DNA from: Blautia sp.
Lineage (GTDB): Bacteria; Bacillota; Clostridia; Lachnospirales; Lachnospiraceae
Reading direction: 5' to 3'
DNA: 64,000 bases
NCBI GenBank assembly: GCA_029257805.1
Contig: JARIAR010000057.1
Span: forward strand, 1 to 64,000
Part shown: positions 1 to 64,000 of the stretch, in pieces
Layout: each line of letters opens with the position of its first letter
How positions within the stretch are numbered: the stretch's first letter is position 1
The notes under the pieces: generated by a model
Seen by the model: the letters and a program-made list of their open reading frames with translations, nothing else
The model's database searches: none
What the model was told of the DNA's origin: nothing
Position numbers and translations under genes: made by a program

Positions 1-368
1 TTTGTATCATTCCCTGTTAAATACTTTACACTATTTACAAAATAATTCCTGTTGGCTTCACTTGTCATGCTGGCAGCAAATACAGCTAGCGTACATACAA
101 TAACAAATCCGGCAGCTCTTACCAGCCTGTGTCGAATTTTCAGACTTTTTGAATACCGGACTTTCTCTTTCTTCTCTTTTTCTTCTTTCTCCCTGATCTG
201 CACTTTTTCCATAAATGCATCATAAAACATATCCAGTTCTTCTTCTGTAATTTCTTTTTGTTCTTCTTCTCCATCAGAAAAAACCGAATCTTCTATTATT
301 TGATTTTCTTTTTTAACTTCCTCTTCCAGCCACTCTTTTAGTTTATCATCTATTGCTTTTTTGTTCAT
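1..368 (-). CDS. Partial CDS (runs off left edge): acidic cytosolic N-terminus plus one TM helix, anti-sigma-factor-like membrane protein
   Basis: Minus-strand translation MNKKAIDDKLKEWLEEEVKKENQII...RHRLVRAAGFVIVCTLAVFAASMTSEANRNYF...; open to the window edge; a sigma factor lies nearby on the same strand. Confidence 0.6.
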   Translation of the reverse strand, partial: MNKKAIDDKLKEWLEEEVKKENQIIEDSVFSDGEEEQKEITEEELDMFYDAFMEKVQIREKEEKEKKEKVRYSKSLKIRHRLVRAAGFVIVCTLAVFAASMTSEANRNYFVNSVKYLTGNDT

Positions 369-458
369 TTTTTCTCCTGCATTTCTATCTTTCCTTGACA
401 ATTCTGCTTCAGAGGTTCATATTAAAACTGATAAATAGATTTATTCAGGAGGAATCTC

Positions 459-1526
459 ATGAAACATATTGTACTTACAGGCGGCGGTACAGCCGGACAT
501 GTAACTCCCAACATAGCACTTATTCCCAGACTTCAGGAAATGGGCTACAAAATTTCCTACATTGGTTCTTATGAAGGAATTGAGAAAAAACTCATTGAAG
601 AATTGGGAATTCCCTATTATGGAATTTCATCCGGCAAATTAAGACGCTACTTTGATTTAAAAAACTTTTCTGATCCATTCCGTGTAATAAAAGGCTTTGG
701 ACAGGCCAGAAAATTATTAAAAGAATTAAAGCCTGATGTTGTTTTTTCAAAAGGCGGTTTTGTTACAGTTCCGGTTGTCCTTGCAGCTAAAAAGCGAAAA
801 ATCCCGGCAATCATTCACGAATCTGACATGACACCTGGTCTTGCCAATAAACTGTGTATTCCGTCTGCTGCAAAAGTATGTTGCAATTTTCCGGAAACAG
901 TTAACAGTCTCCCTAAAGAAAAAGCCGTTCTTACAGGCACTCCGATCCGTAAGGAGCTCCTGCATGGAGATAAAGAAGCTGCCCGTGCATTCTGCGGTTT
1001 CACATCTCATAAGCCAGTTCTGATGATCATTGGCGGAAGTCTGGGGGCTGCTTCTGTAAACGAAAATGTACGTAAAATTCTCCCGAAACTTCTGGAAGAA
1101 TTTCAGGTGATCCATCTTTGTGGCAAAGGCAAAGTAGATGAAAATCTTCATGGTACCTCCGGATATGTTCAGTATGAATACATCAAAAAAGAATTACCGG
1201 ATTTATTTGCCCTTGCAGATGTTGTTATCTCCCGGGCGGGTGCTAATGCAATCTGCGAAATCAGTGCTTTACACAAACCAAATCTACTAATCCCTCTCTC
1301 TGCAAAAGCAAGCCGGGGTGATCAGATTTTAAATGCCCGTTCCTTTGAACGTCAGGGATACAGCATGGTTCTTGAGGAAGAAGAAATCACAGAAGAAACT
1401 CTATTAAATTCCATCAAAAAACTTTATGCAGAGCGCCAGTCTTATATAGACGCAATGAGCTCCAGTACACATATGGATTCCATCAGGAACATTACAGACC
1501 TGATTGATGAATGTGCGAAACACTGA
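459..1526 (+). CDS. murG: UDP-N-acetylglucosamine--N-acetylmuramyl-(pentapeptide) pyrophosphoryl-undecaprenol GlcNAc transferase (MurG family)
   Basis: N-terminal [18 protein letters not shown], ...[27 protein letters not shown], ...[14 protein letters not shown] motifs; SD AGGAGG upstream. Confidence 0.85.
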
Positions 1527-1542
1527 TCAAAAACAAAACACT

Positions 1543-2073
1543 TTATTCTTTATATAATCTGGACATTTCCCGTTCTAGCCACTTCTTTGTCCGAAAGATA
1601 CGATTGTTTATACCATTTCTTGTAAGACCGTATTCCTTCGCAACAATATCCGGAGAAATGTCCAGATATTTTACTTTCATTAAAATATCATAATTCATGG
1701 GATTTTCCGCTCGCAATTTTTGTAGAACCAGTTTTATATACTCTTTTGCCTCCATATGTAAGATTTCTGCTTCTATATTGCAACGTTTATCAATCAGATA
1801 ATCTTCCATTTCTTCATCTTCCGCAATAAATTCCCTCTTTGCATGCCCATGTTTACAATAATCCAGTGCTTTATTAATAGTTGCTTTTTTTACAAGTCCA
1901 TACAGCTTTTCTTCTTCGTGGAAGTTCAGATTTTGTTCTATTTTATATAAACTATAAAATACTTCCTGAACAATATCCTGTGCTGCATCCATATCATCGA
2001 CAATTTTGTTTGCAATTTTCAGGGAGAATCCAAAGTATTTCTTATAAAATTCTTTAAAATTAGTACTTTTCAT
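1543..2073 (-). CDS. ECF-like RNA polymerase sigma-70 family factor
   Basis: Region-2-like DAAQDIVQEVFYSLYK and C-terminal HTH-like DIVAKEYGLTRNGINNRIFRTKKWLE. Confidence 0.75.
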   Translation of the reverse strand: MKSTNFKEFYKKYFGFSLKIANKIVDDMDAAQDIVQEVFYSLYKIEQNLNFHEEEKLYGLVKKATINKALDYCKHGHAKREFIAEDEEMEDYLIDKRCNIEAEILHMEAKEYIKLVLQKLRAENPMNYDILMKVKYLDISPDIVAKEYGLTRNGINNRIFRTKKWLEREMSRLYKE

Positions 2074-2098
2074 CTCTCATTTTATCCTGCCCAAAGAT

Positions 2099-2509
2099 TT
2101 ACAAACAAGCTTTTACTTGTTCTAAAATTTCATCTCTTTCTTTCTCATCCAAAGAGCCAGGAACCCAGGAAAGCCCCACATTGTCCCCTTCATATCTGGG
2201 TATTAAATGAATATGAAAATGAAATACTGTCTGTCCTGCTGTTTCTCCATTGTTCTGAACAATATTAAATCCGTCACAATGCAGAGCCTTTGACATCGCA
2301 GCAGCCATTTTCTTTGCAAGGATCATTGCTTTTCCTACCATTTCATCTGTCATTTCATAAATATTTGCAGCATGCTTTTTAGGCAAAATCAATGCATGGC
2401 CTTTACTGGCAGGTCCCAGATCCAGAATCACTCTGAATTCTTCGTCCTCCCATAATGTAGCAGCCGGAATTTCCCCCTGTGCAATTTTACAAAAAATACA
2501 ATCTCCCAT
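2099..2509 (-). CDS. HIT (histidine triad) family protein
   Basis: CIFCKIAQGEIPA N-terminus and HFHIHLIPR triad. Confidence 0.92.
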   Translation of the reverse strand: MGDCIFCKIAQGEIPAATLWEDEEFRVILDLGPASKGHALILPKKHAANIYEMTDEMVGKAMILAKKMAAAMSKALHCDGFNIVQNNGETAGQTVFHFHIHLIPRYEGDNVGLSWVPGSLDEKERDEILEQVKACL

Positions 2510-2622
2510 TTCATATATCCTCCTTTTATTTTCTTTTTTTGTCGCAATTATGCGAACTCTTGAACACGATACTTATTGCTAATCAAATATAAGAATGCTA
2601 CACTTTTTTTGAGGTGATAATT

Positions 2623-3297
2623 ATGAAGATAAATGCCACAGCTCAGCAGATCAAAGAAGAATTTCAGTTTACGCTTTCTAAATTTTCCCATGAAATCCGT
2701 AATCCTGTTTCTTTAATTAACAGCGAGCTCCAGATGATGGCAAATACACATCCGGATGTTGTAACATATGAAAACTGGAACGATATTATGGATAATCTGG
2801 ACTATATCAAAGAACTGTTAAACGAACTTTCCAATTATAATAATGCAGGAAGTATTTCTCCTAAAGATACCGATATAACATCTTATTTACAAAATATTTT
2901 ATCCTCTATCCGGCCAACGCTGGATTATCTTAACATCACATTGGAATCGGATTTTCCTGCCTCTTTGCCAGTGATTTCTATTGATCGTCTTAAAATCCGG
3001 CAGGCACTTTTAAACCTTCTGCGAAATGCACAGGAATCTATTTCCCATCCAAATGGAAAAATTCTGGTAACTGCCGTTCCTTTTAAAAAGGGAGTCTGCA
3101 TTTCCGTTTCTGATAACGGATGTGGAATTCCCCCGGAAAAAACAACGGAAATTTTTAATCCCTTTGTAACTTTTAAAAGTACCGGAACGGGACTTGGACT
3201 TGCTGTCACAAGACAGATCATTGAAGCGCACCATGGTCATATTGAAATTGAAAGCCAACCGGATCATGGCTCCACATTTCGAATTTTTCTTGGATGA
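2623..3297 (+). CDS. Soluble orphan sensor histidine kinase (HisKA + HATPase_c)
   Basis: H-box FSHEIRNPV, N-box LLNLLRNAQES, G1/G2 DNGCGIPPE and GTGLGLAV; no TM helices; ATG at 2623 behind SD GAGGTGA (the ORF track starts at 2614). Confidence 0.85.
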   Translation: MKINATAQQIKEEFQFTLSKFSHEIRNPVSLINSELQMMANTHPDVVTYENWNDIMDNLDYIKELLNELSNYNNAGSISPKDTDITSYLQNILSSIRPTLDYLNITLESDFPASLPVISIDRLKIRQALLNLLRNAQESISHPNGKILVTAVPFKKGVCISVSDNGCGIPPEKTTEIFNPFVTFKSTGTGLGLAVTRQIIEAHHGHIEIESQPDHGSTFRIFLG

Positions 3298-3866
3298 TAC
3301 AAAATAACAGAAAGGAAAAATCCAGCGATCAAACCACCAATATGAGCCGCATTATCCACTCCATCACTTACAATTCCTAAATAGACAGAGAAAACAGCCA
3401 TGATTATAATCTGTTTTGCTGATAAGTCTTCTACCTTTCCTTTATCGTGTAAAACAATATAAATCATGGCTCCCATTACTGCAAATACCGCACCGGAAGC
3501 GCCTGCGGAAACTGCATATTCCTGCCCCTTTATTTCCATAAATAAAGAAAGAAGATTTCCACCTATGCCCCCCATAAGATAAAGTATAAGAAATTTACCC
3601 TTTCCCAAAACTTTTTCCATTCGTTGGCCCAGGGCAAATAAGACCAGCATATTGTTGACAAGATGTTCTATGCCAAAATGCAAAAACATGCACGTGAAAA
3701 GACGATAAATCTGTCCCTGTTCCATAATAAAAGGTGTATAAGCAGCGCCCCATCGAATCATATTTTGTGTATCCAAGGAGCCTCCGTTTAAATCTACTAC
3801 CAGGAATATCAGGACATTCATTAAAATCAGAATCACTGTAACCGGTTCTTTTCTCAGTTCCTCCAA
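3264..3866 (-). CDS. Rhomboid family intramembrane serine protease
   Basis: GASGAVFAVMG catalytic Ser motif, AHIGGLIAGF catalytic His, multi-TM; likely TTG start. Confidence 0.88.
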   Translation of the reverse strand: MEELRKEPVTVILILMNVLIFLVVDLNGGSLDTQNMIRWGAAYTPFIMEQGQIYRLFTCMFLHFGIEHLVNNMLVLFALGQRMEKVLGKGKFLILYLMGGIGGNLLSLFMEIKGQEYAVSAGASGAVFAVMGAMIYIVLHDKGKVEDLSAKQIIIMAVFSVYLGIVSDGVDNAAHIGGLIAGFFLSVILYHPRKIRNVEP

Positions 3867-3965
3867 AAGCAGCCTCTTCTCTTTTTCTGTTATACAGAAA
3901 AATTTTATTCACCACATTAATTATGTTAATTTTAGTATAACAGATTTTTTCTCAAATACAAAGTT

Positions 3966-5288
3966 TTATTTCAAAAACACATAGCGTGCCTGCGCAAAAT
4001 CCACTTCATCTTCATGTTGTAAATGATAGTCTTCCCCTTCCTGAAGAAGTCTTCCGTTTACAGTTGTCCCATTTCTTGAATTCAAGTCACTTAAATAATA
4101 TTCATTTTCCTGCCTTCGTATTTTTGCATGAATACGACTGACTGTAGGAAGATCAATCACGGCATCTACCGCTGTTTCCATCTTTCCAATTACCGTTATT
4201 TCTTCCTGTAAATAAATCGCTGCCAGTTCTCCTGGTTCCCGGCTTACAAGAGTTGCCGGACCTTCTACTGTATTTGCAGACAATACAACCGTCTCTCCAA
4301 AATCCCTTTTTTCTGTTTGTTCTACCTTCACAAATTTCTTTTGTTTACGGTTCGTTTTCTCCTGCTCCACTTCTTTTTCCACAGGAATTTCCGACGCAAA
4401 ATCTATTGGATTTTTCCTTTTTCTCAAAACAAACGTGTATATTTTATACGCCAACATTCCTATTCCACCGGCTGCAACCATCGCTAACATCACTATTTTA
4501 ACCTGAATTTCAGGAAGATATCCGAAAAATCCGGCTGCAAGAATCAAGAAAAACCCCAGCGCGCCCAAAAGACAGAATGCTATTTTTTTCCATAGTACAT
4601 ATCGCTCTTTTTCTTCTTCTTTTTCCTCACAATCCCTAAAAAAATCTACTTTTTCTTCCTGCATTTTTTCTTCAAAAAATAATTCCTGACACTGTTTTTT
4701 TTCATTGAAAACTACATTTTCCTGCTTCTCTGTCGAGACTTCTTCTCTTTCTTTATAAATTTCTTCTTTGATATATTCTAAATGAAACGTACCTTCCAAT
4801 GTCCGTCTATATACTCCATAACCTAATATCACTGCCTCTTCCTCTTCATGATCAATCTGAGGAAGTATATATTCCGTAAAAATCCGAAACTGTTCTTTAA
4901 TGTCTTCGTTTTTTCCCGGCATACAGCAAAAATATAATTTCTTCTTTTCCACATCTAAGTACATATACTCCGGTTGCAGAAGAAGCTGTCCGGGATTCAT
5001 CAGATATTCCTCCATTTCTTCTATCGTCTGGATGATCCCGCCTAAAATAAGGCGCAAATCTTCTGCTCTAAATTTTTTCTGTTCATATAAAGAAATAACA
5101 GACTGCCTGGAAGTAATGTCATAATAAAGCATAAACTGCCCATCTATTCCCTGAATGCGGCATTTCAAAAGAGAAGGCACCGCATTTCCAAGCAGCATTC
5201 TTACCTGGTACGAATCGGTATCCAATTGCTCATCTCCATATAAAATCAGATAATTGTGATTCATATCTCTCTTATACTCTGTTCTCAT
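3966..5288 (-). CDS. FHA domain-containing membrane protein (N-terminal DUF6382-like)
   Basis: C-terminal FHA signature LPTVSRIHAKIRR..YYLSDLNSRNGTTVNG; central TM segments. Confidence 0.85.
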   Translation of the reverse strand: MRTEYKRDMNHNYLILYGDEQLDTDSYQVRMLLGNAVPSLLKCRIQGIDGQFMLYYDITSRQSVISLYEQKKFRAEDLRLILGGIIQTIEEMEEYLMNPGQLLLQPEYMYLDVEKKKLYFCCMPGKNEDIKEQFRIFTEYILPQIDHEEEEAVILGYGVYRRTLEGTFHLEYIKEEIYKEREEVSTEKQENVVFNEKKQCQELFFEEKMQEEKVDFFRDCEEKEEEKERYVLWKKIAFCLLGALGFFLILAAGFFGYLPEIQVKIVMLAMVAAGGIGMLAYKIYTFVLRKRKNPIDFASEIPVEKEVEQEKTNRKQKKFVKVEQTEKRDFGETVVLSANTVEGPATLVSREPGELAAIYLQEEITVIGKMETAVDAVIDLPTVSRIHAKIRRQENEYYLSDLNSRNGTTVNGRLLQEGEDYHLQHEDEVDFAQARYVFLK

Positions 5289-5290
5289 TT

Positions 5291-5716
5291 TTATCCTCCA
5301 ATTTCTCCCAGTATATTTGACGCTGCTTTTATTTTCCGTATCCAGCCCACAGGACGAATTATTCTGGATTTTCCTTCTGCACGAAGATGCCAGGATAGTC
5401 CTGTATATTCAGCAATGGTATCCTCATCATATATCACTTGAACATCTTTTCCTGCCTTAACATGTAAAGAGAGGTTTTCAGCTCCAAAAAAGCCAGACGA
5501 TCCCAGACCTTCGCCTTTCCTTTGTGCAGTTTCATATACGCTTCCATTTTCCCATATCCCTTCCATCGCCCCGCTTATTGCAGATTCATATGCTGCAGCT
5601 GTAAGCCAGACACGATTATGTACAAAAAAGCACAAATACAAAAGTCCCATCAAAGTAAACAGGATCAGCGGCATTACACATGCTGCCTCCACCGTAAAGC
5701 TTCCTTTCTTTATCAT
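5291..5716 (-). CDS. TadE-like pseudopilin
   Basis: MIKKGSFTVEAACVMPLILFTLMGLLYLCFF: class III signal (G/SFTVE) plus hydrophobic helix. Confidence 0.78.
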   Translation of the reverse strand: MIKKGSFTVEAACVMPLILFTLMGLLYLCFFVHNRVWLTAAAYESAISGAMEGIWENGSVYETAQRKGEGLGSSGFFGAENLSLHVKAGKDVQVIYDEDTIAEYTGLSWHLRAEGKSRIIRPVGWIRKIKAASNILGEIGG

Positions 5717-6135
5717 AAAAAAAGACCTCCTATGTATCCAAAAAACAAATATGGAATAAACGGGATTCTTGTTTTTTTCCCTTTATGACGCACCACCACA
5801 AGATAACCTGCTGATACAGCACATCCCAATAATCCAAGTATAAGGGAAAGGATCAATTGTTCCCATTTCAGTATTGTTCCCAGTGCCAAAATAACAAGAC
5901 CATCCCCCATGCCGATTTCACCACCTGTAAGAAAACTGACTCCGATTACGCACAACCCCATTGCCACTCCCAGCAAGTATAGAGGATTAATAAGACCGTC
6001 ATGCCATGCCCACAAAAAACCTACAATTCCTACAACTCCTGTTGTCCAAAGAGAAATCTGCTGTTTCTTCCAATCCGTCCACGCATTTATCCCAAGAAAA
6101 ACTAAAGCCACTACATTTAACCACATCGTCCACAC
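5713..6135 (-). CDS. A24 family prepilin peptidase (second copy in locus)
   Basis: AWTDWKKQQI and GGEIGMGDGLVILALG catalytic Asp motifs; multi-TM. Confidence 0.8.
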   Translation of the reverse strand: MWTMWLNVVALVFLGINAWTDWKKQQISLWTTGVVGIVGFLWAWHDGLINPLYLLGVAMGLCVIGVSFLTGGEIGMGDGLVILALGTILKWEQLILSLILGLLGCAVSAGYLVVVRHKGKKTRIPFIPYLFFGYIGGLFL

Positions 6136-6989
6136 GCTCCCATTCCTTTCGCATCTGATTCTTTTATCATTCGCACCGTTCTTTTTAAGCCGCTACAGCT
6201 TCCTGTATTATGATATCGGTTGCTTTTCCCTGTTATAAAAACCACCCCTGCCGGTTTCTGATTTCTGCTGCAAATTTCACATGCTGTGTACTTTTCTCCA
6301 TACTGATTTTTTCTACTCTCAATAGAGGCACCCGATACCTGTTCAATGGAAAGATTCAGGTAACTGCAGTTTATATTTTTGTGATATACGTTTCCCGATT
6401 CTGTTACATACACCATCTTCTCTGTATCACTTCCCTGATTCTGATCAACCAAAGAAGAGGGTGCTTTTCCTGTCCATCCATGGACCTTCACTGTATTATG
6501 CATCCAGATTTTGGGAAGCGGAATCAATCCTCCTACCGGTTCATATGCATACACATCCGGAAGAATAATATTTTCCATCCCTCCTCCATCCGGTTCATAT
6601 GCATACATTCCTGCTTCTTTGGCTTTTTGGCAAAGCAAAGTAAGATGCTCTGTCTGTATCTTGTATATATCCATAAAAGAAATCAAAGTGACAATTCCCA
6701 TAAAAAATAGAGGAAGGACAAGCGCTGTTTCCACTGCCAGACTGGCAGCCTTTGCCATTTTCAAAAAGGTGCAAAAAGACACTTTTCCAGAAAGTCTGCC
6801 TTTACATATCGGGGAATGCAAAAGCGTTCTTTTCTTTAGAGAGCGTACCCTTTCTTTTAAATTTTTTTCTGCTGCTTTTATGCGGTGTTTTTTCTCTTGT
6901 ATATATAGCATATTTTCTTTATTTTCCATTTTATCCAGCCTGTCTGTCTGTACTTTATACACCTTGATTTTTACTTTCTGAAAAAGCAT
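6117..6989 (-). CDS. TadE-like protein with duplicated C-terminal H-C...CxxC (Ada-like metal-binding) motifs
   Basis: AASLAVETALVLPLFFMGIVTLISF pseudopilin helix; tandem VYHKNINCSYL...CEIC and RYHNTGSCSGL...CGRC. Confidence 0.65.
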   Translation of the reverse strand: MLFQKVKIKVYKVQTDRLDKMENKENMLYIQEKKHRIKAAEKNLKERVRSLKKRTLLHSPICKGRLSGKVSFCTFLKMAKAASLAVETALVLPLFFMGIVTLISFMDIYKIQTEHLTLLCQKAKEAGMYAYEPDGGGMENIILPDVYAYEPVGGLIPLPKIWMHNTVKVHGWTGKAPSSLVDQNQGSDTEKMVYVTESGNVYHKNINCSYLNLSIEQVSGASIESRKNQYGEKYTACEICSRNQKPAGVVFITGKSNRYHNTGSCSGLKRTVRMIKESDAKGMGACGRCG

Positions 6990-7027
6990 CTTTTTGCACC
7001 TCTTTTCCTATGCTCTTCTTTTACAAC

Positions 7028-8503
7028 CTAATCATATCCATATGCTCTTGTTACATTAAAAATCTTTCTCTTATTAGCTTTCACATCCACAGAAACTTCT
7101 ATGGCAACAATACAGGAATCCAGGCAAAAATTTCTCCGCCCTTTCTCCCTGATGGACATCTCTATCATATCCATACCGCGCATAAGCTTTTTTTCTTTTC
7201 CGGCAGACAAAAGCAGAATCTGAAGATAATCTTCGTAAGCAATCCCATTTTCACTTCCCCTTCTGGCAGAATCCAATCCTTCCAGAAGTTTCGGAAGATT
7301 TTCCAGGGAAAGCTGCCAGTCTGCACCTGATTTCATTAATGGAACCTTTCCACCTGCAAATAGCTCTCTTACATCCAAAATGCTTTCTCCAAATGCCCAG
7401 CAGAAAAGAAGCGCCGCTTCAATCACTCCAGAAGCCGGAGGAATCAGAAAAGAAGATGCAATAGCCATGGCAAGACTTCCTGCCTGGGCACGTTTTCCAT
7501 AATCTCCCGCTAAAAAGGCAAGATTCACTCCTTCTCGAATAAGCAAAAGCCGCTTTGCCACAAACTTAAGATTCTCTATATCATCTGCTTTTCCTCCCAG
7601 AATATATTCGATCTGATACTTCAATCCCCCGGCTCCCGGTTTCTTGTAATTTCCCAATTTATCCATTAGATATTGCTGAAAAAGTATACCGGAAGAGTAA
7701 GTCTCATCTTTTTTTAGACCATTTCCCATAGGCATTCCCTGCTGCTTCCTTCTCTTAGATAAAAATTCACTGCCCTGTGCTTTTCCACTGGATACCTGTA
7801 CATTACCAGGTATTACCAGTTCCAAAATTCCCATTTTTCGAATTCTTCGTATAATACTGATGGGATTTACTACCTTTTTAGGAGGAACAGCGGCTTCCAC
7901 ATGTCCGTCTTCCAGAGTTCCACCTTCCGGGGTTTTTTCTGCTTCTGCCATAGCTTCTTGATTTTTTCTATTTGTTTCTTCCATTTCTACATCATAATGA
8001 TGTATCACATCACCATTTTCAGCATTTTGTCCTTCTTTTTCAGCCTCATCTGTTTTCTCTTTTCTTTGTTTCATTTTATTCAGAAGAAGGTTCACCCCCT
8101 GGCTTCCAAGGGTCTCTTTCATATATCGTACTACCTGTTGATAAAAAGCTTCTCCATTTTCGTCTGTAAGCAGACGATACCCTGTAAATCCACCCTGTAC
8201 AACGGAAAGTTTTTGACTGTTTTGTTTTAAAACAGGCTTCATATAAGAAGAAAAATTATCGTAAATATCTGCAAATCCAATCTGACCCTGACCACAAGAA
8301 CCATCCAAAAGAAATAAATCATAGTCTTTTAATATTTCTTTATCGTATTGACCAAATAATGAATATAATCCGATATCTACGCTATTTAAAATTTGTGTTC
8401 TGGCTGCCGCCATTCTTACCGATTCAATCCCTGTACAAACCAAAGAAACAATAAGGCTTAAAATCAGGGCAAGAAACACGGTTATACTTCCTCGTCGTGC
8501 CAT
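7028..8503 (-). CDS. DUF5702-like Tad-locus protein
   Basis: MARRGSITVFLALILSLIVSLVCTGIESVRMAAART class-III-like N-terminus; long surface-protein-like body; position in Tad cluster. Confidence 0.65.
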   Translation of the reverse strand: MARRGSITVFLALILSLIVSLVCTGIESVRMAAARTQILNSVDIGLYSLFGQYDKEILKDYDLFLLDGSCGQGQIGFADIYDNFSSYMKPVLKQNSQKLSVVQGGFTGYRLLTDENGEAFYQQVVRYMKETLGSQGVNLLLNKMKQRKEKTDEAEKEGQNAENGDVIHHYDVEMEETNRKNQEAMAEAEKTPEGGTLEDGHVEAAVPPKKVVNPISIIRRIRKMGILELVIPGNVQVSSGKAQGSEFLSKRRKQQGMPMGNGLKKDETYSSGILFQQYLMDKLGNYKKPGAGGLKYQIEYILGGKADDIENLKFVAKRLLLIREGVNLAFLAGDYGKRAQAGSLAMAIASSFLIPPASGVIEAALLFCWAFGESILDVRELFAGGKVPLMKSGADWQLSLENLPKLLEGLDSARRGSENGIAYEDYLQILLLSAGKEKKLMRGMDMIEMSIREKGRRNFCLDSCIVAIEVSVDVKANKRKIFNVTRAYGYD

Positions 8504-8532
8504 ACAGGATGCACCTCCTTCTCCATAAAACT

Positions 8533-8712
8533 TTAAATAGAATTGCTTTGTTTTGCAATTTTAGCCAGAATGCTCTTTACAAGCCTTGTAAGCTGATCTT
8601 TAAATATAATTACAAGACCGATCAGCACAACCAGTATTAAAATAATTTCTACAACACCAACTGCATCCTCTTCTCTTAAAAATGCTTTCGTCAGCTTTCG
8701 TAATCCTCGCAT
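8533..8712 (-). CDS. Flp-type major pilin-like small protein
   Basis: 59 aa MRGLRKLTKAFLREEDAVGVVEIILILVVLIGLVIIFKDQLTRLVKSILAKIAKQSNSI; SD GGAGGTG upstream; the 111-aa ORF in the track extends too far upstream. Confidence 0.78.
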   Translation of the reverse strand: MRGLRKLTKAFLREEDAVGVVEIILILVVLIGLVIIFKDQLTRLVKSILAKIAKQSNSI

Positions 8713-8729
8713 TTTTCCACCTCCTTTCG

Positions 8730-9758
8730 TCACCCTCCGTAAAAGGTCAGACAGGCAGGTATCATAATAACTGCCATAACTACAAGAAGCATAAGAACCA
8801 TAGGGCCAAGAAGTTTTGTAGCTGCCGCTTCTCCAAGTACTCTTGCTTTTCGCTTCCGCTCTTCCCAAGCTTCTATTGATTCCCTTTCCAACATATCTTC
8901 CAAATGCCTGCTTCCCTTTTGAAGATTTTGTATCAACAGCGTGGCAAATGTTTTATATTTCACCTGTCCGCACCGTTCTCCAAAATGTCTGTACGCCTCA
9001 CTTTCTGAAACACCACTATCCAGTTCATAACAGATAACAAGAATTTCCTCATAGACATACTTCTTTTTATCCATTTTCCTTCTTTTATAATCCACTGCCA
9101 TTTTCTCAAAAGCTTTTCTAGCAGTCATACCTGCCTGCACAAGAAGCGTAAATTTCATGATTACTCCAGGGTAATCCATAAGCATCTGTTCCCTACGCTT
9201 CTGCTCCAGAGTAAATTCTTCTCTTCCTTTCAGGATAAAAACAGCAATGGCTGCTACAAGAAACAATGCTGAAAATACAGCTCCAGAATGGTTGCCCGGC
9301 TGCTCCCATTCTAAATGTTTCCCCTTCCATTCACCTGGGAGGTAATAATAATCTTCATCTGCTTTTTTCTGATTATATTGCATGATCGTTTCCTGCAATT
9401 CGTTTAAATAAGCAGCTTCCGGCGAAATTTTTTCTTCTGTCTCCATTTCTGTATTCTGCTGTGTTTCTTTTTGCGGAATCTGCACATATATTGTTTCCGG
9501 TTTGCTTCCATCTACAGAAACCAAGAACTTTTCTTCATATGGTCCTTCTTCTTTTTTCATGGAATGACCATTGGAATAAATTTTATTGCCGCCGCTTTGA
9601 AATGTAAGAACTGCTCCCAGAATATTCCCACATAGGGCTACCATCACAAAAAGCCGCCTGCCCTGCTGATTTTTTTTCTTTTCTACTCCAAACCACTGAA
9701 ATTTCCAGCCTAGAGCCACGATAACGATCATGACAAACAAAATAATATGCAACCACAT
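8730..9758 (-). CDS. TadC-like type II secretion F domain inner-membrane protein
   Basis: MDYPGVIMKFTLLVQAGMTARKAFEKM...YEEILVICYELDSGVSESEAYRHFGERC; start MWLHIILF behind GGAGCG. Confidence 0.78.
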   Translation of the reverse strand: MWLHIILFVMIVIVALGWKFQWFGVEKKKNQQGRRLFVMVALCGNILGAVLTFQSGGNKIYSNGHSMKKEEGPYEEKFLVSVDGSKPETIYVQIPQKETQQNTEMETEEKISPEAAYLNELQETIMQYNQKKADEDYYYLPGEWKGKHLEWEQPGNHSGAVFSALFLVAAIAVFILKGREEFTLEQKRREQMLMDYPGVIMKFTLLVQAGMTARKAFEKMAVDYKRRKMDKKKYVYEEILVICYELDSGVSESEAYRHFGERCGQVKYKTFATLLIQNLQKGSRHLEDMLERESIEAWEERKRKARVLGEAAATKLLGPMVLMLLVVMAVIMIPACLTFYGG

Positions 9759-9769
9759 TCTTTTCGCTC

Positions 9770-10540
9770 CTAAACTTCTATATCTACAATTCTTGTTCCC
9801 ATCCAATATGCAAATATATAAATTCCAAAACATACAGTCATTGCACAGACACCAAAAGGATTCCCATACAAAGTACTTAAAAATCCAGGAGAAGTAATCT
9901 TCAAATATGCAATGATCCCTGCCGGCATAAAACTCATAATCCTTTGCTCTGATTTTTTTGCCGCCAATGTTGCTTCAATTTCTTTTTTAACGTCAATTTT
10001 ATCTCCCAGCATCCTTGCCACTTTTTGAATTACGTTTCCCATATCGCCACCTGTACGCTTCGCTGTATAAAAAACAGCCGCAAAATTTTCAATGTCTTCT
10101 ACGCCACTTCTTTCACCAAAATCAAAAAACAACTCTTCAATTGGAACACTTACTTTTTGCTGACTTTCCATATAATGAAATTCCCGAACAATATCCGCAT
10201 CCGAAGCATACAAGCGTTCCAGATCTCTGGTGCAGGAGCACACTGCATTTTCCACGGAATAACCAGCCTGCACTGCTACGCTCATCGCATTTAATGCATC
10301 TCGAAACTGATAATTCAGTTGTTTTTTCCTTTCCCGGATACATTGCTGCTTCTTCCATTTCATAAATATAAGGGGAAACGGAATCATCAAAAGAAGTACC
10401 CATGGCGACTCATAAAAAAGATAATCTGCCACAAAACAAAGCATTACACATTCTCCCAGATATTTTAAAAATTCTTTTCCTGAAAAATGATATTCGCCAT
10501 AATTCTTTTTTATATTTCCTGTTTTTTCTTTCTTTTTCAT
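9770..10540 (-). CDS. TadB-like type II secretion F domain protein
   Basis: FRDALNAMSVAVQAGYSVENAV...FGERSGVEDIENFAAVFYTAKRTGGDMGNVIQKVA. Confidence 0.82.
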   Translation of the reverse strand: MKKKEKTGNIKKNYGEYHFSGKEFLKYLGECVMLCFVADYLFYESPWVLLLMIPFPLIFMKWKKQQCIRERKKQLNYQFRDALNAMSVAVQAGYSVENAVCSCTRDLERLYASDADIVREFHYMESQQKVSVPIEELFFDFGERSGVEDIENFAAVFYTAKRTGGDMGNVIQKVARMLGDKIDVKKEIEATLAAKKSEQRIMSFMPAGIIAYLKITSPGFLSTLYGNPFGVCAMTVCFGIYIFAYWMGTRIVDIEV

Positions 10541-11727
10541 AATGCAAGCCCTGCCCTTTCCAGCTTTTCTTTACGCAAAAGGGAAGATATCTGTACAAGC
10601 CCTTTTCCCTCCTGCCACTGATAAAGCACATTTGTTTTAATTTCACCGGCCTGAAATCCACATACTTCTGTAATTTCCAAAACTTTTCTGGATTTATCTC
10701 TCATTCTCCCAAGGTGAATAAGAATATCCACTCCCGAAGAAATCTGCCGCCGTATGGCTTCCAACGGAAGATCCACTCCCATCAGTATCATGGTTTCAAG
10801 ACGACTTAACATATCCAGACTGCTATTTGCATGTGCTGTACTTAAACTCCCTTCATGACCGGTATTTAATGCCTGCAGCATATCTACTGCTTCACCGCCT
10901 CGTACTTCTCCTACCACAATGCGATCCGGTCTCATGCGAAGAGCTGATTTAATCAAATCTCTTATAGAGATTCCTCCGCTTCCTTCTCTGTTTGGTGCCT
11001 TCGCTTCAAGGCATACAAGATTTTCGATTCCCTGAATTTTTAATTCTGCATTATCTTCTATCGTAATCACTCTCTCGTCCTTGGGGATATATTCAGAAAG
11101 CGCTCCCAGAAAAGTCGTTTTCCCGCTTCCGGTTCCGCCTCCTATGATCATAGAATACCGTGCCTGTACAAGAGTCGCCAAAAATTCTGCACACTCCTTG
11201 GAAAGACTCCCAAGAGAAATCAATCGTTCCATAGTGATCGGTACATCCGGAAAACGTCGTATCGTCAAAATCGGTCCGTTTAAAGCCACCGGATGAATAA
11301 CCGCATTTACACGTGCCCCGTTTTCCAAACGTGCATCTACAATCGGCATAGATTCATTTACAACTCTGTTGCATTTCCCCACAATCTGCTGTATCACATC
11401 TTCCAGTTTGTCTTTAGAAGTAAAAGTTTTCTCCCATCGTGTCAGTTTTCCTCCTCTTTCTATAAAAATAGCCCCAGGACCATTTACCATGATTTCCGTA
11501 ACCGTTTCATCCTCTATCAGTTCCTGAAGTACATCCAGCTTCCGCACAGAATAAAAAAGTTCCTGACGAAGCTGTACTTTTTCTTTTAAAGTACAACAAA
11601 GATCTTCCGCATGATTTAAAATCAGGTTATCAATAATATCCAGGATCTCTTCATCCGAAAGCTCTCTTTCCAAATTCAGCTTTTCCATGAGCTTTCCACG
11701 AAGTTCCCGAAATATCTCTTTATTCAT
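10537..11727 (-). CDS. CpaF/TadA family secretion ATPase
   Basis: Walker A IIGGGTGSGKTTFLGAL, ERVITIEDNAEL, RPDRIVVGEVRGGEAVDMLQALNTGHEGSLSTAHANS. Confidence 0.95.
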   Translation of the reverse strand: MNKEIFRELRGKLMEKLNLERELSDEEILDIIDNLILNHAEDLCCTLKEKVQLRQELFYSVRKLDVLQELIEDETVTEIMVNGPGAIFIERGGKLTRWEKTFTSKDKLEDVIQQIVGKCNRVVNESMPIVDARLENGARVNAVIHPVALNGPILTIRRFPDVPITMERLISLGSLSKECAEFLATLVQARYSMIIGGGTGSGKTTFLGALSEYIPKDERVITIEDNAELKIQGIENLVCLEAKAPNREGSGGISIRDLIKSALRMRPDRIVVGEVRGGEAVDMLQALNTGHEGSLSTAHANSSLDMLSRLETMILMGVDLPLEAIRRQISSGVDILIHLGRMRDKSRKVLEITEVCGFQAGEIKTNVLYQWQEGKGLVQISSLLRKEKLERAGLAL

Positions 11728-12737
11728 TCTCTTTCCTTTCTTAAAATTTCCTTTACATAATCTCCCAGTTCACTCCATATCAAACGTTCTATATATGTTT
11801 CTCCGGAACAATTTTCCACATGAAAAGGCGGTTTGATTTTTGTTATTTTCGGCAAAATCTGCGAATAATCCCATATGCGCAGGAGATTTTCAAATTGTGC
11901 GATCTTACATACCGAAACCGAATCTGATAATACAGGCATATAAATTCTGCTGCACTTATCCAAAATCTGAAAAATCTCTTCCATCTCACTTCCAATATCT
12001 AAAATAACAATTTCATAAGAACTGCTGCGTATAATTTCTTCCAAAAGCTTATTCCAATCTTCCCATGCTGTTCCATGTATATCCCACGGTGTATGTACTG
12101 GGGGAATAAAATCCAGATTATGGATGGTCTGTATCATGCCATTCATTTTATGAATCAGATTCTGATTTCCCTGACGCACATAATATAAAAGGTCACTTAA
12201 ATCATGGGAAAAACTTTTTCCAAAAAGCTCCTCAAACCCGGAGTACTCTTCAAAATTTAAATATAAAACCGCCTTTTCTTTTGCCAATATCTGTCCCATT
12301 GCCAGGGCAAATGAGGTTTTTAAACATCGTTTAAGAGGAGAATAAATTCCCACTATTTCGGTTGTCTTTTTTAACACCGGAAATGTTACAGATTCCACTG
12401 CCTTTTCCTCCCCATAACAGGACATAACCTCACGGATAACATCTGAAGAAGACTGGTACTTATATACGCTTGGATATTGATCCAGTTCAGGAGAATGCAC
12501 TCCTTCTGACAGAATCACGATTTTTCCAATATTCAATTCCCGAACTTCCCTGCACATTGCTTTTCCGGAAATTAACAGCAGCTCAATATGCGTCTTTTCC
12601 CCATATGCAATTAAACTGTTTACTGTTGTAAACGCCTGGATTTCAAAAGGAACATTCTTTTTCTGATTCAGATAATCCATAAAATTACAGGCATAATCTA
12701 CTTCCAGATCACAGACTGCAAAAATATTCTTCTTCAA
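11724..12737 (-). CDS. CpaE/TadZ-like protein with degenerate P-loop
   Basis: Position before cpaF; VGIYSPLKRCLKTSFALAMGQILA.. in place of a canonical KGGxGKT; TTG start behind GGAGGTG. Confidence 0.6.
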   Translation of the reverse strand: MKKNIFAVCDLEVDYACNFMDYLNQKKNVPFEIQAFTTVNSLIAYGEKTHIELLLISGKAMCREVRELNIGKIVILSEGVHSPELDQYPSVYKYQSSSDVIREVMSCYGEEKAVESVTFPVLKKTTEIVGIYSPLKRCLKTSFALAMGQILAKEKAVLYLNFEEYSGFEELFGKSFSHDLSDLLYYVRQGNQNLIHKMNGMIQTIHNLDFIPPVHTPWDIHGTAWEDWNKLLEEIIRSSSYEIVILDIGSEMEEIFQILDKCSRIYMPVLSDSVSVCKIAQFENLLRIWDYSQILPKITKIKPPFHVENCSGETYIERLIWSELGDYVKEILRKERE

Positions 12738-13246
12738 TAGACACCTCCCGCATATAAAACAACACTCATAAAAACAGGTATTGTAAAATGAAAATTTTCC
12801 GAGACTTCCATTCCCTTCCGATAATAAGGTTCTATTTCCCCTGTTCGGATACATTTGCTCACATACAGAAACAAATAATGAAATCGTTCATATATATTTC
12901 CGTTAGAAATTAGAATGGCCAAAGATATACATGCTCCAAAAATAAAAGAAACAAGAATGCATTTTGCAATGTTTTCCATTCCCATTATGCCGCCCAGCGC
13001 ACAAAAAAGTTTAATATCCCCCGGTCCCAGCATATGGAACAGAAAAAGAACGCCCAGACAAACTACAGGAAAAAGCATGCCTGACATAAATTTTAAAAAT
13101 ACATTTCCTCTTTCTGTTAAAATTCGGATCAGCAGTCCCACCACAATAGAAAATAAAATCCATCCATTATCTACTTTTGCTGTGCGCAAATCCATAATGA
13201 CAGCAACAGCCGCTATCGTAACGGGAAAGCAGATACGAAAAAACAT
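12734..13246 (-). CDS. A24 family prepilin peptidase (TadV/CpaA-like), first gene of Tad operon
   Basis: IMDLRTAKVDN and HMLGPGDIKLFCALGG catalytic motifs, TM helices. Confidence 0.85.
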   Translation of the reverse strand: MFFRICFPVTIAAVAVIMDLRTAKVDNGWILFSIVVGLLIRILTERGNVFLKFMSGMLFPVVCLGVLFLFHMLGPGDIKLFCALGGIMGMENIAKCILVSFIFGACISLAILISNGNIYERFHYLFLYVSKCIRTGEIEPYYRKGMEVSENFHFTIPVFMSVVLYAGGVY

Positions 13247-13382
13247 GGCATCACCTCGCTTTGCCTTTGTATTTTCTTACAGCTTTTGCAAAATATCATA
13301 CGTTTTCTCTTTTGTAAAAATAATTGGGATTTCTTCCGTCAGAATAGACGGGTTTGACACCAGAAGTCTTCTGGTAAGTTGT

Positions 13383-13440
13383 ATTATAGAACAATGTGTA
13401 CCTCTTGTCCAGAATTTTCCATCGACAAATTCCGACAAAT
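13383..13440 (-). promoter_or_regulatory. Putative sigmaA promoter of Tad operon (TGGACA-17-TATAAT) with tandem 0A-box-like repeats upstream
   Basis: Minus strand ATTTGTCGGA ATTTGTCGAT (13440-13421), -35 TGGACA (13411-13406), 17 nt, -10 TATAAT (13388-13383). Confidence 0.55.
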
Positions 13441-13540
13441 TATCCATTTTTTGTTTATTCATGCATTTTTATAAGTTTTTATTGCATATTTATAAATTGT
13501 ATGTATAATATACTTATACTCATCAACAAGGGGGTTTTAT

Positions 13541-14311
13541 ATGAATACAACAATTGAACAAATAGAAGATATGTCCCTGAATGCCTGGCCATCACATAAA
13601 ATGGAGCTTTATGACGGATGGATCCTGCGGTTTTCATACTTTTACACCCACCGCACAAACAGTGTAGAACAATTCGGAGTTTCCTCCCTTCCTTGGAGAG
13701 AAAAAATACCTTATTGCGAAAATGTTTATAAACGTCTGGGAACTCCGGCCATTTTCAAAATTAGCCCCCTTATTTCTCCGGATTTCGATTATATTTTGGA
13801 AAACAGAGGCTATTCCATTGAACATACTACTAATGTAATGACAATCGACTTAAAAAATACTTCCTCTTTTTCCTCTGCTCTTTGTCCGGATGTTCAATTT
13901 ACAACAACCATTCCTTCTTTCTGGATCCAATCATTGCTGAAATTAAAGCATACTACAAATCCTCTTCACCAGAAAGTCGTACCCTCCATGTATCAGGCAA
14001 TCTTAAAAGAAACTATTTGTGCTTCCATAACCAAAAACGGAGAGATTATTGGTACAGGTCTTGGTATCTTGGACCGTGATTATATCGGCATCTATGCAAT
14101 TCATGTAAGAGAGGATTTTCGCAAACAGGGATATGCCAGACAAATTTGTACCGGCTTATTAAAAAAAGGCAAAGAACTTGGAGCACAAAATGCGTATTTA
14201 CAGGTAGTGAACCATAATTTTTCTGCTCAAAACCTGTACCGTTCTTTGGGCTTTAAAAAGCTTTACACCTATTGGTTCCGTACACAGCCAAGTTTTCCCC
14301 AATCTGTATAA
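13541..14311 (+). CDS. GNAT family N-acetyltransferase
   Basis: YIGIYAIHVREDFRKQGYARQICTGLLKKGKELGAQNAYLQVVNHNFSAQNLYRSLGFKKLYTYWF. Confidence 0.88.
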   Translation: MNTTIEQIEDMSLNAWPSHKMELYDGWILRFSYFYTHRTNSVEQFGVSSLPWREKIPYCENVYKRLGTPAIFKISPLISPDFDYILENRGYSIEHTTNVMTIDLKNTSSFSSALCPDVQFTTTIPSFWIQSLLKLKHTTNPLHQKVVPSMYQAILKETICASITKNGEIIGTGLGILDRDYIGIYAIHVREDFRKQGYARQICTGLLKKGKELGAQNAYLQVVNHNFSAQNLYRSLGFKKLYTYWFRTQPSFPQSV

Positions 14312-14330
14312 ATGTTCCACAGGATTCAAA

Positions 14331-14360
14331 AAACCGGCACATGCTCACATGTACCGGTTT
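14331..14360. terminator. Intrinsic terminator hairpin between convergent genes
   Basis: AAACCGGcACATG ctca CATGTaCCGGTTT followed by cttttt. Confidence 0.7.
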
Positions 14361-14395
14361 CTTTTTGGGAATCTTTTGTATTTTTTTATTATATT

Positions 14396-14977
14396 TTATC
14401 TGCCTTCCAGAGAATGACTGCCTACTGATTCTCCTCTGGAAACACTTCCTGCCACCATGGAAGTAATCGGACTCAAATACAGAAGACAACTTAATACACA
14501 GTAAATAGGAATCAGACATACAAATTGTACCAGTCTCCCCGGCATGATTGCATAAAAATTATAACCCAAAATAATAACAAGACCTGCCGTTGTAAGAATG
14601 AGAGAACTTAAAATAGCTGTTATGATAACAGAAATACAAATTCCCACTGTTTTCGCTTTTTTTGTTTTATGAACGAAAAACGGTTTCATAAGCGCCGGAA
14701 TAACCCCCCACAAAATTGCCGCAACCGTGATAAAGGGATTGATTGCATATCCCTTCATAAAACATCCAATAATATCTGCTGAAAATCCACACAAGCCACC
14801 AGCTACCGGTCCCAGCCACAAACCTGCCATGATCGTCGTCACACTTCCAAGGGATATACGATATGCTCCCAACTCAATGACAAATACTCTTGTGAGTACC
14901 AGATTCATGGCTACTAAAAGAGCCATGTAAACAAGGGTTGACACGTTCCATTGCTGTTTTCCATTAATTTTTTGCAT
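14396..14977 (-). CDS. folT: Folate ECF transporter S component (FolT-like)
   Basis: LVYMALLVAMNLVLTRVFVIELGAYRISLGSVTTIMAGLWLGPVAGGLCGFSADIIG; located downstream of a THF riboswitch. Confidence 0.85.
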   Translation of the reverse strand: MQKINGKQQWNVSTLVYMALLVAMNLVLTRVFVIELGAYRISLGSVTTIMAGLWLGPVAGGLCGFSADIIGCFMKGYAINPFITVAAILWGVIPALMKPFFVHKTKKAKTVGICISVIITAILSSLILTTAGLVIILGYNFYAIMPGRLVQFVCLIPIYCVLSCLLYLSPITSMVAGSVSRGESVGSHSLEGR

Positions 14978-15061
14978 AATAAAAACACCTCCACAATGTT
15001 TTCATGAATAGAGTAGTTACCATAAATAATAATCCCTCCACATTATGAGATGTTCTCATAT

Positions 15062-15165
15062 GTAGCAACGGGTGCGGAAAATATATCGTAAGCATCTTTT
15101 ACTGCTTTTCGTTTCACGGCGACTCCCCAGCCAGTGAACACTTGACGCATATAATCCTACTTCGC
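15062..15165 (-). ncRNA. Tetrahydrofolate (THF) riboswitch candidate
   Basis: Minus strand GCGAAGTAGGATTATATGCGTCAAGTG...GGGGAGTCGCC...ACGAAAAGC...TTTTCCGCACCCGTTGCTAC; closing GTAG/CTAC helix; directly upstream of folT. Confidence 0.75.
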
Positions 15166-15289
15166 TATTATTTATTTAAGAAAATTATAGCATAATTTAT
15201 AGAAATTTCAATATCTTTTTGCTATAATAACTTTCATGTTTCATGCATAAAAACATACTGTCTACAAGCACGATCACCGGAGGAAACAA

Positions 15290-16396
15290 ATGAAAAAACT
15301 GCCTCTCATCTGCATTTGTCTATGCTGCAGTCTCACGGCAGGAGGCTGCAATTCTAGCGATGCTCTGGAAAAATATATCTCAAAAGAAAAAAATCAGGAA
15401 ACTACCTCCTCTCCCAAAGAGCGCATCTACATGGATGAATTTTCCGGCTCTCTGGAAAATTTTGATGGAAATTATATTACATTAAAATCCGGGGACCATT
15501 CCTATGTCTTTGATGTTTCACAGGCAACCCTGGAATGCCAAAATGGATTGATCTGCGGAGATTCTGTCAGCGTTATATACGAAGGTCAGCTTTCCTCTTC
15601 AGACACAAGCACTGTAAAAGCATTAAAGGTTACCGATGATTTTCATAAAAAAAAGGAACCGGAAGAAAAAAGTCTCCATGGACAGGTACAGGAGATCACT
15701 CCAAATACTATTACGATTCAGGAAAAAAATAAAAAATCCTTTACATACCCTCTTACATGTGCAGAGCAATACTATAAAAACGGTTTAAAAAAAGGAAACT
15801 GGGTTTACCTGCATTACAAGGGAAACAAAGATAAAAATCCACAACAGCTGAAAGTTTTAAGTGTTTCTGATATAGAACCTCTGAAACCGCCTGCTAAAAA
15901 ACCGGTCGCACCTGTAAACAAAGAGGATCCTCCTTCATCTGAAAAGACTTTCCGTGCATCCATCCAGAATATTCATATGAACACTTTGGATATTTTACCG
16001 GAAGGTTCTGATACCCCCCTGCATTTAGATCTTTCTTCCATCCCCTGTTATTTCAAAGCTGGAATTGCACCTGGTGCTTTTTTAAAAGTCAGCTATACCG
16101 GGGATTTTCAAACAAATACTTTAGATGGGATTTCCATTTCCTCTGTTACTGGAGAATCTCCGAAAAAAAATAAACACTATATTACTTCCACCATCACTGG
16201 TACGATCATTGGCTCTACCTCCAACACCCTTACCATGCAGACAAACGATGGCGCTTTCGTTACCTGCGAACGCTCAGATGCTGTTAATAACTCCACCGGA
16301 GGTCTCCTTTCCGGAAGCAGCATAAAAGTCACTTTTGATCCTTCCGCATCTGAAAATTCTAATATTTACAAATGTCTCAAAATTGAAGATGCCTGA
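15290..16396 (+). CDS. Secreted lipoprotein with four tandem beta-rich (OB-like) repeats
   Basis: Lipobox LTAGGC; four aligned ~75-aa segments; SD GGAGG. Confidence 0.65.
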   Translation: MKKLPLICICLCCSLTAGGCNSSDALEKYISKEKNQETTSSPKERIYMDEFSGSLENFDGNYITLKSGDHSYVFDVSQATLECQNGLICGDSVSVIYEGQLSSSDTSTVKALKVTDDFHKKKEPEEKSLHGQVQEITPNTITIQEKNKKSFTYPLTCAEQYYKNGLKKGNWVYLHYKGNKDKNPQQLKVLSVSDIEPLKPPAKKPVAPVNKEDPPSSEKTFRASIQNIHMNTLDILPEGSDTPLHLDLSSIPCYFKAGIAPGAFLKVSYTGDFQTNTLDGISISSVTGESPKKNKHYITSTITGTIIGSTSNTLTMQTNDGAFVTCERSDAVNNSTGGLLSGSSIKVTFDPSASENSNIYKCLKIEDA

Positions 16397-16407
16397 CGCA
16401 CCTGAAA

Positions 16408-16442
16408 AATCCCTGCTACTGAAAATCTCAGTGACAGGGATT
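16408..16442. terminator. Bidirectional terminator hairpin between convergent genes
   Basis: AATCCCTGctACTGaaaatctCAGTgaCAGGGATT followed by cttttta. Confidence 0.75.
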
Positions 16443-16446
16443 CTTT

Positions 16447-18825
16447 TTATTGTTCTTTGGAAACTTCTTCTACATATTTCTGGATATTTGATGCATTCAC
16501 ATATTTTCTTGTATGTGCCCCATCTGTGACCACAAGAGTAGGAGCCTGCATAATTCCAAACTCTTTTGCCATTTCCGGATTTTTCTCTGCATCTATAATT
16601 TCTGGATTTTCCCCTTCTAATATCTTCTTTGCCATACGACAATTAGGACAGGTACTTGTAGTAAATAAATATTTATGTGTTTCTACCGGCTCTATCTTCA
16701 CATCATCTTTCTCCATTGTTACCACACTGGTATGGATCTTTTTAATATGAGAGTGGGTAATATCATATAATGTACGGTTTTTATATTCCTGGGCTTTTCC
16801 ATCATTCCAGTTTTGAACCGGACGATAGTACCCTGTAATACGGCTGTAAACCTCTGCGTTTTTCCCACATTTCGGGCAGGTAAAATGTTCACCGCTTATA
16901 TATCCATGTTCCTGACACACAGAATAAGTAGGCGAGATCGTATAATATGGCAATTTATAATTTTCTGCAATTTTACGAACAAGCGATGCTGCAGCTTTCC
17001 AATCCGGAAGTTTTTCTCCTACAAATCCATGGAACACAGTTCCGGAGGTATATAATGTCTGCAATTCATCCTGTATATCCAGAGCATCAAAAATATCACT
17101 GGAAAATTCTACCGGAAGATGAGAACTATTTGTATAATAAGGCGTATCGCCCTTACTTCCTGCTGTTCGAATATCCGCCCAACGCTTTCTGTCATGTTTT
17201 GCCAGACGATATGCCGTTGATTCCGCAGGAGTTGCCTCTAAATTAAATAATTCTCCCTCATATAATTCCTGATAATCAGACAGTCTTTCTCTCATATGTT
17301 CCAGAACTTCTTTTGTGAATTTCTGAGTACGTGGATCTGTCATATCACATCCAAGCCATCTGGCATTTAATCCTGCTTCATTCATGCCGACAAGACCGAT
17401 GGTAGAAAAATGATTGGAAAAGCTTCCCAAATACCGTTTTGTGTAAGGATACAATCCTTCATCAAGAAGCTTCCCGATTACTTCTCTTTTAATATGCAGA
17501 GAACGGGCAGACAAATCCATCATGTGATCCAGGCGATGATAAAATTCCTCCGGTGTTTTTGAAAGATATGCGATTCTTGGCATATTAATCGTTACAACCC
17601 CAACAGAACCTGTGCTCTCCCCTGATCCAAAGAATCCGCCGCTTTTTTTGCGAAGTTCTCTAAGATCCAGACGAAGCCGACAGCACATACTTCGAATATC
17701 GCTTGGCTGCATATCACTGTTAATATAATTTGAAAAATACGGCGTACCATATTTTGCTGTCATTTCAAATAAAAGACGATTATTTTCTGTATCGGACCAG
17801 TCAAAATCTTTTGTAATAGAATAGGTTGGAATAGGATATTGGAACCCTCTTCCATTTGCATCTCCCTCGATCATCGTCTCAATAAAGGCTTTATTAACCA
17901 TGTCCATTTCTTTTTTACAGTCTTTATATTTGAAATCCATTTCTTTTCCGCCTACGATCGCAGGGAGTTCTGCAAGATCATCCGGTACTGTCCAATCCAG
18001 GGTGATATTGGAAAATGGTGCCTGGGTTCCCCAACGGCTTGGCGTATTAACTCCATAAACAAAAGACTCTATACATTTTTTTACTTCTAAATAAGAAAGG
18101 CCATCTGCCTTTACAAAAGGTGCAAGATACGTATCAAAGGATGAAAATGCCTGCGCTCCTGCCCATTCATTCTGCATGATTCCAAGAAAATTAACCATCT
18201 GGTTACACAAAACACTTAAATGCTTTGCCGGTGCAGATGTGATCTTTCCCTCAATACCGCCAAGACCTTCCTGGATCAACTGCTTTAAAGACCATCCTGC
18301 ACAATATCCTGTAAGCATGGAAAGATCGTGAATGTGTATATCTGCATTTCTGTGTGCATCTGCAATTTCATTGTCGTAAATTTCTGACAGCCAGTAATTC
18401 GCTGTAATGGCACCGGAATTACTTAAGATCAATCCGCCTACAGAATATGTGACTGTTGAATTTTCCTTTACACGCCAATCTTCTACTTTTACATAGCTGT
18501 TTACAATCTCCTTATAATCCACTATGGTAGACTTCATATTTCGAACTTTTTCCCGCTGTTTTCGATATAAAATATATGCTTTTGCAACATCAGAATACCC
18601 GGCCTGGATCAGTACATTCTCCACACTGTCCTGAATATCTTCTACCGTAATTTTTTCTTCTTTGATCTTTGTCTGAAAATCAGAAGTTACATGAAGTCCC
18701 AAAAGTTCAATCATATCTTTACTGTAATGCTTTTCTTTTGCATCAAATGCTTTCCCAATGGCACTTGTTATCTTTTCCATCTGAAAATCTGCAATTTCTC
18801 CATCTCTTTTTACTACCTGAAACAT
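16447..18825 (-). CDS. nrdD: Anaerobic (class III) ribonucleoside-triphosphate reductase with C-terminal thioredoxin/glutaredoxin-like domain
   Basis: ATP-cone N-terminus MFQVVKRDGEIADFQ; zinc-site Cys CQEHGYISGEHFTCPKCG; glycyl-radical loop RITGYYRPVQNW; C-terminal FTTSTCPNCRMAKKIL...QAPTLVV. Confidence 0.93.
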   Translation of the reverse strand: MFQVVKRDGEIADFQMEKITSAIGKAFDAKEKHYSKDMIELLGLHVTSDFQTKIKEEKITVEDIQDSVENVLIQAGYSDVAKAYILYRKQREKVRNMKSTIVDYKEIVNSYVKVEDWRVKENSTVTYSVGGLILSNSGAITANYWLSEIYDNEIADAHRNADIHIHDLSMLTGYCAGWSLKQLIQEGLGGIEGKITSAPAKHLSVLCNQMVNFLGIMQNEWAGAQAFSSFDTYLAPFVKADGLSYLEVKKCIESFVYGVNTPSRWGTQAPFSNITLDWTVPDDLAELPAIVGGKEMDFKYKDCKKEMDMVNKAFIETMIEGDANGRGFQYPIPTYSITKDFDWSDTENNRLLFEMTAKYGTPYFSNYINSDMQPSDIRSMCCRLRLDLRELRKKSGGFFGSGESTGSVGVVTINMPRIAYLSKTPEEFYHRLDHMMDLSARSLHIKREVIGKLLDEGLYPYTKRYLGSFSNHFSTIGLVGMNEAGLNARWLGCDMTDPRTQKFTKEVLEHMRERLSDYQELYEGELFNLEATPAESTAYRLAKHDRKRWADIRTAGSKGDTPYYTNSSHLPVEFSSDIFDALDIQDELQTLYTSGTVFHGFVGEKLPDWKAAASLVRKIAENYKLPYYTISPTYSVCQEHGYISGEHFTCPKCGKNAEVYSRITGYYRPVQNWNDGKAQEYKNRTLYDITHSHIKKIHTSVVTMEKDDVKIEPVETHKYLFTTSTCPNCRMAKKILEGENPEIIDAEKNPEMAKEFGIMQAPTLVVTDGAHTRKYVNASNIQKYVEEVSKEQ

Positions 18826-18931
18826 GGTAATATAGCCCCCATTTCTTTTTATATGAAAGTCTCGCATCTTTATTTCGATGCATGCTGTAGGATTATTGTA
18901 GCAGACTATATTTTAAACGTCAATAAGAAAA

Positions 18932-18979
18932 ACACTATATATTGTGTTAAAGTTTTTCGTTTAACCCAGTATATAGTGT
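18932..18979. promoter_or_regulatory. Two NrdR boxes upstream of nrdD
   Basis: acactatatattgtgt (18932-18947) and acccagtatatagtgt (18964-18979), start-to-start 32 bp; match the NrdR consensus. Confidence 0.8.
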
Positions 18980-18985
18980 TTTATG

Positions 18986-20221
18986 TTATATTACATATGC
19001 ATAAATATCCTTGGGAACACGGGCAGTTACTGCGATTCCGGTATCTGTATACTCTTCCGAGATCAGCTGTCCTCTCTCTCGGATCAGCTGAATTTTTCCT
19101 GCTTCCTGATACGGAAAAATCCGTTCTACATAAATCATTCCTTCTGAAAGCAACTGTTCCAGTAGTTCTTTTACTTCTTCAAGGCCTTCACCTGTCTTGG
19201 CTGAAATCTTTAACGTACTGTCCGCTTTTAAATCCCGAATCTGCTCGCTATGCATTTTATCCTGTTTATTAAACAACGTAATGATCGGTTTCCCAAGCGC
19301 ATCAAGCTCCCGAAGGGTTTCATATACAATGTGCATCTGCTTCTCAGCCTGGGGATTGGATGCATCCACCACATGAAGAATATAATCTGCATATTTTGCT
19401 TCTTCCAGTGTACTTTTAAATGCTTCTACAAGATGATGGGGCAGTTTCCGTATAAAACCGACCGTATCTGTAAGAAGAATCTGCTGACCGTCCGTCAGTT
19501 CCAGAAGTCTTGTTGTAGGATCAAGAGTTGCGAACAACTTATCTTCCGACAATACCTCTGCTCCTGTCAAAACATTTAAAAGTGTGGATTTCCCGGCATT
19601 TGTATACCCTACAATTGCAGCGGTTTTTAAATTTCCTTTTGCCCGGTTCCCGCGAATCAGGTCACGATGCTTCTCTACCTGCCTTAACTCTTCTTTTAAA
19701 GCAGATATTCTTGTTCGAATAAGACGACGGTCTGTTTCCAGTTTTTTCTCTCCCGGCCCTCTTGTTCCAATTCCTCCTCCCAATCTGGAAAGAGACTCTC
19801 TAAGTCCCACAAGTCTTGCACTGCGATACTTAAGCTGAGCCAGCTCTACCTGGATTTTTCCTTCTCTTGTAACTGCACGACTGGCAAATATATCCAGGAT
19901 CAAAAGAGTCCTGTCCATTACCTTGCACTCCAGTTCCCTTTCCAGATTATTAAGCTGTGCAGGAGAAAGCTCATCATCGCAGATCACTCCATTGGCATCC
20001 ATTGCAGCCACAAGAGCACGAACTTCTTCAATCTTACCTTTTCCAATATAAGTACCGGGATGTACAGATTCCCTGTTTTGAACGATCATTCCAACCGTAA
20101 CAGCTCCTGCTGTTTTAGCCAGTTCCGAAAGTTCTTCCAGAGATTCATATGTGTCTTCTCCATCATTCACCTGAATGCCTACCAGAACAACTCTTTCTTC
20201 TATTTCTTTAAAATATTCCAT
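18986..20221 (-). CDS. hflX: GTPase HflX
   Basis: GLRESLSRLGGGIGTRGPGEKKLETDRR, P-loop VGYTNAGKSTLLN, DTVGFIRKLPHHLVEAF. Confidence 0.95.
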   Translation of the reverse strand: MEYFKEIEERVVLVGIQVNDGEDTYESLEELSELAKTAGAVTVGMIVQNRESVHPGTYIGKGKIEEVRALVAAMDANGVICDDELSPAQLNNLERELECKVMDRTLLILDIFASRAVTREGKIQVELAQLKYRSARLVGLRESLSRLGGGIGTRGPGEKKLETDRRLIRTRISALKEELRQVEKHRDLIRGNRAKGNLKTAAIVGYTNAGKSTLLNVLTGAEVLSEDKLFATLDPTTRLLELTDGQQILLTDTVGFIRKLPHHLVEAFKSTLEEAKYADYILHVVDASNPQAEKQMHIVYETLRELDALGKPIITLFNKQDKMHSEQIRDLKADSTLKISAKTGEGLEEVKELLEQLLSEGMIYVERIFPYQEAGKIQLIRERGQLISEEYTDTGIAVTARVPKDIYAYVI

Positions 20222-20246
20222 AATTCCCTTTCCAGATTGCTCCCTG

Positions 20247-21317
20247 TTATGAATTTCCGGTACGTGTTTTTAAAAAGTCAAATTCTTTTAAAGCAGCTTT
20301 GTCATCCGGAAACATTTCCAGATATTCCTGCGCTTTCTGCTGTGCAGTTGCAAAATCCAGTTTTCTCTCATACACAACAATCTCGTTAAACAAAAGACTC
20401 TGCATTTCCTCTGTTGTGGCGCTTGGCATTCCACTTGCAATATTTTCCAGTGCAGAATCGTAATTTTTTTCTGCAATATCGCATAAAGCAAGACCATTGT
20501 ATCCTTTGGAAGTATCTTCTGCCTCACTAATATACTGCTGATACATGGCTCTTGAATTTGATATATCTTTCTGCGCCATATATACCATACCAAGAAGAAG
20601 CAATGCTTCCGTACTGTCTTTTCGCGTTGCCTCAATCAGCTCTTTTCCTGCATTATCATAATCTTCCATATAATAATATACACGCCCTCTGTCACAGTAA
20701 TCCTGGGCTGTTTTCGCTTTTGTCTGAAGCGCAGCTTCCAGATACCGGGTTCCGTCTGCTTCCATATCTTTTTCCAGATATGCCTGGTAAATCCGAATCG
20801 CCATATCATATGTGGATTCTTCCCCGTATGCCTGCTTAAAATTTTCTTCTGCTTCTTCATAAGAATCCATTGCCAACGCTACTTTTCCTGAAAGAAAATA
20901 CGTATCTCCATCCATGGAACATTCTTCGGACAATGTCTGGCAATCTGCCATTGCATTATCATACTGTCTGGATTTTAAATATGCAGTCGCTCTGTATGAA
21001 AGGATATCTTTTTCTAAAGCAGCTCCTACTTTTTCACAATTCAAAGCACTTGAAAAATTTTCAATCGCCTGTTCATAGTCTCCCATACGCAGACTGGCAA
21101 GACCGGCTCCTCTGTAAGACCGGGAAAGCTTTACTCCGTTTTCTACACATGTTTTGTATCCATCAAGAGCATACGCATAACTTCCCTGTTCCAGATCCTT
21201 TCCGGCCTGTTCATATACTTTTCCGTATTCACTTCCACATCCTGTCAGCAAAGAAATTCCTATACAGGCAGTCAGCATAACGGTTATCTTTTTTTTCAAT
21301 CTGTTTCTATTATTCAT
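20247..21317 (-). CDS. TPR-repeat lipoprotein
   Basis: Lipobox SLLTGCGSEYG; repeated TPR motifs (YEQAIENFSSAL, YEEAEENFKQAY, YDNAGKELIEA). Confidence 0.75.
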   Translation of the reverse strand: MNNRNRLKKKITVMLTACIGISLLTGCGSEYGKVYEQAGKDLEQGSYAYALDGYKTCVENGVKLSRSYRGAGLASLRMGDYEQAIENFSSALNCEKVGAALEKDILSYRATAYLKSRQYDNAMADCQTLSEECSMDGDTYFLSGKVALAMDSYEEAEENFKQAYGEESTYDMAIRIYQAYLEKDMEADGTRYLEAALQTKAKTAQDYCDRGRVYYYMEDYDNAGKELIEATRKDSTEALLLLGMVYMAQKDISNSRAMYQQYISEAEDTSKGYNGLALCDIAEKNYDSALENIASGMPSATTEEMQSLLFNEIVVYERKLDFATAQQKAQEYLEMFPDDKAALKEFDFLKTRTGNS

Positions 21318-21331
21318 TCTCTTCCTTTAAA

Positions 21332-22678
21332 TTATCCTACAACCAATCCTTCGGCTTCCATTACTCTTATTACATTGCTTACATGTTCCTGGCAAAGTTC
21401 GTCTGTTTTTGCCTCTACCATAACACGGATCAACGGCTCGGTTCCACTTTCACGAACAAGAATGCGTCCTTCATCTCCAAGTGCTTCTGCAGCTGCATTT
21501 ACCGCTTCCAAAACCTTCGGATTTTCTCTGGCTGTTTTTTTATCTTCTACTCGCACGTTTCTTAAAAGCTGTGGATATACTGTCATTTCTTTTGCAAGAT
21601 CACAAAGTGTCGCTTTTTTCTCCACACATGCTTCCATCAGCATAAGAGAAGTAAGAAGCCCATCACCAGTTGCAGCGTAGCGGCTGAAAATTACATGTCC
21701 GGACTGTTCTCCGCCAATACTGTAATTATTTTCCATCATATTTTCCGCTACGTATTTATCTCCTACTGCTGTCTGCTCATAGGAAATTCCTTCTCTCTCC
21801 AGTGCTTTATAAAGTCCCATATTGGACATAACTGTTGTTACAACCGTGTTTCCTTTTAGTTTTCCCTGCTCTTTCAGGTATTTTCCGCACACATACAAAA
21901 TCTTGTCTCCGTCGATCACATTTCCTCTGTGATCCACCGCAATACATCTGTCTGCATCTCCGTCATATGCAAAACCTATATCCAATCCATTTTCTACCAC
22001 ATAACGCTGCAAAACTTCAATATGGGTAGAACCGCATCCTTCATTTATATTGGTTCCATCCGGCTCATTATGAATTACATATGTTTTTGCCTGAAGTGCA
22101 TCAAACACACTTTTTGCAATTGCGGAAGAAGAACCATTGGAGCAGTCCAAACCAACCTTGATCTTCTTAAAATCACGGCTTGGGATTGAAATCAGATATC
22201 CAATATATCGATTACGTCCAGATGCAAAATCAATAGTACGGCCAATTTCTTCTTTTGTTGCCAATGGAAGTTCCTCAATTTCTCCATCCAGATATGCCTC
22301 AATTCTCGCCTCGATCTCCGGCTCGATTTTCTGCCCGTTTCCATTTAAAAGTTTGATTCCATTATCATAAAATGGATTATGACTTGCAGAAATCATAATA
22401 CCGCAGTCAAAATCTTCTGTGCGGACAGCATAAGATACGCTGGGAGTCGTCGTTACATGAAGAAGATATGCGTCTGCTCCTGATGCTGTTAATCCGGCAA
22501 CCAGTGCATATTCGAACATATAGCTGCTTCTTCTTGTATCTTTTCCAATCACAATTTTCGCCTTATGCTCTCTGCCGTAATACCATCCCACATAGCGACC
22601 AACTTTGAAAGCATGATCTACTGTCAGCTGTACATTTGCCTCACCACGAAAACCATCTGTTCCAAAATATTTTCCCAT
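21332..22678 (-). CDS. glmM: Phosphoglucosamine mutase
   Basis: MGKYFGTDGFRGEAN, GIMISASHNPFYDNGIK, YDGDADRCIAVD, RESGTEPLIRVMVEA. Confidence 0.96.
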   Translation of the reverse strand: MGKYFGTDGFRGEANVQLTVDHAFKVGRYVGWYYGREHKAKIVIGKDTRRSSYMFEYALVAGLTASGADAYLLHVTTTPSVSYAVRTEDFDCGIMISASHNPFYDNGIKLLNGNGQKIEPEIEARIEAYLDGEIEELPLATKEEIGRTIDFASGRNRYIGYLISIPSRDFKKIKVGLDCSNGSSSAIAKSVFDALQAKTYVIHNEPDGTNINEGCGSTHIEVLQRYVVENGLDIGFAYDGDADRCIAVDHRGNVIDGDKILYVCGKYLKEQGKLKGNTVVTTVMSNMGLYKALEREGISYEQTAVGDKYVAENMMENNYSIGGEQSGHVIFSRYAATGDGLLTSLMLMEACVEKKATLCDLAKEMTVYPQLLRNVRVEDKKTARENPKVLEAVNAAAEALGDEGRILVRESGTEPLIRVMVEAKTDELCQEHVSNVIRVMEAEGLVVG

Positions 22679-22690
22679 AGTCTGTCTCCT

Positions 22691-23608
22691 TTACTCATAT
22701 AAACCGTACGGATATACCCCTGCTTCTGTAAGAGCTCGAAATGCTGCCTGAACCGTTTCCTTATCTTCCTGATAAGTCACGCCAAACCATTCATCTTTTG
22801 TTTCCAGAACATCTACCTGCGCACTGCCTGCATGAATAAGACGATCTACAAGTTCTGGAAGAAGATATTCTTTCTTAATATCTCCCGGCTCTATTCCTTC
22901 CAGAAATTCTTTAAATCCTTTTTCTAAAGTTTCCATAAATGCAGGTGTCAGTCCCCACATATTCATAGATACCAGTGCATTTACATCAAGAACTGTCTGT
23001 GTACCGTCTTCCTCTCGTTCTTCTGCTCCTGTTTCTGTTTTATAAATATTATGTGTCTCTGCCACACCTACAAGCTGTCCATTTTCAATGTGACAAATCC
23101 CTCGTGTAACGCTTCCATTATCACTAAGAGTATTGCCAAGACGGAATCCTGCCATACATATATGAAGTTTTCCATCTTCCGGCTGTTCCTGCACCAGATA
23201 GTCATGTACTTTCACATATGCTTCTTTTCCATAATAATCATCTGCATTAATAACGGCAAATGGCTCATCCAGAACTTTTCTCGCCGCCAGTACTGCCTGC
23301 CCTGTTCCCCATGGCTTTGTACGTTCTCCCGGAACAGAAAAGTTTTCCGGTACATCCTGCAGATCCTGAAAAGCATATGCTACTTCTGTAATTTTTTCAA
23401 TTCTTTCTCCAATTACTTTACGGAATTCTTCTTCGATATCTTTGCGGATAATAAAAACTACTTTATTAAATCCAGCCTCTATTGCATCACGAATTGAATA
23501 GTCCATAATAATCTCTCCCTTTGGACCAACGGGAGCCAGCTGTTTAATCCCTTTTCCAAATCGAGTCCCCATTCCTGCAGCCATAATAACAAGTGCTGTT
23601 TTTTTCAT
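22691..23608 (-). CDS. Sugar nucleotidyltransferase family protein
   Basis: LVIMAAGMGTRFGKGIKQLAPVGPKGEIIMDYSIRDA, AVINADDYYGKEAY. Confidence 0.85.
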   Translation of the reverse strand: MKKTALVIMAAGMGTRFGKGIKQLAPVGPKGEIIMDYSIRDAIEAGFNKVVFIIRKDIEEEFRKVIGERIEKITEVAYAFQDLQDVPENFSVPGERTKPWGTGQAVLAARKVLDEPFAVINADDYYGKEAYVKVHDYLVQEQPEDGKLHICMAGFRLGNTLSDNGSVTRGICHIENGQLVGVAETHNIYKTETGAEEREEDGTQTVLDVNALVSMNMWGLTPAFMETLEKGFKEFLEGIEPGDIKKEYLLPELVDRLIHAGSAQVDVLETKDEWFGVTYQEDKETVQAAFRALTEAGVYPYGLYE

Positions 23609-23764
23609 AATATTTTTCCTTTCTGCTTCTTTTATAAAATTTTCACGTACGTATGTAGGAAGTATATCCTGTTTTTAATCCATTGATTTCTATGATACTA
23701 TATGTACTTCGAAACTTCAACTGCAAGTTCCCCACTCCAAACATAGCGAACCCGTCTGCTTATG

Positions 23765-25015
23765 TCATTTTTTTGTTGCTCCTTCTATAAATTCTGCCGG
23801 ATTTTCAAAGATTTTCTGAGCTGCAATCGCTGCTGCACCTACTAAAATAGGATTTTCCGGAATTTCATTTAATTCCACCTGAAGATTTTCCCAGATGATC
23901 GGACGCACTCTGTTTTGAATTTTCTTCTTAATCTTATTAAGCATATATTCACCGCCAATTTCTGCAAGCGCATCCCCGATAATAACAAGTTCCGGATTTA
24001 ACTGGTTAATAATATTTATAATTCCCACTGCCAGATATTCGCACATTTTATCAAATTCTTCTTTCACTACAATATCTTGCTTTTTAATCGCCTCTTTTAA
24101 AAGCTGCTGGCTGAGATTTCCTGTTCGTTCATACTCTTCCCGAACATATGAATTTTCTCCGTTTTTCAGCCGTTTTCGAATATTCTTCTTTAATACCAGC
24201 ATAGAACAATACATTTCCAGGCAACCATAATTTCCGCATTCACACCGTGGTCCGCAATGATCGATTGTCGTATGCCCAATCTCTCCGGCAATCCCTAATG
24301 CCCCTTTTAAAAGAACGCCATTGGAAATAATACCACATCCGATTCCCTGCCCTGCAACAATATATGCCATATCTTTTTTAGCCAATGTCTTCTCATAATT
24401 CCACAATTGCGCAAAAGCGCCTGCATTGGCATCATTTTCGATATAAATAGGAACATCAAATCCTTCCTGCAGCAAGGAACTAATAGGAATCCCATCCCAT
24501 CCCACTAAGTTCGTAATAAAAATAATCTCGTCCCCATCTATTTTATAAGGTCCTGGAACCGCAAATCCTACAGCAAGTGTGCGAAAATCCTTCTGCGCCG
24601 CCATCATATGATACGTTTCTTTTTTTATCCGCTGAATACTTTCATAAACCGAATCCGTTTCTTCTAATTTAAAATATTTCGTCTCGTGAATCTCTCCGGA
24701 AAGTCCTATTAAGCTTACACCAAAATATTCTCTGGTGACCATAACACCAGCCACCCCAAAATTCCCCCCATTCATTCTGATCCCTATGGAACGACGCCCT
24801 TTATTGCCACTTAAAATCCCGTCTTCCACTACAATCCCAAGATCCATCAGTTCCTTTACAATATTTGTGATCGTTGCTCTCTGAAGCCCTGAAAGCTTTG
24901 CAATGTCAGCTCGTGAAGCCAGCTTCTCCTGTCTTAAAAGCCGTAGCACAAGGGTACGGTTAATCTTTTGCTGTTTTTCCTGATTAATACTTTTTTCTTC
25001 CGTATTCATCTGCAA
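23765..25015 (-). CDS. ROK family transcriptional regulator (NagC/XylR-like)
   Basis: N-terminal wHTH LVLRLLRQEKLASRADIAKLSGLQRATITNIVKEL; ROK zinc motif GHTTIDHCGPRCECGNYGCLEMYCS. Confidence 0.9.
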   Translation of the reverse strand: MQMNTEEKSINQEKQQKINRTLVLRLLRQEKLASRADIAKLSGLQRATITNIVKELMDLGIVVEDGILSGNKGRRSIGIRMNGGNFGVAGVMVTREYFGVSLIGLSGEIHETKYFKLEETDSVYESIQRIKKETYHMMAAQKDFRTLAVGFAVPGPYKIDGDEIIFITNLVGWDGIPISSLLQEGFDVPIYIENDANAGAFAQLWNYEKTLAKKDMAYIVAGQGIGCGIISNGVLLKGALGIAGEIGHTTIDHCGPRCECGNYGCLEMYCSMLVLKKNIRKRLKNGENSYVREEYERTGNLSQQLLKEAIKKQDIVVKEEFDKMCEYLAVGIINIINQLNPELVIIGDALAEIGGEYMLNKIKKKIQNRVRPIIWENLQVELNEIPENPILVGAAAIAAQKIFENPAEFIEGATKK

Positions 25016-25034
25016 GAATTCTCCTTATTTGCAA

Positions 25035-25067
25035 ACAGGGTGCTGTACATTTTGTACAGCACCCTGT
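25035..25067 (-). terminator. Perfect 15-bp hairpin between GH63-like gene and ROK gene
   Basis: ACAGGGTGCTGTACA ttt TGTACAGCACCCTGT. Confidence 0.65.
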
Positions 25068-25077
25068 CATTATCTGT

Positions 25078-27381
25078 TTATTTCATTTCCAGTCCGGTCT
25101 GAGTAGATGGGTTTGTCTCTGCTAAAGCATCTTTATATAACATATAATAAGCTGCTGCAGACCAGGAGAAGTTCTTTGTATGAAGACCTTCACCAGTAAC
25201 CGGATTATAGTTTTCACGAATCGGACCATCTGTTAAAACGCCCTCAGCTCCATCAAAGAGTTTGTACGCCATTTCAGTGGCCTCTTCTTCATATCCGTAA
25301 TTTTGAAGAGCCTCTACACCATATAACGCCTGATCCAGCCAAACAGGTCCTCTCCAGTAACGGTATGGACTAAACTTGTCATTGTCAAAAGCAGCTGTCG
25401 GCATCGGAACTCTCAGATTGAATTTTCCCTCATCCATCATGTTATCCTTAACTTTTTCGGCTCTGTCAGCAGGTGCCAGCTTCGCCCAGAGAGGCATCCA
25501 TCCTTCTGTTCCTTTTCCACGATTTGTAAGAAGTTTCTTCTCTGATCCATCTTCATTAATCTGCAAATCGTAGTAGAATCCTGTTTCTTCATCCCACATA
25601 TTTGTGTTGATATATTCTGCAAGAGCAGCTGCTTCTTCTTCATATTTAGCAGCATCTTCTGTTTTTCCAAGCTCTTCCGCTATTGATTTCAGGAAACCTT
25701 TTTCCGCATAAAGCATTGCATTTAAATCTACGGATTCCTGATTGAGAGAATATCCGACTACTTCACCATCTGCATTCTTGTTTTCGTATACAAGAACCCC
25801 TATATCATCCGGTCCGTTTCCTTCCTGATCAAAACGGGTTGCATTATCCATTCCGCTCTCCCAAGCTGCTGCTTCAATAATGTTCTCTACATTTAACAAC
25901 GGCTTTCCGTTTTCATCTTCCAGGATGTTCCTATCTTCATCTTTCTGATAATGTGCCCTATGAACCATGCCGCCATATTCTGCAACACCATTCTGGTCTG
26001 TATCACGGTTAGTATACCACCAATTATGATATGCCGTCAACTTTGGATACATCTCTTCCAGGAAGGCCTTATCTCCGCTTTCCTGATATACTTTCCATAC
26101 ACCCCACGCAGAAAGCGGCGGTTTAGAATTTCGATAATTTTCTGAATTTTCTTTGTATGTGAAGCAGTCAAAAATAGCACCTGCATCCTGTGGACGTTCC
26201 GGATCATCTGCCTGTATCTGGTAGTCAAACATACAACGAATGCCATCTTCTGCAAGCTGTGTATCAAATCCTGCAATACCTGCTGCATTTTTCCATGTAT
26301 CCCATCCCCATACACCATTAAACCACATGTAGGACATAGATGGTGTCAGTCCGCTGTGTTTATATTTTCCGGCTGGACTTCTCCAGTTTGTAATCAATGT
26401 CTCCATTGCTTTTACAGTGGCATTTTTATATGGTTTTGCCACGTTATCTTCTTTATCAAATGTTTTATCAAGATATCCCTGCCATCTCTGGCGGTTTTCT
26501 TCAAATGGCTTTTCCGGATCCGCAAACAATCCTTTTACAAGTTCTGCTTCTTTTGCCTCTTCTTCGGCTGTAAAGGTAAAACTTTCTGCTGTATATGTAA
26601 CATACGGAGTATCTTTCTCAATAGTTACAGGCTCTGCAGCTTTTGCCACATAGCTCATTTTATCCTCTGCCACTTCTGTTTTCACCGGCTGGCTATGACG
26701 GATCGCATATCCGGTTTCTTCCGTTGTGGTCCATGCATCTTCGTATTCTTTGAACTTAACTTTTACGCCATCCTCTGTCCCTTCTAAGGTTGCATTTGTC
26801 GGATAAGCATCTCCCCCTATTTTGTTTTCTCCATAAACTTTTCCATCCCAGGAAACATCCAGAACAAGAGGTTCTTCTCCGTAATTTTCAATGGTTGTGC
26901 GCACATAGTTTGTTCTTCCGCTTACATAAATCAACTCCAACGTTACTTTATACTGATCACGTTCCTCATAATACTGCATCAGTTTTCCCGGATAATAAGC
27001 GGTATAGGTTCTTGCATTTGTCAGATCAATTTTTTCACCATCTGCTGTCTGAAGGTTTAAGCGACTGATACAATCAGATAAATTCATCCCTATGTCCTGT
27101 CCGATAATATGAGGTCCTGCAAATCCGCCATATGTATCAAGGGCATCTACGGCATGAAGATGATAACCATGCCATGCTCCCATATCTGAGAACACATTAA
27201 AGTTGTCCGTTTCATAATATCCGTATGGTGTTTCATTCATTCTTGCTGTAACATCCAGTACATTGGCAAAGTCTTCCTGAGTATAATGAGATTCTGCCTG
27301 TACATTTACACTCCCTACCATTCCCGCTGTCATGCAGGCAGCCATTACAAGGCTGATTTTCTTATGTATTCTCTTTTTCAT
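25078..27381 (-). CDS. Secreted GH63-like glycoside hydrolase ((alpha/alpha)6-barrel glucosidase)
   Basis: Signal peptide MKKRIHKKISLVMAACMTAGMVGSVNVQA; MWFNGVWGWDTWKNAAGIA, SGMDNATRF, SPYRYWRGPVWLDQALYGVEAL. Confidence 0.85.
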   Translation of the reverse strand: MKKRIHKKISLVMAACMTAGMVGSVNVQAESHYTQEDFANVLDVTARMNETPYGYYETDNFNVFSDMGAWHGYHLHAVDALDTYGGFAGPHIIGQDIGMNLSDCISRLNLQTADGEKIDLTNARTYTAYYPGKLMQYYEERDQYKVTLELIYVSGRTNYVRTTIENYGEEPLVLDVSWDGKVYGENKIGGDAYPTNATLEGTEDGVKVKFKEYEDAWTTTEETGYAIRHSQPVKTEVAEDKMSYVAKAAEPVTIEKDTPYVTYTAESFTFTAEEEAKEAELVKGLFADPEKPFEENRQRWQGYLDKTFDKEDNVAKPYKNATVKAMETLITNWRSPAGKYKHSGLTPSMSYMWFNGVWGWDTWKNAAGIAGFDTQLAEDGIRCMFDYQIQADDPERPQDAGAIFDCFTYKENSENYRNSKPPLSAWGVWKVYQESGDKAFLEEMYPKLTAYHNWWYTNRDTDQNGVAEYGGMVHRAHYQKDEDRNILEDENGKPLLNVENIIEAAAWESGMDNATRFDQEGNGPDDIGVLVYENKNADGEVVGYSLNQESVDLNAMLYAEKGFLKSIAEELGKTEDAAKYEEEAAALAEYINTNMWDEETGFYYDLQINEDGSEKKLLTNRGKGTEGWMPLWAKLAPADRAEKVKDNMMDEGKFNLRVPMPTAAFDNDKFSPYRYWRGPVWLDQALYGVEALQNYGYEEEATEMAYKLFDGAEGVLTDGPIRENYNPVTGEGLHTKNFSWSAAAYYMLYKDALAETNPSTQTGLEMK

Positions 27382-27447
27382 ATTAGGCTCCTTTTTCCCT
27401 TGTTCACAACAATTATTTTTGTTATATATTTTGTTAATGGCCAGATA

Positions 27448-27488
27448 TTAGTTCATCTACTTTATTTGTCAATTAGATTAACTAATCT
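27448..27488. promoter_or_regulatory. Operator-like inverted repeat downstream of the GH63 gene promoter
   Basis: TTAGTTcATCTA-N14-TAGATtAACTAA; the right half is itself a perfect palindrome AGATTAACTAATCT. Confidence 0.55.
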
Positions 27489-27589
27489 ATGATGAGTATA
27501 TAGTTTAATACAGTTTTTGTCAACAACGTTTGTTTTTTTCGTTACTTTACTCATATTTTTACGTGTTTTTTTATGTATTTTGCACAAAA

Positions 27590-27614
27590 AAGGACTCTTT
27601 TATCAAGAGTCCTT
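27590..27614 (-). terminator. Intrinsic terminator after transglutaminase gene
   Basis: AAGGACTCTT-loop-AGAGTCCTT flanked by A and T tracts. Confidence 0.75.
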
Positions 27615-27627
27615 AAAAATCTTTTTT

Positions 27628-30087
27628 TTACATAAGACGGAGAAGCATATCTCCTGTCCCTACGTTATATCCACTTGTAGCGTAAATTCCATTTAAAGTT
27701 CCATCTGTTACGATAATAAGCGGCAGTTTTTCATGATCCACATACATCCGGCGTCCCAGCATTTCAATATGATCTTTAAATTCATCATAATATATCTGGA
27801 TTCCCGGGAACGCTGCAAGTGCTCTGGCAATATTGGGATCTTTCAAAGCATCTTTTGTACGTACTACAAAAAAGATTGAAGATGCCAATTTTGCAAAAGC
27901 TTCTTTCTGCTCCATCATTTCATTTAAAATATGCTCTGTAGGCTCACGGCTTTCCTCTAAAAACATAAAGATATGTTTTCCTTTTTCAGTAAGAACGGAA
28001 GCACGGATTTTTTCCCCGTCTTCTGAAGGCTCATCTGTATAAAGCTCAAATTCCGGAATGGATATATTTTCCAGCATATCTTCCAGATTTGCCTGACGAA
28101 GAACAAGAATTGCTTCTTTTTCTTCTCCTGCTTCTATATCCAGATAATATCTGTTTCCAAAAATATTTCCATTTGGAAGACGATTAGAAGTAAGAATACG
28201 ATACTTACCAGCTTCTAACTCTAATGTAAGCGTTCCTTTTTCCCATTTCTGGTCTTCCAGATGAAGGGTTACGAAATGCCCATCTGTCAGTTTTCCAATT
28301 GTCCAGTTCTGGAAATATTTCCACACAGTATCATCTCCGGCTTTTAAAGTAAGACGGCAGTTTTTCTCTCTCTCGGAAAGAACTGCAGCAAACTTTTCAC
28401 CTTCCATATATTCCATGGAACCATCGCTTGGATTTAATCTTGCAGGAATTCCTAATGTTCTGGCTGCTGCCACAAAAAGAATTTTTTTAGAAAGCGGACT
28501 CGCAGTTCCCATTTTTAAACATCCGGCCGGAGTTGTGATCACACTGCTTCTTTCCTTCTTCTGGCAGGACTGTATCTTTTTATCAATTGCTTCCCAAAGT
28601 TTTTTCGGATCTTTACGGAAAGTTTCCTGTTCTTTCTGGGAAAACATTTCCAGTATTTTTTTGCGATACGGCATAAGAACTTCATCATGTACTCGCGGAT
28701 TTAAAATATAGGAGACAAAAATTGCTTCATCCATTGTTCCATAATACGGAAGAGCGTAAGAAAAATGCTCCTCTAATACATCACAAAGGAGATCTGTCTG
28801 GTCTTTTTCACTAAGAACATCCAGCAGCTTCTGTCTAAGTTCTTTATGATCTTCTTTACTTAAAAATGCTGCACGCTGAGGGTTTTCCCAATTTTCTGTT
28901 TTTTGTCTGCGCTTTGCTGCTGCTTCTTCCAGACGGATATTTCCAATCTTTGTCTGCTCTTCTGTCGGCATATCTGTATTAACAGGTGTATCAACAGGAG
29001 CGATCATATCCATATCCATCCATGCTTCTGATTCTATCTTTTCTCCCAAAGTAAGCAGGCACACATCTTCACTTCTGGTATCTATAAATCCATCTATATA
29101 CTGTCCGTTTTTCACAACCGCAATATGCAGACTTCCAAGACCAGTTGTGAGAGAGGCGCATCCTGTCTCATCTGTTTTTCCCTCTGCAACCGGAACAAAT
29201 TCTGAATAATTTAATACTTCAAAAAATACATCTGCATCCGAAACAGGGTTCCCTTCCATATCCTGAACTTTCACAGAAATATTTTTTACCTGTGCATAGC
29301 GCTCCAACTCATTCAGCATCGTCACCATGCCTTCATCTCCGATTTTTTCTTCTCCTGACTCTATGGTATCAAACCAACGGGAATGTACCATCATAGCTCG
29401 AGAAGAAGCATTTGTAAACCAGCCTTTATTCAAAATAGGAAGCGGCTCGCAGGCACCAAGGAAGTACCAGGTTCCATCACACCAAACCTCCACCCACGCA
29501 TGATTATCATCACAATGGGACCATCTGGGTGCATATACCTGTCTGGCAGGAATTCCCACACTTCTCATTGCATTCACAGTAAATACAGATTCTTCCCCGC
29601 ATCTTCCGTTGCCTCTTCTGTAAACAGAGATTGCAGAAAGAGTTCTTTCATCTGTACAATGATACGTTGCCTCTTCTGCGCACCAGTAATTCACTTCCAA
29701 AGCAGCTTCTTTTCCATGAAGAGAATCCATACGATTTCCAATTTCCTCACGGAAGAAATGACGGCATGGCGCAATTTCCTCTTCATTCACTCTATGGTAC
29801 AACACATAATTCAGAAAAATTTCTTCCGGAAGCTTCTGAACATCCTCACAATTTTCCCATAACCATACGGAATTTTCTGCATAATCCATAAAAATATCCA
29901 GGCTATAGTTTCCAATATCACTATACGGCATGTTAACATACAAATATTTGCATGCTAATGCCGTGTTCTCTTCACAAAGAGACAGACGGCTGCTTACTTC
30001 CTCCATAACTACCGGGAAATTTTTTTCTAATTCTGTATATCGATTCAAAATGGCATCTCTGCTTTTTTCCAAAAATGTCTTTTTCAT
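27628..30087 (-). CDS. Large cytosolic multidomain transglutaminase-like protein
   Basis: GNGRCGEESVFTVNAMRSVGIPARQVYAPRWSHCDDNHAWVEVW (Cys/His/Asp); start MKKTFLEK at 30087 overlapping the cutC stop; no signal peptide. Confidence 0.85.
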   Translation of the reverse strand: MKKTFLEKSRDAILNRYTELEKNFPVVMEEVSSRLSLCEENTALACKYLYVNMPYSDIGNYSLDIFMDYAENSVWLWENCEDVQKLPEEIFLNYVLYHRVNEEEIAPCRHFFREEIGNRMDSLHGKEAALEVNYWCAEEATYHCTDERTLSAISVYRRGNGRCGEESVFTVNAMRSVGIPARQVYAPRWSHCDDNHAWVEVWCDGTWYFLGACEPLPILNKGWFTNASSRAMMVHSRWFDTIESGEEKIGDEGMVTMLNELERYAQVKNISVKVQDMEGNPVSDADVFFEVLNYSEFVPVAEGKTDETGCASLTTGLGSLHIAVVKNGQYIDGFIDTRSEDVCLLTLGEKIESEAWMDMDMIAPVDTPVNTDMPTEEQTKIGNIRLEEAAAKRRQKTENWENPQRAAFLSKEDHKELRQKLLDVLSEKDQTDLLCDVLEEHFSYALPYYGTMDEAIFVSYILNPRVHDEVLMPYRKKILEMFSQKEQETFRKDPKKLWEAIDKKIQSCQKKERSSVITTPAGCLKMGTASPLSKKILFVAAARTLGIPARLNPSDGSMEYMEGEKFAAVLSEREKNCRLTLKAGDDTVWKYFQNWTIGKLTDGHFVTLHLEDQKWEKGTLTLELEAGKYRILTSNRLPNGNIFGNRYYLDIEAGEEKEAILVLRQANLEDMLENISIPEFELYTDEPSEDGEKIRASVLTEKGKHIFMFLEESREPTEHILNEMMEQKEAFAKLASSIFFVVRTKDALKDPNIARALAAFPGIQIYYDEFKDHIEMLGRRMYVDHEKLPLIIVTDGTLNGIYATSGYNVGTGDMLLRLM

Positions 30088-30833
30088 TACAGTTCCTCCA
30101 GTACCTGTTTTGCTTCTCGAATCTTGCTTTCTTCTGTACGCCAAACTTCATATTCACTAAGAGAAGGCAGCCCCATATTGACACCCTGTTTCCGATAAAT
30201 CATAGAACTGTCTAATGTTACTTTACCTGACATATGATAAGCTGTGGCTTTTGTCAATGGATAAACCTGACTGATTGCCTGTGCATTTACACCGCTTCCT
30301 ACCTGTATACAAATTCTTCCCGCACTCTTCTCCACAAGTTCACGCAGAAGATCTGTTCCAAGTGTGCATACATTTTTCTGACCTGATGTAAGAATCGTAT
30401 CAATTCCCAGTTCAATTGCCTGTTCCATTGCAACAAAAGGATCTGCACACACATCAAAGGCACGATGTAAGGTGACTGACATTCCTTCTGCTTCTTCCAT
30501 AAGGATCTTCATCTGCTCCATATTCAAGGTTCCATCCGGCTTTAAAATGCCAATAACGACACCTTCTGCCCCCATTTCCCGGAATCCTTTCACTTCTCCC
30601 CGGATTATGGAAAATTCTGAATCTGTATAACAGAAATCTCCAAATCTCGGACGAATTAATGCGTGGATTTTAATATCTGTATGTTTTCTAATTTCCTCAA
30701 ACAGCCATGGACTTGGTGTGGTTCCTCCTATAACAAGATTACTGCACAACTCCAGACGGGACGCACCACCTCTGGCTGCTGCCAGTGCGGATTCTACGGA
30801 ATCCACACACGCTTCTAAGATGTAACCATTCAT
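30087..30833 (-). CDS. cutC: CutC family protein
   Basis: EACVDSVESALAAARGGASRLELCSNLVIGGTTPS, IHALIRPRFGDFCYTDSE, VTLHRAFD. Confidence 0.94.
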   Translation of the reverse strand: MNGYILEACVDSVESALAAARGGASRLELCSNLVIGGTTPSPWLFEEIRKHTDIKIHALIRPRFGDFCYTDSEFSIIRGEVKGFREMGAEGVVIGILKPDGTLNMEQMKILMEEAEGMSVTLHRAFDVCADPFVAMEQAIELGIDTILTSGQKNVCTLGTDLLRELVEKSAGRICIQVGSGVNAQAISQVYPLTKATAYHMSGKVTLDSSMIYRKQGVNMGLPSLSEYEVWRTEESKIREAKQVLEEL

Positions 30834-30866
30834 TTTTTCTTCCTCCGTTTTCTAAAAGTTCCCCTC

Positions 30867-32285
30867 TTATCTTTCGCAGCAGAAGCGGTAAATAGAGGAT
30901 ACACCTGCTCCTGTAGCTCCACATGACTGGAACTCAAAGATCGGATCATCTACCCATGCTGTTCCTGCAATATCAAGATGCAGCCATGGATGTTCTTCTG
31001 CAAATGCCCGGATAAAAAGACCTGCAGTAATAGTTCCGCATCCGCCATTACTTAAATTACGAACATCTGCAATTTTACTTTCAATCATTTTTTCATGTTC
31101 TTTATAGAACGGGATTCTCCAGCAACGTTCTCCGGAGTATGTATATGCTTTTTCAAAACGTTCATACATTTCATCGTTATCACAAACAGCACCTGTTACA
31201 GTAAATCCAAACATATTGACAACTGCACCTGTTAATGTTGCAATATCCAAAACTTCCGTAACACCTTCTTCGCGTACCGCATAAGAAACTGCGTCTGCCA
31301 GGATCAGTCTTCCTTCTGCATCTGTATTGACAACTTCAATGGTTTTTCCGGCATAAGAACCAATTACATCTCCTGGAAGAAGACTTCCGGAAGAAATTCT
31401 GTTCTCACACATTGGTACAACTGCAACTGCATTTACCGGCATTTTGTTCTTTGCCAACGCATACATTGCACCGCATACAGCCGCCCCTCCTGCCATATCG
31501 CCTTTAATTCCAAGCATGGAATTTGCCGGTTTCAGACAATATCCGCCTGTATCACAGGTAACACCTTTTCCGATCAGGCCGGTATTTCTTGTCCCTTTTG
31601 GATCTCCTTTATAACGCAGTACAAGAAGACACGGAGGATACTGGCTGCTTTCTCCAACTCCAAGAAGGCCCTGCATTCCTTTTTCTTTTAGAACACTCAG
31701 ATCTAAAAGTTCTGTTTCGATCTCTGTATCTTTTACAAATTCCATAATAGATTTTGCAAAATCTTCAGGGCGCAAATGGTTGCCTGGAAGATTTACCATA
31801 TCTCTTGCAAAGCAGATTCCTTCTGTTACCGTCACTGTTTCCTGGAAGAGTTTCTGGGCTTCTTCAAAATCTTCTGAAGCAATACCAACTATCTCGATTT
31901 CTAACGGATTTTCTTCTTTGTCTTTAAACACTTTCTGCTCATATGTTCCAAGAATCGCTCCCTCTGTAATATGTCTTACAGATTCTGTACCATATTCTTC
32001 TACGATCTCGGTTATATCCATAGAAAAACCTGTGATTTTTTTCCCTCGGCATTCCTTCACAGCCGCAGCTCCCAGTTCTTTTAAACGAATAACTTCCTGA
32101 CCTGCTTCACCCATTCCTGTTAAAAGAACTAATCTTCCTTCTTTATCTGTCGTCCAGGCTGTCTGAAGAAACTCTCCCTGAAAAAGCCGCTCTGTTCCTT
32201 CTGAAAACTCTTTCAATTTTTTAGAATCACCGTGGCAGAAAAACACAGTCACGTCTTTTGTTCCAGCATGCTTTAATTGTATCAT
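30867..32285 (-). CDS. M17 family leucyl aminopeptidase
   Basis: LIGKGVTCDTGGYCLKP, GDMAGGAAVCGAM, VVNTDAEGRLILADAVSYA; start MIQLKHAG behind GGAGGTG. Confidence 0.92.
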   Translation of the reverse strand: MIQLKHAGTKDVTVFFCHGDSKKLKEFSEGTERLFQGEFLQTAWTTDKEGRLVLLTGMGEAGQEVIRLKELGAAAVKECRGKKITGFSMDITEIVEEYGTESVRHITEGAILGTYEQKVFKDKEENPLEIEIVGIASEDFEEAQKLFQETVTVTEGICFARDMVNLPGNHLRPEDFAKSIMEFVKDTEIETELLDLSVLKEKGMQGLLGVGESSQYPPCLLVLRYKGDPKGTRNTGLIGKGVTCDTGGYCLKPANSMLGIKGDMAGGAAVCGAMYALAKNKMPVNAVAVVPMCENRISSGSLLPGDVIGSYAGKTIEVVNTDAEGRLILADAVSYAVREEGVTEVLDIATLTGAVVNMFGFTVTGAVCDNDEMYERFEKAYTYSGERCWRIPFYKEHEKMIESKIADVRNLSNGGCGTITAGLFIRAFAEEHPWLHLDIAGTAWVDDPIFEFQSCGATGAGVSSIYRFCCER

Positions 32286-32308
32286 AATGCACCTCCATGG
32301 TTTTTTTA

Positions 32309-33070
32309 TCAAATTAAATGTACTCCTGCTGCTTCTAATGTATTTACAATAGTACCATCCGGGTATTCATCCGTAATAATCCCACTGATATCATCAAAAT
32401 AAGCAAATTTATATGAATCATTAAAATAAAATTTTTCTCTTTCCATCATTACGTATTTATGACGGCTGCTTTGTATGGCTGCTTTTTTTGTAAGACCATC
32501 TTCTACTCCCAGAGTTGTAATTGTACCGTCCACCATATCTACACCGCAACTTCCCAGAAATGCTCGGTCAAAGCTATACTGCTTAATCACTTCTATTGTT
32601 GCAGCTCCCATAAACCCATTTACTGTCTGGTACATGGTTCCTCCCGTACCAATTGCAGTTATCGTAGAACTTTTTGCCAGAATCTGCAAAATATCAATCA
32701 TATTGCTTACAACTACAACCCGCATTCTGGATGACACCAGAAGCTTTGCCAATTCAATATTGGTTGTAGAAATATCAAGAAAAATCGTTTCATTATTTCG
32801 AATCAGATTCGCTGCTTTTTCTGCAATGATTTTTTTCTTATCAAGATGATAATTTCTACGATCTATTACATCTCTTTCCAGAGGATAGTCCTTTGATAAG
32901 ATGGCACCTCCATATGTTCTTTTTAAGTGTCCCGAATTTTCCAGGATTTTTAAATCTTTTCGAATACAATCTTCGGATACCTGAAACTGCTCACTTAATT
33001 CTTTTACTTTTACTTTTCCTTTTCGATGAAGGCATTCCTCAATAGCAGCCTGCCTCTCTTCTGTAAACAT
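32309..33070 (-). CDS. DeoR family transcriptional regulator
   Basis: RQAAIEECLHRKGKVKVKELSEQFQVSEDCIRKDLKILENSGHLKRTYGGAIL; DeoR sensor domain. Confidence 0.92.
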   Translation of the reverse strand: MFTEERQAAIEECLHRKGKVKVKELSEQFQVSEDCIRKDLKILENSGHLKRTYGGAILSKDYPLERDVIDRRNYHLDKKKIIAEKAANLIRNNETIFLDISTTNIELAKLLVSSRMRVVVVSNMIDILQILAKSSTITAIGTGGTMYQTVNGFMGAATIEVIKQYSFDRAFLGSCGVDMVDGTITTLGVEDGLTKKAAIQSSRHKYVMMEREKFYFNDSYKFAYFDDISGIITDEYPDGTIVNTLEAAGVHLI

Positions 33071-33392
33071 AAGATCTCCCTCCTACCCAGCTCCTGCTCT
33101 TTCCGCACAATCTCCGGAACAGTATCTGCAGACTACGCAGCCAGATCATAGTAATGCTATTGTGCCAGCCATGAGAACGGTTAAGACTCTTCTGTAGTTT
33201 TTCATAGTTTCTTATTTTTTTTATTGTTTTTTTTGTTGACAAACTACAATTTATCTTTAAATTTAGGTATAAAAAAAGTATTTTTTATTTTTTGCTCTTT
33301 TGCATTGTATTATAAAATATAAAAGAATATCTTAATTTCTTTACATGCCTCTTTGCATACTCATAAAAAACACTTCGTCTTAACTTAGCCCC

Positions 33393-33421
33393 AGTATAAC
33401 AATTTGCGTTCCTATTGTCAA
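33393..33421 (-). promoter_or_regulatory. Predicted promoter of deoR-pepA-cutC-transglutaminase operon
   Basis: TTGACA (33421-33416) -17- TATACT (33398-33393) on the minus strand. Confidence 0.6.
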
Positions 33422-33515
33422 TTATTTTTTATTGTTTTATCCTATTTCTTTATTTTTTTCTCTACATTTCGCCAAAACAAGATAAAACACGACATAAAGC
33501 TCCTGTGAAATAATA

Positions 33516-33558
33516 AAATGAGCGATATATTATCCACAAGGATATATATCGCTCATTT
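33516..33558 (-). terminator. Strong hairpin after hpf
   Basis: AAATGAGCGATATATtATCC acaa GGATATATATCGCTCATTT. Confidence 0.7.
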
Positions 33559-33591
33559 CTTTCAGACCCTTTTAGCCCCCCAAAAGTTCGC

Positions 33592-34119
33592 CTAAAATTC
33601 TGGTTCCATCAGGCCATATGTGTTTCCTTTTCTTTTATAAACCACATTTACCTGCTCTGTCTCTGCATTAAAGAATACAAAAAAGTTGTGTCCCAGAAGT
33701 TCCATCTGTACACACGCATCTTCCGGATACATTGGCTTGATATCAAATTTCTTTGTACGGATGATCTTTACATCTTCATCTTCTTCATAATCCTTATCCA
33801 GATATGCCTGTTGGAAGTTTGCAGAAGACTGCTGTTTGTCTACAATTTTATTTTTGTATTTTCGAAGCTGACGTTCAATAACCTCTTCTACCAGATCAAT
33901 GGATACATACATATCATTGCTTACCTGTTCAGAGCGAATAATACTTCCTTTTACAGGAATCGTCACTTCAATTTTCTGTCTTTCTTTTTCAACACTTAAA
34001 GTTACTACAACTTCGGTGTCAGGAGTGAAATACCGTTCCAGTTTCCCCAGCTTGTCCTCAACCGCTGTTCTAAGCCCTTCGGTAACTGCAATATTCTTTC
34101 CGCTGATAATAAATTTCAT
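33592..34119 (-). CDS. hpf: Ribosome hibernation promoting factor, long form
   Basis: MKFIISGKNIAVTEGLRTAVEDKLGKLERYF; C-terminal FDIKPMYPEDACVQMELLGHNFFVFFNAETEQVNVVYKRKGNTYGLMEPEF. Confidence 0.95.
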   Translation of the reverse strand: MKFIISGKNIAVTEGLRTAVEDKLGKLERYFTPDTEVVVTLSVEKERQKIEVTIPVKGSIIRSEQVSNDMYVSIDLVEEVIERQLRKYKNKIVDKQQSSANFQQAYLDKDYEEDEDVKIIRTKKFDIKPMYPEDACVQMELLGHNFFVFFNAETEQVNVVYKRKGNTYGLMEPEF

Positions 34120-34266
34120 GCTTCCATCCCCTTTGCTGTTTGATAGGACTATTATAGCACACTCTTGGGAATTTTAACATCATTTTATGAAAAATTAACA
34201 TATTTTTCTGAACTTTTTTCGAGCTGAGTGCTAATGCCAAACACGAATCAGCAATCTCCGTGTTAT

Positions 34267-34701
34267 TTATCTTCCATCTGCTGCATTTTTTACAGCATCT
34301 CCCACATCTTCCACAGCATTTCCTACACCATCTCCAATATCTTTTACGCTATTTCCAAGTTCGCCGGATACGGTTCCATCTCCATTATCGTTTTGATCTG
34401 CTCTTTCATCTTCTGTTTTCGGATGATCGGTTGTGTTTTCTTGAATCTCTTCTTGAGGATCCTTTTCTTCATTGTCTTTTGAGGTCGTATTTCTATTTTC
34501 AGATTTCTCAGGTTTCTCCTCTGCTTTTTTGCTCTTATTCCTTTCGCTTTTATCCTTTGAGGTTTTATTTTTTTCTGTATTCTTATCCGTTCCCTCCACA
34601 CGTGTTTCATCTGCCATCCGGTCATTTCTCCCACAAGCTGTAAACATGGATAATGCCAGTACAAATAATGCACCCATAAAAATCTTATTGCATTTTTTCA
34701 T
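34267..34701 (-). CDS. Small charged lipoprotein of unknown function
   Basis: Lipobox LSMFTACGRN; Lys/Glu-rich low-complexity body; C-terminal IGDGVGNAVEDVGDAVKNAA heptad-like repeat. Confidence 0.6.
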   Translation of the reverse strand: MKKCNKIFMGALFVLALSMFTACGRNDRMADETRVEGTDKNTEKNKTSKDKSERNKSKKAEEKPEKSENRNTTSKDNEEKDPQEEIQENTTDHPKTEDERADQNDNGDGTVSGELGNSVKDIGDGVGNAVEDVGDAVKNAADGR

Positions 34702-34791
34702 TTTAGTATTCTCCTTTGCCTTGAAATTTAACTTATATCGTTAGTATTTCCCGGACTGGAAAATTTATTCAACCTGAAAAAATTTATAAAA

Positions 34792-34882
34792 AAAAGAACT
34801 GTAAGACAATGGAACTCTCCTCTCCACCTTAGATCTTAAATCTAGCTTTTCGGGAGTAGCTCGCAATCCTCACAGTTCTTTT
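34792..34882 (-). ncRNA. Structured RNA element candidate (or elaborate terminator) in the dapB 3' region
   Basis: AAAAGAACTGT/ACAGTTCTTTT outer helix, GAGCU-a-CUCC/GGAG-AGUUC middle helix, UAGAU-UUAAG-AUCUA apical hairpin; G-U pairs on minus strand. Confidence 0.45.
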
Positions 34883-34890
34883 ATTATTTT

Positions 34891-35649
34891 TTATTTTGTG
34901 ATCACATCACTCATATCATATCGACCTGCCGGTTTACCTGCCAAAAATTTAGCAGCCTCCACAGCACCTTTTCCAAAAACAGCTTTGGAATATGCCGTAT
35001 GTTTAAATTCAATCACTTCATCCGGACCGGCAAAAATAACTTCATGATCCCCTACAATCGTTCCGCCACGCACTGCGGAAATACCAATTTCCATATCATC
35101 ACGCTGTTCTCTTCTCTGGCTTCTGTCATACACATAATGATAACGATTATCCATAGCCTCATTCAGGCTGTCTGCCAATGCCAGCGCTGTACCGCTTGGA
35201 GCATCCAGTTTCAATTTATGATGCCGTTCCACAATTTCCATATCAAATCCTGCTTCTGCCAGAACTTTTGCGGCACTCTGTACAATCTTCAAAAGTGTAT
35301 TGATACCAAGAGACATATTTGCTGATTTTAAAACTGCCACTTTTTGAGAAGTTTCCTCTAAATGGGCAAGCTGTTCTTCACTAAGACCGGTTGTACAGAC
35401 AACTACCGGAATTTCACGCTTTGCACTATAATCAAGAAGGGCATCTACCGCTTTTGCAGAAGAAAAATCAATGATGGCATCTGCCTCTACATGACAATCT
35501 TCCATATTTGTAAAAACAGGGTAACTATTTTTTCCATTGTCTGCAATATCAATTCCTGCCACGATTTCCACATCTGCATCTTTTTCCACAAGTTCAGAAA
35601 TCACCTGGCCCATATGACCATTGCATCCATGCATGATAATTTTTACCAT
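34891..35649 (-). CDS. dapB: 4-hydroxy-tetrahydrodipicolinate reductase
   Basis: MVKIIMHGCNGHMGQVI, AIIDFSS, ERHHKLKLDAPSGTAL. Confidence 0.96.
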   Translation of the reverse strand: MVKIIMHGCNGHMGQVISELVEKDADVEIVAGIDIADNGKNSYPVFTNMEDCHVEADAIIDFSSAKAVDALLDYSAKREIPVVVCTTGLSEEQLAHLEETSQKVAVLKSANMSLGINTLLKIVQSAAKVLAEAGFDMEIVERHHKLKLDAPSGTALALADSLNEAMDNRYHYVYDRSQRREQRDDMEIGISAVRGGTIVGDHEVIFAGPDEVIEFKHTAYSKAVFGKGAVEAAKFLAGKPAGRYDMSDVITK

Positions 35650-35678
35650 AATTTTTTATCCTTTCTGAAAATGTGTAT

Positions 35679-36572
35679 TTATGCCAGGGTAATGCCAAAA
35701 GCTTTCATAGCTTCTGCCAGTTTTGCTTTGTTGTCTTCTTCCATTTCTGACAATGGCATACGAAGAGATCCCACATTCATTCCCATAAGATTCAAAGCAG
35801 CTTTTGCCGGAATCGGATTTACCTCACTGAAAAGTGCATTAACAAGAGGAATCGCTCTTAACTGGATCTCAGCAGCGCCTTTTATATCTCCATCTAAAAA
35901 TTTCATTACCATGTCGTGTGTTTCTTGTGGAGCAACATTGGATAAAACCGAAATAACACCAAGACCTCCAAGAGAAAGGATTGGAAGTACCTGATCATCA
36001 TTTCCTGAATAAAGTTCCAAACATCCTTCTGCAAGGCTCATCAGTTTTGCAACCTGAGATAAATCTCCGGATGCTTCTTTGATTCCTACAATATTTTTTA
36101 CATTTTTTGCAAGAGTCACTGCAGTAGCAGGCTGAATATTACATCCTGTACGGCTTGGTACATTATACATAATGATCGGTGTTTCCGGAACGGCTTCCGC
36201 AATTGCTGTATAATGGGCGATCAGCCCCTTTTGTGTTGCCTTGTTATAGTAAGGAGTTACCACTAACAATGCATCTGCACCATAAGACGCAGCTTCTTTT
36301 GACATGGAAATTGCAGTTTCTGTACAATTAGAACCTGTTCCTGCAATAACCGGAATACGTTTTGCAACTTTATCAATGGCATACTTAATCGTACGGAGAT
36401 GTTCTCCGTGATCCATTGTAGATGATTCTCCTGTTGTCCCACAAATAATAATTGCATCTGTACTGTTTGCGATCTGGAATTCTATTAATTCTCCTAATTT
36501 ATCGTAATTTACTTTTCCATCTTCGTACATAGGAGTTACGATTGCAACACCTGCACCTTTAAAAATTGCCAT
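35679..36572 (-). CDS. dapA: 4-hydroxy-tetrahydrodipicolinate synthase
   Basis: GTTGESSTMDHGEH, YYNKATQKGLIAHY, IIMYNVPSRTGCNI, GIKEASGD. Confidence 0.97.
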   Translation of the reverse strand: MAIFKGAGVAIVTPMYEDGKVNYDKLGELIEFQIANSTDAIIICGTTGESSTMDHGEHLRTIKYAIDKVAKRIPVIAGTGSNCTETAISMSKEAASYGADALLVVTPYYNKATQKGLIAHYTAIAEAVPETPIIMYNVPSRTGCNIQPATAVTLAKNVKNIVGIKEASGDLSQVAKLMSLAEGCLELYSGNDDQVLPILSLGGLGVISVLSNVAPQETHDMVMKFLDGDIKGAAEIQLRAIPLVNALFSEVNPIPAKAALNLMGMNVGSLRMPLSEMEEDNKAKLAEAMKAFGITLA

Positions 36573-36604
36573 TTCTTTTCCTCCACTATTCTTCTGTAAC
36601 TTTT

Positions 36605-37120
36605 TTATTTCTCTGTTTCCTCGTTTTTTATCTCTTCCGTACTGAGAGTTGTAATGCGATTTACGTAAGGACGCAACTTTTCCGGAAGTGTCCTTCCTGT
36701 CATAACTATATGCATACTTTCATCTTTCAGCTTCAGAATATCTTCGATCGATTCTTCTGTTGTAATCCCATTATCCAAAAGCCGTAAAATTTCATCCAGG
36801 AGCAAAAAATCACATTCCTGTGTTGCCACTACTTTACGTGCAAAATTAAGCGCATTCAGAATATTTAATCGCTCTTCTTCCTTCTCTTGTTCATTTAATT
36901 CCTCATAACAGCGATCCATTTTCTCAAACCGGAAAATTTTAATATCCATACTATCCATATCTTCCAGGAAATCCAGTTCTCTGCGTTCTTTTCCTTTTAG
37001 AAACTGAATAATAATTACACTTTTTCCCTGACTGCAGGCACGAAGGCTTTGACCAATTGCCAGAGTTGTCTTGCCTCTCCCGTCTCCGCAATAAACTTCT
37101 GTTAATTCTTTTACCATCAC
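36605..37120 (-). CDS. Cob(I)yrinic acid a,c-diamide adenosyltransferase (CobO/BtuR-like)
   Basis: VYCGDGRGKTTLAIGQSLRACSQGKSVIIIQFLKG, CDFLLLDEI, VMTGR. Confidence 0.88.
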   Translation of the reverse strand: MMVKELTEVYCGDGRGKTTLAIGQSLRACSQGKSVIIIQFLKGKERRELDFLEDMDSMDIKIFRFEKMDRCYEELNEQEKEEERLNILNALNFARKVVATQECDFLLLDEILRLLDNGITTEESIEDILKLKDESMHIVMTGRTLPEKLRPYVNRITTLSTEEIKNEETEK

Positions 37121-37200
37121 AATTCCTCTTATCGTTTATGAAGTTGCTTTTGAATACGCTTATATTACCGCAGTTTCAAGAGAATTGCAAGTGGCAGCTT

Positions 37201-37827
37201 TTACTCCACATATTCCAGCTTACTTACAGACACTTCATATGCAATTCGCTTTTCCGTTTCATTTTCCCCAATGCGTTTCATATATTCCCTGCTTTGAATT
37301 CTTCCCCATATCAATACATGTCCACCCACTTCAAATGCTGATGCATAGCGGGCATTTCTTCCCCAACAAATACAAGGTATGTAGTCAGATTTCCCATACG
37401 GTCGATTCACTGCCATAAGAAGGTCTGCAATTTCTCTTCCAAGAGGAGTTTTCCGATATACAGGCGGCTTACAAATATATCCATCCAAAAAGATCTGATT
37501 TACCGGAATAGAATCATCTTCCTCTTCCACAAACTTCAATTCTCGTGCAAATACGGAAAGCACAAGCCTGTTATGTTTTTCCTCATGGCGGTTATACGAA
37601 CGGAATTGTCCGTGAATTTCAATGTATTCCCCCACGTAATCCTGTGTAACATCCACAAGACGTTCCGACACCATCACCGGAATTCTGTCTTCGGAATCAC
37701 TCAGTCTTTTTACAAGCAGCTCCATTGTATAGAAGCCTTCTCCAAAAACCTGATGACTGAATGTAAAGCCGGTAGCGATTTTCCCCATAACCGATACCTG
37801 ATTGTTTTCAATAATTTTATCTGCCAT
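37201..37827 (-). CDS. Single-stranded DNA-binding (OB-fold) family protein
   Basis: Two SSB-like halves, e.g. NQIFLDGYICKPPVYRKTPLGREIADLLMAVNRPYGKSDYIPCICWGRNA; start MADKIIENN. Confidence 0.75.
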   Translation of the reverse strand: MADKIIENNQVSVMGKIATGFTFSHQVFGEGFYTMELLVKRLSDSEDRIPVMVSERLVDVTQDYVGEYIEIHGQFRSYNRHEEKHNRLVLSVFARELKFVEEEDDSIPVNQIFLDGYICKPPVYRKTPLGREIADLLMAVNRPYGKSDYIPCICWGRNARYASAFEVGGHVLIWGRIQSREYMKRIGENETEKRIAYEVSVSKLEYVE

Positions 37828-38033
37828 AATGTGTTCTCCTTCCTCTTTGGGTATTTTATCTATATAACCTATGTACCAAAACACATATTTAGAACCAAAA
37901 ATAAAAAAAATTTTTCAGAACCTTGTAATCCCACGAAAATGTGGTAAACTTATAAATTGGATTTTTGCATCATGCTTAACTTGATATAGATAAAAACTAA
38001 ACAATATTTATATAAGAAAGGAATTCGATTTTT

Positions 38034-39866
38034 ATGAAGACCAAACGCGAAGACATACGTAACGTAGCTATTATTGCTCATGTAGATCACGGCAAAACCA
38101 CTCTGGTAGATCAGCTTCTCAAACAAAGCGGCGTATTCCGTGAAAACCAGGAAGTCCAGGAGCGCGTCATGGATTCCAATGACATTGAACGTGAGCGCGG
38201 TATCACCATCCTGTCCAAAAACACAGCCGTTCATTATAAAGGAACAAAGATCAACATTATTGATACCCCAGGACATGCTGACTTCGGCGGAGAAGTAGAG
38301 CGTGTTTTAAAAATGGTAGACGGTGTTATCCTTCTTGTGGATGCTTTTGAAGGCGCAATGCCACAGACAAAATTCGTTCTGAAAAAAGCACTTGAACTTG
38401 ACCTTCATGTCATTGTCTGCATCAATAAAATAGACCGCCCGGAGGCACGTCCGGATGAAGTAATTGACGAGATTCTTGAACTTCTCATGGACCTGGAAGC
38501 TTCCGATGAACAGTTGGACTGTCCTTTCCTTTACGCTTCTGCAAAAGCAGGACATGCTGTTCTTGATCTTGAGGATACACCTGAAAATATGGCCCCATTA
38601 TTTGAAACAATCCTGAAATACATCCCGGCTCCGCAAGGTGATCCGGATGCAGACACACAGGTACTGATCAGCACCATTGATTATAATGAATATGTAGGTC
38701 GTATTGGTGTGGGAAAAGTTGAAAACGGAAAAATTGCTGTAAACCAGGAACTGACACTTTTAAATCATCATGATCCGGAAAAACGTCAGAAAGTAAAGAT
38801 CAGCAAACTTTATGAATTTGACGGTTTAAACAAAGTAGAAGTGAAAGAAGCATCCATAGGCTCTATTGTAGCCGTATCCGGAATTGCAGAAATTCATATT
38901 GGAGATACCTTATGTGGCGGAGACAATCCGGAATCTATTCCTTTCCAGAAAATTTCTGAGCCGACTATTTCCATGAACTTCCTTGTAAATGACAGCCCTC
39001 TTGCAGGACAGGAAGGAAAATATATCACTTCCCGTCATCTCCGTGACCGTCTTTACAGAGAATTAAATACAGATGTCAGCCTTCGTGTAGAAGATACAGA
39101 AACAACAGAATGTTTCAAGGTTTCCGGCCGTGGAGAACTTCACCTGTCTGTTCTGATTGAAAATATGCGCCGTGAAGGATACGAATTTGCCGTAAGTAAA
39201 CCGGAGGTCTTATATCATACAGATGAGCGTGGTCACAAATTAGAGCCAATGGAAATTGCCTATGTAGATGTGCCGGAAGAATTTTCCGGAACAGTTATTC
39301 AGAAATTAAGCGAACGAAAAGGTGAACTCCAGGGTATGAGCACTGCCAGTGACGGTTCTGTAAGACTGGAATTCCATATTCCATCAAGAGGTTTAATCGG
39401 TTTCCGTGGAGAATTCTTAACTTCCACAAAAGGAACCGGTATCCTGAATACAATTTTTGACGGATATTCTCCTTATAAAGGAGATTTTCAGTATCGTAAA
39501 CAGGGCTCCCTTATTGCATTTGAAGCCGGAGAAACTGTCACTTATGGACTTTTCTCAGCACAGGAAAGAGGAACTCTTTTTGTAGGCCCTGGTGAAAAAG
39601 TCTACAGCGGTATGGTAATCGGTCAGAACGGAAAAACAGAAGACATCGAATTAAATGTATGTAAAACAAAGCATCTGACCAATACCCGTTCCTCTTCTGC
39701 AGACGAAGCTTTAAAACTGACTCCTCCAAGAGTATTAAGTCTTGAGCAGGCAGTTGAATTTATCGATCAGGATGAACTTCTGGAAATCACACCTTCCAGC
39801 CTTCGTATCCGTAAACGTATTCTTGATCCAAGAGAAAGAAAAAGAGCAGCTTTCCGCAAAAGCTGA
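38034..39866 (+). CDS. typA: Ribosome-associated GTPase TypA/BipA
   Basis: [55 protein letters not shown]. Confidence 0.97.
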
Positions 39867-39883
39867 ATATAAACTGCAATATA

Positions 39884-39921
39884 AAAACCTTCTCTGTTTC
39901 CACCAAAACAGAGAAGGTTTT
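39884..39921. terminator. Intrinsic terminator between convergent typA and aminotransferase
   Basis: AAAACCTTCTCTGTTT ccacc AAAACAGAGAAGGTTTT. Confidence 0.85.
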
Positions 39922-39941
39922 CTATTTCATCAAATTATTTT

Positions 39942-41138
39942 TTAGTTTTTCTTTAATCCAAATTCTTCTGCCAGACACTTAAACTGCGGAAGAGAATTTA
40001 TGATCGTTTCATACGAAACACAATACGCAAGTCGTACGTACCCCGGACATGCAAAAGAAGTTCCCGGAACCATAAGAATATTATATTTTTTTGCTATCTC
40101 ACAAAACTTCTTTTCTTCTTTAACAGGAGATTTTACAAACAGATAAAAAGCTCCCTGCGGTTTTACACATTCAAATCCCAGTTCTTTTAATCCGTTATAA
40201 AGCGCCTTTCTGTTTCTGTCATAAATCTCCAGATCCACCTCTGCATTTACACATCTCCCAATTACCTTTTGCATAAGAGATGGTGCATTTACGCTCCCCA
40301 GAATCCTGTTTGCAATAACTGCTGCCGCAATTAATTCGCCGCTTCCGTCTGCTTCGTCCGGAATCACAAGATAGCCAATTCTTTCTCCAGGTAGAGAAAG
40401 AGACTTACTATAAGAATAACCTACAATTGTATTCCTATAATATTTAGTCAGGTAGGGAACTTCTGCCCCATCATATACAAGTTCCCGATATGGCTCATCT
40501 GAAATTAAATAAATCACATTCCCATATTCTTGTTGCTTTTTTTCCAAAACAGAAACTAAATGCTTGATGGTTTTCTCTGAATATACCACACCTGTTGGAT
40601 TATGAGGTGTATTTACAATAACTGCCTTTGTCTTTTCTGTTATCTTCTTTTCCAGTTCCAGAAGATTAGGCTGAAATGTTTCTGTATCCGGAGAGATTTC
40701 CACAAGTACTCCATCATAGTTTCTTACATATGCACCATATTCCAGAAAATATGGTGCAAATACAATCACTTCATCTCCAGGATCCAGAATCGTTTTTAAA
40801 ATAACATTCAGACCACTTGCAGCCCCTACTGTCATAATTAAATTTTCTCCACGAAAATCTGTTCCAAAGCGGGAATTTAAAGAGTCTGCAATTGTCTCCC
40901 GTACATCTTCAAATCCGGCATTGCTCATATATCCATGTAAAACTTCCGGTTTTTCTTCTGTTACAAGATCAATGATAGCCTGGCGCACAGAATCAGGAGC
41001 AGGGACACTTGGATTACCAAGACTGAAATCAAAAACATTTTCTTCTCCATATTGTTCCCGCAGCCGCTTCCCCTCCTCGAACATCATTCGAATTGCAGAA
41101 TTGTTTTCTACAAAAGGCTTCATTTTTTTCGAGATCAT
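39942..41138 (-). CDS. PLP-dependent class I/II aminotransferase
   Basis: VNTPHNPTGVVYS, ISDEPYRELVYDG, SYSKSLSLPGERIGYLV (PLP Lys). Confidence 0.92.
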   Translation of the reverse strand: MISKKMKPFVENNSAIRMMFEEGKRLREQYGEENVFDFSLGNPSVPAPDSVRQAIIDLVTEEKPEVLHGYMSNAGFEDVRETIADSLNSRFGTDFRGENLIMTVGAASGLNVILKTILDPGDEVIVFAPYFLEYGAYVRNYDGVLVEISPDTETFQPNLLELEKKITEKTKAVIVNTPHNPTGVVYSEKTIKHLVSVLEKKQQEYGNVIYLISDEPYRELVYDGAEVPYLTKYYRNTIVGYSYSKSLSLPGERIGYLVIPDEADGSGELIAAAVIANRILGSVNAPSLMQKVIGRCVNAEVDLEIYDRNRKALYNGLKELGFECVKPQGAFYLFVKSPVKEEKKFCEIAKKYNILMVPGTSFACPGYVRLAYCVSYETIINSLPQFKCLAEEFGLKKN

Positions 41139-41168
41139 ATCTCTTTCCTCCTGTCTTTTCCCTCTCCT

Positions 41169-42638
41169 CTATTTGGTACTTTTCTTTCCGCCAAAAATAA
41201 ACCATGCGGTCAGAGCTAAAACTGCAAGCGAAACTGCCATCCACGCTGTCAGGATTCCTGTTCCCTGTCCTGCAAATTTGTCATAATATCCTTTCAAATA
41301 GATCACAACAATGACAATCGGAACGATCACCATCATATAAAACCGTATTCCTTTCGGAAACTTCAGACCTTTTCCGGTATTGACTTCTTTTATGAATCCA
41401 TCCCAGCCCCAGCCATATCTGGACACACAGAACATAACATATACAACCGATCCCAAAGGCAGAATATTATTTGACACAATAAAATCTTCCAGATCCATAA
41501 TATTGGAACCTGCTCCAAATGGCTGGAACCCTGCAAGAAGATTAAATCCAAGTACAGCAGGAACTGAGAGAAGAATCATTCCTATAAGATTTATCACAAC
41601 TGCCTTTTTTCTGCTCCATCCAAAAAGATCCATTCCATAAGAAATAATATTTTCAAATACTGCTGTTACCGTTGACAACGCTGCAAAAAAGAGGAACAGG
41701 AAAAACATAGAGCCCCAGAATCTTCCTCCAGCCATCTGATTGAACACATTTGGAAGTGCGATAAATACGAGTCCAGGACCCGCTCCCGGTTCCACGCCAT
41801 ATGCAAAACATGCCGGGATTACGATCATTCCTGCCATAAGTGCAACAAAGGTATCCAAAATCAAAATATGAACAGACTCCCCTGTAAGAGAGCGATCTTT
41901 GGAAAGATAGCTTCCAAAAATAGTCATGGAACCAGCCCCTATACTAAGGGTGAAAAATGCCTGGGACATTGCACCAAATATCATATTTCCCAGTCCCACT
42001 TCCCGTATACTTTCTATATTAGGCACAAGATAAAAGCGAACGCCTTCTTTTGCACCTTCCAAAGTAAGGGAACGAACAGCAAGCACTACGATCAGCACAA
42101 GAAGACATGTCATCATCACTTTTGTAATTTTTTCCAATCCCCTCTGTACGCCAAAAGAACAAATTGCAAAACCAAGAATTACCACAGCTGCCATCCATCC
42201 CGTCATAATACCGGGAGATGCCAGCATTTTTTCGAATCCCTGCTGTACAACTTCTGTTGATACTCCGGAAAACTCTCCCTTTGCCATGCGGTAACAGTAA
42301 TACATCATCCATCCTGCTACCATTGTATAAAACATCATAAGCACATAATTAGATGTCATGCTCATGTAACTAAACTTATGAAAATTACTTCCCTCTGGTT
42401 CTAATTCATGAAATGCTCTCGCTGTACTTTTTCGGCTGGCACGTCCTACAGAAAACTCACATACAAGAATCGGTAAGCCTAACACAACAAGAAACGCCAG
42501 ATACATAAGGATAAACGCAGCTCCTCCATTTTTTCCTGCCATATATGGGAATTTCCATACATTTCCAAGTCCAATGGCACATCCTGCTGAAACAAGAATA
42601 AAGCCCATTCTGGATCCAAACTTTTCTCTTTCTTTCAA
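41169..42638 (-). CDS. Sodium-dependent transporter, NSS/SNF family
   Basis: FGSRMGFILVSAGCAIGLGNVWKFPYMAGKNGGAAF signature; ~12 TM. Confidence 0.93.
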   Translation of the reverse strand: MKEREKFGSRMGFILVSAGCAIGLGNVWKFPYMAGKNGGAAFILMYLAFLVVLGLPILVCEFSVGRASRKSTARAFHELEPEGSNFHKFSYMSMTSNYVLMMFYTMVAGWMMYYCYRMAKGEFSGVSTEVVQQGFEKMLASPGIMTGWMAAVVILGFAICSFGVQRGLEKITKVMMTCLLVLIVVLAVRSLTLEGAKEGVRFYLVPNIESIREVGLGNMIFGAMSQAFFTLSIGAGSMTIFGSYLSKDRSLTGESVHILILDTFVALMAGMIVIPACFAYGVEPGAGPGLVFIALPNVFNQMAGGRFWGSMFFLFLFFAALSTVTAVFENIISYGMDLFGWSRKKAVVINLIGMILLSVPAVLGFNLLAGFQPFGAGSNIMDLEDFIVSNNILPLGSVVYVMFCVSRYGWGWDGFIKEVNTGKGLKFPKGIRFYMMVIVPIVIVVIYLKGYYDKFAGQGTGILTAWMAVSLAVLALTAWFIFGGKKSTK

Positions 42639-42690
42639 TTATATATTCTCCTTTCCTAGTCCCTTTTATTTTTATCCTTTCCGGTACTTC

Positions 42691-42733
42691 ATTGTAACGC
42701 TATGGCATTGATATGTCAACGCATTTATGCGTT
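42691..42733 (-). promoter_or_regulatory. NSS transporter promoter (TTGACA-17-TACAAT) with overlapping palindrome
   Basis: -10 TACAAT (42696-42691), -35 TTGACA (42719-42714), perfect palindrome-like AACGCATTTATGCGTT (42718-42733). Confidence 0.6.
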
Positions 42734-42750
42734 AAAGTGCAAAAATAAAA

Positions 42751-42790
42751 AAATAATCCTGTTTTCTATAAAGAATTAACAGGATTATTT
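42751..42790 (-). terminator. Terminator of atp operon
   Basis: AAATAATCCTGTT-loop-AACAGGATTATTT. Confidence 0.7.
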
Positions 42791-42797
42791 CTATTTT

Positions 42798-43199
42798 CTA
42801 TTGCTTTACACCTAATCGCACAAGTGCTCTCTGGAGCTTTGCTTCTGCCATTTTATATTCTCGATCTGTCAGACCACCTTTTGCCAGCATCTCTTCCGCT
42901 TTTTTCTTGGAAGTTAATGCCCGCTCTTTGTCAATATCTTCTTTCCATTCCCAGGTAGTTGCCAAAACACGGCATGTCCCATCCATAACAGAAAGCATAC
43001 CTCCAATGCAGGCAGCCGCTCTTACCGTCTGATCTTCCAGAACAACATGAGCTTCTCCCATCCCAAGTGCAGTACAAAAATTGCAGTGTCCTGAAAGAAT
43101 CGCCAGATCCCCGGTAATACCGCGACATACAATCCGCTCTGCTTCTCCTTCAAACAAAAGGCCATCCGGCGTTCCGATTCGTAACGGAAATGTCTTCAT
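42798..43199 (-). CDS. atpC: F-type ATP synthase epsilon subunit
   Basis: FPLRIGTPDGLLFEGEAERIVCRGITGDLAILSGH; operon position. Confidence 0.94.
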   Translation of the reverse strand: MKTFPLRIGTPDGLLFEGEAERIVCRGITGDLAILSGHCNFCTALGMGEAHVVLEDQTVRAAACIGGMLSVMDGTCRVLATTWEWKEDIDKERALTSKKKAEEMLAKGGLTDREYKMAEAKLQRALVRLGVKQ

Positions 43200-43211
43200 A
43201 GACAGCCTCCT

Positions 43212-44618
<1,407 letters not shown>

Positions 44619-44660
44619 CTATATTTTTGTAGCGTGGAAACCGCCCGGAAGTTCTTTTCG

Positions 44661-45527
44661 TCAAAGACCTTCCGCACCTCCAACAATCTCTGTGATTTCC
44701 TGCGTTATGCTTGCCTGTCGTGCTCTGTTATAATACAAATTCAACTTGTCGATCATTTCCTCTGCATTTCCTGTTGCCGCTTCCATTGCAGTACGTCTGG
44801 CAGCCAGTTCACTTGCTACGCTGTCGCAAACGCCTCCATAGATCAGACCAGCCAGATATTCCGGCACAATGGCATTAAATACTTCCACCTCATTTGGTTC
44901 GTACCAAATGAGATTTCTGGTTTTTTCTGGTGATTTGTTTCCATTTGGATCTGTCAGATCAGAAAGAGGAAGCATAGAAAATACTTCCGGCACCTGAGAC
45001 AGCATAGAAACAAAATTTGTAAAACATAATTCAATATGTCCATATTTTCCATTTCGAAATTCCCGACAAAGAAGATTCGCCATTTCAAAACAATCTGCAA
45101 CTGAAATATCTGCAATTTCTGCAAACTCTTCTGTTACACATTCCACACCTTTACGCCGGAAATATTCTACCGCCTTTTTTCCAACAGGAAGCACTACATA
45201 ATCTTTGCCTTTACTGTCTGCTTCCAGACATTTAAAAAGATTTGTATTGTACCCTCCTGCAAGTCCACGGTCACCTGCAATTACAACGTAGCAGCTTTTT
45301 TTATTCTCCGACTCTTTGGCATATATGGAGGAAAAATCCACACTTCCCTCTGCAATATCTTTCAAAGTCTGGTGAAGCTCGCGAAAATACGGACGGCATA
45401 TATCTGCCCGCTCTTTTGCTTTACGCAGTTTGGAGGATGCTACAAGTTCCATCGCTTTGGTAATCTGCATTGTGCTCTGCACACTTTTAATCCGCAGTTT
45501 TACCGATTTCATGTTATTTGCAGCCAT
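44661..45527 (-). CDS. atpG: F-type ATP synthase gamma subunit
   Basis: LRIKSVQSTMQITKAMELVASSKLRKAKE...GDRGLAGGYNTN...NRARQASITQEITEIVGGAEGL. Confidence 0.97.
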   Translation of the reverse strand: MAANNMKSVKLRIKSVQSTMQITKAMELVASSKLRKAKERADICRPYFRELHQTLKDIAEGSVDFSSIYAKESENKKSCYVVIAGDRGLAGGYNTNLFKCLEADSKGKDYVVLPVGKKAVEYFRRKGVECVTEEFAEIADISVADCFEMANLLCREFRNGKYGHIELCFTNFVSMLSQVPEVFSMLPLSDLTDPNGNKSPEKTRNLIWYEPNEVEVFNAIVPEYLAGLIYGGVCDSVASELAARRTAMEAATGNAEEMIDKLNLYYNRARQASITQEITEIVGGAEGL

Positions 45528-45547
45528 ATCACGTCCTCCTAATCACT

Positions 45548-47077
45548 TTATTTCTCAGGCCTGGTATTCAAAAAATTTTCTGTATAATCACTGAGAATCT
45601 TTTTCAGTTTTTCTTCTGTATCTGTTTCTAATTTTCCTGTGGAACGAATTTCCTGCATTACAGAAACGCCTTGTGCATCTGTATCAAGGAACGTATAAAG
45701 TCCAGACTCATACGCTTTTACATCTTCAACGGCAACACTGGAAAGAACTCCCCTGGTTGCTGCATACAGGATTGCTACCTGCTTTTCAACCGGAACAGGA
45801 GCATTCTGATTCTGTTTTAAGATCTCCACAATACGTTCTCCCTGTTCCAGACGGGATTTCGTATCCGCATCCAAATCAGAACCAAACTGGGCAAAACTCT
45901 GTAACTCCCTGTACTGGGAATAAATCAGTTTTAATGTGCCGGCAACTTTTTTCATTGCTTTAATCTGTGCATTACCACCAACTCGGGATACAGAAATACC
46001 CGGATTTACAGCCGGCATAACTCCAGAATGGAACAATTCTGTTTCCAGGAAAATCTGTCCGTCAGTAATGGAAATAACATTTGTAGGAATATAAGCGGAT
46101 ACGTCTCCCGCCTGTGTTTCAATAATAGGAAGCGCTGTCATAGAGCCACCGCCATGTTCATCATCCAGTTTTGCAGCACGCTCCAGAAGTCTTGAATGAA
46201 GATAAAAAACATCTCCCGGATATGCCTCACGTCCCGGCGGACGACGGATCAAAAGGGAAAGTGCACGATATGCAACTGCATGTTTACTTAGATCATCATA
46301 CACAATAAGCACATGTTTTCCCTTATTCATAAAATATTCACCCATGGCACAGCCTGAGTATGGTGCAATGTATTGGAGCGGACTGGCTTCTGATGCAGTT
46401 GCCGCCACTACCATTGTATAATCCATAGCGCCATTTTTTGTTAATGTCTCTACAAGGGTAGCAACTGTGGAACGTTTCTGTCCAATTGCTACATAAATAC
46501 AAATAACATCTTTTCCCTTCTGGTTGATTATGGTATCCACAGCCAGTGCAGTTTTTCCTGTCTGGCGATCTCCGATAATCAGCTCTCTCTGTCCCCTTCC
46601 AATGGGAACCATAGAATCTATTGCTTTAATTCCGGTTTGAAGAGGCTCTGAAACAGAACGTCTTTCACAGATTCCCGGCGCCGGGCTTTCAATAGCCCGA
46701 TATTCTTCTGTTACAATAGGACCTGCTCCGTCAATTGGCTGTCCTAAGGCATTCACTACGCGGCCGATCATTGCATCGCCAACCGGAACAGAAACAACTT
46801 TTCCGGTACGCTTTACAGTCTGACCTTCTCCGATATTTTCATCGGAACCAAATAATACGATGGATACACTGTTTTCTTCCAGATTCTGGGCCATACCGAA
46901 GCTGCCGTCTTCGAATTCCAGAAGCTCTCCTGCCATACAGTTTACAAGACCGCTGGCTCTGGCGATTCCATCACCTACCATTAAAATGGTACCTGTCTCA
47001 TTCTGCTGAATGGCATTATCGTAATATTTGATCTGGCTGCGGATGACTTTGGATATTTCTTCAGGTTTTAATTGCAT
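45548..47077 (-). CDS. atpA: F-type ATP synthase alpha subunit
   Basis: [35 protein letters not shown]; likely start [11 protein letters not shown]. Confidence 0.98.
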
Positions 47078-47093
47078 GTTTCCATTCCATCCT

Positions 47094-47633
47094 TTAAACA
47101 ATTATTTCATTCAGTTTTTTGGAAAGACCATCCAGACGGCTCTGTACGGTTCCGTCAATCAGCTTTCCTTCTAATTCCACACGCAGACCTGCCAGTACGG
47201 ACGGATCTGTTTTCTGAATAAGAGAAATCTCTTTTCCACTTACTTTTCCCAGCTTTTCTTTCAGCTTTTCCATCTGCTCATGGCTTAATGGAACTGCACT
47301 GGTTACTACCGCTTCCGCAATATTATGATCTGCATGATAACGCCGTGTAAATTCTTCACAACATCCTGCAAATTCCTGCAGAATATTTTTTTCACACAAC
47401 AATTTTAAAAAATTCACCAGATAACGCTCTGCCTGTTCTCCAAACGCTGCTTCAATCAGACCGATCCGCTCCTCTTTTGGAATGGATGGCTCTCTGAGAA
47501 GCTTTACATATTCCGGCATTTCCCGAAATATTCCCCGTATTTCTTTCATTTGCGTAAAAATGGTCCCTGTGAGCTGTTCTTCTGCGGCAAGTTCATATAA
47601 ACTGCCGCCATACAATCTGGCAGTTTGTGTCAT
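47094..47633 (-). CDS. atpH: F-type ATP synthase delta subunit
   Basis: Delta-subunit-like [16 protein letters not shown]...[32 protein letters not shown]. Confidence 0.93.
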
Positions 47634-48133
47634 GATGCCTCACCTACATTCGTAATAAACTCATCAATCAGTTTCGCATGATCTTCTTCATTAATTTCGC
47701 GTTCGATTACTTTACCGGCAATCTCCATTGCCATACCGCCAATTTCGTCTTTGATCTCATTGACAGCTTTCCGTTTTTCCTGTGCAATATCTGCTTCGGC
47801 CTTTTCCTTCATGGCAGATGCCTGCTGTGACGCTTCTTTCAGCATTTCCTCACTTTGGATCGCTGCTGTTTTCTGAGCAGTTGTAAGAATTTCATTTGCC
47901 TTATTCTTAGCGTCCTGCATATTTTTCTCATATTCTTCTTTCATTGCCTGTGCCTCATTTTTGGCTTTTGTTGCATCCTGAATTTCCGCATCTGCCTTAG
48001 CCTTGCGTTTTTCCAGTATCTCATTAATCGGCTTAAAAAGAAAACGTTTGATCAAATACATCTGCAGAAAAAGGTTTAAAATCGTTGCAATAAAATTCCA
48101 CGGCACAATCGTTACTAAATCCTGTACCTGCAT
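47630..48133 (-). CDS. atpF: F-type ATP synthase b subunit
   Basis: NFIATILNLFLQMYLIKRFLFKPINEILEKRKAKADAEIQDA then a long coiled coil. Confidence 0.94.
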   Translation of the reverse strand: MQVQDLVTIVPWNFIATILNLFLQMYLIKRFLFKPINEILEKRKAKADAEIQDATKAKNEAQAMKEEYEKNMQDAKNKANEILTTAQKTAAIQSEEMLKEASQQASAMKEKAEADIAQEKRKAVNEIKDEIGGMAMEIAGKVIEREINEEDHAKLIDEFITNVGEAS

Positions 48134-48165
48134 TCATGTAACCTCCTGTTTTTACAAATTCTCTT

Positions 48166-49249
<1,084 letters not shown>

Positions 49250-49296
49250 ATTTTTCCACCTCCCATCCTACCAAATTTACTTTTTCCTTTATTTTA

Positions 49297-49707
49297 TCAA
49301 CTCTTTTTTCCAAGAATTCCCATAATTTTAATTCCTGTTCCCGGAAAAAGAAGCGGCAAGGCTCCAGCTACAAACTGAAAACAGGGAAGCACGATTGCCG
49401 CAATTACCCAAAGCATCTGCAGCATCATTCTCTGAGAGTAGCTTGCTTTCATTTTCATTCTCGCTGTGTCTTCATCTTCTGCTGCAACTACCTTCTGAAC
49501 GGCAATGCCCATCAGAAGAAAATTCAGCACTGCAACAAATCCACCGCCAATACCTCCCAGTATCACTGTATAATCAAAAGGAATCTTCTCTGGCATCACC
49601 ATATGAAGAATTCCAAACACCACCCACATTCCTGCAATACCTGCTGCTGTGATCACAGCCACTTTTTTTGTTTCTTTTTTTACAGTTGGTTGAATATCAC
49701 GAAACAT
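49297..49707 (-). CDS. ATP synthase subunit I-like membrane protein
   Basis: Four TM segments; position upstream of atpB. Confidence 0.65.
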   Translation of the reverse strand: MFRDIQPTVKKETKKVAVITAAGIAGMWVVFGILHMVMPEKIPFDYTVILGGIGGGFVAVLNFLLMGIAVQKVVAAEDEDTARMKMKASYSQRMMLQMLWVIAAIVLPCFQFVAGALPLLFPGTGIKIMGILGKKS

Positions 49708-49747
49708 ATTCTCTATTATTCTTCCTTTCTATCTCGTTTTATCCTTC

Positions 49748-50017
49748 TTACACATGCCGGTTAAAAAACACTTTCTGTTTTTCCTTGGTTTCTCGTTTCT
49801 TCTCCTGTTTAACAATATGACAATACAATTTATATGCCACAGTTGCAGAACCACCCATTCCAAAGAAAAAACCCGGAATATAAATCCAGATCCCCACACT
49901 GACATGGGTATTCAGCCACCAGCACACTGCCAGACACATTAAAAGAGGAGTAATAAAAGAAAGCCCAAACTGTGTCAGTATCGAAATGTTTTTCCAAATT
50001 TCTATTCCTTGTTTCAT
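49748..50017 (-). CDS. AtpZ/AtpI-like small membrane protein
   Basis: Two TM helices, LTQFGLSFITPLLMCLAVCWWLNTHVSVGIWIYIPGFFFGMGGSATVAYKLY; first gene of atp operon. Confidence 0.7.
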   Translation of the reverse strand: MKQGIEIWKNISILTQFGLSFITPLLMCLAVCWWLNTHVSVGIWIYIPGFFFGMGGSATVAYKLYCHIVKQEKKRETKEKQKVFFNRHV

Positions 50018-50230
50018 ACATCTCTCCTTCTTTCACAAAACAGGCTTTGTGCTTCTCATTTATATATTTATATGGATAAATATTAACATATTGCCGGAAT
50101 AATTACAACATGAACCCTTTATCAGCACATATATATTGCCATACATTTCATTTTAACATGCTTTGCTTTTTCTGTCTTTATACATTTCTGCCAAGATGTC
50201 TAAATATTAATAAACTCGATTATATAAAAA

Positions 50231-50254
50231 GACTGTGCACTTTTCTGCACAGTC
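50231..50254 (-). terminator. Terminator of substrate-binding protein gene
   Basis: GACTGTGCA-loop-TGCACAGTC. Confidence 0.7.
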
Positions 50255-50268
50255 TCTTTCGTAAATTC

Positions 50269-51351
50269 TCAATATATGTATCTTACAAGCTGTGGATCCT
50301 CGATATTTGTATTATCAATCCACTGCGGCGCAAGAAAAACTTCCTTTTCCACATTGCCATCTTCTTTTGTTAGAGCAAGCGCTGATAACAGTGTCTGATA
50401 GCCTATCGCATATGGATCTTGCGAAACAATACCAATCTGTCTTCCTTCTTTTACTGCTTTCTGCTGTTTTGCCGTCCCATCTGTTCCCACCATCACAACT
50501 TGAGGTTCTTTTTCTTTTTTTACTTCAAGATAGAGATCGGAAATGTCACCATTATTACAGTAAACGCCGGACAGATCCGGATATTTTTCAAACGTCGCCT
50601 TTATAGCTTCTTTCATATCCTCTACTTTGTCCTGGTATATAATTTCTGCTACTTCTATACCGTCAAATGCCTGAATCCCCTTTTGAAATCCTTCTATACG
50701 CTCCTGTATACTGGCAGTTTTTTCCTGAGCAGAAAATACAACAATCTTGCCTGTACCTTTTAACGCTTCTCCAAGCTTCTCTGCTGCCATCTCTCCTGCT
50801 TTCTGATTATCCGTACCGCGAAACGCATCCACAAGTTCTGTGTCTGCTACATTTGAATCAAATACCACTACAGGAATCCCATTTTCTTTTGCAGCCTCAA
50901 GCTGTGCCTGGCAGGAATTCATATCTCCTGCTGAAAGGCATACTACTGCCGGATTTTCAGAAATCACTGCATCCAGCGTATTAATTTGGGTTTCCACCAT
51001 ATTCTCATCATCCGGGCCTTCAAATGTCATGGTAACAGCGTCTTCCTTTGCGAATCCATGCGTCTCATTTACAGCTTTTACTGCATCTTCCATACCTTTA
51101 CGCATTTCTTCCCAAAACTGACCTTTCGTATTTTTACTTACAACCGCAACTCTTGAACCAGCTTCTATTGCAATGCTTTTATCAATTTCCGGAACAAGCG
51201 GATCCTTTATATCCTGATCTTCCGCTCCATCGTTCTGATTTTCTTCCGTCTCCACAGGAGATGCTACGATTTTTTCTGTTTTTCCGGAAACCATTCCTAC
51301 AGCTGCTACTGCTGTTAAAACAATTACGGAAGCGACTGCCGCCTTTTTCAT
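50269..51351 (-). CDS. Orphan sugar-type periplasmic-binding protein (ABC/LacI-like fold)
   Basis: SRVAVVSKNTKGQFWEEMRKGMEDAVKA..., PVVVFDSNVADTELVDAFRGTDNQKAGEMAAEKL, KYPDLSGVYCNNGDISDL. Confidence 0.82.
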   Translation of the reverse strand: MKKAAVASVIVLTAVAAVGMVSGKTEKIVASPVETEENQNDGAEDQDIKDPLVPEIDKSIAIEAGSRVAVVSKNTKGQFWEEMRKGMEDAVKAVNETHGFAKEDAVTMTFEGPDDENMVETQINTLDAVISENPAVVCLSAGDMNSCQAQLEAAKENGIPVVVFDSNVADTELVDAFRGTDNQKAGEMAAEKLGEALKGTGKIVVFSAQEKTASIQERIEGFQKGIQAFDGIEVAEIIYQDKVEDMKEAIKATFEKYPDLSGVYCNNGDISDLYLEVKKEKEPQVVMVGTDGTAKQQKAVKEGRQIGIVSQDPYAIGYQTLLSALALTKEDGNVEKEVFLAPQWIDNTNIEDPQLVRYIY

Positions 51352-51478
51352 ACCTCTTCTCCTTTTCTATTTTACATAGATTTAACAGTTTTCTTCTATT
51401 TTTTTCATTATACACTTTTTCTGTTTTACGTCTATACTTTTAATACTTTTTTCACAATTAAGCTTTTATTTCCTGACT

Positions 51479-52510
51479 TTAATCCCATGTATCCCATTCT
51501 TTTCCTAATTCATATGCTGTAGAAAATGCAAGTGGTCCCAATATAACGCCTTTTCCTCCAAAAATAAGAACACCCAAATATACACATGCCAGAATCACAA
51601 GAGGTGACACTCCAAATTTTCCTCCTAGCATTTTCGCTTCCATCACTTCCCTCAAAAAACTTGTGACAAGATCAAGAAGCACACACCCCACTGCAACCGG
51701 TATTTGTCCACGAATAAGACAAACAACTGCGGCAGGATATAAAATTGTCCCTGTCCCAATTAAAGGAATTGCATCCAAAAGCCCCAGCGAAATTCCAAAA
51801 ATAAGAAAATAAGAACTATGCATCATCCAAAATCCCACCGTACAGACTGCCGCAATCACTCCCATAATCACAATCTGCGCTTTAAAATAAACAGCGGTTG
51901 TTTTTTTCAGTCGTAACAGCGCTCTGCGGATTCCCACGATCCATGAATAATCACGGATTTTTTTACGAATGTTTTCCATATCGCTAATAATAAAAATAGA
52001 AGAAATATACATAACCACAAATCCTGAAAAGCAAAGAATCACTTTTTTTGCCATACCCACGATTTTCCCTATATTTTCTATATTAATAAAAGAAAAAATG
52101 CTTTTCGTAATGTTTTTGAGATATTTTAAAAAATATTTTTTATATTCCTTCCCCTCAATCCCTGTTAGTTTTTCCAAAGTCCTACAGCATTTATCAGCCG
52201 CACTTTCTCCTTCATATAAAAAACACGGAACATTTGCCGCAGCTGTCTGCATCTGCCGGAATATCTCTGTGATCCCCCAATACAAAAACAAACCAATGGC
52301 TGCCAGAAACATTGTGATCAATACAGCTCCTGAAATTCCTTTTTTTATTTTTGTCCTTTTTTCTATTTTAACAGATATCGGATAAAACCAACCGGCTAAA
52401 AGAGCGGCAGCCAAAAAAGGGACGATAGCCGGTAAAAAAAAGCGATAGCTTATATACACACCTGCCACAATCCCTGCAATTGTCAATTTCCTTCTCCATT
52501 CTACGTTCAT
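51479..52510 (-). CDS. AI-2E family / YtvI-like membrane protein
   Basis: FFLPAIVPFLAAALLAGWFYPISVKIEKRTKIKKGISG..., LGLLDAIPLIGTGTILYPAAVVCLI. Confidence 0.78.
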   Translation of the reverse strand: MNVEWRRKLTIAGIVAGVYISYRFFLPAIVPFLAAALLAGWFYPISVKIEKRTKIKKGISGAVLITMFLAAIGLFLYWGITEIFRQMQTAAANVPCFLYEGESAADKCCRTLEKLTGIEGKEYKKYFLKYLKNITKSIFSFINIENIGKIVGMAKKVILCFSGFVVMYISSIFIISDMENIRKKIRDYSWIVGIRRALLRLKKTTAVYFKAQIVIMGVIAAVCTVGFWMMHSSYFLIFGISLGLLDAIPLIGTGTILYPAAVVCLIRGQIPVAVGCVLLDLVTSFLREVMEAKMLGGKFGVSPLVILACVYLGVLIFGGKGVILGPLAFSTAYELGKEWDTWD

Positions 52511-52574
52511 AATAGATCACCATACTTTTCTATTTTTTCTTAGTATGATGATTTTATTAGAAATTATTCCCTGG

Positions 52575-53267
52575 TCATTCCCTGTAAAATTCTGCAAATG
52601 CACTTCCTTTTGGACGCACCTCAAAACACATCTCGTTTTCTGATACAGGATGTGTAAAAGTCAGCGAAGCGGAACAAAGTCCTATTGTTCCTTCATTACT
52701 TTTTTCCTGGTTATATTTTCGATCTCCAAGAAGCGGAATCCCCTCGTGTGCCATTTGAACGCGAATTTGATGATGTCGTCCCGTATCCAGTTGAATCCGT
52801 AACAAATATTTTTCTTCTCCTGTCTCACAGGTTTGCTTATCTACAACTTTATACGAAAGACGAGCTTTTTTCCCTCCCGGAGTGCCCGCTTTTACAACAT
52901 AAGAAGTATTTGTCCTGCCATCTTTTTTCAGATAGTCCTCCAGTATATTTTCTGTTTTTTTTGGTTTTTGCTTTGTAACAGCAAGATATTCCTTTTTCAT
53001 TTTTCCATTGCTGATCTGAAGGCTTAATGCTCTTGATGCTTTAGAGGTTTTAGCGAATACAAGAACGCCTTCTACCGGTTGATCCAGACGGTGGATAACT
53101 CCAAGATACGGCAGTTTATCCGGCTGCTGAAGTGACAAATATGTTTTTAACATACTCTCCAGATCTAATGTTCCAATTCTGGCATTTTGCACAGCAAGAC
53201 CGGCCGGTTTATGACACACCAGAATATCTCTATCTTCAAATATAATCAAATCCTCTATTTTCCACAT
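52575..53267 (-). CDS. RluA family pseudouridine synthase
   Basis: LVCHKPAGLAVQNA, LGVIHRLDQPVEGVLVFAKTSKASR, IQLDTGRHHQIRVQMAHEGIPLLGDRKY. Confidence 0.93.
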   Translation of the reverse strand: MWKIEDLIIFEDRDILVCHKPAGLAVQNARIGTLDLESMLKTYLSLQQPDKLPYLGVIHRLDQPVEGVLVFAKTSKASRALSLQISNGKMKKEYLAVTKQKPKKTENILEDYLKKDGRTNTSYVVKAGTPGGKKARLSYKVVDKQTCETGEEKYLLRIQLDTGRHHQIRVQMAHEGIPLLGDRKYNQEKSNEGTIGLCSASLTFTHPVSENEMCFEVRPKGSAFAEFYRE

Positions 53268-53275
53268 AAAAAAAT

Positions 53276-53320
53276 CTCTCCTTTTCAGGAGAGTATACCT
53301 TATTCTTCTCTTTCTGACAA
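53276..53320 (-). promoter_or_regulatory. Proximal promoter of pseudouridine synthase overlapping a terminator-like hairpin that contains the SD
   Basis: TTGTCA (53320-53315) -17- TATACT (53297-53292); CTCTCC-tgaaaa-GGAGAG hairpin (53293-53276) then A + T7 and ATG. Confidence 0.55.
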
Positions 53321-53639
53321 GGAGACGGTCACCACTTTCTTTTATCCTATAGATCTTGAAAATGATGACCGTCTCAATGTTCTTCGTTATTCAATTGTTT
53401 TTCCTCTTTATTCTTTACTGATATTTATATAACATTATGCTAAATAGTTTTTAAAGTTACTTATCGGTTTTTATTTCCGATTTTATTTGTTTACTTTTCA
53501 TCTATTCTTACATATCTTTTCTTTATTTCCTGCTCATAAACGATATGATTTTTTATCATTCGGTTTACTTAGAAAGTTTTATAGATTTTTAATTATAATT
53601 TACGTATTATAATTTTATCATAATCAAGAAATTCGAGAT

Positions 53640-54087
53640 TGCTTTTCCTCCTTTTTGTAAACACCTTCGAACTTAACTTCTTAAATCCAAATCTGCTTAA
53701 ATACTAAATTACTTATACTTTTTATGAAAAGTATGGGAAAAGTTTCACTGCTATTTCTTTTTGTTTCTCTTTTAAAATTAAAAGATACTTCCCTAATGCA
53801 AAGCTTCAATTCATATTTTCAAATGCTGAATATGGATTTCAAAATATCCTTCTTATCTATTTTCAAAATTCTCTGGAACTCTTCTTCCAGACGAACTTCT
53901 AAGATAATGGTTATACTCTTCCGAAAAAAGTTTCTTTACACAATTTCCGAAACCTTTGTATTAGATTTGTGACAATTTTCAATATGAAGAATCGTTTCTA
54001 TAATACCTGTACGTCTGTTTATTCATAAATCTAAATTTATATTATAACTATCATTGATTCTTTCTGTACCAGGTCTTTCTTGCAGGA
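53640..54087 (-). pseudogene. Possible decayed coding sequence (one frame with few stops in AT-rich DNA)
   Basis: Minus frame ..QESCFLQERPGTERINDSYNINLDL*INRRTGIIETILHIENCHKSNTKVSEIV*RNFFRKSITIILEVRLEEEFQRILKIDKKDILKSIFSI*KYELKLCIREVSFNFKRETKRNSSETFPILFIKSISNLVFKQIWI*EVKFEGVYKKEEKQ; 4 stops in roughly 150 codons. Confidence 0.3.
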
Positions 54088-54255
54088 AACACGATTCCTG
54101 TCACTTTCATATTGATAAATGTTACACTTAACTTCCCACTGGAATCACCCGATCCTTTCTTTTTCATCCTTTTCATTTTTCATATACCATCTATATATAC
54201 TATGAATTGAATGAATATCTTTTGTGCTTTGGTTGTTTTTTCTTTTGTTGTGATT

Positions 54256-54284
54256 ATAATAGCACCATCCCATTACTTTGTCAA
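54256..54284 (-). promoter_or_regulatory. Strong sigmaA-like promoter firing into the 53.3-54.25 kb dark region
   Basis: TTGACA (54284-54279) -17- TATTAT (54261-54256) on the minus strand. Confidence 0.55.
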
Positions 54285-54396
54285 TACATTTTTCGACTTT
54301 TTTCATTTTTTTCTTTTATTATTTTTATTTATTTTATATATTCTATTATTTATTTATATTTTCTGAAATTTTCAGTTTTTTCCAAGAATATAAAAA

Positions 54397-54422
54397 GCAC
54401 TGCTACGGATCCATAGCAGTGC
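54397..54422 (-). terminator. Terminator after hydratase gene
   Basis: GCACTGCTA cggatcca TAGCAGTGC flanked by A5/T7. Confidence 0.8.
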
Positions 54423-54428
54423 CTTTTT

Positions 54429-56687
54429 TTATTTTCGATTGTAATTAATCAAACATCCTTTTAAGATGATTTCTCTTTCATCATCTGTTAATTCTCCCAA
54501 TGTTACCTCAAAGGCTTTCATAGAATCCTCTCCTACCACATACCCTGTGATCGTATCTGCCTTCTCTGCAACAGCCTTTCGAATCTCCGGGAAAAACAGA
54601 TAATCTCCATTTTTAAACGGAAGTTCTCCTGCTGGAATAAGAAATGGAAGCATTCCCCAGTTGATCAGGTTTGAGCGATATCTCTTTGTAGCATATTCGT
54701 TTGCTATATTTGCCCAGCCTCCCAGAACTTTCTGACAGGAGGCAGCCTGTTCTCTTGCCGATCCATCTCCTGGTTTCACTGCAAAAATAGTACTTCCAAT
54801 TCCAAGATTTCCCTCTCCTGTCTCTGGAAACTCTTTCCGAACAACATCCAGAACTTCCTTTAGTTCCGGCACAGCTTCTATCGGACATGTTCCTTTCTGA
54901 ATTGCCAGCTGTCCTTTCTGAATCTCTTTTGCACGTTCTACATATGCCGGATCTTTTCTGGATAATGTAAATTCTGCCAGACCAAGAGGATTCGATCTAT
55001 AGGAGGAGGTCTCACCAGATGGAATCAGCTCATCTGTTGTGGTAACAGGATCATGAATCTCAGATACAACACGCAAAATCAAATTTTCTGCAAGCTCTGC
55101 CATTTCCGGCCAGTCTTTAATATTCGGTCCAAACTGAATATCCACTGTAGGATCTGCTTTTCCTTTGCTGTTAAACACCCGGTTGTCATATATCGTTTTA
55201 TCAAAAAAGTATTTTTGATTTCTATATTCTCCTGTATACTCTTCTGCTGAAGTAAGAAAACCTTTGTTTGCTGCAGTAGCTGCAATAGATCTTGCATCCA
55301 TAAGAGCAACCGAGGAAATCTGTCCATTTTGAATTTTAGAGCCTTCTCGATTAGGGAAGTTTCTTGTAGTATGCCGAATACTAAAAGCATTGTTGGAAGG
55401 AGTATCCCCTGCTCCGAAACATGGACCGCAAAATGCTGTTTTCACTACTGCACCTGTTGCAAGAAGTTCAGCTAACACACCATTTTTTGCAAGTTCCATA
55501 TAAATAGGGGTACTTGCAGGATATACACTTAATGTAAAGGCATCTGCACCTATACTGCTGCCTTTCAGGATATCTGCTGCTGCACAGATATTTTCAAATC
55601 CACCGCCGGCACAGCCTGCAATAATTCCCTGATCCACATAAAGCTGACCATCTACGATTTTATCCTGAAGCGTAAATGGAACCTTTCCATCAAGACTTAC
55701 CTGTGCCTTTTTCTCCACATCTGCAAGAATATCCGAAAGATTTGCTTTTAATTCATCAATAGTATAGGTATTACTTGGATGGAATGGCATAGCGATCATT
55801 GGCTTGATCTCACTGAGATCAATTTCCACACATCCATCATAGTAAGCTGTATTTCCCGGTTTCAGTTCTTTATAATCTTCTTTTCGTCCATGAATTTCAT
55901 AAAATTCTTCAATCTTTTCGTCTGTCTGCCAAATAGAGGATAAACATGTGGTTTCTGTTGTCATGACATCAATGCCAATTCGAAAATCTGCACTTAAACC
56001 AGCAACACCTGGTCCCACAAATTCCATCACTTTATTTTTTACATACCCGCAGGCAAATACTTTCCCAATAATCGCAAGCGCAACGTCCTGAGGACCCACC
56101 CCCGGGCGAGGCGTACCTTTCAGATAAATAGCCACAACTTCCGGCATATTGATATCATATGTCTGAGACAGAAGCTGTTTTACCAGCTCCGGACCGCCTT
56201 CTCCCATTGCCATGGTTCCAAGTGCTCCGTAGCGTGTATGACTGTCAGATCCCAAAATCATTTTGCCGCCTGCTGCAAGCATTTCACGGGCAAACTGATG
56301 GATAACTGCCTGATGTGGCGGCACATATACCCCGCCATATTTTTTTGCACATGTCAGTCCAAACATGTGATCATCTTCATTAATGGTTCCGCCTACTGCA
56401 CATAAAGAATTATGACAGTTTGTCAGTACATACGGAACCGGGAATTTTTCAAGTCCGGATGCTCTGGCTGTCTGGATAATTCCAACAAATGTAATATCAT
56501 GAGAAGTTAGCTTATCAAATTTAATCTGGAGTTTTTCCATATTTCCAGACAGATTGTGAGATTCCAATATTCCATAAGCAATGGTATTTTTAGCAGCCTC
56601 CTCTCTGGAAACCGGTAAAGAAGCATGTGGCGCTTCTACAATATCCTGTCCGTTTATAAGATAAACGCCGGTATCATATAATTTCAT
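54429..56687 (-). CDS. Aconitase-superfamily hydratase
   Basis: [27 protein letters not shown], ..[34 protein letters not shown]; start [10 protein letters not shown] at 56687. Confidence 0.9.
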
Positions 56688-56886
56688 AGTCGTATCCTCC
56701 GTATCTGCATGTTGGGTGTTTTTATGATGGACTTTATTATAGTAGATTTGTGAAGAATAATCAAGTTTTGCCAGTAGATACCTGAAAATTAACATCCTAA
56801 AATCTTTACTTTCTCAAGGGAATCCGCTATACTAAATAACACTTATCACTTATGTGATTTTACCGAAATTATACAGGAGGACTGCC

Positions 56887-57153
56887 ATGTTTCGATTATG
56901 GGGAAAAATCTGGAAAGATAATCATCTTCTTCGCGATGTCGTTGTAACAGACCAGCAGGAAGATACACGGACACATAAAATCTTCAGAGGTTTGGAACAG
57001 ATCTGTTATGAATTAGATCTTGGAAACCCAATCTGGCTGGATTCCACAATAAAAGATTTTAAAAAACATGATAAAGCCAGATTCTATCAAGACAATTTCA
57101 TTGAACAAATTGATTTTGATTATCTGGAACTTCAAGTGATCGAAGAAGATTAA
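56887..57153 (+). CDS. Conserved small protein of unknown function
   Basis: MFRLWGKIWKDNHLLRDVVVTDQQEDTRTHKIFRGLEQICYELDLGNPIWLDSTIKDFKKHDKARFYQDNFIEQIDFDYLELQVIEED; SD AGGAGGACTGCC. Confidence 0.75.
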   Translation: MFRLWGKIWKDNHLLRDVVVTDQQEDTRTHKIFRGLEQICYELDLGNPIWLDSTIKDFKKHDKARFYQDNFIEQIDFDYLELQVIEED

Positions 57154-57163
57154 AATTCAGAAA

Positions 57164-57198
57164 AAAAGAGGCTGAGATTTGCATCTCTGCCTCTTTTT
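57164..57198. terminator. Bidirectional terminator between convergent genes
   Basis: AAAAAGAGGCtGAGAT ttgc ATCTCtGCCTCTTTTT. Confidence 0.85.
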
Positions 57199-57224
57199 CA
57201 TCGCCTGTGACAATGTTTTTTTAA

Positions 57225-58571
57225 TTACAGTCTCTTCATTAACTCTTCTCTTATTTCTTCATATCCCGGTTTTCCAAGAAGAGCAAACATATTCTTCTTA
57301 TAACTTTCTACACCCGGCTGATTAAATGGATTTACTCCAAGAAGATATCCGCTTAATCCGCAGGCAAATTCAAAGAAATAGAACAACTGTCCAAGATAAA
57401 ACTCATTCTGTTCCGGAATATCCACTCTAAGATTTGGAACATTTCCATCTGTATGCGCAATTACTGTTCCGTTCATTGCACTCTTATTTACAAAATCTAC
57501 TGTCTTACCTGCAAGGTAGTTCAAACCATCCAGATCAACCGGTTCTTCATTAATGACCAGTTCTTCTCTGGATTCTTCCACATTCATAACAGTTTCAAAC
57601 ATGATTCTTGCGCCATCCTGGATAAACTGTCCCATAGAATGAAGATCTGTTGTAAGATCCACTGCTGCCGGGAAAATTCCCTTCTGATCTTTTCCTTCAC
57701 TTTCTCCGTAAAGCTGTTTCCACCATTCATTTACATAGTGAAGACTTGGCTCATAGTTTGCAAGCACTTCCACATTTTTACCTTTGCGAAGGAAAATGTT
57801 ACGAACTGCAGCATATTTCATAGCATCATTTTCTTCAAAAGGACTGTTAAGGGCAATCTCACGTCCGGAAGCAGCCCCTTCCATTAAACGATCAATATCT
57901 GCACCACTTACCGCAATTGGAAGAAGTCCGACAGCGGTAAGAACAGAAAATCTTCCGCCTACGTCATCCGGCACTACAAATTCTGCATATCCCTCTTCAT
58001 CTGCAACCTGTTTCAAAGCGCCGCGTTCTTTATCTGTTGTTGCATAAATTCTTTTCGCAGCTTCTTCTTTTCCATATTTTTTCTCTAACAGACTTTTAAA
58101 TACACGGAAAGCAATTGCCGGCTCTGTGGTTGTTCCTGATTTTGAAATAATATTAACAGAAAAATCTCTATCTCCTATAACATCCACCAGACCTTTTATA
58201 TAACTGCTGCTGATGGAATTTCCTACGAAATAAATTTCCGGAGTTTTACGAATTTCTTTAGAAACATTATTATAAAAACCATGTCTTAAAAATTCAATAG
58301 CTGCTCTCGCTCCAAGATAAGAACCGCCGATTCCGATTACAATAAGAACTTCGGAATCTTCCTGAATTTTCTTTGCAGCCTCTTTAATACGTGCAAATTC
58401 TTCTTTATCATAATTTACTGGAAGGTCGATCCATCCCAGAAAATCATTTCCTGCGCCTGTTCTGGAAACAAGCGTTTCTTTTGCTGCTTCTGTCAGAACT
58501 TTCATAGATTCAACTTCATGATCTGCAACAAAACAGCCTGCCTTTGAATAGTCAAATGTCACTTTACTCAT
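57225..58571 (-). CDS. pgi: Glucose-6-phosphate isomerase
   Basis: [57 protein letters not shown]. Confidence 0.96.
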
Positions 58572-58706
58572 GGCTCTCTCTCCTTTAATCTGGAAATTCT
58601 TTTGTCTGTTTACCAGTTATTTAGTATAGCAAATATTACCGGATTTCTCAAGTGTCACACATACAAAATCGTATGCTATTACAAATACTTATACATACAT
58701 AAATCT

Positions 58707-59282
58707 TTACATAAATTCCCGGATAATTTCCCGCATGATCTCTTCTTCTTCCGGTGTAAGCATTTTACTGAAATGACTTCCTGTTGCAGCTGTCTGACGA
58801 ATACTGGAAGTAATTTTATCCATGACTTCTTCCTGAAGAACCGTGTCCCTTCTATTGCTTTCCGGAATTTCTTCCGCCCATGTATGCGCCTGCTCTACAT
58901 AATCTAAAAGGGAATTCATAACAAGTTCTTCTTTATAGGAAAAATCAAGTGCCTGCCGAAGAAGAAGCAGAGCTACTGGAACAAAAGCCCCTATATACAG
59001 ATAGGATAATGACAATCCTTCTTCCAGTTCCAACTTTGTAACACAAAACAGAGCAAAAATAAGGCACCCCACACAAAGAAGCGACGGATACCATACCAGC
59101 CTGTTCATTCGATGAAGGAGCCTGTCTCTTGTTTTCCACAAATTCAGCCACTTCTCCTTCAAATTTATCATAGGTTCTGCATTTTTCATTTTTCTTCTGT
59201 AATTCAGATGTGTAGCCAGCATTCCCACAGCGCCAATGGCTCCAAGTACAGCCATTCCATAAAGCAGTATATGCAGGTTCAT
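58707..59282 (-). CDS. Membrane protein of unknown function
   Basis: Three TM segments then acidic C-terminus; start could be 59312 or 59282. Confidence 0.6.
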   Translation of the reverse strand: MNLHILLYGMAVLGAIGAVGMLATHLNYRRKMKNAEPMINLKEKWLNLWKTRDRLLHRMNRLVWYPSLLCVGCLIFALFCVTKLELEEGLSLSYLYIGAFVPVALLLLRQALDFSYKEELVMNSLLDYVEQAHTWAEEIPESNRRDTVLQEEVMDKITSSIRQTAATGSHFSKMLTPEEEEIMREIIREFM

Positions 59283-59409
59283 AATTTTTTCCAGCTTAAT
59301 CCCCTCCTTCATACATTCCGGGATTTCATAAAGAAATACCCTTCCATCATTATACTGCGCTCTATCTATACAGGAAACAAAAATCGTTCGTCAAATTCTC
59401 CCAAAGAAA

Positions 59410-59444
59410 AACAGGAAGCAACAGCAAACGCTGTCCTTCCTGTT
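59410..59444 (-). terminator. Terminator after murF
   Basis: AACAGGAAGcAACAGC aaac GCTGTcCTTCCTGTT then A tract. Confidence 0.7.
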
Positions 59445-59469
59445 AAAAAAGCAATATTTTCTATTTCCA

Positions 59470-60846
59470 TTAATCCTGCATATTCATCAGGGTTTCTACC
59501 ACTTCTTCAAACTTCATAAAGTGTGATGCTTTTACTAAGATCGTATCCCCTGTTTTTACATAATCTGACAGGTTTTGAAGGAGATTTTTTCTGTCCGTCT
59601 CATAAATAACCGTAAGATCCGGATTTGTTTCTCTAGCCTTTTCTGCCATATGTCTGCACAAATCTCCTACACAAATACAAACATCGATTCCACATGTGGC
59701 AGCATGCTTCCCAACTTCTTCGTGAAGCCTCTGCTCATCAGGACCCAGCTCACCCATGTCTCCCAAAATGGCAACTCTACGTCCGTTTCCATCTTTCAAC
59801 ACATCAAGAGAAGCCTTCATGGACATCGGATTGGCATTGTAACAGTCATCTACAATAAGAAATTTTTCTGTTTCTATCATTTTAAAACGACCGCTTATCG
59901 GCTGAAGACTTTCAATTCCTGCTTTAATCTCCTCTGTTGTAAGACCATAAACATTTCCTACCGCTGCTGCTGCCAGAGCATTATACACCATATGACGGCC
60001 CGGCATAGGGATATTTACGGAAAAACTCTCTTCTCCCATATGAATGCGGCATGACATTCCCTTTAGACCTCTACTGACAATCTCATCCCCATAAACCTCC
60101 TGTCCTTCTGTCATTCCAAAAAACACAGGACGGATCCCATTATGCTCTCCAACTGTTTTTAATTTATCATCGTCTCCGTTTAATATAATATGTCCACCCG
60201 GCTTTACAAAATTCAGCATTTCCGTCTTGGCTTTTAAAACGCCGTCCCTGTCACCAAGATTTTCCAGGTGACATGTTCCGATATTTGTAATGACACCGGT
60301 GTCCGGTTTTGCAATTTTTGCAAGACGGCTCATTTCTCCAAAATCACTGATTCCCATTTCCAAAACTGCAATTTCATCCTCATCCCGAAGACGAAAAACA
60401 GTAAGAGGAAGCCCCAGCTCATTATTAAAATTCCCCTGGGTTTTTAATGTACGATACTTTTCCTTCAAAACAGAGGCGATCACTTCTTTTGTACTGGTTT
60501 TTCCCACACTTCCTGTGATTCCTACAACCGGAATTGCAAGTTCCTCCAGATAAAATTCTGCAATATCTTTTACTGCCTGAAGAGACGATTCCACTAATAT
60601 ATACGGACAAGGTGCCTCTTCCAGAACATGCTCAGAAAGAACGGCAAGAGCTCCTGCCTCTGCTACCTGTGGTATAAATTTGTGCGCATCTACACGCTCA
60701 CCCACAATTGGCACAAACAAACAGCCCGGCTCTGCTTTACGGCTGTCAGTTGTAATCGAGCAAACTTCCTTTTGCAGTTTATCCGCATCGCCGTGATAAA
60801 CACCATTACATACCCGTGTAATATTTTCTAAGGTAAGATTTTTCAT
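59470..60846 (-). CDS. murF: UDP-N-acetylmuramoyl-tripeptide--D-alanyl-D-alanine ligase
   Basis: GITGSVGKTSTKEVIASVL, LEMGISDFGEMSRLAKIAKPDTGVITNIGTCHLENLG, DDCYNANPMSMKASLDVL. Confidence 0.95.
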   Translation of the reverse strand: MKNLTLENITRVCNGVYHGDADKLQKEVCSITTDSRKAEPGCLFVPIVGERVDAHKFIPQVAEAGALAVLSEHVLEEAPCPYILVESSLQAVKDIAEFYLEELAIPVVGITGSVGKTSTKEVIASVLKEKYRTLKTQGNFNNELGLPLTVFRLRDEDEIAVLEMGISDFGEMSRLAKIAKPDTGVITNIGTCHLENLGDRDGVLKAKTEMLNFVKPGGHIILNGDDDKLKTVGEHNGIRPVFFGMTEGQEVYGDEIVSRGLKGMSCRIHMGEESFSVNIPMPGRHMVYNALAAAAVGNVYGLTTEEIKAGIESLQPISGRFKMIETEKFLIVDDCYNANPMSMKASLDVLKDGNGRRVAILGDMGELGPDEQRLHEEVGKHAATCGIDVCICVGDLCRHMAEKARETNPDLTVIYETDRKNLLQNLSDYVKTGDTILVKASHFMKFEEVVETLMNMQD

Positions 60847-60862
60847 TTTCTATTTCACCACT

Positions 60863-61900
60863 TTATTTATCATATTTTTTCATTGAGACACGTATCAGTT
60901 CTTCACAAAGAGAAGGATAATCCATTCCAAGAACCTTTGCTTCCTGCGGGATCAGACTTGTGGCCGTCATTCCCGGAAGTGTATTTGCCTCCAGGCAGTA
61001 CATATCTCCGTTCTCTTTCATAATGAAATCCAAACGACAATATGCCTCCAAAGCAAGAGCTTTTGCACCAGCTTCTGCATGGCGCTGCATCTTTTGCGTC
61101 AGCTCTTCAGAGATTTCAGCAGGACATGTTTCAACTGTAGAACCTGGCTGGTACTTATTTTTATAATCATAAAATCCCTGCAGCGGTGCAATTTCAATAA
61201 CCGGATACGCTTTTCCGTCTACAACGGCAACAGAAAATTCACGTCCTTTTACGTACTCCTCTACAACAACCTCATTCTCATAAGAATATGCCTGATCAAG
61301 AGCTTCTTCGTACTCTTTCTGATTATTCACAATATAAACCCCCACGCTGGAACCACCACAGCATGTTTTTACTACAACCGGAAATTCCATATCAAGTTCT
61401 TCCAGATTTCTTACACATGCGGATTTCTCCATAGAAGTTCCTGCAGGAGTAGGCACTCCATTCATACGAAACATCTGTTTTGTAATTCCTTTATCCATTG
61501 CAAGGGCACTGCTTAAGTAACCTGTTCCTGTATATTTAATGCCCATCAGGTCAAACGCAGCCTGGATTCTTCCATCTTCTCCATTTGCTCCATGAAGTCC
61601 GAGAAATACAATATCACACAATTCACAAAGCTGCAGTACATTTGGTCCGAAAAAACTTTTTCGGTCTTTTTTCATCTGTTCAATCTTATCATCAAAACCT
61701 TTCATGTAGGAAGATGCTTTCTCTACATCATAGGACTCTGGAAAAGGATTTTCCCAGTCCACCTCTTCCACTCCGCCAAAAACATCAACCAAAATCGCCT
61801 GATGTCCTTTTTCCCGAAGTGCTGTACACACTCCTGTTCCGGAAACAATGGAAATCGCACGTTCTGTACTTGTTCCGCCTGCTAATACCACAATCCTCAT
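60863..61900 (-). CDS. ddl: D-alanine--D-alanine ligase
   Basis: VVLAGGTSTERAISI, FLGLHGANGEDGRIQ, EANTLPGMTATSLIPQEA; start MRIVVLAGG at 61900. Confidence 0.95.
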   Translation of the reverse strand: MRIVVLAGGTSTERAISIVSGTGVCTALREKGHQAILVDVFGGVEEVDWENPFPESYDVEKASSYMKGFDDKIEQMKKDRKSFFGPNVLQLCELCDIVFLGLHGANGEDGRIQAAFDLMGIKYTGTGYLSSALAMDKGITKQMFRMNGVPTPAGTSMEKSACVRNLEELDMEFPVVVKTCCGGSSVGVYIVNNQKEYEEALDQAYSYENEVVVEEYVKGREFSVAVVDGKAYPVIEIAPLQGFYDYKNKYQPGSTVETCPAEISEELTQKMQRHAEAGAKALALEAYCRLDFIMKENGDMYCLEANTLPGMTATSLIPQEAKVLGMDYPSLCEELIRVSMKKYDK

Positions 61901-61933
61901 AATCTTTATCTCCTTCATCCAATGCACCTTTTC

Positions 61934-63316
61934 TTATTGATAAACAATCACCGGTGCACCAATCTCAATATTATTATATATGATCTCAGCCTGTGCATAA
62001 GGGGTATTGATACATCCATGAGAACCATTTGTCATATAAATACTTCCGCCAAACTCTGTTCGCCATGACGCATCATGAATTCCGACATTTCCGGCAAAAG
62101 GCAGCCAGAATGTAACAGGAGCTGCATATCCCTCGCCTTTCAGCGTTGCAGGGGATTTTTTGCCATCTACGGCATAGCATCCCACCGGGGTTGCCGTATC
62201 TGTATTTCCCGGATTTCCTGTTACAACCGGAGTGTCTACAATTGGAATCCCATCTTTATACAACACCATTCTCTGATTTGTAAGATCAATTTCCACATAC
62301 GTATATCCTATATCATTTGAAGTATCTCTGCTCCATGCAGAATAAGCATAGATTGGCTCTCTTACCTGTGTTTCTCCATTTAATATAGCCTTAATCAGAG
62401 CTTCTGTTTCCGCCTTCTGATCAATCGCCCATCCATAATCTCCTCCGGAAACCGTTATGATTCTCCCATCATATGTACGAAATTCCCTTGTACAGCCAAA
62501 TGTATCATATTTATAGCCAAGCTCATTAACATATGAGGCTACTTTCTTGACATCCAACGTATAATTTCCCGTTTTATCTTTCACAAGCCAGTTTTTAATC
62601 ACATTTCTGTCTACTGTTTCTTTTGCATCTGCGAAGTCATATGTGATTACAACATCTGTAAGTTCATTAAGCTGGGCACAATCTCTTACCAATGTTTCAT
62701 CATTCTGATAAACCGCCGGTTTTTTATAACAGTTTTCTTTTTCCAGATTTAACTCTGTTTCTCCAAGAAGTGCTGCTTTTTTTACTGCATTCACAAGTTT
62801 TTCTTTATCCGGTTCATTACCTTCTGTTTCCGGCACGATTTCATATCCATTTTCTGTTTCTTTAATGGACGCATCTGCAGGCTTTTTCACGTTTTCTGCC
62901 TGCATACAAGAAAGACCGCTCACCGAATCTTTCAGTTTTTTCTCATCATATACAACCGTTCCTGCTGCCGGATACTCTCTTTTTTCTGAAAAGCATAAAA
63001 ACCACCGGTTACGATCCTGTTCCTTTATAAGCTTTGCCGCACTGCCATCTCCTTTATAAGCAAGACCAATCTGCTGCGCAGTAATTCCTTCCCGCCCATT
63101 GTTCCTTGTGTGCAGAATAAGAGCATATGCGCTTACTTTATCTGACAACAGTTTTTCTGCTTCCTCTGCCGTTTTATAAGAACAATTTAAACCATTTACA
63201 TAAGAACCGGGAAGAAAGTGACTGCTGAAATAATGTCTCCCATATAAATATATTCCAGCTGTCAGCAAAATAAAAAGAAGAATCAGGCTGATCAAATATT
63301 TTCTTTTTTTACTCAT
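61934..63316 (-). CDS. L,D-transpeptidase (YkuD) with N-terminal peptidoglycan-binding domain and TM anchor
   Basis: MTNGSHGCINTPYAQAEIIYNNIEIGAPVIVY catalytic HGC motif; N-terminal TM. Confidence 0.9.
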   Translation of the reverse strand: MSKKRKYLISLILLFILLTAGIYLYGRHYFSSHFLPGSYVNGLNCSYKTAEEAEKLLSDKVSAYALILHTRNNGREGITAQQIGLAYKGDGSAAKLIKEQDRNRWFLCFSEKREYPAAGTVVYDEKKLKDSVSGLSCMQAENVKKPADASIKETENGYEIVPETEGNEPDKEKLVNAVKKAALLGETELNLEKENCYKKPAVYQNDETLVRDCAQLNELTDVVITYDFADAKETVDRNVIKNWLVKDKTGNYTLDVKKVASYVNELGYKYDTFGCTREFRTYDGRIITVSGGDYGWAIDQKAETEALIKAILNGETQVREPIYAYSAWSRDTSNDIGYTYVEIDLTNQRMVLYKDGIPIVDTPVVTGNPGNTDTATPVGCYAVDGKKSPATLKGEGYAAPVTFWLPFAGNVGIHDASWRTEFGGSIYMTNGSHGCINTPYAQAEIIYNNIEIGAPVIVYQ

Positions 63317-64000
63317 TCGTTACCTAACAGCTTCTCTACACTTGCCAATTTTACACAAAGAACAAAAATCTCGGCTGCTTTTCCCAGTTCTTCAAGAGAT
63401 GGGAAAGTTGGTGCAATACGAATATTGGAATCCTTTGGATCTTTTCCATAAGGATAAGTTGCTCCTGCACCTGTCATAACAACGCCTGCTTCTTTTGCTT
63501 TTTCTACAATGGCTTTGGCACATCCCTCCATGGAATCAAAAGAAATAAAATATCCTCCATGAGGTTTTGTCCACTGACCAATTCCAAGACCTCCCAGTTC
63601 TCTTTCAAGAGTATCCAGCACAAGTTCAAATTTCGGACGAATAATGTCCGCATGTTTTCTCATATGTGCATGAAGCCCCTCCAGATCCTTAAAGAAACGT
63701 ACATGACGAAGCTGATTTAATTTATCGTGTCCAATTGTCTGTATTTGCATGTACTGACGGAAATCTTCAAGGTTTGCCTTGGATGCCGCTACAGCTGCAA
63801 TACCTGAACCCGGGAAACTTACTTTTGAAGTTGATGTAAATTTATATACAAGATTCGGATTTCCTGCTTTTGCACAGGCAGATAAAATCTCCTCAAGGAA
63901 ATCCTGATTATCATCATAAAGATGGTGAATACTATATGCATTATCCCAGTAGATACGGAAATCCGGAGCTGCCGGTTTCAATGCTGCAAATCGCTCTACT
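63313..64000 (-). CDS. PLP-dependent aminotransferase, partial (runs off right edge)
   Basis: FTSTSKVSFPGSGIAAVAAS (PLP Lys), WTKPHGGYFISFDSMEGCAKAIVEKAKEAGVVMTGAGATYPYGKDPKDSNIRIAPTFPSLEEL. Confidence 0.85.
   Translation of the reverse strand, partial: VERFAALKPAAPDFRIYWDNAYSIHHLYDDNQDFLEEILSACAKAGNPNLVYKFTSTSKVSFPGSGIAAVAASKANLEDFRQYMQIQTIGHDKLNQLRHVRFFKDLEGLHAHMRKHADIIRPKFELVLDTLERELGGLGIGQWTKPHGGYFISFDSMEGCAKAIVEKAKEAGVVMTGAGATYPYGKDPKDSNIRIAPTFPSLEELGKAAEIFVLCVKLASVEKLLGNE

Follow-up and report, generated by a model that had tools for sequence, protein, structure and literature searches.

Putative Spo0A boxes and a conserved two-hairpin leader RNA at the Tad/Flp pilus promoter of Blautia

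The window, that is, the whole 64-kb stretch of DNA analyzed here, comes from a Blautia genome of 2.6 Mb and contains a promoter followed by a full Tad/Flp locus of about 9 kb. The operon starts with the gene of a TadV-like prepilin peptidase and continues with genes encoding a TadZ/CpaE-position protein, the TadA/CpaF-like ATPase, two TadB/TadC-like membrane proteins, a Flp1-like prepilin and several further proteins (Table 1). The TadZ/CpaE-position protein was assigned by its place in the operon, as it has no match in Pfam or NCBIfam, and it served as the query for locating tad loci in other genomes. The gene divergent to tadV (13541-14311, plus strand) encodes a GNAT acetyltransferase, and adjoins the locus or lies near it in many relatives.

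The initial annotation had placed a soluble orphan histidine kinase on the far side of the tad locus, and this gene is real, with HisKA and HATPase domains. It is kept beside tad in six of the examined relatives (G048, G004, G066, G075, G079, G078) and is a member of a conserved gene neighbourhood at tad. In clostridia, orphan kinases are reported to affect sporulation initiation (PMC11210211). Near the kinase gene and a gene for a HIT protein there is a gene encoding a small ECF-like sigma factor (1543-2073, minus strand), which keeps its synteny with tad in several relatives.

Table 1. Features of the tad locus and its promoter in the 64-kb window
Feature	Position	Strand	Evidence or remark
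Upstream 0A-like box core, TGTCGGA	13431..13437	-	1 mismatch vs TGTCGAA; centre 23 nt before -35
27-bp element fitting the spo0A-promoter matrix	13411..13437	-	12.55 bits, rank 1 in the window
Downstream 0A-like box core, TGTCGAT	13421..13427	-	1 mismatch; centre 13 nt before -35
-35 hexamer, TGGACA	13406..13411	-	recurs across the genus
-10 hexamer, TATAAT	13383..13388	-	recurs across the genus
Conserved 5' leader RNA	13316..13382	-	covariance model R1, 63 bits, E 1.5e-15
Leader hairpin 1, ACCAGAAGACTTCTGGT	13359..13375	-	98.8% of cells paired; 3 pairs changed on both sides
Leader hairpin 2, CCGTC-TATTCT-GACGG	13336..13351	-	97.6% of cells paired; 4 pairs changed on both sides
Single-stranded conserved motif, AATCCCAAT	13323..13331	-	genus consensus AATCCCATTTT / AATTCCACTTTT; TTTCC in other genera
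Prepilin peptidase, TadV-like (first gene of the operon)	12734..13246	-	PF01478
TadZ/CpaE-position protein, 376 aa	11724..12854	-	position
TadA/CpaF-like ATPase	10537..11727	-	PF00437
TadB/TadC-like membrane proteins, two (T2SSF)	8730..10540	-	PF00482 x2
Flp1-like prepilin	8533..8868	-	PF16982
DUF5702, 290-aa unnamed protein, second prepilin peptidase, TadE-like, DUF6382-FHA	3966..8503	-	
Soluble histidine kinase, 227 aa, beyond the distal end of tad	2614..3297	+	HisKA + HATPase

Two direct repeats, ATTTGTCGGA (13440-13431) and ATTTGTCGAT (13430-13421), lie on the minus strand upstream of TGGACA and TATAAT separated by a 17-nt spacer, exactly as the initial annotation had described them, in a 10-bp register. 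Each repeat contains an imperfect 0A-like core, and the two cores are exactly 10 bp apart. At the offset of the upstream box relatives G011 and G059 carry the exact TGTCGAA, and at the offset of the downstream box the exact core is found in G004, G005, G016, G049 and G072. In both boxes of the window the nucleotides G2, C4 and G5, which are the bases of the 0A core contacted by Spo0A (PMC3485338), are retained, and the single mismatch falls elsewhere. Moreover, the tandem TTTGTCGNNNTTTGTCG has one copy in the 2.6-Mb genome at 0 or 1 mismatch, and this copy is perfect.

The conservation of the repeats was analyzed in the regions upstream of the orthologous operon across 64 genus genomes; the TadZ-position gene is present in 56. 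In nearly all of the 56 genomes tadV was located as the first gene, and the TGGACA-17-TATAAT promoter was recognizable in most of them; the arrangement recurring across the genus is TGGACA, 17-18 nt, TATAAT. Boxes were counted within 110 nt before the -35 element in 51 tad promoter regions, with 300 dinucleotide-shuffle trials as a control. The exact TGTCGAA is present in 21 regions of 51 (shuffle mean 1.1, maximum 4), and pairs of boxes with at most one mismatch exactly 10 bp apart are present in 10 regions, compared with 0.04 expected; since the species are related, these counts and the corresponding p-values should not be read as independent probabilities. Among all 630 permutations of its own letters TGTCGAA is the most common in these regions, the runner-up reaching 9. 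Thus the repeats, which the initial annotation had expected to recur at orthologous promoters, are conserved in much of the genus.

The boxes are also phased relative to the promoter. The addition of four distant tad operons in which tadA comes first brings the set to 55 regions, 40 of which have a box with at most one mismatch. The 35 exact boxes are centred approximately at -13/-15, -23/-24, -34, -43/-44, -52/-54, -64 and -74 from the first base of the -35 element, which corresponds to a 10-bp period (R = 0.905). Orientation and number of the boxes vary by clade, from forward pairs and single reverse boxes to arrays of up to four, so that the helical phase is preserved and the sites are not simply inherited; this pattern suggests repeated gain of boxes at one helical phase. 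About a quarter of the examined genus promoters (G048, G017, G061, G010, G021 and others) have no recognizable box, although spo0A is present in nearly all genomes of the genus.

The putative regulator is encoded in the studied genome, as its assignment to Spo0A presupposes: the spo0A gene product scores 354 bits with TIGR02875 (cut-off 200). Its DNA-binding domain is very close to PDB 1lq1, with one substitution in the recognition-helix region TTPSRVERAIRHAIEVAW, and Spo0A_C matches are found in 63 of the 64 genus genomes. Other sporulation genes are present as well (sigE-spoIIGA, the spoIIA-sigF operon, and sigG- and sigK-like genes). The genome also encodes a lone Spo0A DNA-binding domain of 114 aa with no receiver (L002:1489-1833, G000:C49:141460-141762), downstream of an hsp90-like gene, and most genomes of the genus encode a stand-alone Spo0A_C protein of this kind.

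The spo0A promoters of many Blautia carry the same tandem element as tad, e.g. TGTCGAATCCGGACGAACGAAAATGC in G024, and the studied genome has the tandem GGTCGAAACAAATCGAACGAAAG at its own spo0A promoter. Spo0A of C. difficile binds the same core and also its own promoter (PMC3485338). A weight matrix of 27 bp was trained on 27 spo0A promoters of other Blautia, the own genome being excluded, and scanned over the window and selected loci. It yields 31 bits on the spo0A promoter of the studied genome. In the window the best match is the tad site (12.55 bits), followed by a site inside the tad operon (12.31 bits) that looks like chance; as the margin is small, the evidence here is the top rank at a site named beforehand. 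At the same offset of the tad promoters of G004, G005, G016, G049 and G072 the matrix yields 24-25 bits, and these scores are the more independent part of the evidence, since the tad site had been chosen for its resemblance to 0A boxes. The spoIIGA promoter of the studied genome has a weak AGTCGAA only, and thus some expected Spo0A targets lack a good box.

Tandems of a similar kind, TGTCGRA-N3-TGTCGRA, occur several times per genome in the distant members G051, G002, G069, G003, G067 and G018. There are 69 matches listed over the genus, with far fewer matches of the reversed control pattern, and they form a ready set of candidate Spo0A targets.

Outside Blautia the promoters of tad loci in the family have similar -35 and -10 elements, while the exact 0A box is found in 2 of 68 loci, and hence the Spo0A wiring of tad looks lineage-specific, probably gained in the Blautia lineage. 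The tad promoters of other genera often contain a ATTCACAAA-like element about 40 nt before the -35 element (L244-L311; noticed by eye), and box-less Blautia promoters often have AGTTTATAGTTTTTTTAGAA in a similar place. These elements are possibly sites for other regulators or UP elements.

Directly downstream of the -10 element there is a conserved leader, with two hairpins and the single-stranded motif AATCCCATTTT / AATTCCACTTTT common to 36 genus promoters. The initial annotation had noted its first part as a start-site palindrome at 13374-13358. The palindrome is present with the described sequence, one base away from that location, and it is more than an operator, being hairpin 1 of a conserved RNA with compensatory changes; the second hairpin was described correctly. 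In the alignment of 41 leader sequences 98.2% of cells are in standard pairs and seven of the 11 pairs have two-sided changes, while in controls with slid partners pairing falls to 25-49%. Insertions in the leader respect the stems: in G056 a large insertion into the loop of hairpin 1 itself lengthens the stem, and in G041 and G022 an extra hairpin has been gained, shifting hairpin 1 about 30 nt downstream.

The covariance model of the leader has a match in 50 of the 64 genus genomes, with essentially one strong copy in each, located at tad; further matches in the same genomes are weak, at noise level and without a promoter. In G003, G069, G074 and G050 the leader lies ahead of a tad operon in which tadA is close to the start and no tadV was found alongside, and hence it follows the operon rather than a single gene. 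Searches against Rfam gave no bacterial leader family at E-values up to 5 for the window region and up to 0.5 for eight relatives. The predicted leader RNA is a strongly supported motif absent from Rfam.

The full model rarely matches outside the genus. Still, in other genera a hairpin closely followed by TTCC or TCCC is found in 24 of 61 tad leaders (1.3 in shuffles); hairpin 2 and UUCC persist there, and hairpin 1 is often lost. In G575, for instance, hairpin 2 and the motif are kept before tadV. Thus, a reduced form of the leader is found repeatedly at tad promoters in the family. In G213, from another genus, the tad-type leader with its -10 element (L156:4208-4270) precedes a gene encoding a 757-aa membrane coiled-coil protein (1897-4170) and not tad.

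The distance from the leader to the first start codon varies among the genus leaders from about 76 to 222 nt, which makes direct masking of the ribosome-binding site unlikely and favours effects on stability, elongation or protein binding. Pairing of UCCC with the Shine-Dalgarno region or with GG of hairpin 2 is inconsistent in minimum-energy folds of the genus leaders. Inspection by eye rules out an intrinsic terminator at hairpin 2, given its 5-bp stem and a T-run about 10 nt away.

Several other explanations of these elements can be considered. TTTGTCGRW sites taken singly are about as frequent in the window as expected by chance (3 observed, 2.2 expected), and the repeats, lying in an AT-rich promoter region, might accordingly be neutral or have arisen by chance; this is very improbable given the enrichment over shuffles, the phasing, and the rank obtained with the spo0A matrix. 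The repeats might also be bound by a different protein, either the receiver-less Spo0A_C paralogue, encoded in this genome and in most others of the genus, or a CtsR-like repressor, as the heptads of CtsR-type direct repeats are also spaced 10 bp apart. We consider this unlikely: in the lone Spo0A_C protein of the studied genome the recognition-helix region is altered (SRVERAIRH to MNVEHNIRT), position 5 of the core is G, as in 0A boxes, whereas CtsR sites have A, and the core fits the spo0A promoter element. Moreover, the boxes lie upstream of the -35 element and leave the promoter itself uncovered.

As for the leader, the palindrome is near-perfect and, in most promoters of the genus, covers the predicted start site, as would be expected if it were a DNA operator for a tad repressor and the RNA hairpin were incidental. 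This seems rather improbable, since both hairpins show compensatory two-sided changes, the insertion in G056 extends the stem, hairpin 1 is displaced in G041 and G022, and other genera keep hairpin 2 with UUCC, often without hairpin 1. The position of the leader hairpin, at the 5' terminus of a long operon for a surface structure, is also reminiscent of LoaP and RfaH systems; the leader would then serve an antiterminator of the NusG-paralogue type as its loading or processivity signal in the ~9-kb tad operon. However, there is a single NusG gene in this genome, as in most leader-bearing relatives (e.g. G004, G005, G049, G016, G063), and this largely refutes such antitermination, which we regard as extremely improbable; a non-NusG antiterminator acting on the tad leader is possible.

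The best explanation of the whole, and in our opinion a probable one, is that Spo0A directly controls tad in Blautia, with the leader as a possible post-initiation layer. Putative Spo0A control of tad is well supported by the promoter comparison. Its likely direction is activation, as boxes upstream of the -35 element in helical register would allow for contact with RNA polymerase. On the other hand, the effects of 0A boxes at spo0A of B. subtilis are mainly repressive, and boxes downstream of a promoter can act there as roadblocks (PMC12090719), so the sign of tad control is uncertain. According to the proposed mechanism, Spo0A~P would bind the head-to-tail 0A boxes, which are separated by one helical turn and lie close to the -35 element on its upstream side, and would activate the sigma-A-type promoter on entry into the starvation/sporulation programme. 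Transcription would probably start a few bases past the -10 element, and the mRNA would open with a leader of about 60 nt, formed by the 5'-terminal hairpin, the second hairpin and the single-stranded UCCC/UUCC motif. The leader might affect mRNA stability or act as a protein- or ligand-operated switch. A bolder, tentative reading is that the leader with its UCCC/UUCC motif represents a new class of ligand- or protein-sensing regulatory RNA for Tad operons of Lachnospiraceae, to which Blautia would have added Spo0A control; if so, a single promoter would combine the decision to sporulate with a signal at the RNA level.

Blautia is an abundant genus of the human gut, and its Tad pili are likely attachment structures. 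The results suggest that building of the pilus is tied to the starvation and sporulation decision of the cell, in which case adhesion would be switched along with the starvation and sporulation programme. Among the papers listed by our literature search on Spo0A with Tad pili or Blautia, none reports a link between Spo0A and tad. The recurrence of the leader at tad promoters of the family, together with the 41-sequence alignment, makes it suitable for a new Rfam entry.

In the spoIIG/spoIIE type of B. subtilis promoters, head-to-tail boxes are placed one helical turn apart beside the sigma-A -35 element, and in spoIIG the spacer between -35 and -10 is longer than normal. The tad promoter is similar to these Spo0A-activated sigma-A promoters in the arrangement of boxes beside the -35 element and in the 0A-box core (PMC3485338), while it differs from spoIIG in its normal 17-nt spacer and in its target, a pilus operon. 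The tandem element of many Blautia spo0A promoters, roughly TGTCGAA-N4-GACGAACGAAAATGC, is the same as in tad, though the copies at tad deviate more from the consensus and only there does the two-hairpin leader come after the promoter. A structured RNA leader before pilus genes is also known for C. difficile pilA1, preceded by the c-di-GMP riboswitch Cdi-2-4 (PMC6200980). Unlike Cdi-2-4, the tad leader consists of two short hairpins only and has no Rfam riboswitch match, and thus it belongs to neither class (I or II) of c-di-GMP riboswitches. As in the LoaP and RfaH systems, the element heads a long operon, but this genome has no NusG paralogue. Finally, in Caulobacter the developmental master response regulator CtrA is reported to control the Flp pilin gene pilA (PMC11264516); the regulator and the phylum are unrelated to those considered here, and the likeness lies in a developmental master response regulator placed over a Tad/Flp gene.
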